Part shown: piece after piece, positions 1-64,000 of the stretch
Layout of the letters: the number at the start of each line of letters is the position of its first letter
How positions within the stretch are numbered: the first letter of the stretch is position 1
NCBI RefSeq assembly: GCF_000250655.1
Contig: NC_016935.1
Span: 6,280,001-6,344,000, forward strand
DNA: 64,000 nucleotides
Direction: 5' to 3'
DNA from: Paenibacillus mucilaginosus 3016
GTDB lineage: Bacteria; Bacillota; Bacilli; Paenibacillales; NBRC-103111
Made by a program: the position numbers and the translations under genes
Notes under the pieces: generated by a model
Seen by the model: only the letters and a program-made list of their open reading frames with translations
Databases searched by the model: none
Told to the model about the DNA's origin: nothing

Positions 1-2156
1 TCGCCCACGTTCGAAGCGAGCAGGTAGCGGATGAACTTGCGGATGTTCTCGTAGATGCCCCGGCCCTCTTCGATAGCCGATACAATGGTTGCGAAGTTGT
101 CGTCGCTGAGCACGAGCGAGGACGCCTCCTTCGAGACGTCCGTCCCGCTGATGCCCATCGCGATCCCGATATCCGCCGCCTTGATCGCCGGCGCGTCGTT
201 GACGCCGTCGCCGGTCATCGCTACCGTGTGGCCTCCGCGCTGCAGCGACTTCACGATCCGCAGCTTATGCTCGGGGGACACGCGGGCGAACACGAACACA
301 TCCTCGATGACCTTGTCGAGCTCGTCGTCTCCCATCGCGGCCAGCTGCTGGCCGTTCAGGGTGCGGCCGTCCTGCGGGAGAATGCTGAGCTGGCGGGCGA
401 TCGCCTCGGCCGTCGTCTGGTGGTCTCCCGTGATCATTACGGTCTTGATTCCGGCGCGGCGGCACTTCAGGATCGCTTCGCGGACTTCGCGGCGCGGCGG
501 ATCGATCATCCCCGTGAGCCCCACGAACACCAGCTGCGACTCCACCTCCCGCTCGTCCTCGCCCCGTTCACTCCCTTTCAGATCCCGGTAAGCCAGACCG
601 AGTACCCGCAGCGCATTCTTGGCCATCCCTTCATTGGCCGCCAGCACCTTGGACTTCAGCGTCGGCGTGAACGGGATCACCTTCTCGTCCCAGAGCACAT
701 AGGCGCACTGCTGGATGAGCAGATCCGGCGCCCCCTTCGTGCAGACCATCCGGCCTCCCTGGTGCTCCACGACCACGGACATCCGCTTGCGCTCCGAATC
801 GAACGGCAGCTCGTGGACCCTGCGGTACAAGCCGTCCAGGGAAGCGTGCGTCAGCCCCGCCTTGGCCCCGAGCACCACCAGCGCCCCTTCGGTCGGGTCC
901 CCCTTGATGTTCCACTGGCTGCCGGGCTCCTCGTCCTTTTTCTTCTTGCCGTCCGTACTGCGTTCTTCTTCATACAGCTGGGCATTGTTGCAGAGGACCG
1001 ACACCTGCAGCAGCCGGCGCAGCATCTGGTGGTTGCGCACGTCGATGCTCCTGCCGTCCCGCAGAATCTCGCCGTTCGGCACGTAGCCGTCGCCTGTCAC
1101 CTCCAGCACATCTCCGCCGAGCCACAGGTGGGTGACGCTCATTTTGTTCTGGGTCAGGGTGCCGGTTTTGTCCGAACAGATGACGGACGCGCACCCCAGC
1201 GTCTCCACCGACGGCAGCTTGCGTACAATGGCTTTGCGCTGAATCATCCGCTGCACGCCGAGCGCCAGGGCGATCGTCACGATCGCGGGCAGCCCTTCCG
1301 GGATCGCCGCCACCGCGAGCGACACGCCCGCGAGGAACATGCCGTACGGCTCCTGGCCGTGCAGGATGCCTGCCGCGACCACCAGCACGGTAAGCCCCAG
1401 GGCGACGATAATCAGAATTTTGCCCAGCTGCTCCAGCCGGTGCTGCAGCGGGGTCTCCTGGGCGTCCGTCTGCTGGATGAGATCGGCGATCTTGCCCATC
1501 TCCGTCTTCATGCCCGTGCGGATGACCACGCCCTTCGCCGTGCCGCGGGTGAGCATCGTCCCCATGAAGCCGAGGTTGCGCTGGTCTCCGAGCGGAATCT
1601 CCTCCCCGAGCAGCGCCTCCGTATGCTTGGCCACCGGCACGGATTCCCCCGTCAGGGCGGACTCCTCGGCGTAGGCGCCGTACGCTTCGATGAACCGGAC
1701 GTCCGCCGGCACGCGGTCGCCGCTCTCGAGCAGCACGATATCCCCGGGCACGAGATCCCTTGCGGGGACCAGCTCCACCCGGCCGCCGCGCAGCACTTTG
1801 GCGTTAGGCGCCGAGAGCTCCTTCAGCGCGCGCAGCGATCTCTCCGCGCGGAACTCCTGCACGAAGCCGAGAATCCCGTTCATAATGATAATGGCGATAA
1901 TCGTGACCGCATCGAGATATTCGCCGAGCAGCCCCGAGACGAGTGTCGCACCGACAAGCACCAGCACCATGAAATCCTTGAACTGGTTCAGAAACAGGGT
2001 GATCGGCGAAATGCCCTGCCCTTCCGCCAGCTCGTTCTTCCCGTGTTCGGCGAGCCGCCCCTGCGCCTCCTCTTCGCTCAGCCCTTGCGAGGGCTCGGTT
2101 CCCGACGTCTGAAGGATCTCCTGGACCGTCATGTGAACCCACGATTTCTGACTCAT
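1..2156 (-). CDS. Calcium-type P-type ATPase (C-terminus outside window)
   Basis: Cation pump of the P-type ATPase superfamily, SERCA-like PIIA group, which exports Ca2+ using ATP. The 718 visible codons show the N-terminal cation-ATPase domain, the actuator motif LTGESVPV (TGES), the membrane motif AAIPEGLPA, the phosphorylation motif [10 protein letters not shown], the nucleotide-binding motif KGAPD, and the hinge motif [18 protein letters not shown]. The last transmembrane segments run off the window edge after LLASNVG. The start ATG at 2156 (MSQKSW) follows a good GGGAGGG site. PEGLP is typical of Ca2+ rather than heavy-metal pumps. The exact ion is inferred, not shown. Confidence 0.93.
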
Positions 2157-2469
2157 CTGCTTTATCCCTCCCAATAGGTTGTCTAGGCTAAATGTATTCA
2201 GACAAGCCGGAAAATAGCACCGGGTACCGGCCGGGACACAGATCCGGAGGGAGCCGAGTGAGGAGCAGCGCAGGCAGGAACTTCAGGGCCTTGCGGGGCA
2301 GGAGGAAGCGCTTGCCTTAGCCTGTCTGTAGACGTTCTTCAGGACAAAATGACGCCCCCGCCTCTTCCGTTCTGCGGGCTTTCGGAGACCGCTCTTAAAA
2401 TTTTCTCAAAAATATGGCATGATAGGGAGTGGCGCAGATCATTTATCGCCAGGAATGGAGTTGTCCCTC
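2157..2469. other. Divergent intergenic region, ATPase / rqcH
   Basis: A 313-bp spacer between divergent genes. It holds a plausible sigma-A promoter for rqcH (listed separately). A short inverted repeat (TTGTCT near 2180, AGACAA near 2200) lies just upstream of the ATPase ribosome binding site. I see no open reading frame with a credible ribosome binding site and no recognisable riboswitch. Confidence 0.5.
2395..2423 (+). promoter_or_regulatory. Putative sigma-A promoter of rqcH
   Basis: TTAAAA at 2395-2400 and CATGAT at 2418-2423 are separated by 17 bp, about 45 bp before the rqcH start. The match to TTGACA/TATAAT is moderate. Confidence 0.45.
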
Positions 2470-4248
2470 ATGTCATTCGACGGTCTCGTCGTCCACTGTC
2501 TCGTCCGCGAGCTTCAGAGCCTCGTAGGCGGCAGAATCAATAAAATCCAGATGCCCACCGAAAACGACATCCTGCTGCAGGTCCGCGCACCGGGCCGCAG
2601 CGTCAAGCTTCTGCTCTCCGCCAACCCGACCTACCCGCGGGTGCATCTCACCGAGGAAAGCTTCCTGAATCCGAAGGAAGCCCCGATGTTCTGCATGCTG
2701 CTGCGCAAGCACTGCGAGGGCGGCATCATCGAGAGCATCGAGCAGCCGGGGCTCGAGCGGATCATCCACTTCGGCATCCGCCAGCGGGATGAGCTCGGGG
2801 ATCTCAGCACCAAAAAGATCATCGTCGAGATCATGGGCCGCCATAGCAATATCATCCTCACCGACCCGGGGGCGGACACGATCATCGACGGCATCCATCA
2901 CGTCACGCCGGCCATCTCCTCCTACCGGATCGTCATGCCGGGCAGTGCCTACACGGCGCCGCCGGAGCAGTACAAGGCGATGCCGCTCGAGGTGGCGGAG
3001 GGGCAGTTCGCCGCCCTGATGACCGAAGCCGCCGAATCGGCCGAGCCGGGTGACGGCGCCGCCCCCCGCTTCTGGGAAGGGGCGCTTGTGCAGCGCTTCA
3101 GCGGCTTCTCCCCGCTGGCCGCCCGCGAGCTTGTCCACCGGGCGTCCGGCGGCGGGACGGTCCTCGAACCGGCCACCGCTCCGGCCCGGCTGTGGCCGCC
3201 GTTCGCGGAGCTGATGCAGCGGCTGCGCGGCGGCGAAGCCGAGCCGGTGATCGTGGAGCAGACCGCCTCCGGCAAGGCCTTCTTCTCCATCCTGCCGCTG
3301 ACGCACATCGAAGGCGAGACCCGGCGGTACCCCACCGTGTCCGAGCTGCTTGAGGCGTATTACAGCGACAAGGCGGAGCGCGATACGGTCAAGCAGCGCG
3401 TGTCCGATCTCATCCGCCTGCTCTCCAACGAGCGCGCCAAGAATGTGAAGAAGCTCGAGAAGCTGCAGGAGACGATGGAGGACGCCCGCGACGCCGACCG
3501 CTTCCGCATCCTCGGAGAGCTCCTGACCGCCTCCATGCACATGCTCCGCAAAGGGGAAAAGCAGATCGAGGTGATCAATTACTATGATGAAGACCAGAAG
3601 CCGGTCGTCATCGAGCTCGATCCCCTGCTGACTCCGTCGGAGAATGCGCAGCGCTACTTCAAGAAATACACGAAGAGCAAAAACTCGCTGATCGCGGTGG
3701 AAGAGCAGATGAACCAGGCCCATGAGGAGATCCGGTACCTGGACACGCTGCTGCAGCAGCTCGCCTCCGCCTCGCTTCCGGATATCGAAGAGATCCGGGA
3801 GGAGCTGATGGAGATGGGCTACCTGCGGGCCCGCGGGCGCAAGGGAACGAAGAAGAAGGCGAACGCAAAGCCGGTGCTCGCCTGCTATACCTCCTCGGAA
3901 GGCATTCCGATCTACGTCGGCAAGAACAACACCCAGAACGAATACCTGACGAACCGGCTCGCCCACGCAGGCGATACCTGGCTGCACACCAAGGACATCC
4001 CGGGCTCGCATGTCGTCATCCGCAGCCCCGAGTTCGGCGAGAGCACGCTGCATGAAGCCGCCCAGCTGGCGGCGTACTTCAGCCAGGCCAAGGAATCCAG
4101 CGGGGTGCCTGTCGACTACACGCTGATCAAGCATGTCCGCAAGCCCAGCGGAGCGAAGCCGGGCTTTGTGATCTACGATCACCAGCGTACGCTGTTCGTG
4201 ACGCCCGATTCCGAGCGGATCAAGGCGCTGCCTGTGGCCTCCAAATAA
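2470..4248 (+). CDS. rqcH: RqcH / NFACT-family ribosome quality control factor (FbpA-like)
   Basis: A 592-aa NFACT protein, the bacterial Rqc2/NEMF homologue. In Bacillus subtilis RqcH binds obstructed 50S subunits and recruits tRNA-Ala to add C-terminal alanine tails that mark stalled peptides for degradation. The family was formerly annotated as fibronectin-binding protein FbpA. The NFACT-N domain (about 1-200, including KIIVEIMGRHSNI), a long central coiled coil (about 300-430), and the NFACT-R domain near 470-570 (IPIYVGKNN, TWLHTKDIPGSHVVIR) are all visible. The start ATG at 2470 (MSFDGLVVH) matches the family start and follows GGAG. An upstream in-frame ATG at 2419 is judged spurious. 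Confidence 0.95.
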   Translation: MSFDGLVVHCLVRELQSLVGGRINKIQMPTENDILLQVRAPGRSVKLLLSANPTYPRVHLTEESFLNPKEAPMFCMLLRKHCEGGIIESIEQPGLERIIHFGIRQRDELGDLSTKKIIVEIMGRHSNIILTDPGADTIIDGIHHVTPAISSYRIVMPGSAYTAPPEQYKAMPLEVAEGQFAALMTEAAESAEPGDGAAPRFWEGALVQRFSGFSPLAARELVHRASGGGTVLEPATAPARLWPPFAELMQRLRGGEAEPVIVEQTASGKAFFSILPLTHIEGETRRYPTVSELLEAYYSDKAERDTVKQRVSDLIRLLSNERAKNVKKLEKLQETMEDARDADRFRILGELLTASMHMLRKGEKQIEVINYYDEDQKPVVIELDPLLTPSENAQRYFKKYTKSKNSLIAVEEQMNQAHEEIRYLDTLLQQLASASLPDIEEIREELMEMGYLRARGRKGTKKKANAKPVLACYTSSEGIPIYVGKNNTQNEYLTNRLAHAGDTWLHTKDIPGSHVVIRSPEFGESTLHEAAQLAAYFSQAKESSGVPVDYTLIKHVRKPSGAKPGFVIYDHQRTLFVTPDSERIKALPVASK

Positions 4249-4718
4249 AGCGGCCTTTTCCGGGCAGTCCTGACGCACACGACCCAAGCTGGCCCCTCGC
4301 TCGGTATAAGAAAGACGGGCGGGGGCGGCATCGGGGGCGTACCGCCGCAGAAAGGTGAGGCATCGTGAGCAGGGGCACAGGCTCCTGCTGCCAAGCGTCA
4401 GCAGGCAGATTCAAAGCAGGCTGGTCCCAAGGGGGCCCGTTCCCGGATCAAGGGCGCATAACGCCGCCTCCAGGGCCAGGGGCTCCCCTTCGGCTGCCCC
4501 TGCGCTCCGCTGCCGCTTCCTGCCCAAGCGCAGGCATCCGTCGGCACCCTGCTGTGGAACACTTGCTCCGCTCAAAAGGCCGCTCGCCCGCGCTCCCACG
4601 TACGCCAAAGAAGCACGCAGCCCGTCCCCCCGGACGGCCGCGTGCTTCTTTTTTATGTCCATGCGATTCATGATGCTGTTCCTCCGGCTTTTCCTGTACA
4701 GCCGGCAGTCCGCCGGCC
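4249..4718. other. Gene-free interval downstream of rqcH
   Basis: A 470-bp GC-rich stretch between rqcH and the convergent merR gene. Apart from the terminator at 4608-4654 I see nothing convincing. Several open frames exist in both strands but lack ribosome binding sites and have shadow-like composition. Confidence 0.5.
4608..4654 (+). terminator. Rho-independent terminator, rqcH side
   Basis: The stem AAGAAGCACGC pairs with GCGTGCTTCTT, with an inner CCGTCC/GGACGG arm and a run of seven T on the plus strand. It probably ends the rqcH transcript. Confidence 0.75.
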
Positions 4719-5663
4719 TCAGCCGATCAGCCGCCTCATCTTCTGCACGGCCTCCTGGGCGTCGCCCGCCAAGGTGTGGACGACCTTCGTGCCCGGCAGC
4801 ACGGCATCCCCGGTCACCGAGCGCCCGCCGATGAACACCTTCGTCCGCAGCCCGAGCCCGCCGATCCGGCGGTCCAGCTCGCGGTAGAACGGAAGCGCCG
4901 CCTCCAGCAGCTCCTCCGAGGACGAGCCGAAGGCGAAGGCGGCCGGCTTCATCTGCCCGAGGCAGTCGAAGATCCCCTTCTCGGAGGGCGATGCCCCGAG
5001 ATAGACGATCTGGTAGCCGGCCTGCAGCATGAAATAGCCGAAGAACAGCACCCCCAGCTCGTGCCGCTCTCCCGGGGAACAGGCCGTCACGATCAGCGGG
5101 GTATCGGGAGAGCGGTGATACAGATTGCGGAGCGCCAGCAGCCGCTCCCGGATGAAGTGGCTGCCGAAGTGCTCCTGGTACTCCGAGATCTCCCCGCGTT
5201 CCCAGCGGTCCCCGAGCTCTACGAGCACGGGCGCCAGCACCTGGAGCAGCACAAAGTCCATATGGTGCAGCGCGAGCAGCTGGTCGAAGAACCGCTGCGC
5301 CCCGATCTGGTCCAGCCGCAGAAAAAGCTGCAGCAGGCTTTCCCGGTAATCCGCCGCTTCGCCGTTCGGCTGCTGCAGCGGCAGCACGGCAGGCTCAGAC
5401 TCAGGCTTGGACAGGGCAAGCCCGCCGGGCTCCGGCCCCATCGCTTTGAGCTCTTCGGCCGCGAGCCCGATGGGCACGCCTTCGTCGACCTTACGCTTCA
5501 GATACAGCAGAACCTCGATATCGTTCTTCGTATAGCCCCGGTATCCGTTCGGAAAACGCGAGGGCGATACCGCCCCGTACCGCTCCTCCCACTTGCGGAT
5601 CAACTGTGTCGATAAGCCCGTTCTCATCGACACTTCCTTGATGGTATACAATCGCTGATTCAT
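4719..5663 (-). CDS. MerR-family regulator with B12-binding domain, CarH-like
   Basis: A 314-aa protein. An N-terminal MerR helix-turn-helix (residues 5-60, YTIKEVSMRTGLSTQLIRKW) is followed by a variable linker, a helical cap (about 105-180) and a Rossmann-type cobalamin-binding domain (about 188-310). The cap has W154 followed after nine residues by E164-H165 (W-x9-EH). The Rossmann part has E199-R-H201-E-L-G204 (E-x-H-x-x-G). Both are signatures of adenosylcobalamin photoreceptors of the CarH/LitR group, which repress in the dark and release DNA in light. The ATG at 5663 begins the conserved HTH; an upstream in-frame ATG is less likely. The promoter carries three 11-bp repeats, suggesting autoregulation. 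Light sensing is inferred from motifs only. Confidence 0.85.
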   Translation of the reverse strand: MNQRLYTIKEVSMRTGLSTQLIRKWEERYGAVSPSRFPNGYRGYTKNDIEVLLYLKRKVDEGVPIGLAAEELKAMGPEPGGLALSKPESEPAVLPLQQPNGEAADYRESLLQLFLRLDQIGAQRFFDQLLALHHMDFVLLQVLAPVLVELGDRWERGEISEYQEHFGSHFIRERLLALRNLYHRSPDTPLIVTACSPGERHELGVLFFGYFMLQAGYQIVYLGASPSEKGIFDCLGQMKPAAFAFGSSSEELLEAALPFYRELDRRIGGLGLRTKVFIGGRSVTGDAVLPGTKVVHTLAGDAQEAVQKMRRLIG

Positions 5664-5689
5664 GAAGCCGACCCCCGAACCTTTGGTGG

Positions 5690-5722
5690 CCTCATTATAA
5701 ACCATTTACAAAGCTTATACAA
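5690..5722 (-). promoter_or_regulatory. merR/carH-like promoter with triple 11-bp operator
   Basis: On the minus strand TTGTAT (5722-5717) and TATAAT (5699-5694) are spaced by exactly 17 bp, a near-consensus sigma-A promoter. The same DNA is three consecutive 11-bp units: TTGTATAAGCT, TTGTAAATGGT and TTATAATGAGG. The first two fit the nTnTAnAn pattern described for CarH half-sites, and the third is weaker. A CarH-type tetramer binding three 11-bp direct repeats over the -35 would block this promoter. Confidence 0.65.
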
Positions 5723-5753
5723 GGAAGGAAGGATCAGCCAAAAGCCTGTGCCT

Positions 5754-8700
5754 TCAGGAGCTCAGCGCCGGCAGCAGGATCTCCACCGTGGTGCCGACGC
5801 CCTCCTTCGAGGAGATCTGCATCGTGCCTTGATGGTTCTCGATGATCTTGTACGACACCATGAGTCCGAGGCCCGTGCCCTTGTTCTTCGTGGTGAAGAA
5901 GGGCTCGCCGATCCGGGCCAGCTTGCTCTCGGGGATCCCGAGTCCCTGGTCGATGAAGGAGACCCGCAGTCTCCGGTCTTCCGTACGCTTCGCGCGGACT
6001 GTGATCGTCCCGCCCTTCGGCATCGCCTCGACGCTGTTCTTGAGCACGTTGATGAACACCTGCTTGAGCTGGTTCTCCACGCAGCTCACATACGGCAGCG
6101 GCTCGTCGATCTCCGTTTCGATCTCCACATTCGAGATGATCGCCTGCGTATCGAGCAGCATGATGACGTCCTGGAGAATCGAGGGCACCGACTTCGGCAA
6201 ATAATCGACGGCCTGCGGCTTCGCCAGCACGAGCAGCTCGCTCACGATCTCTTCGATCCGCTCAAGCTCCGCCGACATGATGGCCAGGTAGCTCTCGTTA
6301 TGCCCGCCGGTGCCCATCAGCTTGGTGAAGCCCTTGAGCGCCGTGAGCGGGTTGCGGATCTCGTGCGCGATGCCGGCGGCGAGCTGGCCGACGGCCGAGA
6401 GCATCTCGCTCTTGCGCAGCAGCTCCTCGGTCTGCTTGCGGTCGGAGATATCCTCGGCGATCCGCAGGTAATGCTGGGTCCGTCCCTCGCCGTCCTTGAT
6501 TGGCAGGAACCGCACCGACTCCCAATACGTCTCCCCGTCCTTGCGGCGGCTGTGCAGCTCGCCTCTCCATTCCCGGCCGGAGCTCAGGGTGCTCCAGACC
6601 TCGGTGAAGGAGACCGAGGAGGCCTGCCAGTCGTTGAGCTCCCGGAAGTGGACGCCGATCATCTCGGACTGGGCATGTCCGGTCACCTCGGCGAACTTGG
6701 GGTTCGCGTACATGATTATCCCCTCGAGATTGGCCAGCAGCGTGATCGAAGGGCTCTGCTCGATGGCGTGCGAGAGCTTCAGCAGCTCTTCGTTCGCCGA
6801 TTTGAGCTCCGTAATGTCGACGAACGTCAGCACGATGCCCTTGATGAAGTGATCGCCCGTCCGGTAAGGCAGCACGCGCAGCATGTACCAGCTGCCGCTG
6901 CGGCTCTGGATTTCCTTCTCGACCGGCACGAGGGTCCGAAGCACCGTCTCCGCGTCCTGCACGATGCCTTCGTACAGGAAATTATGCGAGATGTGCCGGA
7001 TCGGACGGCCGTAATCCACCTCGAGGAGATTGATCTCCCGGGTGATCGCCGGCGTGAAGCGCCGGATGCGCATTTCTTTATCGAGAAAAATCGTGCCGAT
7101 CTTCGTGCTCACCAGGAAGTTGTCCATGTCGTTGTTGAGGTCCGTCAGCTCCTGGATCTTGTACTGGTACTCCGTGTTCACCGTGACGAGCTCTTCGTTC
7201 ACCGACTGCAGCTCCTCGTTGGTGCTCATGAGCTCCTCATTGGCTGCGACAAGCTCCTCATTGGTCGCCTGCAGCTCCTCGTTGGACGTCTCCAGCTCTT
7301 CAATGGTCGCCTGAAGAGACTCCTCCGCCCGCTGCAGCTCCTGTTCCAGTTCGACGATCCGCTGGTTCACGTTGTGGTCCATATCGAACGCTTCGGGAAT
7401 CTGCGGGGCCGGCGGCGGCAGATCCGCATCCTCGAAGGTGACGAGCACGAGCCGGTCGAACTTTTTGTTTTTGGTTGAAAACGGCTTCACAGTAAGATTG
7501 ATGTAAGGCGACTGATCGGAATTATTCAGCCTGATGTCCTGGTAGTAGATCGTCCGCTGCTCCTTGCGTACCTTCTGCACCGCGGTGACGATCGCCACCG
7601 CCAGATGCGCCTCCACCATCTTGTAGATGTTCCAGCTCGGCTTGCCCCGGGCCAGCGCCAGATAGGGGTTGATGTTGCCGCTGAGATGGAGCACCTCGTT
7701 GTTCTCGTCGAGGACCATGCAGGGCGGCATATGCTCGTCCACGAAGGAGGTGTAGAGATCGTCGGGCTTGCGGTACGCCGGGATCTCCCTCAGCGTGGTG
7801 TAGCCTCGGCGCGCCAGCTGGTGCACCTTCGTGATGTCCACGCTGTCGCTGACCTCCACCGCACTCGGAATCGGGGACCCGGACATCCGGCTGCGCTGCT
7901 GGAAGATGTTCCACTTCCGGTCGAAGGCGTAGAACAGGGAGCTCAGCTTGCCCACCGTCTCACTCGGGCCAAGGAACATAAAGCCGTTCGGATTCAGCGC
8001 AAAATGAAACAAGGACAGCACCTTCTGCTGCACGTCGGACTGAAGGTAGATCAGCATATTGCGGCAGGTCACCAGGTCCAGGTTGCTGAACGGTGGGTCC
8101 TTGGTAATGTTATGGGGAGCAAACACGACCATCTTGCGGATGCTCTTGCTCACCTGGTAGTTCTCGCCGACCTGGGTGAAGTGTTGCTGCAGAAGCTCGG
8201 AAGGAACGCTCCGCACGGCGGATTCGGGATATACCCCCTGGGAGGCATACTCGATCGAATCCCTGTCGAGATCCGTAGCAAAAATCTTCACCGTGTAAGG
8301 CAGCTCCTGCCCCGAGATCAGCTCATCGAAAAGCATGGCCAGAGAATAGGCCTCCTCACCGGTCGAGCAGCCGGCCACCCAGATGCGGATGTGCCCCTCC
8401 CGCTTCTTGTTCTCGATAATGGCCGGCAGCACTTTGACGCGAAGGATCTCGAAGGCCTCCGGGTCCCGGAAAAAATGCGTCACGCCGATAAGCAGATCCT
8501 TGCTCAGGCTCGCCAGCTCGTCCGGCTGGTTCCCGAGCAGGCGCAGGTAGGCATCGGAGGTGGTGACGCCGAGCAGATTCATCCGCCGCTCGATCCGGCG
8601 TAAGATGCTGTTCTCCTTGTAGTAGCTGAAGTCAATCCCGCTTGCGTTCTTGAGCAGCTCAAGGAAAGACGGCAGGGACAGCAGGTCAAGCCGGCCGCTG

Positions 8701-9350
8701 CTGCCCGGGTCGCTCTCCCCGTCCTCCCACTCGATCTCCGGATCTCCGGTGGTCCACTCGATCAGGTAGTCGGCCATCGCCTGAGGGGTCATCACCTGGT
8801 CGACGATGCCGGTCAGACGGGCGCTGTTCGGCATGCCGTCGAACTTGGCCGTAAGCTCGTCCTGCACGATCACAAGCCCGCCGTGCTCCTTGATCGCCTC
8901 GACGCCGCGCGTTCCGTCGCTTCCCGTTCCCGAGAGAATCACCCCGATCGCCCGGCTGCCGATATCCTTGGCCAGCGAGGTTAAGAACATATCGATCGGC
9001 AGGTTGAGTCCGGTCGTCTGCCGGTGCTCGGTCACCTGCAGCGTGCGCCCGGCGATCGTCATGTCCTTTTTGGGAGGAATGAGATACACGCAGTTGGGGC
9101 GCACCTCCATGAGATGCTCCGCCTCATAAATATTCATGGATGTGTTCTTCGTCAGGATCTCGGCCATAAAGCTCTTGTAATTCGGAGACAAGTGCTGAAC
9201 GACAACGAAAGAAAGCCCGCAGTCGGGCCTCATATGGTCAAAAAACTGCTGAAGCGCCTCAAGCCCCCCCGCGGATGCGCCGATCCCGACGATAAATCCG
9301 CCGGGAGGGGATTGTTCCTGCACATCCTGTTCCGATAGAATGGTGCTCAT
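5754..9350 (-). CDS. CheB-CheR-PAS-histidine kinase multidomain sensor
   Basis: A 1198-aa protein, probably cytosolic, since I see no membrane segment. Domains in order: a CheB-type methylesterase (about 20-200; [12 protein letters not shown] with the catalytic Ser, [17 protein letters not shown]), a CheR-type methyltransferase (about 225-480; SAM motif [13 protein letters not shown] and NMLIYLQ), a PAS-like segment (about 530-640), a heptad coiled coil rich in NEEL repeats (about 655-735), two PAS domains (about 740-955), a HisKA motif ([10 protein letters not shown]) and an HATPase_c domain ending with [13 protein letters not shown]. CheB lacks its usual receiver domain, and no response regulator lies nearby. 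The ATG at 9350 is preferred over the in-frame GTG at 9374 because AAGAGG lies nine bases before it. Confidence 0.92.
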
Positions 9351-9415
9351 CTGCCTCAACCTCTTTTCCAGCACGGACGCGGCTTGATTTTGCAGCAGTC
9401 AAACCGTGACCTGGG

Positions 9416-9421
9416 ATTATA
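9416..9421 (-). promoter_or_regulatory. Extended -10 promoter of the CheB-CheR kinase gene
   Basis: The minus strand reads TTGCTATAAT, a TGn-extended -10 about 66 bp before the start codon. A TTGATG-like -35 lies 19 bp upstream. The rest of the divergent 9351-9599 spacer has AT-rich blocks (TATAGT at 9499, TACAAT at 9544) that may serve the plus-strand B12 gene, but without clear -35 elements. I find no second triple-repeat operator here. Confidence 0.5.
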
Positions 9422-9599
9422 GCAATTCGGCTGTGTTCTGCATCAAAACGACTGTTCATCCATTATAACCCTTTTTAGGCTCCTTGTGCTTTCTTTTTTA
9501 TAGTGTGAAACGGCTTCCCCGGTGGTAGAACCCGCGTTTCCGCTACAATAATAAGAGCGTCACGGCTTCGACTTCCCGACTAAAGAAGGTGAACTCCAA

Positions 9600-10268
9600 A
9601 TGAACTTTCACGCCGAACTCTTGGCCGAAACCCTGCTGTCGGGCGACTTCAAGGCTTCTTGGAGCCTGATCGGCAGCCAGCGGGAGGCCGGCAAAAATTC
9701 GCTGTATATATACACCCGGCTGCTGACTCCCGCGATGCGGTACATCGGGGATCTCTGGGAGCAGAACTCGGTCTCCGTCGCGGACGAGCACCTGGCTTCC
9801 TCGGTGTGCGACCGGCTCCTCACCCACTATGCGGCCGGCCGGGAGCCGCTTCAGAGCACGGCCGGCAAGGCCATGTTCCTCTGCATGGAACAGGAGATGC
9901 ACTTTCTCGGACTCAAGACGATCTCCTCCTACTTTCAGGAATGCGGCTGGCATACGCGCTTCTACGGCCCGAACCTGCCGCTCGAATACGCCTTGATCGC
10001 GGCTTCGAACTGGAAGCCCCAGGTCATCGGCATCTCGGTTTCCATGGTCTATGCGCTGCCGGCGCTGTCCGCTTATATCGAAGCCTTCGAAGCCCTCCCG
10101 CACCGCCCCGTCGTCCTTCTCGGGGGACGCCTCGCCTCCCGCTACCGGCTCCAGCCCCACGGTTCCCCCTCGACCGTCATTCTCCCCGAAATGGAAGATG
10201 TGCAGGATTGGATGAGCTCCTATGCCCGGGCCGGCGGGCTGCTCCGCTCCGAGAAAGGCTTAGGGTGA
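9600..10268 (+). CDS. Stand-alone B12-binding protein with photoreceptor motifs
   Basis: A 222-aa protein made only of a helical cap (about 1-80) and a Rossmann cobalamin-binding domain (about 88-210). W53 is followed after nine residues by E63-H64, and E99-M-H101-F-L-G104 forms the lower-ligand motif, so both hallmarks of adenosylcobalamin light sensors are present. There is no DNA-binding domain, so it must act on a partner. The stand-alone B12 protein AerR of purple bacteria, which modulates the repressor CrtJ, is a precedent for this architecture. The gene is divergent from the CheB-CheR kinase and seven bases upstream of a PAS-like gene, its probable partner. The start at 9600 follows AAGAAGGTGAA. 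Confidence 0.85.
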   Translation: MNFHAELLAETLLSGDFKASWSLIGSQREAGKNSLYIYTRLLTPAMRYIGDLWEQNSVSVADEHLASSVCDRLLTHYAAGREPLQSTAGKAMFLCMEQEMHFLGLKTISSYFQECGWHTRFYGPNLPLEYALIAASNWKPQVIGISVSMVYALPALSAYIEAFEALPHRPVVLLGGRLASRYRLQPHGSPSTVILPEMEDVQDWMSSYARAGGLLRSEKGLG

Positions 10269-10275
10269 GGGGCTG

Positions 10276-10860
10276 ATGGGAATGCAGGCCTGCCGCTTGC
10301 CGCTGCCTTACTTCCGCGTCAACGCGTCGCTCCGGATCCTCGACCGGTCAGACGAGGCGGAGCTGCTGTTCCCCGGGGCATCGGAGATGGCCGGGATCAC
10401 GGATGAAGGCTCCCTGGAGAAGCTGCGACGGTTCGTACGGCCCGGCAGCGTCACCCGTCTGGAGCTTAACTTCCTGTGCGGCACGGACCGGCGGCCCCAG
10501 CTCTTCGAGCTGCACCAGCAGTGGGAGGAAGAGAGCGCAGCGGCCCACCTGCTGCTCTGCCCGCTGCAGGACCGGCTTCAGCGCATGCAGGACACGATGG
10601 AGCAGCTGCGCCGGGATCTGCGCCAGCCGGGTGGAGCGGCGCCGCCGGGCCTCCGCCCGCTGAGCGCGGCACCCGCCCGGACTTCCGCCCCCTCCCCCGC
10701 AGCGCCGGGGGCCATCCGCGAGGCGATCCATGCGCTGGAGACCATCGAGGACCTGATCGGCATCATCCGGCCGGACATGACGGAAGCCGGCAAGGACGCG
10801 TATGCGGTTCTGCTGCTGGAGCAGGCCGCCTTAGCCAGAGGTCATCTGGAGCGGCTGTGA
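10276..10860 (+). CDS. Small PAS-like protein co-transcribed with the B12 sensor
   Basis: A 194-aa protein I cannot assign to a named family. The first 90 residues resemble a PAS fold: PYFRVNASLRILDRSDEAELLF, with residues in the usual positions of the first strand and helix. A helical stretch (about 90-120), a Pro/Ala-rich linker (about 120-150) and a final helix (about 150-194) follow. It starts seven bases after the B12 gene stop, so the two are almost certainly one transcript. The start could be the ATG at 10276 or the one at 10282. There is no kinase or DNA-binding motif, so an adaptor role is a guess from context. Confidence 0.6.
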   Translation: MGMQACRLPLPYFRVNASLRILDRSDEAELLFPGASEMAGITDEGSLEKLRRFVRPGSVTRLELNFLCGTDRRPQLFELHQQWEEESAAAHLLLCPLQDRLQRMQDTMEQLRRDLRQPGGAAPPGLRPLSAAPARTSAPSPAAPGAIREAIHALETIEDLIGIIRPDMTEAGKDAYAVLLLEQAALARGHLERL

Positions 10861-10965
10861 GCAGAGCCTGATTCCGGAACCCGGCCTTCGGCCCGGGTCT
10901 TGTCCGGGCGTGCAAAGAGCCCCCTTTTGGATACGAAGAAAACGGAAGATTGGATCAAGCAGCAA

Positions 10966-10999
10966 AAGACCCGAAGCCGGAGGCTTCGGGTCTTCGGGT
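10966..10999 (+). terminator. Terminator after the B12/PAS-like pair
   Basis: AAGACCCGAAGCC and GGCTTCGGGTCTT form a perfect 13-bp stem with a 3-base loop. The following T run is short (CGGGTTTTG). It lies between the plus-strand pair and minus-strand galU and may act on both strands. Confidence 0.7.
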
Positions 11000-11146
11000 T
11001 TTGCATCTTGGGATGAACCGGATATAAAAAAAGAACTACGGCGGATAAGGCCTCAAGCATGACGGAGCCGGCGGTGATTTCCTCCAACCGGGAGCCTCGC
11101 GTATGCTATCTGCTCCCTTGGGGAACCACGGCCTCGGCGCGCTTGG

Positions 11147-12022
11147 CTACCCGTTGATGCGGCGCTGAAGGTACTCGAGCAGCGGTTCCCGCAGCTCCTC
11201 CCGCTGCAGCGCCATCTCAATGGTCGCCTCGATGTAGCCGAGCTTGTCGCCGACGTCGAAGCGCCGTCCCGGGACCGGGAAGGCCGCCATCTGCTGGTAG
11301 CGGTTCAGGATGCGCAGCGCGTCGGTCAGCTGGATCTCTCCGCCGCGGCCCGGCACACTGTCCTCGAGAATGCCGAAGATGTCCGGCGTCAGGATGTAGC
11401 GCCCGATGACCGCGAGATTCGACGGAGCGGCATCCCTCTCCGGCTTCTCCACGAGATCCTCGATCGGGCGCCAGGCGGCTGCCCCCTGACCGCCGGAAGC
11501 CGGCGAGATGATACCGTACTTGTCGACCTCATCCCACGGCACTTCCTGACAGCCGATGACCGAGGCGTGAGTTTGCTCATGCAGGTCCATCATCTGCTTC
11601 AAGCACGGCGGCTCCGACTGGATGATATCGTCGCCGAGGAGCACGGCGAACGGCTCGTCGCCGATGAATTTGCGGGCGCAGAGCACGGCATGCCCGAGCC
11701 CGAGCGGCTGCTTCTGGCGGATATAGTGGACATCCGCCAGATTCGATACGGACTGCACGAGCTCCAGCAGCTCGTCCTTGCCGTTCATCTCCAGCAGCGT
11801 CTCCAGCTCCGCCGACTTGTCGAAATGGTCCTCGATCGCCCGTTTGTTGCGGCCGGTGATGATCATGATATCCTCAATCCCCGACGCCATCGCTTCCTCT
11901 ACGATATATTGAATCGCCGGCTTGTCGACGATCGGCAGCATCTCCTTGGGCTGCGCCTTCGTTGCCGGCAGGAAGCGGGTGCCGAGACCCGCGGCCGGTA
12001 TGATTGCTTTTCGGACTCTCAT
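11147..12022 (-). CDS. galU: UTP-glucose-1-phosphate uridylyltransferase
   Basis: A 291-aa nucleotidyltransferase that makes UDP-glucose for cell-wall polymers and glycolipids. The N-terminal nucleotide-binding signature AAGLGTRFLPATKAQPKEMLPI, the KPAIQYIVEEA segment, and the later VEKP motif match GalU/GtaB over the full family length. Its ATG overlaps the stop of the upstream PHP gene as ATGA once that gene's frameshift is corrected, so the two are probably translationally coupled. A GAGGAG site lies upstream within the PHP gene. Confidence 0.95.
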   Translation of the reverse strand: MRVRKAIIPAAGLGTRFLPATKAQPKEMLPIVDKPAIQYIVEEAMASGIEDIMIITGRNKRAIEDHFDKSAELETLLEMNGKDELLELVQSVSNLADVHYIRQKQPLGLGHAVLCARKFIGDEPFAVLLGDDIIQSEPPCLKQMMDLHEQTHASVIGCQEVPWDEVDKYGIISPASGGQGAAAWRPIEDLVEKPERDAAPSNLAVIGRYILTPDIFGILEDSVPGRGGEIQLTDALRILNRYQQMAAFPVPGRRFDVGDKLGYIEATIEMALQREELREPLLEYLQRRING

Positions 12023-12871
12023 GCTGTCGTTTCTCCTCTTCTGTTGTATAACTCAGTGACCACCTCAGCAGAAATCCGTCTGGCCCCCACCGGCGCATGG
12101 AAGACCACCCCGCCGCGCTCTCCATGGTAGTCGGAGCCAGCCGTCACAAGCAGGCCGTGCCTCTTCGCCAGCGCTTCATAATGCGCTTCCTGCTCCGGCG
12201 TATGGTCGGCGTGGTAAGCTTCCACGCCGGCCAGCCCCTCGGCCGCCAGCTCGGCGATCAGCCCGTCCTGGCTGTACAGGCCCGGGTGGGCCAGCACCGG
12301 GGCGCCCCCGGCCTCCCGGATCCAGCGCACGGCCTCGGCCGGCGTGATCCGCGGCGGGTTGACATAGGCCGCGGCGCCCTTGGCCAGGTAGCGGTCGAAG
12401 GCTTCCGCCATGTTCGCCACGTACCCCTTGCGCACCAGAGCGTCCGCAATATGCGGCCGTCCCACCGTATCCCCTTCCCGCTTCAGCGAACGGACGGACT
12501 CCAGCACATCCTCCATCGTCACTTCGAGACCCTGCGCCTGCAGCTTCTCGATGATCATCCCGTTGCGCCGGTCGCGCACCTCGCGGAGCCCCCGCGAGGC
12601 GTTCGAGGAAGCGCTCGTTCTTGTAATCGATCCAGTAGCCGAGCACATGGATATCCTCACCGGCACTTACCGTGCTGATCTCCACGCCGGGTACGACCGT
12701 GATCCCGTGCGTACGGCCCGCCTCCAGCGCTTCTTCCAGACCGCCCACCGTATCGTGGTCGGTGATGGCGACGGCGGAAAGCCCCGCCTCAGCCGCCAGG
12801 CGCACATTATCGGCCGGCGGCCGCGTGCCGTCGGATGCGAGCGTATGTGTATGCAGATCGGCGTATGCCAT
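12019..12871 (-). CDS. PHP-domain phosphoesterase (frameshifted in this sequence)
   Basis: A PHP-superfamily metal-dependent phosphoesterase, close to RNase AM/TrpH-type nucleotide phosphatases. The metal motif DLHTHTLASDGT begins the protein, followed by ITDHDTVGG and GVEIST; the second half shows VLAHPGL and AGSDYHG. The two halves lie in different frames. The switch is at the C5 run 12589-12593, where one base too many would break ERLAGLREVRDRRNG. Removing one base gives a normal protein of about 283 aa whose stop overlaps the galU start. The start at 12871 (MAYADLHTHT) follows AAGGGGG. Probably a sequence error rather than a pseudogene. Confidence 0.85.
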
Positions 12872-12968
12872 GCTGCCGTTTCCCCCTTTTTGCATCGTCG
12901 TCATGAATACAGCGATGGACCCGGATCCACGTTCATTGATGTTTCGTTCCCATCCGTACCGGAGCTTC

Positions 12969-13881
12969 TTACAGCCACTGGCTGAGATCGCGCTCTCTCA
13001 GGAAGCTGAGGAAGGTCACCGCCGAGATCGGCAGCAGCGTCGAACTGAGGTAGATGGCATGGAAGCTTCGGGCGAACGAGACGCCCTCCACCTGCTTGGC
13101 GACGAGCACGCCGAGCGCGGTCTCGTGCTTCACCGAAGACTGGGAGATCACCGAGATGCCGAGACCCGCTTCGACGGCGGACTTCACCGCTCCCGTGCTT
13201 CCGAGCTCCATCACGATCTTCAGCGAACTGAGGTCGCAGCCCGCACGCGCCAGCTCCTCCTCCATCACCCGCCGGGTCCCCGAGCCCTGTTCCCGGAGCA
13301 CGAAGGGGTACGGGAGCAGATCCTGCACCCCGATAGTCTCCTGGCCCGCCAGGGGGTGGTTCTTGGGTACGATGAGGGTCAGCTCGTCGCTCAGCACCGG
13401 CTCCGTATGGACATCCGGGTGATGCACCTCCGCTTCGACCAGGCCGAATGTCAGCTGGTGATTCAGCACATCCTCGAGAATCTGCTTCGTGTTGATGACT
13501 TTCATTCGATACCGAGATATTCGGGAACTCCTGCGAGAACGGGCCGAGCAGCCGCGGCAGCACGTACTCCCCCACAGTCAGCGAGGCGCCGAGATGAAGG
13601 CGGCCTTCGAGCATATGCGTGAACCGGGCCATGCCCGCGTCGGTCTCCTTCATGAGCGAGATGCTCCGGGAAGCGAAGGGCAGCAGCGCCCTTCCCGCTT
13701 CCGTCAGCTCCACCCGCTTCGTCGAGCGGACGAAGAGCTTCGTCCCGAAATAATCCTCAAGGGACTGCACCTGCATGGTGACGGCCGGCTGCGTCATGTG
13801 CAGCGCCTGGGCCGCATGGGAGAAGCTCCCCTTCTCCGCAACCGTGTGAAATATATGCAGTTGGTGAAAATTAAGCGCCAT
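12969..13881 (-). CDS. LysR-family transcriptional regulator (frameshifted in this sequence)
   Basis: A LysR-type regulator of about 303 aa, similar in style to CysL/YtlI regulators of Bacilli, but the target is unknown. The N-terminal winged HTH is clear (LHIFHTVAEKGSFSHAAQAL, MTQPAVTMQVQSLE). The effector-binding half (LPYPFVLREQGSGTRRVME) continues in another frame. The switch lies around 13505-13515, where deleting one base joins FPNISV to MKVINTKQILED. The start at 13881 (MALNFHQLH) has GGAGG eight bases upstream. The usual divergent target gene is not evident: the flanking PHP gene is in the same direction. Confidence 0.85.
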
Positions 13882-14040
13882 AACAGACATCCTCCGCTTG
13901 CTTGGTTTCCCCATTATAGCAAAAAACAAAGAGGCATGCCGGAAATCTCGGCACACCCCCTGAAGCTCCTAGTCCACCCGAACACGCGATGCCTGCTCCC
14001 CCTGCATGCTGGCCCCCGCCGCCGGACTTCGGCGCCCCTC

Positions 14041-14481
14041 TTATTTGCGTTTGCGGCTGTTCTTGATGAGCGTCATTCTTCTCGAATGCCGCAGCCATGA
14101 GTAATAGGATCGAAGATCCCTAAGTTCCATCGTTTCGGACATGCGCCCGAGGAACGTCACGACGATCATCTTGTATCTCGGCGGGGCCCCCAAGGGGAGA
14201 TCCTGCACGACTGGGGCGAACTCCGCCACCATAACGAGATCGTCATCGATCAAAAACACGTCCTCTTCATTCTTGTAGTACGTACGGATGCTGTCTGACT
14301 TCAGCTTATTCCACAAGAAGGCGGTAATATCGTGAAACCCGGTTTTTTCGGTCTCGACGCGGTCTGCCCAGCGGCTGCGTGCATGGTGAGTGACAACAAT
14401 ATCGGAGATTGGTCTGCCGCCGAGCACCGATGCAGTGCCCATGCTTTTTCTTTCCCGGCCGTTGAAACTGCTCCCTTGCAC
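14041..14481 (-). CDS. Conserved hypothetical protein
   Basis: A 146-aa protein I do not recognise. It is basic at the C-terminus (ending KNSRKRK), with predicted strands (DIVVTHHARSRW, DVFLIDDDLVMVAEF, YKMIVVTFLG) and no membrane segment or cysteines. The HHARSRW motif followed by an acidic strand vaguely recalls small RNA-interacting or nuclease-like folds, but this is not enough for a call. The GTG start at 14481 has AAGAGGG seven bases upstream. An internal ATG at 14442 (MGTASVLGG) is an alternative. Confidence 0.55.
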   Translation of the reverse strand: MQGSSFNGRERKSMGTASVLGGRPISDIVVTHHARSRWADRVETEKTGFHDITAFLWNKLKSDSIRTYYKNEEDVFLIDDDLVMVAEFAPVVQDLPLGAPPRYKMIVVTFLGRMSETMELRDLRSYYSWLRHSRRMTLIKNSRKRK

Positions 14482-14859
14482 ATCACAACCCTCTTCCTAG
14501 GAAAATGGTCCATTCGTACTATGTACACGAAATGTTCCTTACATCCATTTTACTCCATTCCCATAGATAATCAAATAAAAAAAACTTTAGAAAGGAGGGC
14601 GGGCGAAATTTATGAAAAGGCTGCCAATCAAGCAGCGGCGGGGAATTCAAAACCAAAGGCACCGCAAAATCCGGCGCTGCGGAAACGACAAAAAGGCTTC
14701 TGGGTCAGAAGCCGTTCATTCGACACCTTACTACAGAATTTCGTCCGTCTTCGGCAAGGCCCGGGACGCAGCACCCTCCTCCGGTCGAATCGTATACTGT
14801 ACAATCCCGGATAAAGGATGCCGCATGATCCCGCGGGAGCCGTCCGGAGCTCCCTCCCG
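14482..14859. other. Mostly non-coding interval
   Basis: 378 bp between the hypothetical gene and ylbG. It contains a perfect 8-bp stem-loop at about 14695-14712 (GGCTTCTG / CAGAAGCC). A plus-strand open frame at 14612-14872 has an AGGAGG 13 bases before its ATG, but its composition and lack of recognisable family make it doubtful. Confidence 0.4.
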
Positions 14860-15126
14860 TTACAAGGTGTAGAATCTTGTTTTGTCAGGAATATTACTGT
14901 TATACTCAGTTTTGATCTCGTTGCGGTAGGAACGCTCCACCTTCTTGACGAAAGGCAGCCGCTGCAGCTGCTTCATGGTCTCTTCCAGCCGGTCCGCATA
15001 AGTATACATGGCGGCGTAATGAAGCTTCTTAGAGATATAATGGACGCTGCCGTACTTCTCCAGCTGCTTGCCGGCCGCCTTGAGATCACTGAACCAGACG
15101 ATGATTCCGGTACGTTCGGTAAACAT
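14860..15126 (-). CDS. ylbG: YlbG-family protein (DUF2129)
   Basis: An 88-aa small cytosolic protein of the YlbG family, function unknown, usually beside ylbF in Bacilli. It starts MFTERTGIIVWFSDLKAA and carries the typical KYGSVHYISKKLHYA, VKKVERSYR and KTEY segments. The ATG at 15126 fits the family start; the longer upstream reading frame does not. Here ylbG and ylbF (ricF) are separated by an asparaginase gene on the opposite strand. Confidence 0.9.
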   Translation of the reverse strand: MFTERTGIIVWFSDLKAAGKQLEKYGSVHYISKKLHYAAMYTYADRLEETMKQLQRLPFVKKVERSYRNEIKTEYNSNIPDKTRFYTL

Positions 15127-15218
15127 GGATCCAACCTTCTTTCTGACGTAATGGAATCGATGAATGACAAGAATGCCATGCGTATGAGATGCAATGCGAA
15201 AGGATAGTGAATGCAAGA

Positions 15219-16244
15219 ATGCCGCTGCAAGAGCACCATTCGGAAAAATTGATCGAAGTCACCCGCGGACCTCTCACCGAGAGCGTGCACGCCGGCCACC
15301 TGGCCGTGGTCGATACGGCAGGCACCCTGATCGCCTCGGCCGGCAGCCCCGGCTATTACACGTATGCCCGATCGGCCGCCAAGCTGCTGCAGGCGATTCC
15401 TCTCGTAGAGTCCGGCGGAGCCGAAAGGCTCGGGCTGACCGAAGCGGAAACCGCGCTCTGCTGCGCCTCGCACGGCGGCGAGCCCCGGCACACCGAGACC
15501 GCCCGAAGCCTTCTTGCGAAAGCAGGATGCGATGAAAGCGCTCTATGCTGCGGCCCGCAGGAGCCGATGTTCGCACCGGCCGCGGATATGCTAAAGGCCG
15601 GCGGACAGCCGGCCACCGCCCTGCACAACAACTGCTCGGGCAAACACGCCGGCATGCTGGCTCTTGCGCAGATTATGGGTGTATCTATACATCAGTATAC
15701 CGATCCCGGGCATCCTGTCCAGCAAAAGATGCTGGCCGCTGTAGCCGACATGTGCGGGGTGCCGCAGAGCGGCATCACCCTCGGCATCGACGGCTGCGGC
15801 GTTCCCGTATTCGGCATGCCGATCTCGGCGCTGGCGCTGGCTTACGCCCGCCTGGGCAGCCCCGCCGGCCTGCCGGAGCAGCGGGCCGAAGCGTGCCGCC
15901 GGATCGTGGACAGCATCCGGCACCAGCCCTATTATGTAGCCGGAACCGCCCGCTTCGATACGGCGCTGGTGGAAGCCACCGGCGGGCGGATCATCGGCAA
16001 ATTCGGCGCGGAGGGCGTCTATGCCGCCTCGATCCCCGAGCTCGGCCTGGGCCTGGCCCTCAAGATCGAAGACGGCGCCGAGCGCGCCATCTATCCGGCG
16101 GCGGCCGAAGCGCTGCTCCAGCTTGGGGCTCTGCGCCCGGAAGAAGCGGAGAAGCTTGCGGCCTTCCGCCGGCCGCCGGTATATAACCGGCGCGGTGACA
16201 CGGTCGGCGAGATCCGCCCGGTCTTCACCCTTACCCGGCACTAA
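15219..16244 (+). CDS. L-asparaginase II-type (thermolabile family)
   Basis: About 341 aa, asparaginase of the Rhizobium etli type (AsnA / DUF1116-independent 'asparaginase II'), which hydrolyses L-asparagine to aspartate and ammonia. It is unrelated to the AnsA/AnsB fold. Characteristic segments include HLAVVDTAG, YYTYARSAAKLLQAIP, CCASHGGEPRH, NNCSGKHAGMLA, HPVQQKML, GIDGCGVPVFGMP and GTARFDTAL. There is no signal peptide, so it is cytosolic. The start is uncertain: ATG 15219 has AAAGGA at a long distance, and upstream in-frame ATG 15189 lacks a site. It ends nine bases before the convergent ricF stop. Confidence 0.85.
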   Translation: MPLQEHHSEKLIEVTRGPLTESVHAGHLAVVDTAGTLIASAGSPGYYTYARSAAKLLQAIPLVESGGAERLGLTEAETALCCASHGGEPRHTETARSLLAKAGCDESALCCGPQEPMFAPAADMLKAGGQPATALHNNCSGKHAGMLALAQIMGVSIHQYTDPGHPVQQKMLAAVADMCGVPQSGITLGIDGCGVPVFGMPISALALAYARLGSPAGLPEQRAEACRRIVDSIRHQPYYVAGTARFDTALVEATGGRIIGKFGAEGVYAASIPELGLGLALKIEDGAERAIYPAAAEALLQLGALRPEEAEKLAAFRRPPVYNRRGDTVGEIRPVFTLTRH

Positions 16245-16253
16245 GCCTGCTTT

Positions 16254-16700
16254 TTAGCCGCACTTGCCGCTGCAGCTTCCGCCGGAAGAGCAGCCGCCGG
16301 TGCTGGCCAGCGGGTCGTTGGACGGTACCTTGATCGTATCCGATACGGACCGGGCGATGATCTCCGACACCTCGTAGAGCAGCTCGTCCAGCCTCCGTTC
16401 CGCTTCCATGAAGCGGCGGACCGACTCCACGGCTTCCAGCCGCGCCTGCACCTCTTTGACCGCATCCAGCGCTTCGTGATAGTTCGGGTGGTAGTGTCCG
16501 AACCGTTCGCATTCCTCGAAGCGCTCTTTGCGCTTCGCAAATTCCTTCACAAACTCCCGCACCTGCAGGTCCGCGTCCTTGCGTTCTTTCCAATATAGAT
16601 ATTCCGCCGTCTCGGCGGACTGTTTGATGTAATCTGCCAGCTCGTACGATCCGAGCAGAAGCGCCGACATGTCCAGCGTTTGCGGTTCCATGATAGCCAT
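16254..16700 (-). CDS. ricF: YlbF/RicF-family regulator with cysteine-rich tail
   Basis: A 148-aa YlbF-family protein. In B. subtilis RicF forms a complex with RicA and RicT that carries Fe-S clusters and promotes RNase Y-dependent mRNA maturation, biofilm formation and sporulation. The helical core (ADYIKQSAETAEYL, VREFVKEFAKRKE, HPNYHEALDAVKEVQ) fits the family. The C-terminus is glycine/serine-rich with three cysteines (CSSGGSCSGKC), the expected Fe-S ligands. The ATG at 16700 is preceded by AGGA. The gene lies downstream of the XPB helicase pair. Confidence 0.88.
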   Translation of the reverse strand: MAIMEPQTLDMSALLLGSYELADYIKQSAETAEYLYWKERKDADLQVREFVKEFAKRKERFEECERFGHYHPNYHEALDAVKEVQARLEAVESVRRFMEAERRLDELLYEVSEIIARSVSDTIKVPSNDPLASTGGCSSGGSCSGKCG

Positions 16701-16787
16701 AATGGGAATTCCTGCCTCTCCCCCCGCATGGTATCAGATGGCGGGGTCAAGTCCATTATACCATATTCGCCGCGCGCCTGCCTCACG

Positions 16788-18821
16788 CTAAAATTTATCA
16801 TTGATCCCCGGCAGAATCAGCTTCATCTCCTGCCATTCGCCTTCGAGCAGTCGGATCTCTTCGCTCACCCGGCTTCCACCCGCCGCCCCTTCGCCGGGCT
16901 CTGTGCCGTAGCCGGTGACGCTCCACGTGCCCCGGGTTTCCTGCATCTTGCGCGGCACAAGCTTCACGTCCGTGCCCTTCAGCCGCAGCTGGAGCGCGGT
17001 CTTCAGCTCGATCGCCTTCTCCACCATCTCCCGCCGGGTTGAGCTGTGATAGGTCCGGTAGTCCCGGAGCCAGCCGGCCGGGATCTCCCCGAGTCTCGGA
17101 TACAGATCGGGGGTCTCCGGCACGCTGCCCTCCATCTGGAAGCAGGCCACCGAATGCCGCGAATAGATCAATCCCTTGTCCGAGCCTGCCGCTTCCAAAG
17201 ATGCCCAGACGCTGCGGGCATCCTGTGCGGAAGCCGGCTCGAGCTTCGGATACCTTCTCTGCTCCTCTTCGCCGCTGCCTTGGGGCAGGCCGGCCATGAA
17301 GCCCGCCTTCTCGAGCAGCGCCGAGAACCCCTTCAGCTCCCCGGCCTCGACGATAAAGTCCTTCGCCCCCGCGCTCTCCACCAGATAACGCCCGGCGCCC
17401 GGAAGCTTCGCCACCGCCTCCGCCGTCTCCTTATCCGCACAGCGCAGGAGCACCGCCTGGACGAACCGGGTCCGGCCGAAGGGCTTCGCCCACTGCTGCA
17501 GCGTATGCTCCACGTTCTCGGGAAGGCCGTACATCGCATGCGCCCGCAGAAAAGAGCAGATCTCATCGGCTGTGCGGCCGTGCTCCAGCGCCCGGCGGAC
17601 CGACTGCCGGCTCAGCTTGTAGAGGCTGACGTGGTCCGCGGACGCCAGGTCGGACAGGCAGGCGAGCTCCCAGCGCACCGCCTGGGAGACGTCCGGCGGC
17701 ACCAGAATGTCGAAGTCCGGCTGAACCATGAACTGCCCTTCCTCGGTGTCCGGCATGGCCTCCCCGCCGCCCTCCCAAGGCTGCGCGGTCCAGCGGTAGA
17801 CCGTCAGACCCGCCGGCGTCCGGCCTTCTTCCAGCCAGCCGAACGCCGTCAGCGGCGCGACCCACTGGCCGCGGAGACGCTCCGCCAGCTCCGCTGCGCT
17901 CTCGCCCCCTCCGGCCAGCCCGTTGTCCTGCAGCACCGAGATGACGGCTTCGGCCGGGAACCAGACGCCCTCCGGCACCTTCTCGAGCAGCCGGACCGCA
18001 TGCTGCAGCGGGGCCCCGCCGGGCAGCGCCAGCCCCTGCCACAAGCCGTAGAGCACGCGGTCCTGCTCCGCTCCCGGCAGCGCCAGCCAGCTCTGCAGCC
18101 CTTCGGTCCGAAGAATGAGCTCTTCGTCCCCCTGGACCAGCAGCCCGAGGCGCAGCGCCAGATCGAGAAGTACGGCCAGCTCGAGCGGATAAGTATCGCC
18201 GTAAGCGTACTTCAGACCGGCGCCCGCAAGCCTGCCCGGCTCGAAGCGGATACCCTCCGCCAGCTTCGCGATCTGCTTCTTGTGCAGCGTCCCGTGCTTG
18301 GTGAGCTTCAGGCCCTGCTGGGCCGCGGCGGCCAGTACGCCGAAGAGCTCTCCTCCGAGCCCCACTCCGCTGCCCCCAAGGCCATCGGCATCCGCGAACA
18401 GCGCGCCCTGTCCGAGCCCTTCCGGCAGCCCGGGAAACAGCACATCCTGCCACATCGCAAAGCCGTCCGACGGCAGCAGGTACGTATGCTCGCCCCAGGT
18501 TTTGCGGAACGCGAACACGAGGCCCCGGCGCAGCAGGCCGGCAAGCCCCGCCCGGGCTTCCGCCCCGGAGAGATGGCCGGGCAGGGCCCGCTCCAGCGCG
18601 CCGGCATCGAAGGGCTCGCAGGCCGCCCGGCGGACGACCGCGTGCAGCACCTCCCGCTCGGCGGCCCCTAGCCGGTTGTATACGGTCTCCATCACGACCT
18701 TGTCCGTCCAGAGCTCCTCGAGCGTCATGCCTCGGCGGAGCCAGGGGGCGTAGACCGTCTCCCGCTCCATCCGGGCCCGGAGCTCTCTGGGCATCCGGGC
18801 AGCCAGTTCCGCCACCTTCAT
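16788..18821 (-). CDS. Helicase-associated (XPB partner) protein
   Basis: A 677-aa protein of the 'helicase-associated / Helicase_C_3' type that accompanies bacterial XPB helicases. It has no Walker A motif. Repeated winged-helix-like segments are seen across the N-terminal 350 residues (TVYNRLGAAEREVLHAVV, LSGAEARAGLAGLLRRGLVF). A conserved block FMVQPDFDILVPPDVS lies around 360-375, followed by the LYKLSRQSVRRALEHG segment. Its ATG overlaps the stop of the upstream XPB gene by 4 bp (ATGA), implying coupled expression and a complex. The function is inferred from pairing. Confidence 0.8.
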   Translation of the reverse strand: MKVAELAARMPRELRARMERETVYAPWLRRGMTLEELWTDKVVMETVYNRLGAAEREVLHAVVRRAACEPFDAGALERALPGHLSGAEARAGLAGLLRRGLVFAFRKTWGEHTYLLPSDGFAMWQDVLFPGLPEGLGQGALFADADGLGGSGVGLGGELFGVLAAAAQQGLKLTKHGTLHKKQIAKLAEGIRFEPGRLAGAGLKYAYGDTYPLELAVLLDLALRLGLLVQGDEELILRTEGLQSWLALPGAEQDRVLYGLWQGLALPGGAPLQHAVRLLEKVPEGVWFPAEAVISVLQDNGLAGGGESAAELAERLRGQWVAPLTAFGWLEEGRTPAGLTVYRWTAQPWEGGGEAMPDTEEGQFMVQPDFDILVPPDVSQAVRWELACLSDLASADHVSLYKLSRQSVRRALEHGRTADEICSFLRAHAMYGLPENVEHTLQQWAKPFGRTRFVQAVLLRCADKETAEAVAKLPGAGRYLVESAGAKDFIVEAGELKGFSALLEKAGFMAGLPQGSGEEEQRRYPKLEPASAQDARSVWASLEAAGSDKGLIYSRHSVACFQMEGSVPETPDLYPRLGEIPAGWLRDYRTYHSSTRREMVEKAIELKTALQLRLKGTDVKLVPRKMQETRGTWSVTGYGTEPGEGAAGGSRVSEEIRLLEGEWQEMKLILPGINDKF

Positions 18822-20509
18822 GGAGCCACCTCCTCTTCCCGTTCCGTGCCTTCCTCCATCCGGTACCGGTAGCCCTGCTCGATCAGGAACAGCTGCCGGT
18901 TCAGGGCGAAGTCCTGCTCCCTGGTATCTTCGCTGATCACGGTATAAAAGTAAGCTTTATTGTTCCCCGCCTTCGGGCGGAGAATGCGGCCCAGCCGCTG
19001 CGCCTCCTCCTGGCGGGAGCCGTAGCTGCCCGACACCTGAATGGCAACCGCGGCATCCGGCAGATCCACGGCAAAATTGGCCACCTTGGAGACGATGAGC
19101 TCCTGGATGGCGCTTTTGCGGAAAGCGTCATAGAGCTCCTCCCGCTTCTCGCTCGGCATGGACCCGGTAATGACGGGAATGCCGGTCCGGCTGCCGAGAT
19201 CATGGAGCTGCTCGAGATACTGGCCGATGATCAGAATCTGCTCGCCCTTGTGCTGCTCGACCAGCCGGCAGACGAGATCCAGCTTGGCCGGATTGATGCT
19301 CGCCATGCGCATCTGCTCCCTCGGCGAAGCGCTGCGGTACGCTTCCATCTCCCGCTCCGGCAGCGGCACGCGCAGCTCGACGCACTCGACGGCGGCGATC
19401 CACCCCTGCGATTCGAGGTCCTTCCAGGGCATCTCGTAGCGCTTGGGTCCCACGAGCGAGAAAACGTCCTGTTCCATGCCGTCCTCCCGGATCAGCGTGG
19501 CGGTGAGCCCGAGACGCCGCGTCGCCTGGATGTCCGCCGTCACCCGGAACACCGGGGCCGGCAGAAGGTGCACCTCGTCGTACACAATGAGGCCCCAATC
19601 TCTTTTATTGAAGAGCTCCATATGGGTAAACGGCTCGTCCTTGGACTTGCGGTGGGTCAGGATCTGGTACGTGGCGATCGTGATCGGCCGGACTTCCTTC
19701 TGGGTGCCGGTGTATTCACCCACCATATCCTCGGTGACATCGGTCTTGTCGAGAATCTCCCGCTTCCACTGCCGGACGGAGGTGCTGTTCGACGTAAGGA
19801 TGAGCGTGGCGCAGCTGAGCTTGCCCATTGCCGCGATCCCGATGACGGTCTTGCCGGCGCCGCAGGGCAGTACGAGTACGCCGCTCCCTCCCTGCGTGCC
19901 TCCTTCCCGGTAGAACGAATCGACGGCGGCCCGCTGGTAGGCTCTCAGGGAGAAGGGGCTCTCCTCCCCCCCGTCCCGCAGGCGGATCGGCAGCTCTTCG
20001 CCCCGGGAGTACCCGGCCTGATCGTCCACCGGAAAGCCCAGCTTGATCAGCTCCTGCTTCAGCAGTCCCCGGTACTTCGGCGAAAATCTCAGGGTGCGCG
20101 CATCCACCTGGCACAGGCCGTAGGAACGCAGCGATTTGTACATCACCATCTCCTTGATCACCGAGAGATCGTCCGAGATCAGCAGCAGGTCTTCGCCGGT
20201 CCGCTCCATGCGGACCAGCCCGTACCGTTCCACGAAGCGGCGGATGTCGGTCTTGACGGCGGATGGAATGCCGAACTTCGCCCACCTCTCGAGAAAATCG
20301 GTGATCTCCTCCACCGTGATGCCCGCCGCGGCGGCATTCCACAGCGACAGCGAGGACATACGGTAGGTGTGGATGTTCTCCGGCGATTTGACGAGGTCGG
20401 CGAAGCGCGACAGGCCCGCACGCACTTCCTCGAACGAGGGATGGCGCGTTTCCAGGAGAATACAGAAATCGTTCTGGATGACGAGAGGCCGGTCCTTGTG
20501 AAACTGCAT
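18818..20509 (-). CDS. XPB/Ssl2-type DNA helicase
   Basis: A 563-aa superfamily 2 helicase of the XPB group, a 3'-5' DNA translocase linked to repair in archaea and some bacteria. After an N-terminal damage-recognition-like region (1-190), motif I LPCGAGKTVIG, the DEVH box (VYDEVHLLPAPVF), the XPB-specific RED motif in TLIREDG, and motif VI QRLGRILRPK are visible. The start ATG at 20509 (MQFHKDRP) has GGGAGGGA upstream; an in-frame ATG at 20536 is less suitable. It is the first gene of a probable operon with its partner protein and ricF. Confidence 0.93.
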   Translation of the reverse strand: MQFHKDRPLVIQNDFCILLETRHPSFEEVRAGLSRFADLVKSPENIHTYRMSSLSLWNAAAAGITVEEITDFLERWAKFGIPSAVKTDIRRFVERYGLVRMERTGEDLLLISDDLSVIKEMVMYKSLRSYGLCQVDARTLRFSPKYRGLLKQELIKLGFPVDDQAGYSRGEELPIRLRDGGEESPFSLRAYQRAAVDSFYREGGTQGGSGVLVLPCGAGKTVIGIAAMGKLSCATLILTSNSTSVRQWKREILDKTDVTEDMVGEYTGTQKEVRPITIATYQILTHRKSKDEPFTHMELFNKRDWGLIVYDEVHLLPAPVFRVTADIQATRRLGLTATLIREDGMEQDVFSLVGPKRYEMPWKDLESQGWIAAVECVELRVPLPEREMEAYRSASPREQMRMASINPAKLDLVCRLVEQHKGEQILIIGQYLEQLHDLGSRTGIPVITGSMPSEKREELYDAFRKSAIQELIVSKVANFAVDLPDAAVAIQVSGSYGSRQEEAQRLGRILRPKAGNNKAYFYTVISEDTREQDFALNRQLFLIEQGYRYRMEEGTEREEEVAP

Positions 20510-20625
20510 GGGGCTCCCTCCCAACTTTTTAACCATATAAGTGTATTGACAGATACTGTTAGTATGAGGGTTCCCCGCCGAGTTTAAACATGCGGGTGCC
20601 TATCCCCCTCCGGTGAGCGGTACCG

Positions 20626-20654
20626 TTGCAGCCTGCCGCCGCCGGCGCTACAAT
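20626..20654 (+). promoter_or_regulatory. Sigma-A promoter of the thermonuclease gene
   Basis: TTGCAG at 20626-20631 and TACAAT at 20649-20654 are spaced by 17 bp, about 57 bp upstream of the start. Confidence 0.65.
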
Positions 20655-20710
20655 GGAGATTCCTGCATGTCCGGCATAGGACAATGACAAGTTTGTGGAA
20701 GGAGGGCATC

Positions 20711-21301
20711 ATGCATAAACTTTACTTCAACCCCCGTACTCGGCACCTTGCCGTCCGTCTCCTCCTGCTCTGCGCCTTCGTGCTGCTGCTTGGCGCCTGC
20801 GGTTCGAAGCCGGCGGCCGACGCGGCCGATCCCGCCATCTACAAGGCCTACCCCGATCTCCAAGGGAGGCCTGTCACGCTGACGGAGGTGAAGCGGGTGG
20901 TGGACGGCGATACCTTCGAAACCTCAGCCGGCGAAAAGGTCCGGCTCATCGGCGTCAATACGCCCGAAACCGTGAAGCCGGGCAGCCCCATTCAGCCATA
21001 CGGCAAGCAGGCGAGCGCCTTCACCAAAGGCAGGCTGACCGGCAAAAGCGTCTACCTCTTCGCCGACACCGGAGACAAGGACAAGTACGGCCGGCTGCTC
21101 CGCTACGTGTTCATCCAGGGAGAGAGCGTCATGTTCAATGAAACGCTTGTGCGCGAGGGCTACGCGAACACGATGACAATCCAGCCGAACGTGATGTTCC
21201 AGGACCTCTTCCTCGATGCGGAGAAGGAGGCTCGGAAGGCAAAGCGCGGCCTCTGGGGCGACCCGGCCCAGGCGAAAGAGAGCGGCACAAAGAAGAAATA
21301 G
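20711..21301 (+). CDS. Thermonuclease-family lipoprotein (SNase-like)
   Basis: A 196-aa secreted, lipid-anchored nuclease. A basic N-terminus and hydrophobic stretch end in the lipobox LLGAC (Cys near residue 31). The SNase domain follows, with RVVDGDTFE, the catalytic Arg in VRLIGVNTPE, the Glu of NTPE, and a second Arg in YGRLLRYV. It likely cleaves extracellular DNA/RNA in a Ca2+-dependent manner, as known for the family. The ATG at 20711 follows GGAAGGAGGG at ideal spacing. It is a single-gene unit with its own promoter and terminator. Confidence 0.9.
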   Translation: MHKLYFNPRTRHLAVRLLLLCAFVLLLGACGSKPAADAADPAIYKAYPDLQGRPVTLTEVKRVVDGDTFETSAGEKVRLIGVNTPETVKPGSPIQPYGKQASAFTKGRLTGKSVYLFADTGDKDKYGRLLRYVFIQGESVMFNETLVREGYANTMTIQPNVMFQDLFLDAEKEARKAKRGLWGDPAQAKESGTKKK

Positions 21302-21418
21302 GACGGTACCGGGGCCGGGTAGTTCGGCCTTGAGGTCGGAGGGATAGATTAGCCTATGGCTATGGGCATCCATATCCCCCGGCCTTCAACACAGCATTCG
21401 GCATCTGACATCCATATC

Positions 21419-21462
21419 AACACACGAAGGAGAGGCGGGCCGCCTCTCCTTCGTGTGTTTGA
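21419..21462. terminator. Bidirectional terminator, thermonuclease / argS
   Basis: A nearly perfect 20-bp inverted repeat (21419-21438 with 21440-21459) centred on GGCGG-G-CCGCC, flanked by AA/TTT. It separates two convergent genes. Confidence 0.85.
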
Positions 21463-21501
21463 CCGCGATTCATTCGCAATCCGTACATATCCGACTGATG
21501 A

Positions 21502-23397
21502 TTACAGACGCTCCGGAGCAGGCAGCCCAAGCACCTCCAGCGCCTCGCCCATCGTCATCTTGAAGCGCCGGGTGAGCCACAGCCTGAACCGGCGCTGTTC
21601 TTCGCCGGCGCTGCGGATCGGCAGCGCACTGTAGAAGGTGTTGAACCTGGCACCGAGCTCGTAGGCATAGGTGCATATCTGGTGGGGAGCCAGCTCTGCC
21701 GCCGCCGTGCGGAGCGTATCCTCCCACAGGCTCAGCTGCCTGAGAAGCGCATGCTCCGCGGGCTCCGGCACCTCCGGGAACACCCCGGGCCGTGCGGAGG
21801 CGCCTTCGTCCACGGAATCCTCCGCCGCCTTGGCCAGCAGCGATGCGGCCCTCGCATAAGCGTAGAGCACATAGACTCCGGTGTTCCCGGTAAGCTCCGT
21901 TGCCTGCTTCAGGTCGAACACTACCTCGGTGGCGAGATGAAAGCGGAGCAGATAGTAGCGGATCGCCGCAGCGGCAATCTCCTCGGCGGGCAGCCCCTCC
22001 CGCTCCCCGCGCTCCTGTCCGATAACCCCCTGCATCCTCTGCAGCAGGTCGGCGGCCCGGATGCCGACGCCCTGTCTGCCGCTCATCGCATAGGAGGCTC
22101 TGCCGTCCGACGTATCGACTCCAAGCTCCCGGGCCGCGGCCGGACTCAGGGAGACGACGCCGTAGCTTACGTGATGCAGGCGGCCCGCCTGCTCCGGGTA
22201 GCCCAGCGCCTCCAGCGACTGCTTCACCACCGCCTGGGGGTACGCTTGACGGTAGTCGATGACGTTAATGACCCGGTCGGCTCGGCCGAAGACCCCTTCC
22301 TGTTCCCCCGCTCCGTGGGTGGTGCTGACCTCCCCGTCAAAGGCAGCATAGTGGAAATCCTCGGAAAGCAGGCCGAATTTCCACAAATGATAGGCGATGT
22401 CTTTGGCCGTGTAGGTGAGAATGCCGTTCGAGCGTACGAGCACCTTGGCCGCCTGATAGCCGGCATCGGCTGAATCGCCCTCCGCCTCCTCCTGCGTCTC
22501 CCCTGCCGGCTGAAGCACCCAGCAGCCGGCCTGTGCCCCTTCCTTTACTTTCCGGAAGGCTTCCGTCTGCTGAAGAAGACCGAATGCCGCCTTCCAAAAG
22601 CCCCGCTTTACAATGCTGCTCTCCCAGACGAGCAGGTCGTAGCCGATGCCGAACCGCTTCATCTCCTGCAGCTGCTCCCGGACTATTTTCTCTGCGGTCA
22701 GAAGGCCGAGCCAGGAGAGGGCCGACTGCCCTTCCTCCAGCGCATGCAGCACCTTCGTGCGTTCTTCCTCGAGTGCAGGCCGCGCCGCGTATTCCCGGTT
22801 GACCCAGGCATAAGCATCCCAGCAGAAGTCCCCGAACCTTGCATGCTCCCCCCTGAGCCCGGTATGAAGGAGGCCAACCACCGTATCGGCAAGCTGGTTC
22901 CCGAGGTCGTCAATATAGTTGTGAACCTCAACGATGCAGCCGGTTCTCCGCAGCAGGCGCACCAGGGTATCGCCGATGACCGCGTTGCGCAGATGGCCGA
23001 TATGTGCAGATTTGTTCGGGTTGATCGACGTGTGCTCGACGATGATTTTCTCCGGCTGGGCCGGGTCGGCGGGTGCCTGCCCTTCCTCCTCCGCCCACTT
23101 CTTCCAGTCCAGCCGGAAGTTGACGAAGCCCGGGGGCACGGCTTCCACCTGACGGATCAGCCCACCGGCGAGTCCGTTCTCCCTTAGCTTCACCGCAAGG
23201 CGTTCGGCCAGGCGCATCGGCGGCATCCGCAGCTCCTTCGCCAGCACCATGGCGGCATTCGTCGAGTAATCGCCATGCTCCAGCAGGGAGGGCGGCTCGA
23301 CCCGGAACTCCGCCGGTTCGCGGCGCCGGCCCATCACCTCCTCCAGCATTTCCTGCACGCTTTGGCTTACCGCCTGCTTCAATGTTCCGATCACCAT
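21502..23397 (-). CDS. argS: Arginyl-tRNA synthetase, T-box controlled
   Basis: A 631-aa class I aminoacyl-tRNA synthetase charging tRNA-Arg. The N-terminal Add1 domain, the HIGH motif (SAHIGHLRNAVIGD), the preceding EHTSINPNK, and a divergent KMSK-like site (YAMSGRQGVGIRAADLL) lead to the DALR anticodon domain (KMTMGEALEVLGL). The EHTS-NPNK sequence differs from the usual Bacillus ArgS motif, and the protein is about 70 residues longer. It may therefore be a second, inducible ArgRS. The ATG at 23397 has GAAGGAGGG upstream. A T-box leader precedes it. Confidence 0.92.
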   Translation of the reverse strand: MVIGTLKQAVSQSVQEMLEEVMGRRREPAEFRVEPPSLLEHGDYSTNAAMVLAKELRMPPMRLAERLAVKLRENGLAGGLIRQVEAVPPGFVNFRLDWKKWAEEEGQAPADPAQPEKIIVEHTSINPNKSAHIGHLRNAVIGDTLVRLLRRTGCIVEVHNYIDDLGNQLADTVVGLLHTGLRGEHARFGDFCWDAYAWVNREYAARPALEEERTKVLHALEEGQSALSWLGLLTAEKIVREQLQEMKRFGIGYDLLVWESSIVKRGFWKAAFGLLQQTEAFRKVKEGAQAGCWVLQPAGETQEEAEGDSADAGYQAAKVLVRSNGILTYTAKDIAYHLWKFGLLSEDFHYAAFDGEVSTTHGAGEQEGVFGRADRVINVIDYRQAYPQAVVKQSLEALGYPEQAGRLHHVSYGVVSLSPAAARELGVDTSDGRASYAMSGRQGVGIRAADLLQRMQGVIGQERGEREGLPAEEIAAAAIRYYLLRFHLATEVVFDLKQATELTGNTGVYVLYAYARAASLLAKAAEDSVDEGASARPGVFPEVPEPAEHALLRQLSLWEDTLRTAAAELAPHQICTYAYELGARFNTFYSALPIRSAGEEQRRFRLWLTRRFKMTMGEALEVLGLPAPERL

Positions 23398-23440
23398 GCC
23401 TGTTCCCTCCTTCTCGATAATGGCTGTGTCCCCAGAGTAC

Positions 23441-23695
23441 AAATACAAAAAGCCCCCGTCTCCTAAGAGACGAGGGCTGTGACACACACTCGCGGTACCA
23501 CTCTTGTTGCTATACGCGCTGCTGCGCCTATAACCGCTTGTTAGGAATAACGGCTTCCGCCGGATCTGCCTACCCGAAAAGCCTTGACTCGGCAGACCGT
23601 CTCCGGGTCCCGTTTCACCCTCCGCTCCCGTACCGGCTCCCACCCTCCCGGCTCGCTTGGACGTTCGATCGGCGGCTACTCTTCCCATCCCAGAC
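23441..23695 (-). promoter_or_regulatory. T-box leader of argS
   Basis: The leader starts near 23690 with GATGGGAAGAGTAG, a typical stem I beginning. The specifier loop reads GAAACGGGACCCGGAG, placing the Arg codon CGG at 23612-23610. The T-box sequence GTGGTACCGCG is at 23502-23491. The terminator (AGCCCTCGTCTC / GAGACGGGGGCT, 23478-23451) is followed by a T tract. Uncharged tRNA-Arg should bind and favour the antiterminator. Confidence 0.9.
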
Positions 23696-23719
23696 GTTGT
23701 GGTATGAATAATTTTATAC

Positions 23720-23749
23720 AGTATATCCCGGAAGGTCCTCCATATTCAA
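23720..23749 (-). promoter_or_regulatory. Promoter of the argS T-box transcript
   Basis: On the minus strand TTGAAT (23749-23744) and TATACT (23725-23720) are spaced by 18 bp and lie directly upstream of the T-box leader. Confidence 0.65.
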
Positions 23750-23817
23750 GCCTAATTTTCCGCCCTGCCTATCCTTATCTCCTATCGTTATCGCAAGCTT
23801 GACTCGGGCCCTCGCCT

Positions 23818-24985
23818 CTAATGCGTCCCGCCGACATCCATATCCTTGATCTCCCGGGTCACCTTCTTGTACGTCGAGGAAGCGATCTTCTCCTGCAGCT
23901 TCGCATGGAACAGCTCCTCATCGATCGGCAGGTCGACCCAGCCGTCCGTCCACGAGGACAGGTACATCGCGTTGGAGAGCGTGAGGCCCCGGATGCCTTC
24001 CTCCCCCGGAGCCAGCAGCGGAGTGCCGTGGAGAATGTGATCCGTGAAGTTCTGCGTGATGCCCTTGTGCTGCGTCCCCTCGGACGATTCCACCGGCACC
24101 TCGCACTTCCAGCACTCCGGCTGGCCGAAGCCTCCGCGGAAATTGCGATTGAACTCCGGCTCCGGGATCGTCAGCCGCCAGAAGGTCAGCCTGCCGTCTT
24201 CGATGACGATTTTGCCCCGGTCGCCGGTCACCTCATAGCGGTTGGTCCCCGGCGCTTCCCCCGTTGTCGTGACGAAAAGCCCGGTCGCCCCGTTCTCATA
24301 TTCGACGTAAGCGGTAACATCGTCTTCGACCTCAATGCTGCGGTATTTGCCGAAGTGACAGAAGGCCCTCACCCGCTTCGGCATCATGTCCACGGTCCAC
24401 TGCCAGAGATCAAGCTGATGGGGATCCTGGTTCAGCAGCACCCCGCCGCCTTCGCCGGCCCAGGTGGCCCGCCAGCCGCCCGAATCATAGTAGCTCTGGG
24501 AGCGGTACCAGGTCGTAATGATCCAGTTCGTGCGCCGCACTTCGCCGAGCTCCCCGGAGGTTACCAGATCGCGGAGCTTCCGGTACAAGGGATTCGTCCG
24601 CTGGTTGTACATGATGCCGAAGGCTTTGCCCGAGCGCGCCGCGGCCTCATTCATCTCCCGCACCTGCTTCGTATACACGCCGGCCGGTTTCTCCACCAGC
24701 ACATGATAGCCGTGCTCAAAGGCACGAACTGCAATCGGCGGATGATCGTAATGCGGCGTACAGATCAGCACAGCGTCGAAGCTCTTCGAAGCAAAAAAGT
24801 CGTCAAGTCCGGAGAACAGCTGCACCCGGTCCCCACTACTGTGCCTTGGCCCATTCCAGACGCTGCGGGTCCAGATCCGCCGCCGCCGTGAGCTCCGCCC
24901 CCTTCACTTCCCCCTGCAGCAAGTAACCCGCATGCCCCCGGCCCATATTGCCGAGTCCCACTATTCCGATGCGCACCGAATCCAT
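23818..24985 (-). CDS. Gfo/Idh/MocA-family oxidoreductase (frameshifted in this sequence)
   Basis: An NAD(P)-dependent sugar dehydrogenase-type protein of about 388 aa. The Rossmann start RIGIVGLGNMGRGHAGYLL is in one frame and ends at a stop at 24836. The rest (DAVLICTPHYDHPPIA, VLVEKPAG, GGGVLLNQDPHQLDLWQW) continues in another. Dropping one base near 24838-24849 (for example in GG at 24845-24844) joins LEWAK to SSGDRVQLFSG. The EKP and NQDPHQLD motifs are the family's catalytic signatures. The substrate is unknown. The start at 24985 follows GGCGGGAG. Probably a sequence error. Confidence 0.85.
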
Positions 24986-25165
24986 TGTCTCCCGCCTCTC
25001 CGCATAAGAGTGCCGTACGGCGGCTTCAGGCTCAAGCCGTATTGGTTCCGTCCGGCCTTTCCTTTTATTATACGCTGCACGATACCAGCCACAAGAATGG
25101 ATGAGGACAAAAAAGAAAACGTCCCTCCCGGGGGAAGGACGCTCACGTTCCGCTATACTCATGAA

Positions 25166-25591
25166 TTAGGAGTGCGTTTTTTCGGAAATTTGGCTGAGGG
25201 CTTGTCCGGCCTCGTCCTCATACTTGTTACGGACCGCCAGGTCACCGATCGATACGATCCCGATCAGCTCGCCGTTCTCCACTACCGGCAGACGGCGGAT
25301 CTGTTCTTTGGCCATGACCTTCGCCGCTTCATCGACCGTGGTTTCCGGTCCTACGGAAACGACGCGGCCGCTCATCACTTCCGAGATGGCCGTGGAACCG
25401 GAATGCTTCTCGGCATATCCCCGGATAACCAGGTCACGGTCGGTCAGCACGCCGATCAGCTTGCGTCCGTCAACGACAGGGATGAAGCCCGTGTCTTCCT
25501 GCTTCATCTTGACTGCCGCCTCAAAGATGTTGTCCTGAAGTGTCACTACCGCACAATCGGTGGTCATGATTTCACGAAGCGATTTGCTCAT
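25166..25591 (-). CDS. CBS-domain protein
   Basis: A 141-aa protein made of a tandem pair of CBS domains (Bateman module) with nothing else: SLREIMTTDCAVV to LTDRDLVIRG, then ISEVMSGRVVSV to VSIGDLAVRN. Such stand-alone modules bind adenine nucleotides and modulate partners, as in B. subtilis YhcV. The ATG at 25591 (MSKSLREIM) follows GGGAGGG. It is probably monocistronic. Confidence 0.9.
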   Translation of the reverse strand: MSKSLREIMTTDCAVVTLQDNIFEAAVKMKQEDTGFIPVVDGRKLIGVLTDRDLVIRGYAEKHSGSTAISEVMSGRVVSVGPETTVDEAAKVMAKEQIRRLPVVENGELIGIVSIGDLAVRNKYEDEAGQALSQISEKTHS

Positions 25592-25741
25592 GGCTGTATT
25601 CCCTCCCAAAAGAAGATGGCAGCCTCCGGCTGCGCAGAGTAATGGGGGTTATCATCGTCCCCAGGGCCTGCTGCAGGAATAGGTTCTCCCCCGCACGCTC
25701 TCCCCATGCGCCTTCCGGCTGTTACATATCGGGAAAGGCTG

Positions 25742-26925
25742 CTAGCCGCGGTGTTCCTTCATATAATCTTCGGTCACCGCAAGAAACAGCCTGGCAGCAT
25801 TCACCATCGCCTGCTCGTCGATATCGAACCGCGGATGGTGATGCGGATGGACAATGCCCCGCTCCTTATTACCCGCGCCCACGAACATGAAACAGCCGGG
25901 AATCCGCTCAAGATAGTAGGCAAAATCCTCTCCGGCCATGATCAGCGGGGAATAGCGCGCCTGTTCCGTGCCGAATACGCCGGCCGCCGCCCGTTCGAAC
26001 CGCTGCGCTTCTCCGGCATGATTCACCACCGGCGGGTAGCCGAGCCGGTAGTCGATCTGGACCTCGGCTCCGTACATCGCACAGGTCTGCCGCACAATCT
26101 CTTCGAAGCGGTCCTTGACCTCCAGGCGGATGCGGCTGTCGAAGGTTCGGACCGTCCCCTTCAGCGCCGCCGATTCGGCGATGACATTGAAGGAGGTTCC
26201 GCTGTGGAAGGAGCCTACGCTGACCACACAGGGCTGGGTCGGGTCCGTGCTGCGGGAGACGATCGACTGCAGATTCACGACGAGCTGGGAAGCTACGTAG
26301 ACGCTGTCCACCGTCTCGTGCGGCAGCCCCCCGTGGCCCCCGCGCCCCTTGACGGTCAAGGTAAACTCATCCGCCGCGGCCATGAACGGGCCGGGCCGTG
26401 AAGAGACGGCCCCCGTCTCCAGCGGGGTCCACAGGTGAATGCCGTAGATGACGTCCACGCCGTCCAGCAGCCCGCTTCGATCATCGGGAGCGCACCGCCC
26501 GGCGTCGTCTCCTCGGCGGGCTGGAATAAGAAGACCACGCGGCCCCCCACCTGGTCCCGGTGCGAGCTCATCGTCCGGGCCACGGTCAGCAGGGCCGCCG
26601 TATGGGCATCGTGCCCGCAGGCGTGCATGACGCCGGGCACCTGCGAGGCGTATTCCGCCGTCTTCTCGTCCTGGATCGGCAGCGCGTCCATGTCGGCCCT
26701 CAAGGCGACGGTCGGTCCGTCTGCGGTCCCTTGAAGGATGCCGATGACCCCGTGACCCCCGCCGACGCTCTCGCGCACTTCCAGTCCCCAGCTCCGCAGC
26801 TTCTCCGCCACGAAGGCGGCCGTCGCCGACTCCTGATACGAGAGCTCGGGGTTGCGGTGCAGATGGCGCCGCCATTCGATCATATCCGGCACTGCCGACA
26901 TAAGGGTTTGTTCCATTGATTTCAT
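25742..26925 (-). CDS. M20-family amidohydrolase (frameshifted in this sequence)
   Basis: A zinc-dependent amidohydrolase of the HipO/AmhX/N-acyl amino acid deacylase type. The N-terminal half has WRRHLHRNPELSYQE, ALRADMDALPI, the metal motif MHACGHDAHTA and FQPAEE. The C-terminal half has GIHLWTPLETG, GRGGHGGLPHE and MAGEDFAYYL. The halves are in different frames. One G is missing in the G run at 26473-26471; restoring it reads MIEAGLLDGVDVIYG and gives about 394 aa. The ATG at 26925 has GGAGG upstream. Probably a sequence error. Confidence 0.87.
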
Positions 26926-27084
26926 GGCTATGGCCTCCGCTCCAACGTTCTTTATATGGCACTTCATATGGTACTTCGCTCAGTAGAATTATTTTAACAA
27001 ATCCGCCGCTGTCTTTGCACCTTCCGGGCGTCACAGGAATTTCAAACTTTGCCAGAGGGCGGATTCGGCCCGTCTGCATTAGGC

Positions 27085-27113
27085 TTGCACTGCGAAGGGA
27101 AACATACTATCAT
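27085..27113 (+). promoter_or_regulatory. Sigma-A promoter of yugN
   Basis: TTGCAC at 27085-27090 and TATCAT at 27108-27113 with a 17-bp spacer, 61 bp before the start codon. Confidence 0.7.
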
Positions 27114-27174
27114 GAATAAAGGGTTTTGGGAAGCTATGGAATGCTAGGCATACATATATTAGGAGGGTTTTACA

Positions 27175-27522
27175 GTGATCATTGAAAACAGCGGATTAAA
27201 AGGACTGAAGAGCGATCTGGCTCACCTCGACCAATCCATGGAGCAGCTCGGCTTCGTACGGTGGCAGTGGGAATACTACCGGGCCACTTACGATCTTCAG
27301 CTCAAAGATAGAGATTCCCAGAATGACTTCTACCTCCGCATCAACACGCGTGTTGAAACGGGCAAGCTCGAATCCCCGCATGCGATTCTGTATATCGAAG
27401 ACGTGTACATCGGACAAGGCACGTTCCCGCACGGCGTGAACTACCAGGCCAAAATTCCGGATTACATTATGAAAGAAGCGACGAGCAAGCTGGCCCAGCT
27501 GAAGACGAAGCTGACTTCGTAA
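27175..27522 (+). CDS. yugN: YugN-like family protein
   Basis: A 115-aa small cytosolic protein similar to B. subtilis YugN, function unknown. Recognisable features are the N-terminal IENSGLKGLKSDL, the aromatic GFVRWQWEYYRATYDLQ and the HGVNY segment. It starts with GTG at 27175 behind AGGAGGG. It lies 13 bases upstream of ftsW and is probably co-transcribed. Confidence 0.8.
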   Translation: MIIENSGLKGLKSDLAHLDQSMEQLGFVRWQWEYYRATYDLQLKDRDSQNDFYLRINTRVETGKLESPHAILYIEDVYIGQGTFPHGVNYQAKIPDYIMKEATSKLAQLKTKLTS

Positions 27523-27535
27523 CAGGGGACCGCTT

Positions 27536-28723
27536 ATGACCCCACAGCGAAGAGGAACGCCCGATTTTTTCCTGCTGTTCTTGACGTTCTCCTTGGTCTG
27601 CTTCGGTCTGGCTTTTGTATTCAGCGCGGGAATGGCCTTCCGCAACGATGATCCCTGGTACTTGGTCTTCCGCCAGGGGCTCGCTGTCGGTCTCGGCACG
27701 GTGGCCATGTTCTTCTGCATGAATGTCGACTACCGCAAGTTCAAGAAATGGCTGCTGCCCTTCTTCGTTGTCGTCGTCATTCTCCTCCTCCTGGTCCCTC
27801 TTATTGGAGCGGGCGCGGACAAAGGAGCGCGGAGCTGGATCAAGATTGCGGGCGGGTTTACCCTTCAGCCTACGGAATTCGCCAAGCTGGCCGTCATCAT
27901 CTATCTGGCATCCATCATCACCAAGAAGGGTGAGAAATTCCAGGAATTCAAGCGGGGACTCGTTCCTCCTCTGCTTGTCATCGGCTTCATCTCGATGCTG
28001 ATCATGATGCAGCCCGACTTCGGGTCCACGATGATCATCCTCCTTGCCTCCGCCATTATCATTGTTGTCGGAGGCGCCAACATGAGGCATGTTCTTTATC
28101 TTGGCGGAGCAGGGCTGGTCTTTGTCGTCATGGTGGTGTCCTTTTATGTCCTGACCGCCGATCCGGGAAACTACAAAATCGCCCGGCTCACCGCCTATCT
28201 CAATCCTTTTTCGGATGAACGGGGGTCTGGCTACCACTTGGTCCATTCCCTCTTCGCCTTCGGCCACGGCGGGTGGACAGGTGCGGGCTTCGGCCAGAGC
28301 ATCCAGAAGCTTCACTACCTGCCCGAAGCCCATAACGACTTTATCTTCGCCATCATCGGCGAGGAGCTGGGCTTCATCGGCGCCACGCTCTTCCTGCTCG
28401 TCTATCTCGCGTTCCTGCTGCGCGGACTGGTTGTCGCCCTGCGCTGCCAGGATCCCTTCGGTACGCTCGTCGGTGTCGGCATCGTCAGCATGATGGGCGT
28501 CCAGGCGTTCATCAATCTCGGCGGTGTGACGAACACGATCCCGATGACCGGGGTCACCCTGCCGCTGATCAGCTATGGAGGCACATCAATGCTCACGACG
28601 CTCATCGGCATCGGCATGCTGCTCAGCATCTCGCGCGAGTACAACAAGCCGGAACAGGAAGTTCGCCGCTCCACCAGCGTCACCCACCGCAGCGCCGCGG
28701 GCTATTTTACCCGGGGCGGCTGA
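27536..28723 (+). CDS. ftsW: SEDS-family peptidoglycan glycosyltransferase FtsW
   Basis: A 395-aa polytopic membrane protein with about ten transmembrane segments. SEDS proteins polymerise lipid II; FtsW does so at the division septum. Conserved features are GARSWIKIAGGFTLQPTEFAKLA, MMQPDFGS, the catalytic loop HNDFIFAIIGEELGF, and the C-terminal TGVTLPLISYGGTS. It is closest to B. subtilis FtsW (YlaO). RodA and SpoVE are alternatives, but the ylaN gene nearby supports the ylaN-ftsW neighbourhood. The start at 27536 follows GGGGA. Confidence 0.88.
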   Translation: MTPQRRGTPDFFLLFLTFSLVCFGLAFVFSAGMAFRNDDPWYLVFRQGLAVGLGTVAMFFCMNVDYRKFKKWLLPFFVVVVILLLLVPLIGAGADKGARSWIKIAGGFTLQPTEFAKLAVIIYLASIITKKGEKFQEFKRGLVPPLLVIGFISMLIMMQPDFGSTMIILLASAIIIVVGGANMRHVLYLGGAGLVFVVMVVSFYVLTADPGNYKIARLTAYLNPFSDERGSGYHLVHSLFAFGHGGWTGAGFGQSIQKLHYLPEAHNDFIFAIIGEELGFIGATLFLLVYLAFLLRGLVVALRCQDPFGTLVGVGIVSMMGVQAFINLGGVTNTIPMTGVTLPLISYGGTSMLTTLIGIGMLLSISREYNKPEQEVRRSTSVTHRSAAGYFTRGG

Positions 28724-28734
28724 TCGGCCGCTAC

Positions 28735-28767
28735 AAAAAAAGAGAGCCCTTCCGGCTCTCTTTTTTT
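28735..28767. terminator. Bidirectional terminator, ftsW / asp23-like gene
   Basis: AGAGAGCC and GGCTCTCT form a stem, flanked by seven A on the left and seven T on the right, between two convergent genes. Confidence 0.9.
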
Positions 28768-28778
28768 ATGTATGGCCC

Positions 28779-29171
28779 TTACTTCACCCGGTGCAGCGGG
28801 TCCTCGACCGGTGCCGGCGTCTCCTCATCGCGGAAGGCCACGCCCTCCACCTTCACGTTCACTTCCACCACCGACAGGCCCGTCATGTTCTCTACCGCTT
28901 CCCGCACATTCTCCTGAAGATCGCGGCATACCTCTTGAATCTTGCTGCCGTACGACACGATCACCCGCAGATCGATCGCCGCTTCGACCTGGCCGACTTC
29001 CACCGACACGCCGCGCTGTGCGTTCTTCCCGCTCAGGCGTTTGGCCAGTCCTTCCGAGATGCCTCCCGACATGGCGGCAATCCCCGGCGTCTCCAGTGCA
29101 GCCAGTCCTGCAATGGTCGCCACGACATCATCCGAAATGCGGATCAGACCCGTTTGTAATTCTTCGCTCAA
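28779..29171 (-). CDS. Asp23/Gls24-family envelope stress protein
   Basis: A 130-aa Asp23 (DUF322) protein, similar to B. subtilis YloU/YqhY. It is cytosolic or membrane-associated, linked to envelope or alkaline stress or to lipid synthesis control in the family. It shows IRISDDVVATIAGLAALETPGI, GVSVEVGQVEAAIDLRVIVSYG and VEVNVKVEGVAF. The best start is TTG at 29171 with AAGGAG eight bases upstream; the GTG at 29180 lacks a site. Confidence 0.88.
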   Translation of the reverse strand: MSEELQTGLIRISDDVVATIAGLAALETPGIAAMSGGISEGLAKRLSGKNAQRGVSVEVGQVEAAIDLRVIVSYGSKIQEVCRDLQENVREAVENMTGLSVVEVNVKVEGVAFRDEETPAPVEDPLHRVK

Positions 29172-29285
29172 GAGGATCACTCCTTCAAGGATTATAGCTC
29201 TATTGTAATAAGAAGAGTTGCTGAAAGCAAATGTAACGCGGAAGCGGACAGGTGGTACCCCCGGACAAAGTCTTCCATATTATCA

Positions 29286-29314
29286 TTGGCAACCTGGTGA
29301 AATGTGGGTATATT
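29286..29314 (+). promoter_or_regulatory. Sigma-A promoter of the Ca2+/H+ antiporter gene
   Basis: TTGGCA at 29286-29291 and TATATT at 29309-29314 with a 17-bp spacer, 58 bp before the ATG. Confidence 0.7.
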
Positions 29315-29372
29315 ATTATAGGCCTGAAGCTCGACTTTCAGGGAATACTTTACATTTAGAGGGGGGAATCAC

Positions 29373-30428
29373 ATGATCAAACGCTACGGATTCACCATCG
29401 GTCTGGTACTGAGCTTCCTGCTCAGCGCGGTGGCCCACTACATAGGCGAACCTGCCTTCAGTCCAACGGTGCAATTCTTCATTTCCGCCGTCGCCGTCAT
29501 CTTTGTGGCAGGCTTTCTCGGCAAAGCGACGGAAAGCGTCGCCCACTATGCCGGCGAGCGTCTCGGCGGCTTCCTCAATGCCACCTTCGGGAACGCGGCG
29601 GAGCTGATTATCGCCATCTTCCTGGTCAGGAACGGAGCTTTCGAGGTGGTCAAAGCGAGCATCACCGGTTCGATCATCGGGAACATGCTGCTCGTCTTAG
29701 GGCTGAGCGTGCTGCTAGGCGGTCTCAAATTCAAGGAACAAACCTTCAACGTCAAGCTCGCGGGCCATAATTCTTCGCTCATGCTGCTCGCGGTGATCGC
29801 TCTGTTCATCCCGGCCGCCTTCACCCGAAGCCTGACCACGCTGGAGAATGAAGAGCTCAGCGTCATCGTCTCGGGCATTCTGATTGTCGCCTACCTGCTG
29901 TGGCTGTACTTCTCCATGGTCACCCATAAGAACGAGCTTGCCGACGAAGTCGTCGAGCATGGGGAACCCGCCTGGTCCAAAGGGATGTCGGTGGCCTTTC
30001 TGATTCTCGCTACCGTCATGGTAGCCTTCGAGAGTGAGTGGCTCGTGAGCACCCTGGAGCAGTTCAGTCATCAATTCGGCTTATCCGAACTGTTCGTCGG
30101 CGCCTTCCTGATCGCCATTGTCGGCAACGCGGCCGAACACAGCGCCGCCATTCTGATGGCCCGCAAGAACAAGATGGGGGCGGCGATCGAGATCGCCATC
30201 GGCAGCTCGCTGCAGATCGCCCTGTTCGTAGCCCCGCTGCTCGTGCTGCTGTCCCTGTTCTTCGGCAATCCGATGGACCTCGTGTTCACCACCTATGAGC
30301 TCGTCGCCATAGGCGTGGCGGCGTTCATCGCCTCCTCCATCTCCCGGGACGGCAATACGACCTGGTATGAAGGCGTGCTGCTGCTCGTCGTCTACCTCAT
30401 TATCGGGATCGCCTTCTACCTCGTCTAA
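29373..30428 (+). CDS. Ca2+/H+ antiporter (CaCA family, YfkE/ChaA-like)
   Basis: A 351-aa integral membrane protein with about eleven helices. The two inverted alpha-repeat signatures GNAAELIIAIF (about residue 70) and GNAAEHSAAIL (about 252) define a CAX-type cation/proton exchanger, which expels Ca2+ using the proton gradient. The length is that of B. subtilis YfkE. The ATG at 29373 follows GAGGGGGG. Together with the P-type Ca2+ ATPase at the window start it gives a second calcium export route. Confidence 0.93.
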   Translation: MIKRYGFTIGLVLSFLLSAVAHYIGEPAFSPTVQFFISAVAVIFVAGFLGKATESVAHYAGERLGGFLNATFGNAAELIIAIFLVRNGAFEVVKASITGSIIGNMLLVLGLSVLLGGLKFKEQTFNVKLAGHNSSLMLLAVIALFIPAAFTRSLTTLENEELSVIVSGILIVAYLLWLYFSMVTHKNELADEVVEHGEPAWSKGMSVAFLILATVMVAFESEWLVSTLEQFSHQFGLSELFVGAFLIAIVGNAAEHSAAILMARKNKMGAAIEIAIGSSLQIALFVAPLLVLLSLFFGNPMDLVFTTYELVAIGVAAFIASSISRDGNTTWYEGVLLLVVYLIIGIAFYLV

Positions 30429-30449
30429 CAGCTTCCATAGGGCAACAAA

Positions 30450-30477
30450 AAAGAGTAACCCTGAGGGGTTACTCTTT
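30450..30477. terminator. Shared terminator of the antiporter gene and ylaN
   Basis: AAAGAGTAACCC and GGGTTACTCTTT form a 12-bp stem with a TGAG loop, with A and T runs on either side. The ylaN stop codon (30471-30469) lies inside the stem. Confidence 0.88.
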
Positions 30478-30756
30478 ATTTTGGCTCATGGCCTCATACA
30501 GCGCTGCCAAGTTGCGCTCCAGCTTCACCAGGATCTGTTTGCCGGCGGTTTCCTGAACCAATTCCGCCCGGATGGCAAAATCGATCTCTCTTGACAGGCC
30601 GTAAATCTGCGTATCCAACACCTCTTCATACAGAGGACATTTGCGCGTAGTTAAGTTTTCCATCTGCACTTCGATCAGCTTCTCGATCTTGTCCGCATCT
30701 TCCTGAAGCAGCTGCAGCGCTTTCTGCGACAAGCTGAGCAGCACATCTGACGACAT
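30469..30756 (-). CDS. ylaN: YlaN-family protein
   Basis: A 95-aa YlaN (DUF1507) protein. YlaN binds Fe(II) and interacts with the iron regulator Fur in B. subtilis and is conditionally essential under iron limitation. The family core LQLLQEDADKIEKLIEVQMENL, CPLYEEVLDTQIYGLSREIDFA and KLERNLAALYEA is intact. The ATG at 30756 (MSSDVL) follows GGGGGG; longer upstream frames are noise. Its 3' end overlaps the shared terminator. Confidence 0.92.
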   Translation of the reverse strand: MSSDVLLSLSQKALQLLQEDADKIEKLIEVQMENLTTRKCPLYEEVLDTQIYGLSREIDFAIRAELVQETAGKQILVKLERNLAALYEAMSQNKE

Positions 30757-31232
30757 GATGCTTCCCCCCTGTATACTCCTGAAGCGAAACCCGGCAGCGT
30801 ACCGGCCCGTGTTCGCCCTCCGGTTCTCCCGAAATCCGTGAATGGCTGCATTCACGCTCCATACGTTTAATTTTAGTCGAAACCCGGCGAATACACAAGT
30901 CGTCTGAATAGATATTGCGTCCGCCGCTGCAAGAACGATAGAGAGCCCGGGCCGGGGGGAACCCATGGACATCGGGGTCTGCTCTGCCCGGCTGAATCGG
31001 GCGCATCACCACGGGAAAACCATCGGCATCCGAGAACCGATCCTTGCCGGCAGACCTCCCTTCACCATGGCCGCCCCCCGATGCAAGATAAACAGCTTCG
31101 TCGCCCCCTTTACGGACGATTAGATGATAGAAACGGGCATGTGCGAGTTATACGTTCTGATAGTGAAAAAAGGCACCTCCGCCCGATGCGGAAGTGCCTT
31201 CCTATGTACGCTGAAAACCGGAATCCAGGTGA
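30757..31232. other. Gene-free interval upstream of ylaN
   Basis: 476 bp between two minus-strand genes. Only the terminator of the HPr-like gene (31169-31199) is recognisable. The rest should hold the ylaN promoter, but I cannot pick a convincing -35/-10 pair. Confidence 0.5.
31169..31199 (-). terminator. Terminator of the HPr-like gene
   Basis: On the minus strand AAGGCACTTCCGC pairs with GCGGAGGTGCCTT, followed by TTTTTT, 34 bp after the stop codon. Confidence 0.9.
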
Positions 31233-31481
31233 TTAGTCCTGAATGCTGTTGATCGTCAGACCATGCTTCTGGAATACTTCCGCCATAGCCGCCTTGGCTT
31301 CTTCCGCATCCGGACCATGCACGTGCAGGTCATAATTGCTCGTTGTCAGGAGGGTCGTGAACAGGCCGAGGATGCTCTTCACGTCGATGTACTTGTTATC
31401 GTACTGAAGAACGATAGACGATCTGAATTTATTAGCGGTTTGTGAGATTTCCACAATTGCTGCATTGTTTGCGTTAGCCAT
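31233..31481 (-). CDS. HPr-like protein lacking the active-site histidine
   Basis: An 82-aa HPr-fold protein. The central ANKFRSSIVLQYDNKYIDVKSILGLFTTLL aligns with HPr/Crh, and the serine in VKSILGL sits where HPr Ser46 is phosphorylated by HPrK. The N-terminal strand is missing and the region that should read HARPA is NNAAI, so the PEP-dependent phosphorylation histidine is absent. It cannot carry phosphate from EI. A Crh-like regulatory role with CcpA is possible but inferred. The ATG at 31481 follows GGAGGGA. It is monocistronic with its own terminator. Confidence 0.8.
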   Translation of the reverse strand: MANANNAAIVEISQTANKFRSSIVLQYDNKYIDVKSILGLFTTLLTTSNYDLHVHGPDAEEAKAAMAEVFQKHGLTINSIQD

Positions 31482-31599
31482 ACAAATCCCTCCATGCGTC
31501 GGTTGAATAATCGTCAAATAAATCGCTTTCTTCCTTATGATACCTTGGAAAAGGTTAACATGCAAGGGCAAAAATTCGCCCGCCGGACGCGGGTCCCGG

Positions 31600-32719
31600 C
31601 TATTTCAGATGCTCCGGATTCAGCCCCTCGAGCTCCGGAATCACGAATCTACCATCCTTGCGGATGAGCACATCGTCGAAGTAGATTTCCCCTCCGCCGA
31701 ACTCCGGACGCTGAATGAGCACGAGATCCCAGTGAACCGAGGAACGGTTCCCGTTGTCCGCCTGCTCGTAGGCCTGGCCGGGCGTGAAGTGCAGGCTGCC
31801 GTCAATCTTCTCGTCGAACAGCGTATCCTTCATCGGGTACAGGATATGGGGATTGAAGCCGAGCGAGAACTCCCCGATGTACCTGGCCCCCTCGTCCGTA
31901 TCGAGAATCTGGTTCAGCCGCTTCGTGTCGTTCGCCGTCGCCTCCACGATCCGCCCTTTCTCGAACCGGAACGTGACGTTCTCGAAGGTGACGCCTCCGC
32001 TAACCGACGGCGTGTTGTAAGCGATCGTCCCGTTGACCGAATCCCGCACCGGAGCGGAGTATACCTCACCGTCGGGGATGTTGCGTTTGCCGCAGCATTT
32101 GACCGAGCCGATTCCCTTGATCGAGAAGGAGATGTCCCGTCGCCCCCGGCCCCACGATCCGCACCCGGTCGGTCCGGTTCATCAGCGCCTGCAGCGGATC
32201 CATGGCTAACGACATTTTGGCATAATCCAAATTGCATACGTCAAAGTAGAAGTTCTCGAACTTCGAAGTGCTCATCCCCGCCAGCTGTGCCATGGAAGCG
32301 TTCGGATAGCGCAGCACGACCCACCGGGTCTTTTTGACGCGCTGCTCCAGATGCACCTGTTTGCTGTAAATTTGGGAATACAGCTTCATCTTCTCTTCGG
32401 GCACATCGGACATCTCGCTGACGTTCTCGCCGGCGCGCACCCCGATATAGCAGTTCATGTCCTTCATACGCAGCAGGTCCATCTGCGTCCAGTGTTCGAT
32501 CTGCTCCTGCGTCGCCCCTTTGAGGACGGCCGCGCGGACCGACGGATCGATGAGCTCCACATATGGCACGCCTCCGCGTGCGTACACCTGCTCCACCAGA
32601 CATTTGACCAGCTCGCGCTCGGAGCCGATCATATCGATCAGCACCTTCTCCCCCTTCTGAACATCGAGGGAATACTCCACCAAATTGCGGGCCAGCTGCT
32701 CCAGCCGAGGATCTCGCAT
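31600..32719 (-). CDS. M29-family aminopeptidase (frameshifted in this sequence)
   Basis: A metallo-aminopeptidase of the AmpS/PepS/AmpT family, about 372 aa after correction. The N-terminal half ([45 protein letters not shown]-type segment, ending [10 protein letters not shown]) and the C-terminal half ([57 protein letters not shown]) are in different frames. One surplus G in the run 32138-32136 would explain this: removal reads [13 protein letters not shown]. The ATG at 32719 has AAGGAG ten bases upstream. Probably a sequence error. Confidence 0.87.
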
Positions 32720-32776
32720 CTGCCATCGTCTCCTTTATCCTGTATGATGAAATGAAAATCGATCTACCTGCTTCCC

Positions 32777-33361
32777 TCAATCCGTGCCGCTGTTCGTCCA
32801 CCGCTTGTTAAGATAGCTGCCTGCAGCCAGCAGCAGACCGAATACGGCAAGAAGAACCAGGAGTCTGCCTTTATACTGCGTAAAATGCAAAAGATCATGC
32901 CCGATCAGCGATTCGAGCAGGATCATCGGCGACTTGCCGATCAGCGTGCCGAGAATGAAGTCCCTTGAACGCACGTTCATTACGGCGGCCGCCATGTTGA
33001 TGCCGAAGGAGGGCAGCACCGGCGTCACCCGGGACAGCGTGATGTACAGCAGTCCATGCTTGCCGAGCTTCTCGTTGAAGCGGCCTGCAATACGGTGCTT
33101 CGACAACCGGGCCTGCGCCCATTCCCTGCCGAAGCTGCGGGTGCCGTAGAACGCAAGAATGGCTCCGAGACAGGCGAACACATAATTGACCAGGAACCCC
33201 AGCCAGAACCCGAACAGGAGAACGTTCGCTCCCGCCACGACGACGAACGGCACGAACGGCACGATCGTTTGAAGCAGAATGAGCAGCGCCCCGAACACCT
33301 GTCCGATGAGGCCCAGGGAGCGCAGTGTGTCCGACAGATGCTGTATATCCCACTCACCCAT
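32777..33361 (-). CDS. VTT-domain (TVP38/TMEM64, DedA-like) membrane protein
   Basis: A 194-aa protein with about five hydrophobic segments and the VTT signature FGFWLGFLVNYVFACLGAILAFYGTRSFGREW, then SRVTPVLPSFGINMAAAVMNV. Related YtxB/YdjX-type proteins and DedA proteins have been linked to membrane homeostasis and lipid-carrier recycling. Its specific role is unknown. The ATG at 33361 follows GAGAGGGGG. Confidence 0.85.
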   Translation of the reverse strand: MGEWDIQHLSDTLRSLGLIGQVFGALLILLQTIVPFVPFVVVAGANVLLFGFWLGFLVNYVFACLGAILAFYGTRSFGREWAQARLSKHRIAGRFNEKLGKHGLLYITLSRVTPVLPSFGINMAAAVMNVRSRDFILGTLIGKSPMILLESLIGHDLLHFTQYKGRLLVLLAVFGLLLAAGSYLNKRWTNSGTD

Positions 33362-33472
33362 GCAGCGTCCCCCTCTCCCTCCCTTATTGTACCAAAAATA
33401 TGCGGTCTTCTCGACTCTGCGGAAGGCGTGTCCCCTCCACTTCCCTTTCGCTCAATTTGCCGCTTCCTTTAC

Positions 33473-33502
33473 TTGACACGCACCTACTCTATCTTATAGA
33501 AT
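33473..33502 (+). promoter_or_regulatory. Strong sigma-A promoter of rpsD
   Basis: A consensus TTGACA at 33473-33478 and TAGAAT at 33497-33502 with an 18-bp spacer. Confidence 0.85.
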
Positions 33503-33508
33503 TAGAAG

Positions 33509-33690
33509 TCGAGAATGAGTACTGATCCGCTCAAGTGCGGACTGACTTATTTATGGTGGAAGTCGGTGTCACCCTCTATAGGTTTTGTTGCTGTCGGGAC
33601 CGCGGCTGGGTTCTTCCCGTACAGATGCGCAAAATCGGGCACAAGCTTCACCCGAATCCTAACTTTACTTATAAAGGAGCCCACCATACA
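33509..33690 (+). promoter_or_regulatory. rpsD leader, possible S4 autoregulatory element
   Basis: About 180 nt of untranslated leader separates the promoter from rpsD, with self-complementary blocks (for example GGTGGAAGTCGGTGTCACC). In B. subtilis S4 represses its own gene through its leader, and a similar element is expected here. I did not verify the consensus fold. Confidence 0.4.
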
Positions 33691-34290
33691 ATGTCACGTT
33701 ACACAGGTCCTAAATTCAAACTCTCCCGCCGCCTCGGTATTTCCCTGAGCGGTACCGGCAAAGAACTCAAGCGTCCGTTCCCTCCAGGTCAGCACGGCCC
33801 AGGGCAGCGCAAGAAAATGTCCGGCTACGGCGTACAGCTGCAGGAGAAGCAAAAGCTTCGTCACATGTACGGTCTGAACGAGAAGCAGTTCCGCAACCTG
33901 TTCGACAAGGCTGCGAAAATGCAAGGGATCTCCGGTGAGAACTTCATGTTCCTGCTCGAGAGCCGTCTTGACAACCTCGTATACCGTCTGGGTCTCTCCA
34001 ACTCCCGTGCAGGCGCACGTCAGCTGGTTTCCCACGGTCACGTAACGGTGAACGGCAAGAAAGTCGACATCGCGTCCTACCTGGTTTCCACTGGCGACGT
34101 AATCGGTCTTCGCGAGAAGAGCCGCAACCTGTCCGCAGTGAAGGAAGCTCTCGCGAACCGCAACTACCTGCCGGCTTACCTCGAGTTCAACGAAGCTGCA
34201 GTTGAAGGCAAGTACGTTCGTCTTCCTGAGCGTTCCGAGCTCGCACAAGAGATCGACGAAAAGCAAATCGTCGAGTTCTACAGCCGTTAA
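33691..34290 (+). CDS. rpsD: 30S ribosomal protein S4
   Basis: A 199-aa ribosomal protein S4, primary 16S rRNA binder and translation-fidelity protein. [16 protein letters not shown] opens the protein and no zinc-ligand cysteines are present (C-minus form). The S4 RNA-binding domain ([31 protein letters not shown]) lies at about 90-150, and the end is EFYSR. The codon usage is more biased than in its neighbours, as expected for a highly expressed gene. The start at 33691 has AAAGGAG upstream. It stands alone with its own promoter and terminator. Confidence 0.98.
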
Positions 34291-34304
34291 TCTTCGGCTC
34301 ACCG

Positions 34305-34342
34305 AAACAAGCTGCCCGCTTATGCCGGCAGCTTGTTTTTTT
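34305..34342 (+). terminator. Terminator of rpsD
   Basis: ACAAGCTGCC pairs with GGCAGCTTGT, followed by a seven-T run, 16 bp after the stop. Confidence 0.92.
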
Positions 34343-34421
34343 GTTGGGGCGCCGCTGGGGTGCCGGGCCGGGATATCCGGACATTTTCTTGCGCTGCCCT
34401 GGGCCGTGGTTTCTCCAGCCA

Positions 34422-34476
34422 TAAAAAAGGCAAGCAGCCCGCTCCGCCGGAAATGTCCGGAGAAGCGGGCTGCTTG
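34422..34476 (-). terminator. Terminator of tyrS
   Basis: On the minus strand AAGCAGCCCGCT pairs with AGCGGGCTGCTT, followed by GCCTTTTTT. An inner TCCGG/CCGGC arm extends the loop. Confidence 0.85.
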
Positions 34477-34504
34477 GCATGATGCCGGGGAGGTTCATCC
34501 CCGA

Positions 34505-35770
34505 TTATTGGAACTTCACCAGGTAGTAGTTGCGCTTGCCCCGGCGGATGACGAGGAAGCGGCCTTCGAGGCCGTCGGCGGAACGGACAACCTTATCGAG
34601 CTCCGTCGTCTTGACGCCGTTGATCGAGACGGCGCCGCTCTCCACATCCTGGCGTGCCTGCCGCTTCGAAGGGACCGCCTTCACCTGCACGAGCAGGTCC
34701 AGCAGCGCGATCTCCGCGCCGGCTTCGAGCTCGGTGGAAGGCACATCGCTGAACGCCTGTTCGATCTCGCTGCCGGAAAGGGAGCCCACATCCCCGCTGA
34801 AGAGGACGGTGGAGATGCGGATGGCGCTCTCGGCCGCCTCGGCGCCGTGAACGAGCGTCGTCATCTCTTTGGCAAGCACCCGCTGTGCTTCCCGCTTCTC
34901 CGGCGCTTCCTTCACCTGACGCTCCAGCTCGCCGATCTCATCCGGAGACAGGAACGTGAAGTACTTCAGGAACTTCACGACATCATTGTCGTCCGTGTTG
35001 ATCCAGAACTGGTAGAACTGGTAAGGCGTCGTCTTCTCCGCATTCAGCCACACGGCGCCGCCTTCCGTTTTGCCGAACTTCGAGCCGTCGCTCTTCGTTA
35101 CCAGAGGCACCGTCAAGCCGAAGGCCTGATTGCCGTTCGTCTTCCCGATGAGCTCCAGCCCCGCCGTGATGTTGCCCCATTGGTCGGAGCCGCCGATCTG
35201 CAGGGTGCAGCCCCGCTTCTCATTGAGCTGCTGGAAGTCGTACGCCTGCAGGATCATGTAGCTGAACTCGGTGAAGGAGATCCCCTTCTCGAGACGCGAA
35301 TCCACGGAGTCCTTGGCGAGCATGTAGTTCACGGTGAAGTTCTTGCCTACGTCACGGAGGAAGCCGATGACATTCAGCTCCGACAGCCAGTCGTAGTTGT
35401 TCGCCGTCTGTGCCGGGTTCTTCTGCGCTTCGAAGTCCAGGAACTGCGAAAGCTGGTTTCTCAGCTTCTGCGTCCACTCCTCAACGACTTCCTTCGGGTT
35501 CAGCGTACGCTCGGCCGCCTTGCCGCTAGGGTCGCCGATGAGGCCCGTGCCCCCGCCTACCAGCGCTACCGGAATATGGCCGGCCTGCTGGAAGCGGCGA
35601 AGCACCAGCAGCGGAAGCAGATGTCCGATATGCAGGGAATCCGCCGTCGGGTCGAAGCCCGCGTAGAGCACCACCGGCTCCTCCGCCAGCTTTTTGGCCA
35701 GTCCCTCCCGGTCCGTCACCTGGTTGATCAATCCGCGGAATTCCAAATCGCTCAAAATATCCATTGCCAT
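34505..35770 (-). CDS. tyrS: Tyrosyl-tRNA synthetase
   Basis: A 421-aa class I synthetase charging tRNA-Tyr. YAGFDPTADSLHIGHLLPL holds the HIGH-type motif, GGSDQWGNIT is the tyrosine-site motif, and KFGKTEGG corresponds to KMSKS. A C-terminal S4-like domain (SKRQARQDVESGAVSING) binds tRNA. The start is placed at the ATG at 35770 (MAMDILSDL) with GAGAGGA upstream. Expression is controlled by the T-box leader just upstream. Confidence 0.97.
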   Translation of the reverse strand: MAMDILSDLEFRGLINQVTDREGLAKKLAEEPVVLYAGFDPTADSLHIGHLLPLLVLRRFQQAGHIPVALVGGGTGLIGDPSGKAAERTLNPKEVVEEWTQKLRNQLSQFLDFEAQKNPAQTANNYDWLSELNVIGFLRDVGKNFTVNYMLAKDSVDSRLEKGISFTEFSYMILQAYDFQQLNEKRGCTLQIGGSDQWGNITAGLELIGKTNGNQAFGLTVPLVTKSDGSKFGKTEGGAVWLNAEKTTPYQFYQFWINTDDNDVVKFLKYFTFLSPDEIGELERQVKEAPEKREAQRVLAKEMTTLVHGAEAAESAIRISTVLFSGDVGSLSGSEIEQAFSDVPSTELEAGAEIALLDLLVQVKAVPSKRQARQDVESGAVSINGVKTTELDKVVRSADGLEGRFLVIRRGKRNYYLVKFQ

Positions 35771-35805
35771 TACTGCGTCATCCTCTCTATCTTGATAAAA
35801 ATACA

Positions 35806-36130
35806 AAAAAAAGCCTTCTCCTCCACAAAGGGACGAGAAGGCTCAGCTCGCGGTACCACCCTAATTAAAGCCCTCCTCCCGGCTGCACAGGGGTCTCCCT
35901 GACAGGTCCGGCGGCGGACTTTCACTTCATCATGGATAACGGGCGGTCGGCCCGATCGGAAGCTACGCAAGGGACCCGTGCCATGGCCGGTTCTCCCTCT
36001 TCCCCTCCGCTGCTCCGGACGGTAATTCGGATGTCAGGTCAACTGCCGGCTCGCACCACCCGCCGGCTCTCTGAAAGCTGGGTCCCACTCCTACTGAATC
36101 CTTCACTGCATTTGGCTTATGGAATTATTA
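35806..36130 (-). promoter_or_regulatory. T-box leader of tyrS
   Basis: Stem I includes AGAGAGCCGGCGGGTGGTG, the specifier loop reads GAATTACCGTCCGGAG with Tyr codon UAC at 36024-36022, and the canonical T-box AGGGTGGTACCGCG is at 35862-35849. The terminator AGCCTTCTC / GAGAAGGCT with a long T run is at 35843-35805. The specifier assignment agrees with the downstream gene. Confidence 0.95.
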
Positions 36131-36136
36131 AAACCA

Positions 36137-36166
36137 GTTATACCACAGGCCCAAAAGACTTGTCAA
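36137..36166 (-). promoter_or_regulatory. Promoter of the tyrS T-box transcript
   Basis: On the minus strand TTGACA (36166-36161) and TATAAC (36142-36137) are spaced by 18 bp, directly before the T-box. Confidence 0.85.
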
Positions 36167-36327
36167 ACCCCGCCGGCGTGTGCAAATTCCCCCGGTTCCC
36201 CGCATTATCCCTGAGGGCTTCATCACCGAACCGTCACCGAAGAAGGAGCGGAATCCCATGCCGAACCTTGACGCTTTGTGCTATAATTGTTAAGGAATGT
36301 TTGGGCCAGGCAGGAGGAAGCCGTTTC

Positions 36328-39300
36328 ATGGAACTGGATCAAGAGAAAGTAACAGAGAAGCAAACCAAGGAAGCGAAGAAACCCCGCAGTTATAAACGTG
36401 CCTTTTTTACCGCAGGAAAAGTGACGCTGAGCGGCATCAAGTGGCTCTTCATCCTCGGGCTGGTCGCCTGCTTTCTGGGAGGAGGCGCCGCCTTCGGCTA
36501 CGTGACCTCCCTCGTCAAGGACGATCCCGTGCGGAGCAAGGAATCGATGCTGAAGGAAATGCAGGACGACGCGCTGACCGGCTTCGTCTACTTCCGGGAC
36601 GATTCGGTTGTCGGGCAGCTGAGGACCGAGGAAGACCGGCGGATGGTCGCGCTGAACGACATTCCCCAGCATGTGCTCGACGCCGTCTTTGCCATCGAGG
36701 ACAAGAACTTCTACGAGCATAACGGTGTCGACCTGAAGGGCACGGCCCGGGCCGTCGTCCAGAAGCTCCTCAAGGAAGACGTGCAGACGGGCGGCAGTAC
36801 GATTACCCAGCAGCTCGCCCGCCGGGTGTTCCTCACCCTCAGCCGGGACGACAGCCGCAAAGCGAAGGAAATTCTGCTCGCCATGCGGATGGAGCGCCTG
36901 ATGTCGAAGGACGAGATTCTGCTCGCCTATCTCAACAAGATTCCGTACGGCAACGGCTCGTCCGGCTACAATGTGTACGGGATCAAAGCAGCCGCCAAGG
37001 GCATCTTCAACATCGACGACCTGTCGAAGCTCAACCTCGCCCAGGCCGCCTATCTGGCCGGTCTGCCGCAGCAGCCGAGCAACTACTCCGCGTTCACCTC
37101 GAAGGGGGAAGTCGACGGGGCGGCCTTCAAACGGGCCGTGCAGCGCCAGCAGCTGGTGCTCCGCCGGATGCTCGAGGAAGGCAAGATCACCGACGCGCAG
37201 TACCAGGAGGCGCTGCAGTTCGACCTGAAGAGCACGCTCGCCGAGAAAGTCAAACGGGCCTACACCGAGTACCCTTACCTCATGATCGAGGTGGAGCGGG
37301 AGGCGGCCAAGGCGCTGCTCAAGGCGGAGAATCCGAAGCTGGATCCGAAGGAAAGTCCGGAGGAGTACGCCGAGGCGCTGAAGAGCATGCAGACGAAGCT
37401 CAGCCGGGGCGGCTACCATGTGTACACCACCATCGACAAGGATATTTACAGCTCGATGCGTGCGATCGCCGCCGACGAGAAGAATTTTACGCCGGAGGAC
37501 AAGGTCAAGGGCATGGAGCAGATCGGTGCGGTGCTCATGGACAGCAAGACGAGCGCCATTCTCGGCATGATCGAGGGCCGCGACTTCTGGAAGGAGCAGC
37601 TCAATCATGCGACGCAGGCTTACCGTCAGCCAGGCTCTACGATGAAGCCGATCGCGGCATACATACCTGCCATGGAGGCAGGCACGATTCAACCGGCCTC
37701 GGTTATCGACGATGTGCCGATTATCCTGAAGGACGGCAGCAGAGGCTACCATATCCCGGAGAACTGGGATGACGGGTACCATGGCCTGATCACCGTCCGC
37801 CGGGCCTTCAACCAGTCTTACAACATCCCGGCCATCAAACTGTTCCTGAATGACGTGGGTATCGAGAAGGCCTGGACGTTCGCCAACCAGATCGGCGTCA
37901 CCTCGGTGGGTGAAGAGGACTATGTCGCCCAGACCGGGGTCATCGGCGGCCTGCGGCGCGGGGTTACCGTCAAGGAGCTCACCAACGCATACGCCACCAT
38001 GGGCAACAAAGGCGTGTTCAACGAAGCTTACATGATCCGCAAAATAACAGACTCGAACGGCAAGGTGGTATTCGAGCACCAGCTGCAGTCGAATCCGGTC
38101 TTCTCCGAACAGACCGCCTATCTTATCACGGACATGATGCGTACGGTCATCACGTCGGGTACGGCGACGGATCTCATGAAGACCTTCAAGCACTACGGCA
38201 AAGTGCCGATCGTCGGCAAGACAGGCTCCACCCAGGACGATGCCGATGCCTGGTTCATGGGCTATACGCCGGACATCACCCTCGGCGTCTGGGCGGGCTA
38301 CGACCTGCCGGTGCACAAGCTCAGCAAAAAACGGGCGGCACCAACCGGGCCAAAAACATTTGGGCGATGGTTATGGACACGACGATCGAGAAGCATCCGG
38401 AGCTGTTCCCGACCAAGACGTTCGAGCGTCCGGCGGACATTGTGGAGATGACCGTCTCCTCGCTCTCCGGCAAGCTTCCGAGCAATGCTACGAGCCGTGC
38501 CGGAAAGCTGACGACGGATCTTTTCAACAAGAAGTATGTGCCGACCGAGGAAGACAATGTCATGGTCCGGCTGCCGGTCATTACTTATAACGGCATCAAC
38601 TATATCGCAAGGGAAGGAACGCCTTCCGACTTTGTGGAAGAAAAATCCGTGATCAAGCGTCCGGAGCCGCTCGGGAAGCTGTTCCGCGAGCTCCGCAGCA
38701 TCATCAGCAAGCTGCCGGCGGACCGCAAGCGCAGCCTGGACTTCTACAAGCCGAAGGATTATGCGCAGGACGCGCCGTCCGAGACGGATCCGCGCAAGGA
38801 CGACGGCAACGCGCCTAACGCACCGACCACGGTCGTGGCGACCCGAAGCGGTGAGTCCAACGTCATCACCTTCGGGGCGAGCGACAGCGGCGACGCGGTC
38901 GGCTACCGCCTCTATCGGTCGGTGAACGGCGGCAGCTTCCAGCGGGTGGGCGGCGTGGTGTTCGCCGGGGATGAGACGAAGTTTACCGATACGTCCTCCT
39001 CCGGAGGCACGTTCGGGTACTACGTCACTACGGTCGATGTAGCCGGCAAGGAATCTTCGCCAAGCAAGGCCGCTTATACCGACGGCACGACCATGGATCT
39101 GCTCTTCGGCGCCGGCACCGGCGAGCCTGCGAAGACGGAGGACGACAAGAAAGCCGATTCCTCCGACGACAAAAAGAGCAGCGAGAAGGAATCGGATGAT
39201 GACAAAGACAGCACTCCGGCACCCAAGAGTGTCCCTTCGATCCCCAGCGGCGTTACCGTGAAGTCCAGCGGGGGCGGCATCGAGCTGAAGTGGAAGGCCA

Positions 39301-39500
39301 ACCCCGAGAAGGAGAAGGTTACGCAGTACAATGTCTATTTCAGCGACAAGGAGAACGGCAAGTACTCCAAGATCGGAACGGTGAAGGGCGGGACGGAGTT
39401 CAAGTATTATGCCGTCTCGACGGAAGGCTACTATATCGTTTCGGCGACCAATGAGGCTGGGGAGTCGAAGTCTTCGGTGGCCGTCAGGTCGAAGAAATAG
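36328..39500 (+). CDS. Class A penicillin-binding protein 1A with FN3 repeats (frameshifted in this sequence)
   Basis: A bifunctional peptidoglycan synthase, about 1057 aa after correction. A short basic cytoplasmic tail and one membrane anchor (about 38-60) are followed by the GT51 glycosyltransferase domain (catalytic Glu in AIEDKNFYEH; GGSTITQQLARR) and the transpeptidase domain (GSTMK active Ser, SYN, KTGST). Two fibronectin type III-like C-terminal domains flank a low-complexity acidic/lysine linker (DDKKSSEKESDDDKD). The frame breaks at the A6 run 38326-38331; one more A gives LSKKTGGTNRAKNIWAMVMD. The ATG at 36328 follows AGGAGG. It resembles B. subtilis PonA. Probably a sequence error. 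Confidence 0.92.
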
Positions 39501-39745
39501 CACGAGGCCGGTGCGGGGCGGTCGCTTAGGGATAGAGTCCGAGGGAGTTCGCGAGGCGGTCGTACAGAGGGGGGCTCCTCCGGCAGCTGTTCAACCACGT
39601 GAAGGACTGATTAGATGTGATGGAATCTTCACGGGGTTAAAAGGCTGACGTAAACTCCTCCGGCTCCCCCCTCTTCCCTCCCTGCTGCGAGCTCTCTCGC
39701 CAGGCTGGCAAGTGCCATCTCTCCGCCCTGACTTGGGGAGTAAAT

Positions 39746-39790
39746 AAAAAGTACCGCCGGCGGCTTCGCTCCGCTGGCGGTACTTTTTTT
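39746..39790 (+). terminator. Terminator downstream of the PBP1A gene
   Basis: AAAGTACCGCCGGCGG pairs with CCGCTGGCGGTACTTT, followed by TTTTTTT, about 250 bp after the stop codon. Confidence 0.85.
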
Positions 39791-39975
39791 GTTGCTGCTT
39801 AGCCTTGGGCAGGCTAAAGCAGGGAGGAACTGCTTGCAAGAGGTGCTGCGGGCTGCAGCACTACAATGGCCAATACCGCACCGCCTCCAGACTCCCTTTC
39901 AGGTTCGATGCAGCAGTATAACCGTAAAGACAAGACCTTCAACACAGCACTGCGACCCTGCTTTGCGGGGATAGA

Positions 39976-40018
39976 TAAAGACCGCCAGCGGATGTATTTC
40001 CGCTGGCGGTCTTTGTTT
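39976..40018. terminator. Hairpin between the PBP and acsA genes
   Basis: A perfect 15-bp stem AAAGACCGCCAGCGG / CCGCTGGCGGTCTTT. It lies about 45 bp after the acsA stop and probably terminates acsA on the minus strand; the T runs on both sides are short. Confidence 0.65.
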
Positions 40019-40061
40019 AATGAATAAGAGCTGATTACTGACCGGATAAGTGCAGGGCGTA

Positions 40062-41786
40062 TTAATCCTCGATCGTGGACAGGTCGCCTGTAGGGAGGTT
40101 CAGCTCCCAGGCTTTGAGGACGCGGCGCATGATTTTGCCGCTGCGGGTCTTCGGCAGCTTGTCTTTGAACTCGATCTCACGCGGGGCCGCGTGGGCGGAC
40201 AGGCCTTCCTTCACGAAGCGCGAGATGTCGGCCTTAAGCTCGTCAGACGGCGTGTAGCCTTCGCGCAGGGCGATGAACGCTTTGATGATCTCGCCGCGCA
40301 TCGGATCGGGCTTCCCGATGACACCGGCTTCGGCTACGGCCGGGTGCTCAACGAGCTTGCTCTCGACCTCGAACGGGCCTACGCGCTCGCCCGCGGTGTT
40401 GATGACGTCATCGATCCGTCCCTGGAACCAGAAATAGCCGTCTTCGTCCATATAAGCGGAGTCGCCCGAAATGTACCAGCCCTGAATCCGGAAGTACTCT
40501 TCGTACTTCGCCGGGTTCTTCCAGATCTTGCGCATCATGGACGGCCAAGGCGTCTTGATCGCCAGGTTGCCCATGCGGTACGGCGGGAGCACGTTGCCCG
40601 AATCGTCGATGATGGCCGCCTCGATACCCGGCAGCGGCTTACCCATCGAGCCGGGACGGATCGCCATGCACGGGTAGTTGCAGATGAGCTGGCCGCCGGT
40701 CTCCGTCATCCACCACGTATCGTGGATACGCTGGTTGTAGACCTTGAGCCCCCACCGGACAACTTCCGGATTGAGCGGCTCGCCTACGCTCAGCACGTGG
40801 CGGAGCGATCCCAGGTTGAACTGCTTCACGGCATCGTCGCCGGCGCCCATCAGCATCCGGAAGGCCGTCGGTGCGCTGTACCATACGGTTACGCCATAGC
40901 GCTCAATCGTCCGGTACCAGTCCTGCGGGGAAAAGCGGCCCCCCCGGATGACGTTCGTCGCCCCGTTCAGCCAAGGAGCGAAGATGCCGTACGATGTCCC
41001 CGTCACCCAGCCCGGGTCCGCCGTACACCAATACACGTCGTCTTCCTGCAGATCCAGCACGACACGGCCCGTATAGTAGTGCTGCAGCATCGCGTTATGC
41101 ACATGGAAGACACCCTTCGGCTTGCCTGTCGAGCCCGACGTATAGTGGATGAGCAGGCCGTCCTCCCGGTCCAGCCATTCCAGCTCCAGCTCGTCGGAAG
41201 CACTCTCCATTTCCTTGCGGAAATCGACTTGGCCGGCCTCGAGCGTCAGGTCTTCGCCAACCAGGATCACATGCTTCAGATGAGGCAGCTGATCCACAGG
41301 GACACGGGACAGCTGCGACGGGGTCGTGACAATCGCGACCGCTTCGCTGTCCTCCAGCCGGTCGCGCACGGCCGTTTCCATGAACGCCTCGAACAGCGGA
41401 CCGACCACCGCTCCGACTTTGATCGCCCCGAGCAGCGCAAAATAAAGCTCCGGCGTCCGGGGCATGAAGATGAAGACCCGGTCCCCTTTGCCGACACCCA
41501 GTCCCTTGAGCACGTTGCCGAATCGGTTCGACTGCTGCTTCATCTCGAGATATGTATATTGTTCATCGCGGCGGTCATCACTGTAGTACAGGGCGACTTT
41601 GTCCCGGCGGGACGATTCGGCATGCCGGTCGATCGCCTCGTAGGCCGCGTTCAGCTTTCCGGTCTGCGACCAGGAGAATGTCGCCTCTACGTCTTCCCAG
41701 CGGAAGCCCGCGCGTTCCTCTTCATAGTTCTTCATGTTGGATTGTGCCGTTACAGGTGCAATGCTTTCCACATTCGTCTGATCCAT
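40062..41786 (-). CDS. acsA: Acetyl-CoA synthetase
   Basis: A 574-aa AMP-forming acetyl-CoA synthetase that activates acetate. The P-loop HYTSGSTGKPKG, DTWWMTETGG, YISGDSAYMDEDGYFWFQGR and the C-terminal PKTRSGKIMRR are intact. The Lys in SGKIMRR (about residue 551) is the known inactivating acetylation site, the target of AcuA. The ATG at 41786 (MDQTNVE) follows GGAGGG. It is divergent from acuA-acuC as in B. subtilis. A CRE-like site in the 5' region suggests CcpA repression. Confidence 0.95.
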   Translation of the reverse strand: MDQTNVESIAPVTAQSNMKNYEEERAGFRWEDVEATFSWSQTGKLNAAYEAIDRHAESSRRDKVALYYSDDRRDEQYTYLEMKQQSNRFGNVLKGLGVGKGDRVFIFMPRTPELYFALLGAIKVGAVVGPLFEAFMETAVRDRLEDSEAVAIVTTPSQLSRVPVDQLPHLKHVILVGEDLTLEAGQVDFRKEMESASDELELEWLDREDGLLIHYTSGSTGKPKGVFHVHNAMLQHYYTGRVVLDLQEDDVYWCTADPGWVTGTSYGIFAPWLNGATNVIRGGRFSPQDWYRTIERYGVTVWYSAPTAFRMLMGAGDDAVKQFNLGSLRHVLSVGEPLNPEVVRWGLKVYNQRIHDTWWMTETGGQLICNYPCMAIRPGSMGKPLPGIEAAIIDDSGNVLPPYRMGNLAIKTPWPSMMRKIWKNPAKYEEYFRIQGWYISGDSAYMDEDGYFWFQGRIDDVINTAGERVGPFEVESKLVEHPAVAEAGVIGKPDPMRGEIIKAFIALREGYTPSDELKADISRFVKEGLSAHAAPREIEFKDKLPKTRSGKIMRRVLKAWELNLPTGDLSTIED

Positions 41787-41819
41787 GCCGCAGCCCTCCA
41801 TAACCATTCCATTTGTTTT

Positions 41820-41832
41820 TGAAACGCTTTCA
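41820..41832 (-). promoter_or_regulatory. CRE-like site at acsA
   Basis: TGAAACGCTTTCA (minus strand TGAAAGCGTTTCA) resembles the CcpA catabolite-responsive element but is one base shorter than the 14-bp consensus. It lies about 15 bp downstream of the acsA -10, a roadblock position. ccpA itself is 5 kb away. Confidence 0.5.
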
Positions 41833-41846
41833 TTTCCACCACCCTT

Positions 41847-41852
41847 ATTATA
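41847..41852 (-). promoter_or_regulatory. Extended -10 of the acsA promoter
   Basis: The minus strand reads TATGGTATAAT, with a TGn extension before a perfect TATAAT. The -35 is weak. Confidence 0.6.
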
Positions 41853-41928
41853 CCATAAGCCTTTTTATTCGACTATTTTTTTGTTATGCTGGAAGGGTCA
41901 GTTCTGGAAGGGGGAAACGTTCTACCGG

Positions 41929-42561
41929 ATGAATCACATCAAAATTTATCAGCAATCTTCGGTCCCATATCAGAACACGGAGCTGGTTCTCGAAGGTCCC
42001 GTACCTCCCGAGCAGCTGCGCAGGTATACGATGCACCCTGACCTTGATGCCTTCCGCAGGCCCAAGGAGCAGTTTGAAGCGCTGGTGGAGATCGCCGGCC
42101 TGCCTGAGGGGCGGATTATTCTCGCCCGGCATGAAGAAGTCATCGTCGGCTATGTTACCTTCCACTATCCTGATGAACTGGAACGCTGGTCCGAAGGCGG
42201 CATGCTGGATCTCATCGAGCTCGGCGCCATTGAAGTGGCCAATGCGTACCGGGGACTTGGGCTTGGTAAGAAGCTGATCCGCCTCGCGTTCGAAGACGGG
42301 CAGCTGGAGAATGTCATCACCTTTACGACCGAATACTATTGGCACTGGGATCTGGAGTCCAGCGGCCTGACCGTCTGGCAGTACCGCGACATGATGGAGA
42401 AGCTGATGAAGAGCGTCGATATGGTCTGGTTCGCCACGGATGACCCGGAGATCTGCTCCCACCCCGCCAACTGCCTGATGGTCCGTATCGGCAAAAACGT
42501 ACCGCTGTCCTCCGTCGAGCTGTTCGACAGAGTCCGATTCCGGCAGCGGTTCATGTATTGA
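41929..42561 (+). CDS. acuA: Acetoin utilization protein A, GNAT acetyltransferase
   Basis: A 210-aa GNAT-fold acetyltransferase. In B. subtilis AcuA acetylates and inactivates AcsA. The acetyl-CoA loop ANAYRGLGLGKKLI, GRIILARHEEVIVGYVTFHYP and the aromatic EYYWHWDL segment match AcuA. The ATG at 41929 (MNHIKIYQQ) is the only good candidate; a G-rich site (GGAAGGGGG) lies rather far upstream. Its stop touches the acuC region (TGATG), so the two are coupled. Confidence 0.92.
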   Translation: MNHIKIYQQSSVPYQNTELVLEGPVPPEQLRRYTMHPDLDAFRRPKEQFEALVEIAGLPEGRIILARHEEVIVGYVTFHYPDELERWSEGGMLDLIELGAIEVANAYRGLGLGKKLIRLAFEDGQLENVITFTTEYYWHWDLESSGLTVWQYRDMMEKLMKSVDMVWFATDDPEICSHPANCLMVRIGKNVPLSSVELFDRVRFRQRFMY

Positions 42562-42578
42562 TGGGGGCGCAGGAAGCC

Positions 42579-43757
42579 ATGGAGCGACAAGCTTTGTTTA
42601 TTTTTGACGAGAATGAAACCGCATACCGGTTCAGTGACGAGCATCCGTTCAACCAAAAGCGCCTGCTGCTGACCGTAGACCTGCTGCGCAGGGCCGGCGC
42701 CCTGCCGGCCTCCTGTCTAGAGCCGCCGATGCCGGTCGATCCCGAGAAGCTGTGCACCGTGCATGCCAAGGAGTACGTGGAAGCGGTAATCGCCCTGAGC
42801 CATCCGATGCCCGATGAAGCTTGGATGCGGCGGGCGGCCACCTACGGGCTGGACACCGAAGATACGCCTTTCTTCCATGGGATGCATGAGGCGACCTCGA
42901 CGGTTGTCGGCGGTTCCGTCCAGGCGGTGGATGCCGTCATGACCGGCCGCACCCCGCATGCGCTCCATTTGGGCGGCGGCCTACATCATGCGCTGTCCGG
43001 CAAGGGAGCGGGCTTTTGCGTGTACAATGACGCATCCGTCGCGATCGAGCATGCCAAGTGCGAATACGGGGCGAGAGTCCTCTATATCGACACGGATGTG
43101 CATCACGGAGACGGGGTGCAGTGGAGCTTCTATACGGACCCTGATGTCTGTACGTTCTCGATCCACGAAACCGGCAAATACCTCTATCCGGGCACAGGAG
43201 CCGTTCAGGAACGCGGTGAGGACAGCGGCTTCGGGACGACGGTCAATGTGCCTGTGGAGCCTTATACGGAGGATGAATCGTGGCTGGAATGCTTCGGGGA
43301 CGTGCTCGTGAAGGTCATCGACCAGTTCAAGCCGGACCTGATCGTATCCCAGCACGGCTGTGACGCCCATGCTTTCGATCCCCTCGCCCATGTACACTGC
43401 TCCATGGAGATCTACCGCGCGATGCCGGCACTGATTCACCGGCTGGCCCATGAGTACTGTGAGGGGCGCTGGGTCGCCCTCGGCGGCGGAGGGTATGACA
43501 TTTGGCGCGTTGTTCCACGGGCCTGGAGTCTGCTCTGGCTGGAGATGACCGACCACCCGCTGCGGGATGCCCTCCAAGCGGATGCAGGCCTCCCGCTGCC
43601 CAAGGACTGGGTGACAGCATGGCAGCCGTTCAGCGAGGAGCCGCTGCCCCCGACCTGGCTCGACCCGGTGCATACCTGGACACCGATGCCCCGCCGGGCC
43701 GAGATCACGGCCAAGAACCGGCAGACCAAGGAGATCGCGATGCTGTATCTGAAGTAG
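42579..43757 (+). CDS. acuC: Acetoin utilization protein C, deacetylase
   Basis: A 392-aa class I HDAC-like zinc deacetylase, which in B. subtilis removes the AcuA-added acetyl group from AcsA. The catalytic HH (GGGLHHALSGKGAGFCVYND), the metal site DTDVHHGDGVQ, SQHGCDAHAFDPLAH and GGGGYDIWRV are present. The start at 42579 (MERQALFIFDE) has AGGA upstream; ATG 42561, overlapping the acuA stop as TGATG, is an alternative. The CBS-ACT gene acuB, which lies between acuA and acuC in B. subtilis, is absent here. Confidence 0.93.
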   Translation: MERQALFIFDENETAYRFSDEHPFNQKRLLLTVDLLRRAGALPASCLEPPMPVDPEKLCTVHAKEYVEAVIALSHPMPDEAWMRRAATYGLDTEDTPFFHGMHEATSTVVGGSVQAVDAVMTGRTPHALHLGGGLHHALSGKGAGFCVYNDASVAIEHAKCEYGARVLYIDTDVHHGDGVQWSFYTDPDVCTFSIHETGKYLYPGTGAVQERGEDSGFGTTVNVPVEPYTEDESWLECFGDVLVKVIDQFKPDLIVSQHGCDAHAFDPLAHVHCSMEIYRAMPALIHRLAHEYCEGRWVALGGGGYDIWRVVPRAWSLLWLEMTDHPLRDALQADAGLPLPKDWVTAWQPFSEEPLPPTWLDPVHTWTPMPRRAEITAKNRQTKEIAMLYLK

Positions 43758-43936
43758 CTCCCGGTTGCAGCCCTTCGCCTTTTGGATGATCCACACAGGG
43801 GATACTCTCTTCGCCGTGAACTTTCTGCACTTGGCTTGAACGCTCATAAGCCTGCCGTAAGCGCTCTCTTGAGCAGCCATTTCGAACATCACAATGCCGC
43901 ACTCCGATCCCTCATCATCAGAATAAATTACACAGT

Positions 43937-43972
43937 AAAAAACCCGCAGCCCCATGGGCCGCGGGTTTTGTT
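43937..43972. terminator. Bidirectional terminator, acuC / glyS
   Basis: AAAACCCGC and GCGGGTTTT flank an inner AGCCC/GGGCC arm between convergent genes, with A and T runs on either side. Confidence 0.85.
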
Positions 43973-43980
43973 GTGCGGTA

Positions 43981-45363
43981 TTAGAATTCCAGCTTGCTCT
44001 CGATGAACGCTCTCAGCTCGCTGATCGGCATCCGCGTCTGCTCCATCGTATCCCGGTCGCGCACGGTCACTTGACCGTCGGTCTCAGACTCGAAGTCATA
44101 CGTGATGCAGAACGGCGTACCGATCTCGTCATGACGGCGGTACCGCTTGCCGATCGAACCTGTCTCATCATAATCGACGAGGAAGTGCTTCGCGAGATCG
44201 GCGAACACCTTGTGAGCGCCCTCGGACAGCTTCTTCGACAGCGGGAAGATCGCCGCTTTGTACGGCGCCAGCGCCGGGTGGAAGTGCAGTACCGTCCGGC
44301 TGTCGTCGCCTTCGAGCTGCTGCTCTTCGTACGCATCGATCAGGAAGGCCAGGGTTACCCGGTCCGCACCCAGCGAAGGCTCGATGCAGTAAGGGACATA
44401 GCGCTCGCCCGTTTCCTGCTCAATGTAGTTAAAGTCTTCACCGGAGTGAGACATGTGCTGCTTCAGGTCATAGTCGGTACGGTCCGCAATGCCCCACAGC
44501 TCGCCCCAGCCGAACGGGAACTTGTACTCGATGTCCGTCGTCGCGTTGCTGTAGTGGGACAGCTCGTCCTCGTTGTGGTCGCGCAGACGGATGCTGTTCT
44601 CGCTGATGCCGAGCTTCAGCAGCCAGTCGCGGCAGAAGGCGCGCCAGTACTCGAACCACTGCAGGTCCTCGCCCGGCTTGCAGAAGAATTCAAGCTCCAT
44701 CTGCTCGAACTCGCGCGTACGGAACGTGAAGTTCCCCGGCGTGATCTCGTTACGGAAGCTCTTGCCGATCTGGCCGATGCCGAAAGGCACCTTTTTGCGC
44801 ATCGTGCGCTGCACGTTCTTGAAGTTGACGAAGATCCCCTGTGCGGTCTCCGGGCGCATGTAAACCACGTTCGCGCTCGACTCCGTTACACCCTGGAACG
44901 TCTTGAACATGAGGTTGAACTGGCGGATGTCCGTGTAGTCCATCGCGCCGCAGTCCGGACAAACGATCTTGTGCTCAGCGATCAGCTTCTCCATGTCGGC
45001 GAAGGTCATGCCGTCCACAATGATCTCGATGCCCTTCTCGCCGAGCGCATTCTCGATCAGCTTGTCGGCACGGTGGCGCACCTTGCACTGCTTGCAGTCG
45101 ATCATCGGATCGTTGAAGTTGCCCACGTGGCCGGAAGCGACCCAAGCCTGCGGGTTCATCAGAATGGCAGCGTCGAGACCGACATTGTATGGGGATTCCT
45201 GGATGAATTTTTTCCACCAGGCGCGCTTGATGTTGTTCTTCAGCTCCACGCCGAGGGGACCGTAATCCCAGGTGTTGGCCAGGCCGCCGTAAATCTCGGA
45301 GCCCGGGAAGACGAACCCGCGGTGTTTGGCAAGAGCCGTAATTTGATCCATGGTTACTGACAT
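43981..45363 (-). CDS. glyS: Glycyl-tRNA synthetase, dimeric type
   Basis: A 460-aa class II synthetase of the alpha2 type (GRS1-like), rather than the alpha2beta2 glyQ/glyS pair typical of B. subtilis. [28 protein letters not shown] opens the catalytic core. A zinc-binding segment ([17 protein letters not shown]), motif 2 ([25 protein letters not shown]) and motif 3 ([10 protein letters not shown]) follow. The ATG at 45363 has GAAGGAGAG upstream. It follows mtnN by 43 bp in the same direction, and I see no T-box in that gap. Confidence 0.94.
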
Positions 45364-45406
45364 GATTGGCAACTCTCCTTCTGGTTATGTAACTGCAGTT
45401 CCTCTA

Positions 45407-46111
45407 CTACTGGAGCCGCTGGAGCATTCCGTCGATAATGCGGAACGAATTCTCGGACGCCTGCTGCGTAAACTCGGCAAAATTCACATGCGCCGATCCA
45501 TCCGCCTTGTCCGACATGGAGCGGATGATCACGAACGGGATGCCGTTCATCGAGCAGGCCTGGGCCACTGCCGCGCCTTCCATCTCCGTACACGCGCCGC
45601 TGAGCTCCGTGTAGAGCTGGCTGACGGTCTCCCGGCTCGAGATGAACTGGTCTCCGGAGAGCACGCGGCCTTCCTTGACCCGTGCGCCGAACAGTTCGGC
45701 GCTCACTTCCGCCGCCAGCTTCCGGAGCTTCTCATCGGCAGCGAACAGCGATGTCGCTTCATAAGGAATCGTGCCCCGCGGGAAGCCCAGCGCCGTCACG
45801 TCCATATCGTGCTGGAGGCATTCCGTCGATACGACGATGTCTCCCACATCGAGCCCCGGATCGACCGCCCCGGCCACACCGGTGAACAGCACCGCTTCCA
45901 CGCCGAACGTATCGATCAGGATCTGTGTCGTTACAGCCGCGTTCACCTTGCCTACCCCCGACTTGCAGAGCACGATGGAGCGGTCATGAAATGTTCCTTC
46001 GTAGAAGGTGATGCCGGCTTTGACCGTCTGCGTCACGCCCTTCATGCCTTCGTGAAACAGCTCGATCTCTTCTTTCATGGCGCCGATGACGCCGATTGTA
46101 CCGTATGTCAA
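45407..46111 (-). CDS. mtnN: 5'-methylthioadenosine/S-adenosylhomocysteine nucleosidase
   Basis: A 234-aa Pfs-type nucleosidase that cleaves adenine from MTA and SAH in SAM recycling. GVIGAMKEEIELF holds the catalytic Glu region; SGVGKVNAA, FTGVAGAVDPGLDVGDIVVS, the ribose-site EMEGAAVAQAC, and RSMSDKADG with the catalytic Asp all match. It is full length. The ATG at 46111 follows GAGGGGGAG. It lies upstream of glyS and downstream of the ccpA terminator. Confidence 0.96.
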   Translation of the reverse strand: MTYGTIGVIGAMKEEIELFHEGMKGVTQTVKAGITFYEGTFHDRSIVLCKSGVGKVNAAVTTQILIDTFGVEAVLFTGVAGAVDPGLDVGDIVVSTECLQHDMDVTALGFPRGTIPYEATSLFAADEKLRKLAAEVSAELFGARVKEGRVLSGDQFISSRETVSQLYTELSGACTEMEGAAVAQACSMNGIPFVIIRSMSDKADGSAHVNFAEFTQQASENSFRIIDGMLQRLQ

Positions 46112-46219
46112 AATCGTCTCCCCCTCACCCGAACCGCACTATAATTACCAGATATTGGCTTACAAAACTGCGGAAACCCGCCCCTTACGACGCGCCCTGT
46201 CAGTACCTGCGCACTTTGA

Positions 46220-46253
46220 CAAAAAGAAGTGGCTCACTAGGAACGTTGAGCCA
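46220..46253 (-). terminator. Terminator overlapping the end of ccpA
   Basis: GTGGCTCA (last codons of ccpA) pairs with TGAGCCAC, then TTCTTTTTG. The ccpA stop codon TAG (46239-46237) sits in the loop. Confidence 0.85.
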
Positions 46254-47253
46254 CCGAGTTTCTATGAATGACTTCATGCGGCAGAATGACCTGGGTCAGT
46301 TCGGAAGCGTCTTTCGTTTCCTTGTTCATCAGCTTCGTCAGCAGACGCATCGCCACCGCTCCGATATCATACATCGGCTGGGCTACGGTCGTCAGCTGCG
46401 GACGCACCATGGAGGCCATACGGATATTGTCAACAGAAATGACGGACATCTCCTCCGGTACGCGCAGACCCGAATCCTGCAGGCTATGTATAGCGCCGAT
46501 CGCCATCTCGTCGGTTGCGGCAAAAATCGCCGTCGGACGCTCGTCCAGCTCAAGGAAATGCTTGGTCACATCCATGCCGGATTCATACCGGTAGTTACCG
46601 ATTCGCACGTAATCCTCGTCGATCGGAATGTTCGCGGCTTCAAGCGCTTTCCGGTAACCCTGGTAGCGTGCATATCCGTTCGCTGGATCCTGCAGCGTGC
46701 CCGAGATCATCGCGATCTTCGTATGCCCGCTCTGCAGCAGCACGTTGACCGCATCGAAAGCCGCCTTCTCATGGTCAATATCGACCGAAGGAATCACACG
46801 CTGTTCATCCGCCGTCGCGCAAAGCACCACCGGTACCGAAGACGTCTTGAACGCTTGAATGTGATCTTCCGTTACGGCGCCGCCCATGAACAGAAGTCCG
46901 TCCACCTGCTTCTCGAGCAGCGTATTGATGACCCGGATTTCCTTTTCCTTCTTCTTATCCGCGTTGCACAAGATAATATTGTAGTGATACATGTTAGCGA
47001 TATCTTCGATCCCACGGGCAACTTCGGAGAATATGGAGTTGGAGATATCAGGAATGACCACGCCGACGGTTGTCGTCTTCTTGCTGGCCAGGCCTCTCGC
47101 TACAGCATTCGGACGGTAGCCCAAACGCTCGATCGCTTCGAACACTTTCTTGCGCGTCTGTGGCTTCACGTTCGGATTGTTGTTGACAACCCGAGATACG
47201 GTTGCCATGGAAACGCCTGCTTCTCTGGCTACATCATAAATTGTCACAGTCAC
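46237..47253 (-). CDS. ccpA: Catabolite control protein A
   Basis: A 338-aa LacI/GalR regulator and global mediator of carbon catabolite control; it binds CRE sites with P-Ser-HPr. The HTH ([31 protein letters not shown]) and hinge ([20 protein letters not shown]) match CcpA closely, and the effector domain is full length. The start could be GTG 47253 (seven bases after GGAGAG, matching the family N-terminus) or ATG 47259. The HPr-like and PTS genes in this window are likely functional partners or targets. Confidence 0.95.
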
Positions 47254-47679
47254 GGCCATTCTCTCCAATGTTTAAAATGTATAAAGCGATCATGTCATTT
47301 AGCCTTATCATACGACAAATTGCTCAGGTACGCAATGAATATAAGGCTAGTCCTATGTATATAGTATCAAATCCATCCCAAAAAAGCCAACTGCTCCGGT
47401 TCCCGGCTCTGAGCCCCGAACCCGGACTGGATAAACGGCTGAGGCGTCCTTTGCTAAGAACGATGCGCGTTTATAAGAAATATAAGAGTACAGAGCCGAA
47501 GCGCTGCTGAGATATATGCTCTTATATTTTAAAATAAACATACCGTCCCAAAGCCCTGCTCCGTCCCAGTACTGCGGACGGCAGCACGGGGCTGCATGAG
47601 ACGGTACGTAGGTGCTGCAAGCAGGCGGGCACCCCCGAAGACAAGAACCCGCCTGCGGGACGGCGTTCTTCGGGTTAGG
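47254..47679. other. Intergenic region upstream of ccpA
   Basis: 426 bp holding the ccpA promoter (47307-47335), an 11-bp perfect inverted repeat (AAATATAAGAG at 47478-47488, CTCTTATATTT at 47519-47529), and GC-rich partial hairpins near 47630-47670. I find no credible gene. Confidence 0.5.
47307..47335 (-). promoter_or_regulatory. Sigma-A promoter of ccpA
   Basis: On the minus strand TTGCGT (47335-47330) and TATGAT (47312-47307) are spaced by 17 bp. Confidence 0.65.
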
Positions 47680-48072
47680 TCAAATCCTGTACGGCCAGCG
47701 ACGCCCTCTGACGTCCTGCGCCCAGGCTTCGTCCCCGAGGGACTGCGCCAGCAGCAGAAGATCCAGCAGCTCATTGATCCGCTCCCGGATGATCGACTCC
47801 ACCGGGTCGGACGCCCGGTTCTTCTCGGTCACCTTCACCATCAGGTGGGCCACTTCGCTGATCTCATCGAAGTGCACCTGCTGTTTGCCGGGCTTGCCGC
47901 CCAGTGACCCGATCAGACCCGTAAGCTCGGGCTTGATCTCCGCGAACACTTCGTTGCGGCTGCAGGACTCGCAGGAGAAGATCGGCACGTTCTCGATCTC
48001 CACCTTGTTTTGATACATAACAGTTCGAAGCCGGATGTTCATTTGATTTCCGCATTTACAAAGCTTCTGCAA
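47680..48072 (-). CDS. YgiT-type zinc-finger-like hypothetical protein
   Basis: A 130-aa cytosolic protein. The N-terminus has paired cysteines (LCKCGNQM and FSCESCSRNEVF) about 27 residues apart, as in YgiT-type zinc fingers. A helical acidic C-terminus follows (FDEISEVAHLMVKVTEK, IIRERINELLDLLLLAQSLGDEAW). No HTH such as in MqsA is evident. The TTG start at 48072 (MQKLCKCGNQ) has AAGGAG eight bases upstream. The function is unknown. Confidence 0.65.
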   Translation of the reverse strand: MQKLCKCGNQMNIRLRTVMYQNKVEIENVPIFSCESCSRNEVFAEIKPELTGLIGSLGGKPGKQQVHFDEISEVAHLMVKVTEKNRASDPVESIIRERINELLDLLLLAQSLGDEAWAQDVRGRRWPYRI

Positions 48073-48258
48073 CGATACCACTCCTTTTTGAGACAAAAGC
48101 AGACCTGAGGCAAGCCTCCCGCACCGCATCACATGGGGCTTTGGGCTTGCCGGAAATTACAGATCCCGGAGACGTGCTGAGCGTGCTTGTACGGTCTGTA
48201 ATTTTCACATAGGTAGAATTATTCTACCTGTCCGCCTCTTTCTCCTGCCGGAGGGACG

Positions 48259-48672
48259 TTAGTAATATTTAGCATCCACCGCTCTGGCGTATAACCTCCG
48301 CAGGGGAGGGATATGCAGCAGCGCCATACCGACGGCCGCTCCGATCACATCGTTGCGGAGGTCCATCAGGGACACCGAGCGGCGCGGTACGAAGGACTGG
48401 TGGTACTCGTCGGTAATCCCGTACAGGAAGCAGAGCAGGACAATCCCGAGCATAACCGCCAAGGTAAGACGCTTGGGGCGGAAGGCCCAGACGAACGTCC
48501 AGCTAAGCACCAGGTACGAGATGAAGTGGCCGAAATCAAAGCTCTGCAGCGCCGGCAGCCAGCGGTGCAGCACATCAAGCCAGCCGTCCAGATCGTCCCC
48601 CGTTTTGGAGGAAAAATAATAGATGACGGCCATCCATAGAACGGCCGGCACCCAGCGGATCGCTAGGATCAT
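48259..48672 (-). CDS. VanZ-family membrane protein
   Basis: A 137-aa VanZ-like protein with four hydrophobic segments and the family signatures YYFSSKTG, FGHFISYLVLSW, YGITDEYHQSFVPRRSVSLMDLRNDVIGAAVG. VanZ itself gives low-level teicoplanin resistance, but most VanZ-like proteins are of unknown role. Its ATG overlaps the PfpI stop as ATGA after correction of that gene, so the two are probably coupled. Confidence 0.88.
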   Translation of the reverse strand: MILAIRWVPAVLWMAVIYYFSSKTGDDLDGWLDVLHRWLPALQSFDFGHFISYLVLSWTFVWAFRPKRLTLAVMLGIVLLCFLYGITDEYHQSFVPRRSVSLMDLRNDVIGAAVGMALLHIPPLRRLYARAVDAKYY

Positions 48673-49203
48673 CGATTACGGTACGCGGCGAGCACGTCAA
48701 CGAACGCCTTGCTGAACGCAGGCAGGGTCCGGCGGGCGGCGGCCCGACACGATGTTCCGGTCGACCACGACCTCCTCGTCCACCCAGATCGCTCCCGCAT
48801 TCTCGAGATCGTCCTTGATACCCGGCGTGGAAGTCATCGTATAGCCCTGGCAGATCTTCGCGGAGGCGAGCACCCAGCCGGCATGGCAGATATGCGCGAT
48901 CGGCTTCTGCGCCTCGTGGAATTCCCGCGTCAGGCGCAGGACGGAAGCATAGCGGCGGAGCTTGTCCGGCGCCCATCCGCCCGGGACATACAGGCCGATG
49001 TAATCCTCCGATTTCACTTCATCGATCGCATACTCGGTCGTCAGCGGCACCCCGTATTTGCCGTGATAAACCGTCCCGCTCTTCGGTCCGGCCAGGTGCA
49101 CTTCCGCACCTGCCTCGCGCAGGCGCATCACAGGATACCACATCTCCAGATCTTCAAATTCCTCATCGACAAATGCAAGTACGCGTGTGCCTTTCAATTC
49201 CAT
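48669..49203 (-). CDS. DJ-1/PfpI-family protein (frameshifted near its end)
   Basis: A PfpI-type class I glutamine amidotransferase-like protein, about 177 aa, similar to stress or glycation-linked YraA/PfpI proteins. RVLAFVDEEFEDLEMWYPVMRL carries the conserved Glu, and HICHAGWVLASA holds the nucleophile Cys with His. The frame slips at GGG 48727-48725: removing one base converts the tail to RRPPDLPAFSKAFVDVLAAYRNR, the usual family ending, and places the stop over the vanZ ATG. The start at 49203 follows GAAGGAG. Probably a sequence error. Confidence 0.85.
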
Positions 49204-49247
49204 GGTTCCCCACTCCTTCTATCGTTATGAATGTGCAGCAAGTTCTT

Positions 49248-51143
49248 TCAGCAGTACTCGCCGGCCGGATACGGCGGCGGGACGGGGGCCTTCGGTTCTT
49301 CCTTCTGCCCTTCCCCCGCGCCCTTGAAGGACGGCGCAGAGCCCGGAGCCCCGGAATCCGGCGCTTGTGCTGCGTTCCCCGCAGCGGACGGCCCGCTGTC
49401 CGTCTCCGCCTCTTCCCCGGCAAGCCCGGATTTCATGTACCGGCCCAGCACCTCCGTCACGGCGGCGCTGCTCGGACATGGCGCAAGCTCCCGCCAGATC
49501 TGGGGCCCGTCGCTGCCGCGGCTCTGCAGCAGCGAATTCTTCACCTTCAGGATCGACTGGACCGACATGCTCAGCTCGGTGATGCCGAGCGCCAGCCAGA
49601 TCGGCAGTGCCCGGATGTCCCCGGCCAGCTCGCCGCAGACGCTGACATGCGTGCCGTGCAGCCGCGCATTGTCGGCCGTCAACTTCAACATACGCAGCAC
49701 TGCCGGATGAAACGGATCGTAGAGATGCGCCACCTGCTCGTTCATCCGGTCCACAGCCAGCACGTATTGAACGAGATCGTTGGTGCCGATACTGAAGAAG
49801 TCCACTTCCTGGGCGAGCAGCTCCGAGATCATGACGGCGGCGGGCAGCTCGATCATGATGCCGACCTCAATGTCCGGCCGATACGGAAGGCCCTCCTGGT
49901 CGAGCTCCCGCTTCGCTTCGTCCAGGACGAGATTGGCGCGGCGCAGTTCGTCCAGGGACGAAATCATCGGATACATGATTTTGATCCGGCCGTAGTGGCT
50001 TGCCCGCAGAATGGCACGCAGCTGCGTCTTGAACAGATCGGTGCGGTCGAGCGAGATGCGGATCGCCCGGTAGCCGAGTGACGGGTTCTCCTCCTCCGGC
50101 AGCGCCAGGTAGTCGAGATTCTTGTCGCCGCCGACATCGAGTGTCCGGATCACGACCGGCCGGCCGTTCAGGCGCTCCGCCACCTCGCGGTAGACCGCAT
50201 ACTGCTCTTCCTCGAGCGGGAAGGTGCTGCGGTCCATATACAGGAACTCCGTGCGGAAAAGCCCCACGCCCGAAGCGTTGCTGCCCATGACGTGCGCAAG
50301 CTCCTTCACCGACGAAATGTTCGCCGCGAGGTTCACCTGCACCCCGTCCCGGGTACGGCTCGGCAGGTGGGCCAGCTTCTGCAGGCTCTCCTGCATCGCA
50401 TTCCAGTTCGCCTTCCGGGCTTTGTACCGCTCGACGACAGGCTCGCCCGGATTCACATACACAATGCCCTCATCCCCGTCGATGATCAGGTAATCCCCGG
50501 TCTGGATCGGGGAAGCCAGCTTGCCCTCCAGGCCGAGGACATAAGGCACCCCCATCGCCCTCGCCATGATGGCCACGTGGGAAGTCTTGCCTCCGAGCAT
50601 CGTGACCACGCCGAGCGCCTGGTTGACATCCAGGTGCACCATCTGCGAAGGCTGCAGCTCCTTGGCCACGAGCACATACGGCTGATCCTTCGGCGGCAGC
50701 GTCTCCTCCAGCGCGCCGAGCAGATGCTTCAGCAGGCGGTTGCCGACGTCCTTGATGTCGAGCGCCCTTTCCTTCATATACGTATCGTCGAGAAGATCGA
50801 ACATGTTCACGAACTTCTCGATCGCTTCCTTGACGGCCACCTCGGCCGCTTTATACTGTCTCTGCATGATGCCCTGCACCTCGCTCATGAAGATGGGATC
50901 TTCAAGAATCGCAAGATGGGCGTCGAAGATCTGGGTCTGCTCCTCGCCAAGCACGCTGACGAATTCCTGCTTGATCTGTTCGATCTCGCTCTTCGAATGG
51001 CGGATGCCGTCGTAGAGCCTCTCGAATTCATAGGCAAGATCCGTCACGTCAATCAGCTTATCGGGGAAGTCCCACTCCCAGGTCGGAATGACGAAGGCTT
51101 TGCCCATCGCGATGCCCGGTGATGCTCCGATTCCTTCAACCAT
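49248..51143 (-). CDS. ptsI: PTS enzyme I with C-terminal extension
   Basis: A 631-aa phosphoenolpyruvate-protein phosphotransferase that phosphorylates HPr. The swivelling domain has the active His in GGKTSHVAIMARAMGVP. The PEP-binding TIM barrel has GVGLFRTEFLYMDR, MIELPAA, FFSIGTNDL and the catalytic Cys in VCGELAGD. About 55 extra residues follow the normal end (after VTEVLGRYMKSGL); they are rich in Pro, Ala, Gly and Glu and probably disordered, ending EYC. The ATG at 51143 lies 8 bp inside the end of the EIICBA gene. No ptsH is adjacent. Confidence 0.94.
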   Translation of the reverse strand: MVEGIGASPGIAMGKAFVIPTWEWDFPDKLIDVTDLAYEFERLYDGIRHSKSEIEQIKQEFVSVLGEEQTQIFDAHLAILEDPIFMSEVQGIMQRQYKAAEVAVKEAIEKFVNMFDLLDDTYMKERALDIKDVGNRLLKHLLGALEETLPPKDQPYVLVAKELQPSQMVHLDVNQALGVVTMLGGKTSHVAIMARAMGVPYVLGLEGKLASPIQTGDYLIIDGDEGIVYVNPGEPVVERYKARKANWNAMQESLQKLAHLPSRTRDGVQVNLAANISSVKELAHVMGSNASGVGLFRTEFLYMDRSTFPLEEEQYAVYREVAERLNGRPVVIRTLDVGGDKNLDYLALPEEENPSLGYRAIRISLDRTDLFKTQLRAILRASHYGRIKIMYPMISSLDELRRANLVLDEAKRELDQEGLPYRPDIEVGIMIELPAAVMISELLAQEVDFFSIGTNDLVQYVLAVDRMNEQVAHLYDPFHPAVLRMLKLTADNARLHGTHVSVCGELAGDIRALPIWLALGITELSMSVQSILKVKNSLLQSRGSDGPQIWRELAPCPSSAAVTEVLGRYMKSGLAGEEAETDSGPSAAGNAAQAPDSGAPGSAPSFKGAGEGQKEEPKAPVPPPYPAGEYC

Positions 51144-53025
51144 GCGCTTTCCCTCCCCCTGCCTCGGCGTTCTTCAGCACGACAGACATCACGGAAGCCT
51201 GTCCTTTTTTGACGGCCTTGAACGGAGCGAAGCTCCAGGACTTGACCGCTTCCACGTTCGTGATCAGCATCGGCGTGGCAAGCGACTTGCAGTTGTTCTT
51301 GACCTTCTGAAGATTGAATCGAATAAGCAGCTGTCCCGCCTCCACCTGGTCGCCTTCTTTCACATGGGACGTAAAATATTTGCCCTGCAGGCCGGCCGTA
51401 TCGATCCCGATATGCAGCAGCACCTGCAGCCCCTGCTCCGTCTCGATCCCGAGCGCGTGCAGCGTCGGATACAAGTGCATGATCCGGCCCGAAACCGGAG
51501 CCACCAGCTCGCCTTTCTCGGGAAGGAACGCGACGCCGTTGCCCACAAGCTTCCCGGCGAAGATCTTATCCGGCACCTCTTCTAGTGGAATCATACGTCC
51601 CTGCATCGGAGATGAGAACATCACCTGCTGAATATCTTTGCCGCGCGCCTTGATGATCTCCTCGCGGATGAGCTCCGAGTAGGTCCCGAACACGACCTGC
51701 ACGTTGCCTCCGCCGAGCCGGATGACGCCCGCCGCCCCCAGGTGCTTCAGCGCAGCGATGTCCATCTGGCGGTCGTTCACCAGCGTAAGACGCAGGCGGG
51801 TGATGCACGCTTCGATGTTCTTGATGTTCTCCTTGCCTCCCAGCGCCTGAAGAATCAGCGGAGAGCGGTACGGAATATCCCCGGCCCACTCTTCCAGCTG
51901 GGAGCCTTCCTCGCGCCCCGGCGTCGGCAGCCGGAAGCGGCGGATCGCCCACCGGAACAGGCCGTAATACACAAGCCCGTAGGCTAGGCCGATCGGCAGC
52001 AGCAGCAGCCCGTTCTTCGCCAGGTGCAGGTTGATCAGGTAGTCGATCGCCCCGGCCGAGTAGGAGAACCCATGGTGAATGTCAAGCGCATACGCAATCC
52101 ACATGGCCAGCCCCGACAGCAGGGCATGAACGACGAAAAGGTACGGCGCAACGAACAGGAATGCGAACTCGATCGGCTCCGTCACACCGGTCAGGAAACA
52201 GGCGAAGGCCGCCGTCAGGAAGGTCGTCCGGATCTTCGGCTTGAGGTCCTCCCTCGCCTCCTGAATGATCGCCAGCGCAATGGCCGGCAGAGCGAACATC
52301 ATGATCGGGTACAGCCCGGCCATATAGATCCCCGCCGACGGGTCGCCGGCGAAGAAGCGCGGCAGATCGCCGAAGACCGGCACGCCCTGCGGCTCATAAG
52401 CCCCCAGCTGGAACCAGAAGAAATTATTGAATACATGATGAAGTCCCGAGGGTACGAGCAGCCTGTGAATAATGCCGTAGAGGAACGTACCGAAACCGCC
52501 CAGTCCGAGAATAAAATCGGTCAGCGCCTGCATCCCGTTCTCGAGCAGCGGACCGATCTCCAGCGTGAGCAGAACGAGCAGGAAGATCGCCAGGCCCATA
52601 AACAGCGGAACCAGCCGCGGCCCGCCGAAAAATTGAATCGATTCCGGCAGCTGAATATGCTTCACCCGGTGATAAATGACGGCGGCGATCAGGCCGATCA
52701 GAATGCCGCCCGGCACCCCGAGCTGGAACGACTCGCCGAGATAGCGCTGCAGCGATTCGGAGAACATATAGTGGCCGATGAGGGCCGACATGCCGGCAAT
52801 GCCCGCGCTTTCCGTCAAGCCCAGCGCGACACCCACCGCAAAGATCAGCGGCAAATACGTAAAAATGCTGCCGCCCAGCAGCAGCAGAATCTCACCGATC
52901 CGGGGCAGTCCGGCCTCTTGCCAAGGCAGCGTTCCCAGACGCAGCAAAATCGCCGCCACGGGCAGCGTAATGGTCGGCAGCATGAGCGACCGGCCAAGCT
53001 GCTGCAAATTCCCCATCCAGTTCAA
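51136..53025 (-). CDS. PTS EIICBA permease, N-acetylglucosamine/glucose family
   Basis: A 629-aa sugar transporter-kinase. EIIC (1-370) has about ten membrane segments and features of the GlcNAc branch (LQQLGRSLMLPTITLPVAAILLRLG, SGLHHVFNNFFWFQLG, FFAGDPSAGIYMAGLYPIMMF). EIIB (about 400-470) carries the phospho-Cys in IEACITRLRL. EIIA (about 490-629) carries the phospho-His in VLLHIGIDT. The substrate is probably N-acetylglucosamine (NagP-like), with glucose an alternative. The TTG start at 53025 follows GGGGGA at good spacing; ATG 53016 is an alternative. It is the first gene of an operon with ptsI. Confidence 0.92.
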   Translation of the reverse strand: MNWMGNLQQLGRSLMLPTITLPVAAILLRLGTLPWQEAGLPRIGEILLLLGGSIFTYLPLIFAVGVALGLTESAGIAGMSALIGHYMFSESLQRYLGESFQLGVPGGILIGLIAAVIYHRVKHIQLPESIQFFGGPRLVPLFMGLAIFLLVLLTLEIGPLLENGMQALTDFILGLGGFGTFLYGIIHRLLVPSGLHHVFNNFFWFQLGAYEPQGVPVFGDLPRFFAGDPSAGIYMAGLYPIMMFALPAIALAIIQEAREDLKPKIRTTFLTAAFACFLTGVTEPIEFAFLFVAPYLFVVHALLSGLAMWIAYALDIHHGFSYSAGAIDYLINLHLAKNGLLLLPIGLAYGLVYYGLFRWAIRRFRLPTPGREEGSQLEEWAGDIPYRSPLILQALGGKENIKNIEACITRLRLTLVNDRQMDIAALKHLGAAGVIRLGGGNVQVVFGTYSELIREEIIKARGKDIQQVMFSSPMQGRMIPLEEVPDKIFAGKLVGNGVAFLPEKGELVAPVSGRIMHLYPTLHALGIETEQGLQVLLHIGIDTAGLQGKYFTSHVKEGDQVEAGQLLIRFNLQKVKNNCKSLATPMLITNVEAVKSWSFAPFKAVKKGQASVMSVVLKNAEAGGGKAHG

Positions 53026-53172
53026 ACAGGCCGTTCCCCCTTTCCTATTACGATGGTAAGGCCCCGCGCCTTTTTTGTCAAACCGTTGTATGCGCTTGAA
53101 TGATCGCCGGGGAGGTCCCTGAAACGACAAAAAAGACGGGCTCTGCGCCCGCCTTCCTGTTGAAATGGCAGA

Positions 53173-53520
53173 TTAGAATTGGTAACGGTTGAAGCTTTGT
53201 GCGCCCATGCCGAACTGGCTTTGAGCCGGCTGGCTGGAATCCTCGCGCAGGTAAGAGTCATGGCCCGGCTGGTTGCCGCGGTAGTTCGCCGTGTGGTACG
53301 CTTGCGGGCTTTGGAACTGGTTGTACTGGGACTGCGAAGAAGCAGCACCGAAGGAGCTCAGCGAGGATGCGCCGAACTGGTTTTGTTGGCCCAGGGACTG
53401 GTTGTACTGGGACTGCACATAGCCTACCGGCTGGTATTTGGTTTCCAGGCCGCGGTACTGGGACGATGCTTGACCAAAGTTGTTTTGGAAGCTGTTTTGA
53501 AAACCTTGTTGGTTGTACAT
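53173..53520 (-). CDS. Gln/Asn/Tyr/Ser-rich low-complexity protein
   Basis: A 115-aa hydrophilic protein dominated by Q, S, N, Y, F and G, with no hydrophobic core and few acidic residues. SQYNQ/QSQYNQF-like units recur several times (YVQSQYNQSLGQQNQFG, SSQSQYNQFQSP). The composition resembles prion-like or spore/coat-associated low-complexity proteins, but I recognise no family. The ATG at 53520 has a perfect AAGGAGG. The ribosome binding site is one arm of a 15-bp inverted repeat in the leader. Confidence 0.75.
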   Translation of the reverse strand: MYNQQGFQNSFQNNFGQASSQYRGLETKYQPVGYVQSQYNQSLGQQNQFGASSLSSFGAASSQSQYNQFQSPQAYHTANYRGNQPGHDSYLREDSSQPAQSQFGMGAQSFNRYQF

Positions 53521-53521
53521 G

Positions 53522-53623
53522 AAAAAATCCTCCTTGGATTTCAATTCAAAAGTCTTCCGGTGCAGCCCTTATGGACCCGCCCTTTCCAGAAGCCTTTCTT
53601 ATTGTCTTCAAGGAGGATTTTTT
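53522..53623 (-). repeat. Inverted repeat covering the ribosome binding site of the Q/N-rich gene
   Basis: AAAAAATCCTCCTTG (53522-53536) and CAAGGAGGATTTTTT (53609-53623) are perfect reverse complements, 15 bp, 72 bp apart. On the minus-strand mRNA the upstream arm can pair with the Shine-Dalgarno region of the Q/N-rich gene. Confidence 0.85.
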
Positions 53624-53660
53624 TTATGACACTACTTTGGGTATAAAGTGCACTTTCATG

Positions 53661-53697
53661 AAAAAAATTCTGCCGGCGCTTATTTTTTAGCGCCGGC
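53661..53697 (-). terminator. Terminator overlapping the end of thiE
   Basis: GCCGGCGCT pairs with AGCGCCGGC, followed by AGAATTTTTTT on the minus strand. The thiE stop codon (53689-53687) lies in the loop. Confidence 0.9.
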
Positions 53698-54331
53698 GGC
53701 AAACATCGGCCAGACCGCGGGCGGCGGACTGCGGGTCGCTCTGCCGCGTGATGGCCGAGATGACGGCCACGCCCTGAGCCCCGGACGCCAGAACCGGAGC
53801 CGCATTGCCCTGATGAATGCCGCCGATCCCGACGAGCGGCAGCTGCGGCCAGCGGGAGCGGATTCGGGCGATGAGGTCCGTGCCGATCGCTTCCCCCGCA
53901 TCCTTCTTGCTTGCGGTCGCATAGACCGGACCCACGCCCAGGTAATCGGCCCCCTGCGCCACAGCCCACTCCGCTTCTTCCATGGTGCCGGCCGAGACGC
54001 CGATGATCGCGTCCGGGCCGAGCAGCCGCCGGGCTTCCTGTGCGGGCAGGTCATCCTGCCCGACATGGACGCCGTCGGCTTCGAGCAGCAGCGCCAGATC
54101 CGCCCGGTCGTTGACGACGAACGGAATGCCGGCGCTGCGGCACAGCTCGCGGATCTCTCGGCCGGCCGGCAGCACATCGCGCAGCTGGGCCTGCTTGTCG
54201 CGCAGCTGAACCAGCGTCACGCCGCCCGCGACCGCCGCGCGGACGATCTCGGCTGCGGAGCGGTGTTCATAGCCCGCCGTATCCGTGACGAGATAGACGG
54301 ACAAGGTGTCATGCAGTGATGAACGGTACAA
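53687..54331 (-). CDS. thiE: Thiamine-phosphate synthase
   Basis: A 214-aa TIM-barrel enzyme joining the pyrimidine and thiazole phosphates to make thiamine phosphate. VYLVTD, TLVQLRDK (usually REK), VVNDRADLALLLEADGVHVGQDD, GVSAGTMEEAEWA, ADYLGVGPVYAT and LVGIGGI are the family motifs. The TTG start at 54331 lies just after the stop of the CoA-binding gene with GGGGGGAAG upstream. No TPP riboswitch or other thi genes are in view. Confidence 0.92.
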   Translation of the reverse strand: MYRSSLHDTLSVYLVTDTAGYEHRSAAEIVRAAVAGGVTLVQLRDKQAQLRDVLPAGREIRELCRSAGIPFVVNDRADLALLLEADGVHVGQDDLPAQEARRLLGPDAIIGVSAGTMEEAEWAVAQGADYLGVGPVYATASKKDAGEAIGTDLIARIRSRWPQLPLVGIGGIHQGNAAPVLASGAQGVAVISAITRQSDPQSAARGLADVCRRR

Positions 54332-54332
54332 C

Positions 54333-54761
54333 TTACTTCCCCCCGGGCAGCAGGATCGAATCTTCCACCTTGATGCAGCGGTCCATGATGACCTCAAGGC
54401 CCGCATCCGCCGCGATCCGCGCCGCTTCATCATTGGATATGCCAAGCTGCAGCCACAGTACCTTGGCCTTGATCGCAGCGGCTTCTTCGGCCACAGGCAC
54501 CGTCTGTTCGCTGCGGCGGAACACATTCACAATATCGACGGGCTCCGGAATGTCCGTGAGGGACGCGTAGCACGTTTCGCCGAGAATCGTTCCCTGGACC
54601 GTCGGATTCACGGGAATGATGCGGTACCCCTTCTTCTGCATCGCTTCCGACACCATATAGGACACGCGGTCCGGCTTGTCGGACAGGCCTACGACGGCAA
54701 TCGTGTTCGAGCTCTTCAAAATCTCCTTGATGCGCTCACGGGTAGGATTCTCGAATGCCAT
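54333..54761 (-). CDS. CoA-binding domain protein (YccU family)
   Basis: A 142-aa Rossmann-fold CoA-binding protein, similar to E. coli YccU. NTIAVVGLSDKPDRVSYMVSEAMQKKGYRIIPVNP is the nucleotide-binding start; VDIVNVFRRSE and LWLQLGISNDEAARIAADAGLEVIMDRCIKVE complete the family pattern. The ATG at 54761 follows AAAGGAG. The TAA stop overlaps the thiE start region by one base, suggesting co-translation. Confidence 0.92.
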   Translation of the reverse strand: MAFENPTRERIKEILKSSNTIAVVGLSDKPDRVSYMVSEAMQKKGYRIIPVNPTVQGTILGETCYASLTDIPEPVDIVNVFRRSEQTVPVAEEAAAIKAKVLWLQLGISNDEAARIAADAGLEVIMDRCIKVEDSILLPGGK

Positions 54762-54815
54762 GGTACACACACTCCTTTGGGCCCCAGGGCCTTGGTATGA
54801 ATTACTGCACTGAAC

Positions 54816-55661
54816 TTAAGACTTCGAATAGCTGATCGCCTGCCGGCCCATGGCTTCCCAGGTGGCCAGAAACTGCTGTTTGTTGATCGCCTTCTTCTTC
54901 AGGCCGGACAGCGGATCATTAATGTACACATGCCGCTCATCGAACCCTACAAGCAGGACAGCGTGTTCCATGAACGTCGTCTTGATCGGGCCGACGGGCG
55001 TATCCCATACGCTCCACTTCTGCGGCACCTTGAAGTCGATCGTCGTCCATACAACGACAGGAACGCCGCTGAGCAGCTGCTGCTCGATCACGTGGAACGG
55101 CTCGCGGGTCAGGTCGACAGCTGTCGGAATGTATTGGCGGGCCAGCTCGAACAGGGCCGTGTGGTAGATGCCGAAGCCTTTGCTCTTCCCCGTGATGTCA
55201 CCGACGAATCCGGTATTCGGATTGCCCCAGTAAGCTACCGTGCCGTTGGCATTGTAAGTAATCGGGGTCGTATCGCGCTTCATCTCCGGCAGGAGCTCCA
55301 TCTTCGTCTTCTGTACGCCGTAATACTGCAGAAGCATCGTCAGGGAAGTCAGCTCGCAGCCGGAGGGAAGCTCGGGCAGCTGCCGGATGATCGGGGCGTC
55401 GAGCATCGCACTTGCCGGAGCACCGGCCGGTGCCGCGGCAGGCGGTGGAGCCTGATCTGCAGGTACGGTCTGCCCGGCAGCCGCAGCCGGCTGGGCGGCT
55501 GCGGTCACCTCCGCTGCCGTGGAAGCCGGCACAATCACCGACGCTTCCACCTCGGCCCTTACGGAGATTTTATCGTATAGCAGGATGGAGAATACCCCGC
55601 TTGCAAATAAAAGTCCCGCGATGAGGAACATCCCCATCGTGACCTGAAGCCCTTTCCACAT
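54816..55661 (-). CDS. Secreted or anchored C39-like cysteine peptidase
   Basis: About 281 aa. One N-terminal hydrophobic helix (signal anchor, about 5-30) and an Ala/Pro-rich linker (about 45-90) precede a peptidase_C39_2-type domain. Catalytic Cys is in LPSGCELTSLTMLLQYYG, His in MEHAVLLVGFD, and an Asp/Asn in YINDPLSG. Family members are extracellular papain-like enzymes of unknown substrate. There is no ABC transporter nearby, so it is not a bacteriocin exporter. The start is uncertain: ATG 55661 or upstream GTG 55679 or 55688. Confidence 0.85.
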   Translation of the reverse strand: MWKGLQVTMGMFLIAGLLFASGVFSILLYDKISVRAEVEASVIVPASTAAEVTAAAQPAAAAGQTVPADQAPPPAAAPAGAPASAMLDAPIIRQLPELPSGCELTSLTMLLQYYGVQKTKMELLPEMKRDTTPITYNANGTVAYWGNPNTGFVGDITGKSKGFGIYHTALFELARQYIPTAVDLTREPFHVIEQQLLSGVPVVVWTTIDFKVPQKWSVWDTPVGPIKTTFMEHAVLLVGFDERHVYINDPLSGLKKKAINKQQFLATWEAMGRQAISYSKS

Positions 55662-55769
55662 GATTACCGCTGCCTTCACAGCCTGCACCGCCCTTCCGGT
55701 TGTAGATTCTAAGATGAGAGGAGGAAGATCTGCCGGCCGGCTTCTGCCCGCACCTTCTGCTGTCCTGCC

Positions 55770-57074
55770 TTAGTGTTCTTCCTCCTGGAGGAGTTCAATC
55801 TGAGCACCGAGCGACAACAAATGGTCGAAGTACTGAGGATAAGACTTCGCCACGTGATGCGCGTCGTTAATGATAAGACCTTTATCGGAACGAAGGCCGA
55901 CAATCGTTAACGCCATGATCACGCGGTGGTCGTAATGGGCATTGATCTCCACGCCGCCGGGTACGCCCTGCGGACGGCCGTGTACGATAATCTCGCTCTG
56001 GCGCTCTTCCACTTCGGCACCGGCCTTGCGCAGCTCCGCAAGGAAATCCGTAATGCGGTCGCACTCTTTGTATCGAAGGTTCTCGACATTGTAGAACCGG
56101 GAAGTGCCTTCGGCGAAGACCGCTGCCGCCACCATGGCCAGCACGCCGTCAGTGAAGTGGTCGCCGTCGAACTCGCCCGCCTTCAGGCTCTGGGTACCCT
56201 TCACGTGAACCACGTCATTGTCGTGGGTGAGATCCACGCCCATGGCACGGAGAACGTCGACGACCGCCCGTTCGCCCTGGCGGCTCTGCTCGGCCAGCCG
56301 GAGCACACGGACATCGGAGTTCGTGACGCCCGCCGCGGCCAGGATCGCGGCCGAACCCGGATAATCCCCCTGCACGACGTAGTTCTGCGGCTTGTACTGC
56401 TGGCGGCCCGGGATGCGGTAGTGCATGAGATCCTCGGAAGCCTCGATCGTGATGCCCGCCTGGGCGATGACCTCGAGCGTCTGGCCGACAATGACCTTGG
56501 ACTTCAGATCGTGCAGCACGGTAATCTCGCTGTCTTCCTCAAGCAGCGGGGCCACGAACAGAAGCGAGCTCAGGAACTGGGAGCTGACATTGCCCGAGAC
56601 GGTAATCTTGCCCCCGCGCGGCTTCCCGCCGCGGATCGTGATCGGCAGCTTGCCGTCCCGGTGCTCCACTTCGACGCCCATCTGGCGGAGGGAGTCGATG
56701 AGGTCGTCATGCGGACGCTTGCCGAGGGAATCCGGATACCGGTTGATGAACGTCACTTCCGGGCAGAAGGAAGCGACGGACATCAGGAAGCGGAGCACCG
56801 CACCCGCGTTGCCTACGTCGAGCTCCTTCACATCCCGCGGATGGCGGCCGAAGCCGCGGATCGTCATCTGCTCTTCGTCTTCCTCGAGCACGGCACCCAG
56901 GTCGCGGATACAGCGGCGCATCGCATCGCTGTCTTCGCTGTGGGCCGGATAGCGGACCGTGGAGGTGCCGTCTGCGAGCGCACCGATGAGCAGGTAGCGC
57001 GTGGTGTAGTTTTTGGAGGACAGGGCGTTGATCGTCCCTTCGAGTCTCTGGGTTGGCTTGACAATGGCTTTCAT
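55770..57074 (-). CDS. aroA: EPSP synthase, divergent type
   Basis: A 434-aa 3-phosphoshikimate 1-carboxyvinyltransferase of the shikimate pathway. Active-site Lys and Arg are kept in a divergent SSKNYTTRYLL (usually KSxSxR). Others are GNAGAVLRFL, VSSQFLSSLL, the catalytic region FTDGVLAM, RYKECDR and YDHRVIMAL. Relative to E. coli GNAGTAMRP, Thr97 is Ala and Pro101 is Phe, positions that affect PEP/inhibitor binding. The full length supports function. The ATG at 57074 follows GAAGGAGAG. It is not in an aro operon, though aroK is 1.3 kb away. Confidence 0.9.
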   Translation of the reverse strand: MKAIVKPTQRLEGTINALSSKNYTTRYLLIGALADGTSTVRYPAHSEDSDAMRRCIRDLGAVLEEDEEQMTIRGFGRHPRDVKELDVGNAGAVLRFLMSVASFCPEVTFINRYPDSLGKRPHDDLIDSLRQMGVEVEHRDGKLPITIRGGKPRGGKITVSGNVSSQFLSSLLFVAPLLEEDSEITVLHDLKSKVIVGQTLEVIAQAGITIEASEDLMHYRIPGRQQYKPQNYVVQGDYPGSAAILAAAGVTNSDVRVLRLAEQSRQGERAVVDVLRAMGVDLTHDNDVVHVKGTQSLKAGEFDGDHFTDGVLAMVAAAVFAEGTSRFYNVENLRYKECDRITDFLAELRKAGAEVEERQSEIIVHGRPQGVPGGVEINAHYDHRVIMALTIVGLRSDKGLIINDAHHVAKSYPQYFDHLLSLGAQIELLQEEEH

Positions 57075-57156
57075 GAAGTATGTATCTCTCCTTCAATAGA
57101 AGATAATGTACTGGAATCTTGGATGGGGCGCGGAGGGCCGCCGCCTTAAGGGATGG

Positions 57157-57528
57157 TTACTGCCCGCTTCCCAGGGCATAGCCCGCATAGGCGGCACAGC
57201 CGCCGAGCGCATAGGACAGGAGAAGATACAGCCGGGCGGCCCGCATTCTTCCTCCCTGCTCCAGCGCATCGCTTTCCAGCTTGAACGTGGAAAAGGTCGT
57301 ATAGCCGCCGGCGAACCCGCTGCCGAGCAGCAGCAGAGTTGACTTGGACACCTGGGCTCCCGCCAGCCACCCCAGCAGGAACGACCCTGTCAGGTTAATG
57401 AACAAGGTTCCGTAAGGCCACGAAGGAAATCTGCGGGCGGCGAACCGGGACACCCCGTAGCGGGATACCGCACCGGCAAACCCTCCCATGCCTACGAGCA
57501 ATAAGGCAAGAAACACATTCGACATCAT
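57157..57528 (-). CDS. crcB: Fluoride channel subunit FluC/CrcB, second copy
   Basis: A 123-aa four-helix membrane protein. FAGAVSRYGVSRF, PYGTLFINLTGSFLLGWL and GSGFAGGYTTFSTFKLESD are the FluC signatures, including the TTFS fluoride-path motif. It overlaps the upstream crcB copy by 4 bp (start 57528), so the two are translated together and probably form a heterodimer. Confidence 0.94.
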   Translation of the reverse strand: MMSNVFLALLLVGMGGFAGAVSRYGVSRFAARRFPSWPYGTLFINLTGSFLLGWLAGAQVSKSTLLLLGSGFAGGYTTFSTFKLESDALEQGGRMRAARLYLLLSYALGGCAAYAGYALGSGQ

Positions 57529-57914
57529 TCGGCAGAATCCTTTCCGCGGGAGCGAAAATAGGCTCCCCGGCCCAGCCGGATGCACGCGAGTCCCCCGATG
57601 AAAGACACCGCGCCGTAGACGGCCGCAGAGACCCAGGCACCCGACTCCAGCAGAAGCACCATCTCCAGGCTGAGCGCCGAGAAGGTGGTGAAGGCTCCGA
57701 CGAAGCCGGTCGTCAGGAACGCCTTGAGGTTCGGAAGCCGGCCCAGCGGCTCCGAGTAGGCCATCCGGCCGAGCAGCACGCAGCCGAGCAGGTTGCAGAG
57801 CAGCGTTCCCCACGGGAAGGAGGCGCCGGAGGAAGCGGGATTGAACAGAAGGGACAGCCCGAAGCGGGCCATCGCTCCCGCAGCCCCTCCGGCACCGATG
57901 AACCAGACCGTCAT
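57525..57914 (-). CDS. crcB: Fluoride channel subunit FluC/CrcB, first copy
   Basis: A 129-aa FluC protein exporting fluoride. GGAAGAMARFGLSLLF, PWGTLLCNLLGCVLLG and TTGFVGAFTTFSALSLEM match the family. The ATG at 57914 follows GAAGGAGA. Tandem crcB pairs are common in Bacilli. I searched the short upstream region for the fluoride riboswitch and did not see its conserved sequence. Confidence 0.95.
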   Translation of the reverse strand: MTVWFIGAGGAAGAMARFGLSLLFNPASSGASFPWGTLLCNLLGCVLLGRMAYSEPLGRLPNLKAFLTTGFVGAFTTFSALSLEMVLLLESGAWVSAAVYGAVSFIGGLACIRLGRGAYFRSRGKDSAE

Positions 57915-57951
57915 GCGGGTGTCTCCTTCTCTGATAGATTCGTGCTGCGGT

Positions 57952-57981
57952 TTGACAGCGAACAGGCAAGTTTCTTATGAT
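57952..57981 (+). promoter_or_regulatory. Sigma-A promoter of the rhodanese gene
   Basis: A perfect TTGACA at 57952-57957 and TATGAT at 57976-57981 with an 18-bp spacer, 53 bp before the start. Confidence 0.8.
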
Positions 57982-58034
57982 GAATGGGAACGAAGGCTGC
58001 CGCCCTACTCTTCCCGAAGCAAAGGAGCATGACC

Positions 58035-58331
58035 ATGCAGACGATTACCCCCGAGGAAGTAAAACGCCGGATCGACAGCGGCGAGAAGCTGGACATTGTG
58101 GATGTCCGCGAAGACGAGGAAGTCGCGGCGGGCATGATTCCCGGCGCGATCCACATCCCGCTGATGCAGCTGCCCGAGCGGCTCGCCGAGATTCCACAGC
58201 GGGGCGAGACCGTCCTTGTGTGCCGCAGCGGCGGACGCAGCGGACGCGCCTATGAATTCCTTCAGGCCCAGGGTCTGACCGGACTGAAGAACATGACCGG
58301 CGGCATGCTCGCCTGGGACCAAGAGGACTAA
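58035..58331 (+). CDS. Single-domain rhodanese-like protein
   Basis: A 98-aa rhodanese that transfers sulfane sulfur. The active-site loop CRSGGRSG holds the catalytic Cys. LDIVDVREDEE and GAIHIPL are the CH2-type signatures. It is similar to B. subtilis YqhL/YtwF-type proteins. The ATG at 58035 is eight bases from AAAGGAG; the ATG at 58029 is too close to it. Confidence 0.92.
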   Translation: MQTITPEEVKRRIDSGEKLDIVDVREDEEVAAGMIPGAIHIPLMQLPERLAEIPQRGETVLVCRSGGRSGRAYEFLQAQGLTGLKNMTGGMLAWDQED

Positions 58332-58368
58332 TCGTCCTCAGCCTGGCTTCCGCACCGCTATTGCAGGC

Positions 58369-58394
58369 AAGACGCGTCCGTCAGGACGCGTCTT
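58369..58394. terminator. Hairpin overlapping the end of aroK
   Basis: AAGACGCGTCC pairs with GGACGCGTCTT around a GTCA loop that contains the aroK stop codon (58383-58381). The T runs on both sides are short, so the strength is uncertain. Confidence 0.6.
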
Positions 58395-58893
58395 TGGCGT
58401 GCCTCAGGATCTGATCGGCGATCGTCTGCACGTCGAGCTCCGACGTATCGACCGCCAGGTCCGCGAACGTATAAGCCTCCCTGCGGTTCTCGGCGAGCGT
58501 ATGCACCCGCTCCTCCAGGTTTCCCTGCAGCAGCGGCCGGTTCGAATCCGTGCGCACCCGTTCGATAATCCGCTCGGGAGAACACAGCAGCGCCACCACG
58601 AGGCCGCCCTCGCTCATCGCCCTGCGGTTCTCTTCCCGGAGCACCGCTCCTCCTCCGGTAGCCACCACCTGTCCGCTCTCCTTCAGCACCGCCGCGACAG
58701 CCTCCCTTTCCGCTTCGCGGAAGAACGCTTCGCCTTCCCCGGCGAACAGCTCGGGAATCGTCTTCCCGGTGTTTCTCTCAATCACCGCGTCCGTGTCGAC
58801 GAAGCGCCAGCCGAGACGGGCCGCGAGCGCTTGGCCTACGGTGGACTTGCCGGTTCCCATCATCCCGATCAATACGATATTGCGGTAGTTCAC
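58381..58893 (-). CDS. aroK: Shikimate kinase
   Basis: A 170-aa P-loop kinase phosphorylating shikimate, the step before EPSP synthase. Walker A is GMMGTGKSTVGQALA. FVDTDAVIE, FREAEREAV (substrate Arg), ATGGGAVLREENR and the lid with DSNRPLL complete the family. The GTG start at 58893 (MNYRNIVLIG) follows AAAGAGA. It is convergent with the rhodanese gene. Confidence 0.95.
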   Translation of the reverse strand: MNYRNIVLIGMMGTGKSTVGQALAARLGWRFVDTDAVIERNTGKTIPELFAGEGEAFFREAEREAVAAVLKESGQVVATGGGAVLREENRRAMSEGGLVVALLCSPERIIERVRTDSNRPLLQGNLEERVHTLAENRREAYTFADLAVDTSELDVQTIADQILRHAKDAS

Positions 58894-59077
58894 AGTCTCT
58901 TTTGCACCCTCTTCTCCACTCGGTAAACTCTCCCTATCATATCACAGCTTGGTCGGACGTGAATAGAAAACCACGCAAAAACATAAGATGGAGGATGTAT
59001 GCGCACTTCCATATTCATACAGCTTCCGCAGACCTTCAAGCGGCATCCGGCCGCGTACCGAAAGGAGAAGACGTAGT

Positions 59078-59413
59078 ATGCCTCATTCCTCCTGCCGTAC
59101 GGCAGCACCGGTCCACTCGCCGACCGACTTCAAGCTTCAGCAGATCCTGGACCCCTCCACTCCCCTGTGCAAGGATGACGTCGTCTGGATGCTGGAATAT
59201 ATCAAAAAAAAGGTGGCTGAGGAAGACCCGAACCTCATGGATCTTTCCCAGCCACGCTTGATGCAAAACTTTAGATACTTCGCGGAAATCGCGCTGATGG
59301 TCATTCAGCGGCGCAACGGCTTCGACCAGGAAGAAGGCCGGCTCAAAGCCTGGGTGGAGGAAGCCGCCTTCGGGCTGCGCCCGCCGGCGGAATCGTCCCT
59401 GCGCCGCAGGTAG
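59078..59413 (+). CDS. Small conserved hypothetical protein
   Basis: A 111-aa soluble protein. Helical segments KDDVVWMLEYIKKKVAEEDPNLMD and RYFAEIALMVIQRRNGFDQEEGRLKAWVEEAAFG dominate the second half, and the N-terminus is Ser/Pro-rich with one Cys. I do not recognise the family. The ATG at 59078 has GAAAGGAG at good spacing, which supports a real gene. It is convergent with gnd. Confidence 0.65.
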   Translation: MPHSSCRTAAPVHSPTDFKLQQILDPSTPLCKDDVVWMLEYIKKKVAEEDPNLMDLSQPRLMQNFRYFAEIALMVIQRRNGFDQEEGRLKAWVEEAAFGLRPPAESSLRRR

Positions 59414-59434
59414 GACCTTGGCACGGTCTCTCTC

Positions 59435-60850
59435 TTACTGCTGGTCCATCCACTGGAAGTGGAAGGTGCCTTCTTTGTCCACGCGCTTGAACGTGTGGGC
59501 GCCGAAGTAGTCGCGCTGTGCCTGAAGCAGGTTCGCCGGCAGGCGCTCCGTACGGTAGCTGTCGTAGTAAGCCAGTGCGGATGCGAAGGCCGGTACCGGA
59601 ATACCGCGCTTGACCGCTTCAGCCACTACATTTCTCCAAGCGTCCTGATAGTTCTGGACCACGCCTTGGAAGTACTCGTCGAGGAGCAGGTTGCGCAGCT
59701 CCGGATTCTTGTCGTAGGCGTCCTTGATGTTCTGCAGGAAGCGTGCACGGATGATGCAGCCGCCGCGGAAGATCATCGCGATGGAGCCGTAGTCCAGACC
59801 CCAGTTGTATTCTTCGCTGGCCGCACGCATTTGGGCGAAGCCTTGGGCGTAGGAGCAGATTTTGCTCGCATACAGGGCTTTGCGGACCGCTTCGATGAAC
59901 TCGGACGCGTCCCCTTCGTACTTCGATGCCGCAGGACCCTGGAGCACCTTGCTTGCCGCCACGCGCTCTTCCTTCATAGCGGAGAGGAAACGGGAGAATA
60001 CGGATTCGGTGATGATGGACAGCGGCACGCCCAGGTCCAGCGCGCTCTGGGACGTCCATTTGCCTGTGCCCTTCTGGCCGGCGGAGTCCAGGATCACGTC
60101 GACCATCGCTTTGCCCGTTTCCGGATCCTTCTTCGTGAAGATGTCCGTCGTGATCTCGATAAGGTAGCTGTCGAGCTCGCCTTTGTTCCACTCGGCGAAG
60201 ATCTCGTGAAGCTGCTCGGTCGATACGCCCAGCACATCCTTCAGCAGCTGGTACGCTTCGCAGATCAGCTGCATGTCGCCGTACTCGATGCCGTTGTGCA
60301 CCATCTTCACGTAGTGGCCGGAGCCGCCCGGTCCGATGTACGTGCAGCAAGGGTCGCCGTTTACTTTGGCCGAGATCGCCGTCAGGATCGGAGCAACCAG
60401 TTCATAAGCGGATTGAGGACCGCCCGGCATAATCGACGGGCCCTTCAGCGCGCCTTCTTCGCCGCCGGATACGCCGGTGCCGATGAAGCGGAAGCCCTGC
60501 GCTTCGAGCTCTTCGCTGCGGCGCTGGGTATCCGGGAAGTAAGCATTGCCGCCGTCGATGATGATGTCGCCTTTGTCGAGGTGCGGAATCAGAGATTGGA
60601 TCGTTGCGTCCGTAGCGGAACCCGCCTGGACCATGATCAATATTTTGCGCGGCGTCTCGAGGGAAGCCACGAATTCTTCAACGCTGTATGTACCTACCAG
60701 GTTCTTGCCCTGGGCTTCTTCGAGAAGCGCATCCGTCTTCTCGCGGGAGCGGTTATACACGGATACCGTGAACCCCCGGCTTTCGATATTCAGTGCGAGA
60801 TTCTTACCCATGACCGCGAGGCCGATGACACCGACTTGCTGTTTGGACAT
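59435..60850 (-). CDS. gnd: 6-phosphogluconate dehydrogenase, decarboxylating
   Basis: A 471-aa enzyme of the oxidative pentose phosphate and gluconate routes, giving ribulose 5-phosphate, CO2 and NAD(P)[21 protein letters not shown] is the nucleotide-binding start; the NRS residues after it are those of NADP-preferring enzymes. [39 protein letters not shown] and the C-terminal [20 protein letters not shown] are canonical. The ATG at 60850 (MSKQQVG) is chosen; an ATG 12 bases upstream touches the AGGAAGG site. It is downstream of the gntK operon. Confidence 0.97.
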
Positions 60851-60992
60851 TTGGATTCTCATCCTTCCTATTCCTCTATTTATTTAAACCGTGAAACCCA
60901 ACCTGAAACAGGCACGAAGGCTTCCCGAAGCACAATATGGCCGTGCTTGTCCGCAATCACGCGAACCGGGCAAAGGAAGCCTTCTCCCCCTA

Positions 60993-61766
60993 TTAGATCG
61001 TCATCGATCCGTAGCCCCCGTCGACGCGCAGAAGCGATCCGGTGACGAAGCTGGAAGCTTTGTCCGAAGCGAGATACACGGCAGCGCCCTGCAGCTCCTC
61101 CGCATTGCCGAACCGGTTCATCGGGGTATGGCGCATGATGGCCTCCGTCCGCTCCGGCGACAGAATCTTGCGGTTCTGTTCCGCAGGGAAGAAGCCCGGA
61201 ATGATGGCGTTGACGCGCACGCGCGCCGGCGCAAATTCACGTGCGAGGAACTTCGTCACGTTATTGACGGCCGCCTTCGAGGCCGAATACGTGAAGACGC
61301 GGGACAGCGGAGGATCCGAGGATACGGAGGAAATGTTGATGATGCTTCCCCCTTCACCCTGCTCCACCATATGCTTCCCAAAGATTTGGCATGCGAGTAC
61401 GACGCTCTTCAGGTTCACTTCCATGATAGAGTCCCACTCGTCCATGGTCAAGTCGAAGAACGGAGTCGGGGAGTTCTTACCCGGGCAGTTCATGAGAATG
61501 TCGCAGCGTCCCGTCCAGGCGAGCACATCCTCGAGCACCTTCTTCAGGTCCTCCGGATTCGTCGCGTCGGCCGAGAAGCACTTCGCTCGTCCGCCCGCTT
61601 CCTCGACGGCACGCGCCACTTCTTCCGCCTTCTCCTGATTGCGGCCGACCACAGCCACATCCGCACCGTGACCGCCGAGCGCTACGGCCATCGAGCCGCC
61701 CAGCGTACTGTTGCCGCCGATTACGACAGCCGTCTTGCCCGTAAGATCGAATAAGTTCATCGCCAT
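60993..61766 (-). CDS. SDR oxidoreductase, mannonate/gluconate dehydrogenase-like
   Basis: A 257-aa short-chain dehydrogenase. The cofactor loop is GGNSTLGGSMA, the catalytic set is NISSV...YSASK, and IIPGFFPAEQNRKIL with HTPMNRFG is a signature I associate with D-mannonate oxidoreductase (UxuB/YjmF-type) and gluconate 5-dehydrogenase-like SDRs. It lies 13 bp downstream of gntK and so acts on a sugar acid. The exact substrate is inferred. The ATG at 61766 follows AGGAGGG. Confidence 0.85.
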   Translation of the reverse strand: MAMNLFDLTGKTAVVIGGNSTLGGSMAVALGGHGADVAVVGRNQEKAEEVARAVEEAGGRAKCFSADATNPEDLKKVLEDVLAWTGRCDILMNCPGKNSPTPFFDLTMDEWDSIMEVNLKSVVLACQIFGKHMVEQGEGGSIINISSVSSDPPLSRVFTYSASKAAVNNVTKFLAREFAPARVRVNAIIPGFFPAEQNRKILSPERTEAIMRHTPMNRFGNAEELQGAAVYLASDKASSFVTGSLLRVDGGYGSMTI

Positions 61767-61779
61767 TGCATGTACCCTC

Positions 61780-63330
61780 CTAGGATTTGGTGTACATCTG
61801 CTGGAAGGCGGCGATCGCGTCGAACTCGTCCTTCAACTGATGGTACACACGATTATAAATGCTTGTCAACTGTTTGTAGGTTTCATGGGTCGGAATACTT
61901 GCTTTTAAGGACTGGTTCACCTGCATCCAGTCGTATACGCCGGAGAAATCCTTGATCTCGCCGAGCGCCAGCATGCCGAGCTGCGCCGCGCCGAGGCCAG
62001 AGCTCTCGATGGTATTCGGAACGGCCACGGGGGTGCCGAGCACGTCGGCCATGATCTGCAGCCAGAACGGCGAGTTCGCGAAGCCGCCCGAAGCGCGGAT
62101 CTCCTTCGTCGGCCCGACGAGCTCCTCCAGCGCGCTGTTGACCGAATGAATCCGGTACATTACGCCTTCGAGCACCGCACGGATCATGTGCTTCTTCTGG
62201 TGGTACAGGGACATGCCGAAGAACACGCCGCGCGCATTCGCGTTCCAGTACGGCGCCCGCTCGCCTGCCAGGAGCGGCAGGAAGATCAGCCCGTCGGAGC
62301 CCGGAGCGACTTCCATGGCCAGCGAGGTCAGGTAGTCGTACGGGTCCATGCCCCGGCGGCGCCCTTCCTCCGCCTCCGCGGTCGCGAGCTGGTCGCGCAC
62401 CCAGCGGAACATGATGCCGCCGTTGTTGATCGCGCCGCCGACCACCCAGAAGTTATCGGCCAGCGCGTAGCAGAACAGACGGCCCTTCGGGTCGGTGAGC
62501 GGCTCGCGCACAACGCCGCGGACCGCGCCGCTCGTGCCGATCGTCACCGCATGGATGCCGGGCTCGAAGGCGCCGACGCCGAGGTTCGCCAGCACGCCGT
62601 CGGAGGCGCCGACGACGAACGGCGTATCGGCCGCGAGGCCCATCGACACCGCATACTCCTGCGTCATGCCCTGCAGGGTGTACGTGGTCGAGACCGGGCG
62701 GGAGAGCTGCTCCTCCCGGACGCCGCAGGCGGCGAGCGCTTCGCGGTCCCACTGCAGCGCCTTCAGGTTGAAGAGCCCGGTGGCGCTGGCGATGGAGTAG
62801 TCGATGACAAGCTCGCCGAACAGCTTCGCGAACACATACTCCTTGATGCCGATGAACTTGTAGGCATTCTCGAAGAGATCGGCCCGGTTGTCGCGGATCC
62901 ACATCAGCTTGAGCAGCGGGGACATCGGGTGGATCGGCGTGCCGGTCGCCCGGTAAATGTCCAGGCCGTTCGACTCGCGCAGCCCCTTGACATAGCCTAC
63001 GCTGCGGTTATCCGCCCAGGTGATGCACTGGGTCAGCGGCTGCAGCTCGCGGTCGATGGCGATCAGGCTGTGCATCGCCGAGGAGAACGACACGCAGAGC
63101 ACCTGGCCGGGCAGCACGCCGGCCTTGCCCACCACCGTCCGTATGCCGGTCACCACGGCCTGGAAGATTTCGTCCGGATCCTGCTCCGCGATATCCGGTC
63201 TTGGCGTATAGAGCGGATATTCCACCGCGTGGGAAGCGATGACCCGTCCGTCCCGGTCGATTACGAGCGTTTTGGCGGACGTCGTGCCGATATCCGCCGC
63301 GATAATGTAAGGTTTGGTCAGCTGCGTCAT
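61780..63330 (-). CDS. gntK: Gluconokinase, FGGY family
   Basis: A 516-aa FGGY carbohydrate kinase making 6-phosphogluconate. IIAADIGTTSAKTLVID is the phosphate-binding start, ITWADNRS and GTPIHPMSPLLKL match GntK, and VGASDGVLANLGVGA holds the catalytic Asp. TIGTSGAVR, LPLLAGERAPYWN and ASGGFANSPFWLQIMADVLG complete the second domain. The ATG at 63330 lies one base after the upstream gene's TAA stop. The product feeds gnd, 2.5 kb downstream on the same strand. Confidence 0.93.
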   Translation of the reverse strand: MTQLTKPYIIAADIGTTSAKTLVIDRDGRVIASHAVEYPLYTPRPDIAEQDPDEIFQAVVTGIRTVVGKAGVLPGQVLCVSFSSAMHSLIAIDRELQPLTQCITWADNRSVGYVKGLRESNGLDIYRATGTPIHPMSPLLKLMWIRDNRADLFENAYKFIGIKEYVFAKLFGELVIDYSIASATGLFNLKALQWDREALAACGVREEQLSRPVSTTYTLQGMTQEYAVSMGLAADTPFVVGASDGVLANLGVGAFEPGIHAVTIGTSGAVRGVVREPLTDPKGRLFCYALADNFWVVGGAINNGGIMFRWVRDQLATAEAEEGRRRGMDPYDYLTSLAMEVAPGSDGLIFLPLLAGERAPYWNANARGVFFGMSLYHQKKHMIRAVLEGVMYRIHSVNSALEELVGPTKEIRASGGFANSPFWLQIMADVLGTPVAVPNTIESSGLGAAQLGMLALGEIKDFSGVYDWMQVNQSLKASIPTHETYKQLTSIYNRVYHQLKDEFDAIAAFQQMYTKS

Positions 63331-63331
63331 C

Positions 63332-64000
63332 TTATCTCAGGTTCCCTTCCGCGTTGAATTGCAGGTCGTAAGGCTCCGTCAGGATCTCGATGTCCGGGTG
63401 CAGCTTCGCTTCCTCCAGGAGATTGACCGAGATCTCGATCTCGCCGAGATGCAGCGTATCCTGAATGCGGACCAGGCGGCATTTCGTGTAGTCGAGAATA
63501 TTGCACGTCTTCACCGCCGCCTTGATCGCGAGCTCGTCGTTCGCCAGCGTCGTGGCGATCTTGGTCGGCGCACACACGGTGGAGGTCAGCCCGTTCGCAT
63601 AGGTGGCCGGCAGGTCCGTCTTGTCGACAAGGCGCTGCGTCGTGAAGTCGGCCGTGCCGACCCCGTTGGCGTTGCCGTTCGTCTCATGCGTGAGGTCGAG
63701 CACGACCATCTTGGACACGTCGGGTCCGCCGTGCGCATAAGGAGTCGGATAGCGTCCCGTGATGTTCGGGTCCATGCCGTCGCCGCTGATGTTCTTGCCG
63801 ATGTAATCGATGACGAGCACGTCGATCTGGTCGAAGAGAATCTTCGGCAGGCGGGCCTTCGCGGCCTCGAGCAGCACCATCTCGCGCTCCTCGATGTCGG
63901 CGGCCGGCAGCACCTCGACGATGCAGGTCTCGTCGAACGCGTTCTCGACCACGGCCACGCCGAAGACGATCGGCAGCTTGCCCATCATGATCCGCGCCAT
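63332..64000 (-). CDS. LarA-like (DUF2088) protein, C-terminal part only
   Basis: The last 222 codons of a gene that starts outside the window. The Met at the edge is probably internal. KLPIVFGVAVVENAFDETCIVEVLPA, VLVIDYIGKNISGDGMDPNITGR and LPATYANGL resemble, from memory, the C-terminal half of lactate-racemase-domain (LarA/DUF2088) proteins. Those carry a nickel-pincer cofactor and racemise or epimerise 2-hydroxy acids. The diagnostic His/Lys ligands would be upstream and cannot be checked. Its tight link to gntK suggests a sugar-acid substrate such as gluconate/mannonate. The assignment is moderate. Confidence 0.5.
   Translation of the reverse strand: MARIMMGKLPIVFGVAVVENAFDETCIVEVLPAADIEEREMVLLEAAKARLPKILFDQIDVLVIDYIGKNISGDGMDPNITGRYPTPYAHGGPDVSKMVVLDLTHETNGNANGVGTADFTTQRLVDKTDLPATYANGLTSTVCAPTKIATTLANDELAIKAAVKTCNILDYTKCRLVRIQDTLHLGEIEISVNLLEEAKLHPDIEILTEPYDLQFNAEGNLR

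Follow-up and report, generated by a model that had tools for sequence, protein, structure and literature searches.

A CarH-like regulator of Paenibacillus mucilaginosus 3016 shares its tandem 11-bp operator with unlinked carotenoid genes

Background

Which genes are controlled by a MerR-type regulator with a cobalamin-binding domain that is encoded away from carotenoid genes, and does it respond to light? This question is raised by a gene in the window, as we call the whole stretch of 64,000 nucleotides analysed here (6.28-6.34 Mb in the 8.74-Mb genome of P. mucilaginosus 3016, whose nearest named relatives are Paenibacillus). A first-pass annotation described the product as a CarH-like, autoregulated light or B12 sensor and concluded from its position outside a carotenoid cluster that its regulon may be different. 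Our literature search found no study of B12- or light-controlled carotenoid synthesis in Paenibacillaceae. The analysis presented here predicts such control in this family and names candidate binding sites: it is likely that a CarH-like repressor acts on its own gene and on the unlinked crtM and crtN genes and is released by light. Regulation of this type has been described in other bacteria; it is the unusual B12 pocket that sets the branch apart. With this protein, nature also provides a CarH-like variant in which the pocket requirements of the light switch could be examined.

Results and discussion

The regulator gene (4719-5663, minus strand) encodes 314 amino acids comprising a MerR DNA-binding domain, a flexible linker, and helical and Rossmann B12-binding domains. 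Orthologues favour the ATG at 5663 over an alternative ATG at 5705, which overlaps the -10 box. The gene is apparently monocistronic and convergent with a gene encoding an NFACT-domain protein (2419-4248, plus strand). The recognition region of the MerR-type domain (residues 4-73; 5445-5654, minus strand), LSTQLIRKWEERYxAVxPxRxPNGYRGYT, is kept across the clade, and the cobalamin-binding region (residues 100-314; 4722-5366, minus strand) aligns structurally to Thermus thermophilus CarH (TtCarH) and photocobilins. Both motifs reported in the first-pass annotation were confirmed. These are Wx9EH (W154-x9-E164-H165, WERGEISEYQEH, residues 154-165; 5169-5204, minus strand), with Glu at the positions equivalent to 132 and 138 of TtCarH, and ExHxxG (E199-R-H201-E-L-G204, ERHELG, residues 199-204; 5052-5069, minus strand), which contains the lower axial His, corresponding to His177 of TtCarH. 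Pfam models PF13411 and PF02607 scored above cut-off and PF02310 below it (22.9 versus 32.1 bits).

The best solved relatives by sequence are CarH/LitR of T. thermophilus. A structure model, for which 36 sequences were used, reached a mean pLDDT of 89.7, and its cobalamin domain aligned to TtCarH with Z ~22 and an rmsd of about 2.2; the cobalamin domains of photocobilins also aligned at Z ~22. TtCarH (PDB 5C8A, 5C8D-F, 8C31-37) has in common with the window protein the order of MerR, four-helix and Rossmann B12 domains, Wx9EH, ExHxxG and a tandem 11-bp operator reaching the -35 region. Wx9EH and the axial His are nearly invariant among relatives and present in every tabulated clade member except one. 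In this exception (L030, 1495-2430, G097), Trp and His of Wx9EH are gone and the operator upstream is missing; it may be a B12-independent relative.

On the minus strand, the promoter of this carH-like gene (carH below) consists of three consecutive 11-bp units, TTGTATAAGCT, TTGTAAATGGT and TTATAATGAGG. The first six bases of unit 1 (5712-5722, minus strand) form a weak -35 box, the conserved unit 2 (5701-5711, minus strand) lies within the -35/-10 spacer, and unit 3 (5690-5700, minus strand) is mostly the -10 box. The latter, TATAAT (5694-5699, minus strand), is a perfect match and is located 17 bp downstream of TTGTAT (5722-5717). Despite this spacing and the perfect -10 box, the sigma-70 scan did not call the promoter, because TTGTAT shares only 3 of 6 bases with the consensus TTGACA. 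In published work, a CarH repeat is defined by TnnACA on the opposite strand (PMC9304148). Units 1 and 2 qualify as true repeats by this definition; unit 3 is only a pseudo-repeat, whose similarity to the other two is mostly due to TATAAT. Hence, of the three direct units previously proposed to span the -35 to -10 region, two hold and the third has to be downgraded, as has the -35 box.

The first-pass annotation had regarded missing conservation of the repeats upstream of orthologues as an argument against its proposal, and had suggested a genome search for repeats at 11-bp spacing. Searches of this kind located the three-unit site before the regulator gene in 16 of 18 genomes and gave few matches elsewhere; searches with two units led to further sites, at carotenoid and other genes. 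Upstream of the orthologues, which belong to several genera, a block of 29 bases with sharp edges is conserved. Across 14 distinct promoters of orthologues, the information content averaged 1.62 bits per base in unit 1, 1.51 in unit 2 and 1.11 in unit 3, compared to 0.18 upstream and 0.29 downstream. That the repeats merely represent a conserved strong promoter and no operator might be suspected from the coincidence of unit 1 with the -35 and of unit 3 with the -10 box. We consider this highly improbable: the -35/-10 spacer is conserved as much as the hexamers, which is unexpected for a promoter alone, the promoter of L013 retains units 1 and 2 although TATAAT is lost, and units at exact 11-bp spacing recur at carotenoid genes. 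In lysR-php-carH operons, which have carH in third place, the operator is absent directly 5' of carH.

Two further candidates were discarded. An inverted-repeat reading (TTGTAAA-TGG-TTTATAA) is kept neither in L016 and L024 nor at the carotenoid sites, and the direct-repeat reading was preferred. At G000:C1:2572559, an AT-rich match with 2 mismatches precedes the gene of a DeoR-type regulator and a set of iol-like genes; it was taken as chance.

In TtCarH and here the operator reaches the -35 region, but the operator described here covers the stretch from -35 to -10 in front of its own regulator gene and has counterparts at an unlinked carotenoid locus. Bacillus (Priestia) megaterium possesses a CarH/LitR protein that, by published description, is likewise a CarH of the Bacillota controlling carotenoid genes. 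Its operators consist of four 11-bp repeats, or three and a pseudo-repeat, over the -35 or -10 (PMC9304148; PMC6739363), in contrast to the two repeats and a pseudo-repeat at the window regulator gene.

The regulon was approached by genome-wide pattern searches, and matrix scans were applied to the window and selected regions. Four exact two-unit sites were found by pattern search in the own genome, compared to none with the reversed control. They precede a divergent crtM/crtN pair, a gene for a CrtD-like desaturase, a Rieske gene, and a flavin monooxygenase gene with a methyltransferase gene downstream of it. The assignment of crtM is based on PF00494 (5.7e-76) and that of crtN on a score of 507.7 bits with TIGR02734, the phytoene desaturase family (cut-off 238.1). 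The crtM-crtN operator is located 2.7 Mb from carH, and the matrix scan added a second site in this region (scores 22.0 and 17.9). These sites contain two units each, not three, and their second unit (AGTATAA or TGGACAC) is somewhat unlike the carH units. Both sites also occur in G002, G014, G048 and G063, and in G071, G117, G118, G120 and G123-G126 the crtN operon has two or three units in front of it. In total, 11-bp units before carotenoid genes were found in 13 of 13 examined genomes that bear these genes and have this protein as the only CarH/LitR-type regulator; the own genome is included, and as the genomes are related these counts are not independent. Dinucleotide shuffles of each carotenoid region reached the observed number of units in 0-13 of 1000 cases, and with six alternative spacings nearly all regions contained no more than one unit. 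The first-pass annotation was right that the gene is unlinked to carotenoid genes, but its expectation of a different regulon is not borne out, since operator sites are present at these genes in trans.

It might be argued that another regulator reads the carotenoid units and that the window protein controls only itself. The deviating second units in the own genome would fit this idea, as would the LitR-type copies of other Paenibacillaceae, which have similar TGTAnAA units before their own genes, so that the unit sequence alone is not protein-specific. We nevertheless regard it as quite unlikely, because in the 13 genomes no MerR-B12 regulator besides the orthologue was found at E <= 1e-6; the few extra weak matches cover the B12 region only. 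Moreover, of 28 genomes encoding the regulator 17 gave a strong crtM match, compared to 0 of 19 relatives without it (Fisher p 8e-6, relatedness uncorrected). In the remaining 11 of 28 genomes, where the regulator occurs without a strong crtM, further targets probably exist. An adenosyltransferase making AdoCbl is encoded in 28 of 28 genomes with the regulator, which is a necessary but unspecific condition. A comparable arrangement is found in the Sorangiineae, where carH of L. luteola is unlinked to the carotenoid genes and preceded by tandem repeats; there the carotenoid promoters are without a site, whereas here sites are found at both carH and carotenoid genes (PMC9304148).

The preferred reading therefore is a CarH-like repressor with carotenoid synthesis as its putative regulon in trans. 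Working like CarH at the DNA level is the better-supported half of this claim, and in the dark it very likely silences itself and the distant carotenoid genes. We infer all four of its elements: binding of the protein to the operator units, binding of AdoCbl, release by light, and the direction of regulation. By analogy with CarH of T. thermophilus and B. megaterium, the AdoCbl-bound repressor would in the dark most likely oligomerise on the tandem 11-bp TGTAnAA units and block its own promoter as well as the unlinked crtM/crtN promoters. The CrtD-like desaturase, the flavin monooxygenase-methyltransferase pair and the Rieske gene are probable further repressed targets. Light would free the repressor from DNA, so that carotenoid synthesis and the repressor itself rise. 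Such a response would be self-limiting, as autorepression via the same operator would let the repressor climb on illumination and reset the system.

Several other sites deserve mention. Flavin monooxygenase and methyltransferase genes are present both in the own genome (L224, 5655-8130, near 7.72 Mb) and in G016 (L118); the operator recurs in G016 before the 86%-identical monooxygenase orthologue. In G048, G058, G063 and G067 (L226-L228, L230) a conserved site lies near a small gene, a weak case confined to close relatives. CarH-type 11-bp units directly precede chemoreceptor-like genes sharing 36% identity in G002 (L156, 7156-8532) and G043 (L132, 1492-2737), which hints at light-controlled taxis in some relatives. 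In G002, tandem TTGTATAA-type units were also found immediately 5' of a gene for a 137-aa STAS-like protein (L233, 2991-3034).

The cobalamin-binding domain, which shares about 28% identity with that of TtCarH, departs from published CarH signatures in several residues. Position 138 is Glu throughout the clade; the residue is Val in TtCarH, and Val, Val, Pro or Ile among the solved photoreceptors. Position 132, His in TtCarH, is Glu and rarely Ala in the clade, and bis-His ligation as in TtCarH is therefore unavailable. One published signature consists of x41, SxV/T and, after 22-27 residues, GG (PMC8156234). Here x41 is kept, but it is followed by GSS (S/G-x-S in most relatives), and the distance to GG is 30 residues in nearly all relatives; the window protein has an extra GG at 19 inside this stretch. 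From the SignatureFinder elements of light-responsive cobalamin domains, GxxW, EH, GxxH and GxxxP (PMC11796333), the first three are present as GDRW, EH and GERH, and the fourth is replaced by GASPS, a GxxP loop that also distinguishes the protein from TtCarH. The NCBIfam CarH equivalog NF052513 gave 145 bits against a cut-off of 400. On the other hand, the MerR and cobalamin-binding domains, Wx9EH, ExHx2G with the axial His, and a tandem 11-bp TnnACA operator (two repeats and a pseudo-repeat at carH, two to three units at carotenoid genes) agree with CarH membership. The protein is best filed as a CarH-like variant and not as a strict CarH, since several of the defining signatures do not match. 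The earlier description as CarH-like and autoregulated is thus upheld by sequence, fold and conserved operator, with the reservation that several pocket residues are unlike the published signatures.

LitR-type copies in other Paenibacillaceae (L031-L041) show about 28% identity and share Wx9EH with Glu132 and 11-bp TGTAnAA-like units upstream of their own genes; Glu132 was consequently dropped as a mark of the clade. Unlike the window clade, these copies have the canonical Val/Ile138, mostly a GxxTP loop with SxT, and 26 residues to GG, and some adjoin carotenoid genes (L131, L192). Glu138 and the GxxP loop also occur in a related regulator (about 30% identity) of two Bacillota MAGs (L062, L063, 8001-8930) with entirely different neighbours.

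These substitutions may be taken to indicate a B12-independent or light-insensitive repressor resembling CarA, which would repress itself and the carotenoid genes through the same sites in response to another trigger, its altered pocket either not binding AdoCbl or not coupling light to DNA release. Besides the clade-wide Glu138 in the Wx9EH helix, GxxP for GxxxP, S/G-x-S for SxT/V and the 30 residues to GG, this is suggested by the H132A variant of TtCarH, which mostly stays tetrameric in light (PMC10442372), as the clade has no His132. We consider it unlikely, since conservation of Wx9EH and the axial His extends to every tabulated member except one, whereas CarA has lost the Trp of Wx9EH (PMC9304148). 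Furthermore, CtMerR (Arg at position 132) and photocobilins (Gln, Tyr) are light-responsive despite lacking His132 (PMC11796333), and Glu132 is also present in the LitR-type copies. CtMerR and photocobilins (PDB 8JBS, 8J2W, 8J2Y) match the window protein structurally in the cobalamin domain, but have Ile, Val or Pro138, GxxxP and other output domains. Vitamin-B12-based light sensing by the window protein is probable. A further, rather doubtful possibility is that this Paenibacillaceae clade has a CarH pocket remodelled on its adenosyl side (Glu138, shifted Pro loop, no SxT), and either reads a different corrinoid or corrinoid state or has a light switch needing neither bis-His ligation nor the usual pocket.

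Directly upstream of carH, a 1206-aa CheB-CheR-PAS-histidine kinase fusion is encoded (5754-9374, minus strand). It adjoins carH also in P. caseinilyticus (L043), possibly as part of a light or stress signalling island. Divergent from it, a gene at 9600-10268 (plus strand) encodes a standalone cobalamin-binding protein of 222 aa that has no DNA-binding domain and carries Wx9EH with Val138, ExHxxG and GxxxP. It is rare (5 of 117 genomes), and its best solved relatives are CtMerR and photocobilins. Control of either gene by the operator was rejected, as the matrix scan of the window revealed no site between 9374 and 9600. The downstream gene (10276-10860, plus strand) encodes 194 aa without a Pfam match. 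A second B12 photosensor candidate of the own genome (L150, 1395-2462, near 0.445 Mb) comprises 355 aa with Wx9EH, and photocobilins are its nearest relatives (E 2.5e-23). In two photocobilins, the C-terminal region with the biliverdin domain is weakly similar to the N-terminal part of this candidate (domain E 0.55-0.81); the domain order would then be swapped.

Follow-up and report, generated by a model that had tools for sequence, protein, structure and literature searches.

Photolysis of adenosylcobalamin (AdoCbl) is established for CarH, and B12 photoreceptors in general, photoglobin-B12 proteins and YtvA are already known. Beyond the AerR-CrtJ pair, few targets of B12 photosensors devoid of DNA-binding domains are known. 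Photocobilins are able to act on partners by contact (PMC10979010), and the PAS protein CrtJ is the target of AerR, which has been modelled on the helix linking the CrtJ PAS domains (PMC9144470). On the side of possible outputs, the specificity residues of KinA are TAGFQL and PAS-bearing orphan kinases are a signature of candidate Spo0 kinases (PMC6136694), while the phosphorelay itself is conserved in Paenibacillus (PMC12826061). The locus described here (Table 1) offers a concrete partner and a kinase for such a sensor, and its relatives point to a target of the stressosome type; the organisms concerned are spore formers and their kin. It lies in a stretch of 64,000 nucleotides (the whole of which we refer to as the window) from an 8.7 Mb genome present as a single contig. 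We read it, with moderate confidence, as an AdoCbl photosensor that signals via a PAS-like adaptor, the tail of which fits the output of the host: the stressosome (STAS tail) or an orphan KinA-like kinase (pseudo-DHp tail).

Table 1. Features of the B12-partner locus (window coordinates).
Feature	Position	Strand	Basis
CarH-like MerR + B12 protein, 328 aa	4719..5705	-	W-x9-EH and ExHxxG present
CheB-CheR-PAS-PAS-HisKA-HATPase kinase, ~1200 aa, start codon uncertain	5754..9374	-	Pfam; divergent from B12 gene
Intergenic region common to the divergent kinase and B12 genes; promoters expected	9375..9599	.	position only
Stand-alone cap + B12-binding domain protein, 222 aa, ATG start	9600..10268	+	ORF call, Pfam, motifs
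Partner, 194 aa, ATG start: PAS-like domain, coiled coil, pseudo-DHp hairpin	10276..10860	+	ORF call, profiles, conserved adjacency

The original prediction described the 222-aa protein as composed of only a cap and a B12 domain, and this is what the domain inventory returned: its only two Pfam matches (B12-binding_2, PF02607, residues 6-76, E 1.1e-11; B12-binding, PF02310, residues 90-180, E 1.5e-10) make up a four-helix cap plus Rossmann B12 architecture and, being the only ones, define a protein without a DNA-binding domain. No MerR-type HTH was found in it with Pfam or NCBIfam, and the NCBIfam CarH model scored it at 37 bits (cut-off 400). The motifs are located exactly as claimed (W53-x9-E63H64 in the cap; E99-M-H101-F-L-G104, corresponding to the lower-ligand motif E/DxHxxG), with W53, E63, H64, E99, H101 and G104 invariant across the 7 orthologues aligned (46-58% identity to the window protein); among the fetched loci, W-x9-EH and ExHxxG are present in every intact B12 copy that has a partner gene. 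The closest PDB chains are those of photocobilins (8jbs, 8j2w, 8j2y), with CarH and AerR lower in the list. The protein is thus predicted to bind AdoCbl between the helical cap and the Rossmann domain, and the CarH-type motifs, together with the photocobilin literature, suggest by analogy that it would sense light. A gene for ATP:cobalamin adenosyltransferase is encoded in 33/33 genomes of both partner types, and is common in control genomes too. Outside of these loci, a profile scan of genome contigs recovered only a distant B12 protein (Terasakiella), viral contigs yielded no relative with profile A3, and plasmids contained no partner gene and only distant B12 proteins. An origin from a phage or plasmid was rejected on the basis of these viral and plasmid results.

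A different function for the same fold, namely that of the corrinoid protein of a methyltransferase system with an unrelated neighbour, appears scarcely credible. Although the protein has weak matches to corrinoid proteins, pyl_corrinoid (E 1e-4) among them, the curated methyltransferase corrinoid models are all far under cut-off and no methyltransferase gene was seen nearby in the window and the fetched loci, and on these grounds this candidate was rejected; moreover, the nearest structures are the above photocobilins, the Trp of W-x9-EH is kept, and in 32 genomes the genes alongside encode signalling proteins.

The two reading frames are separated by 7 bases, as had been predicted, and the loss of their adjacency in other genomes had been set beforehand as the outcome that would refute the prediction. 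A family-level search recovered the partner in 5/104 genomes and close B12 orthologues in 4; order-level profiles (395 genomes) gave strong partner matches in 9 and a B12 orthologue (E < 1e-75) in 8, with the partner directly downstream of the latter in 8/8. At the class level (399 genomes) the B12 protein was present in many further families, and in 24 of the 29 class-level loci fetched the partner was again directly downstream, so that the pair is kept together in a total of 32 fetched genomes across Bacilli, contrary to the refuting outcome. Since the partner follows the B12 orthologue in all 8 genomes of the order that have the latter, and another 24 genomes of Bacilli contain the pair as well, we argue that the adjacency is not due to chance. 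One genome (G069) has kept the partner and lost the B12 gene. In G019 the B12 gene (L022:8523-9221) is split by a frame break (sequencing error or decay), with partner and kinase intact; in G073 a 62-aa remnant of the partner DHp end (L071:12554-12742) is situated beside a MerR-B12 gene, the stand-alone B12 gene and the CheB-CheR kinase being gone, as befits a decayed locus.

The partner was originally described as a small PAS-like protein of unknown family. The second part of this description holds (neither Pfam nor NCBIfam returned a match for the 194-aa protein), and the first rests on other grounds than family matches, as the N-terminal domain is below significance against PAS families in every member (best single-member E 0.024-0.037). 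The PAS reading is backed by the places in which this domain occurs (within kinases, and ahead of a STAS domain) as well as by the strand order in a weak model, making it likely that the N-terminal ~95 residues form a PAS domain. The protein is organized as a PAS-like domain (residues ~8-95), a coiled coil and a hairpin (residues ~144-193), after which it ends. The nature of this C-terminus, that of a degenerate kinase DHp hairpin, was missed in the original prediction. The order-wide partner profile also matched, in ~190 genomes, a region of Paenibacillaceae-type sensor kinases ending in QLLRPxLxELGKxEYA (always at profile positions ~121 to 200, i.e. DHp only, and mostly with E 1e-4 to 1e-7), and two complete kinases (from G182 and G131) matched it over almost the full length (E 1e-18 and 1e-24). 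The hhalign comparison of the partners with those kinases gave a probability of 98.3% (E 1.4e-14) for a set of 9 partners and of 98.5% (E 3.6e-15) for one of 18. The position of the phosphoacceptor His is occupied in the partners by R, K, L, N, E, Q or S (Arg in the window partner), the partner of locus L156 being incorrectly anchored in this comparison; a His found one residue after the expected site in the f17 partners is not conserved in others, and the partners do not retain TAGFQL at the six docking positions. No HATPase domain is present, as the protein ends after the hairpin and has no Pfam match. The low-confidence single-sequence AlphaFold model (pLDDT 45) depicts a two-helix C-terminal hairpin (144-164 and 170-193), and a PDB search with DHp-type partner profiles returned only coiled-coil-like chance matches. 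Taken together, the DHp homology, the lost His and the end of the protein after the hairpin identify the partner, at the level of sequence, as the remnant of a kinase: a PAS-like domain joined to a DHp hairpin (pseudo-DHp) that lacks both the His and the ATPase domain. An active kinase was ruled out because the conserved His and the ATPase domain are missing, and a DNA-binding protein because no HTH was found in the partner by Pfam, NCBIfam and further domain scans.

A longer partner (246-264 aa) with a C-terminal STAS domain (PF01740 in 13/14 scanned) occurs in 15 other genomes; the window partner has no STAS domain. Over the first ~113 columns the two partner types align with hhalign at 99.9% probability (E 4.7e-31), from which we conclude that they share the same PAS-like domain. 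Among solved structures, this STAS is closest to that of the Bacillus subtilis blue-light receptor YtvA (2mwg, E 1.4e-17), followed by RsbR of stressosomes. Both tails, pseudo-DHp here and STAS in other Bacilli, are protein-interaction output domains, which supports the earlier view of the partner as an adaptor and of an output by a route other than that of AerR-CrtJ. Every STAS-type locus (15/15) has a short gene, in most cases of 114-127 aa, ahead of the B12 gene. Profile A8 shows this gene to be homologous both to globin-like genes found in the f11 loci and to the N-terminal domain of a globin-like + B12 protein of 355 aa encoded in the genome of the window itself, and it weakly matches phycobilisome proteins (E 9.3e-5, one member) and photocobilin structures (E 0.035-0.4, profile); it is likely a photoglobin. 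This 355-aa protein, of photocobilin type (C1:445394-446461, equivalent to L025:7395-8462), is directly followed by the gene of a hybrid histidine kinase with a receiver, and the same pair occurs in L023 and L024. Separate globin-like genes were found only in f11 and STAS-type loci, and profile A8 had no match in positions 1-16000 of the window. Furthermore, 14/15 STAS-type loci contain a 101-aa ABM-family gene that is closest to heme-degrading monooxygenases (e.g. IsdI, IsdG), the product of which may make a bilin. The STAS-type operon can thereby be read as a photocobilin whose parts are encoded by separate genes, accompanied by what may be a source of bilin; the window locus has neither the bilin protein nor the heme monooxygenase. 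Three loci of genus g88 (L152, L153 and L157) show three short B12 gene matches per genome, the fetched copies having ABM and globin-like genes and no downstream partner. In G668 an ABM-globin-B12 operon lacks an adjacent partner, and a STAS-domain protein (L154:3143-3625) encoded upstream of it in the same orientation may take the place of that partner.

The distribution of the two partner types was compared with that of the stressosome. The stressosome marker Rsbr_N was detected in 14/15 STAS-type genomes as opposed to 1/18 DHp-type ones (per-genome Fisher p 2.6e-7), and rsbW_low_gc exceeded its cut-off in 15/15 and 1/18, respectively; counted by family, RsbW was present in 6/6 versus 1/7 (Fisher p 0.005). 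Genome G715 is an exception to this correlation. As the partner type follows lineage, and the B12 protein tree is compatible with one single switch between the types, the correlation may rest on few events. With this in mind, the pattern suggests that the output tail follows the output system of the host. Given that a YtvA/RsbR-type STAS occurs here in Bacilli possessing a sigma-B stressosome, the output of the STAS-type operons is probably sigma-B.

On the other side of the intergenic region lies a gene that was missed in the original prediction and that belongs to the module. A CheB-CheR-PAS-HK gene adjoins the pair in 18/18 DHp-type loci (the window included; in nine class-level loci only part of the kinase was within the fetched stretch), versus 0/15 STAS-type loci (fetched flanks of 1.5 kb). 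Across nine aligned loci the kinases are 56-71% identical, and their predicted specificity residues are TAGFKL in 9/9, that is, identical to those of KinA in 5/6 positions, with K for Q. The kinase has no receiver domain, and no adjacent response-regulator gene was seen at the locus; with these two features and its KinA-like docking residues it may feed the Spo0F-Spo0A phosphorelay, a connection that we propose tentatively. The kinase family is wider than the pair (43/395 order genomes at E <= 1e-250), and the top rank of the partner-bearing loci in the kinase profile search is circular, profile A4 having been built from them, and is given no weight here. Some relatives within the genus of the window keep the kinase family without the B12-partner pair. 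The CarH-like gene, which follows the kinase gene in the same orientation after 48 bases, is associated with it within this genus and is not constant in the module; it is kept in the same-genus genomes G064 and G073, where the pair is lost. In three f11 loci (L056:8625-8996, L057:9082-9456 and L058:6412-6894) a stand-alone globin-like gene heads the CheB-CheR-HK operon, so a split globin/B12 pair occurs with the DHp-type partner too.

The co-location with the kinase bears on whether the partner is instead a phosphotransfer protein (Spo0B-like), or one acting on another kinase in trans, with CheB-CheR-HK as a mere neighbour. The genome has 36 kinase matches, the DHp loop of the partner (RPxLxExGKxxY) is nearer to other kinases than to CheB-CheR-HK, and some partners have a His that is one or four residues away from where it would be expected. 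There is, however, no conserved His column, the Spo0F-docking TAGFQL is lost (for which reasons, along with the missing ATPase domain, a Spo0B-like phosphotransferase was rejected), and CheB-CheR-HK is a neighbour of every DHp-type partner and of none of the STAS-type ones; we consider this explanation quite unlikely.

A further alternative retains the partner and the kinase and changes the stimulus, with the B12 protein reporting on AdoCbl/corrinoid availability or on redox state. Cobalamin supply is a real variable and the AdoCbl-making enzyme is encoded; the apo/holo switch alone alters CarH assembly (PMC8221060); and the absence of bilin protein and heme monooxygenase from the window locus would fit it too. 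Against it, the CarH-type W-x9-EH is present in all intact partner-bearing copies and lost in three partnerless genomes (G263, G186 and G217, of another genus), where the kinase is accompanied by a divergent B12 protein in which W and EH are lost and ExHxxG is kept. The light motif and the partner thus appear to go together, within a small sample. Moreover, what is added in the STAS-type operons, namely a photoglobin-like gene and a YtvA-like STAS, is in both cases light-linked. On balance we regard availability sensing as unlikely, and favour light as the stimulus.

Under the light-sensing reading, the two genes would constitute the input half of a modular sensor. Light would break the Co-C bond of AdoCbl and change the shape of the B12 protein (as in CarH and the photocobilins), which in turn would directly contact the PAS-like domain of the partner or the helix following it, as the conserved adjacency suggests. 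The partner hairpin could then pack against or beside the DHp/PAS dimer of CheB-CheR-PAS-HK, raising or lowering its autophosphorylation and, through it, the input into the Spo0F-Spo0A sporulation phosphorelay. In the STAS-type Bacilli the same PAS-like adaptor carries STAS instead, and the sensor gains the photoglobin-like protein and the IsdG-like heme monooxygenase. Extended to the whole class, the proposal becomes more tentative still: a Bacilli-wide modular B12 photosensor (B12 plus bilin in its split form) with one adaptor and an exchangeable tail, in which STAS would lead to the sigma-B stressosome and pseudo-DHp to the orphan CheB-CheR-PAS kinase and thence to the sporulation phosphorelay. 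If true, vitamin B12 would tie decisions on general stress or sporulation to light across a large class of soil bacteria, and evolution would have arrived at the kind of swap, from a STAS to a kinase output, for which YtvA was used in optogenetics. Any effect of such a pseudo-kinase adaptor on the kinase is directly testable.

Our literature search (the photoglobin survey of Schneider et al. being outside it) returned no B12 protein paired with a PAS-like adaptor ending in STAS or pseudo-DHp, and no link of such a pair to CheB-CheR-PAS kinases. The closest described systems are the photocobilins (SasPcob, AbDPcob; PMC10979010) and the photoglobin-B12 proteins, which have the same kind of B12 domain (as judged by the nearest PDB chains); photocobilins regulate a partner by protein contact, as proposed here, and the STAS-type operons likewise have a photoglobin-like gene beside the B12 gene. 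Unlike in photocobilins, the B12 domain is here a separate protein followed by a dedicated PAS-like adaptor gene, the window locus is without a globin-like gene, and the f11 and STAS-type loci have split globin/B12 genes. AerR-CrtJ of Rhodobacter (PMC9144470) similarly combines a DNA-binding-free B12 protein with an adjacent gene for a PAS-containing partner, whereas the partner described here lacks an HTH, ends in pseudo-DHp or STAS and occurs without a photosynthesis context. With CarH/LitR the 222-aa protein shares the W-x9-EH and ExHxxG motifs (a CarH-like gene being found 4 kb away in the window), but not the MerR DNA-binding domain. The order of PAS-like and STAS domains in the STAS-type partners is that of YtvA (LOV-STAS, of the Bacillus stressosome), from which they differ in that the PAS-like domain has no LOV match and the chromophores would be on separate B12 and globin proteins; the window partner differs further in having no STAS. 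Finally, in comparison to KinA-E and other orphan PAS kinases (PMC6136694), CheB-CheR-HK has CheB and CheR N-terminal domains and K for Q in the docking set, yet is likewise a PAS kinase without a receiver that has 5/6 of the KinA specificity residues, and the partner, although without His and ATPase domain, resembles a kinase from a family of this sort in truncated form.
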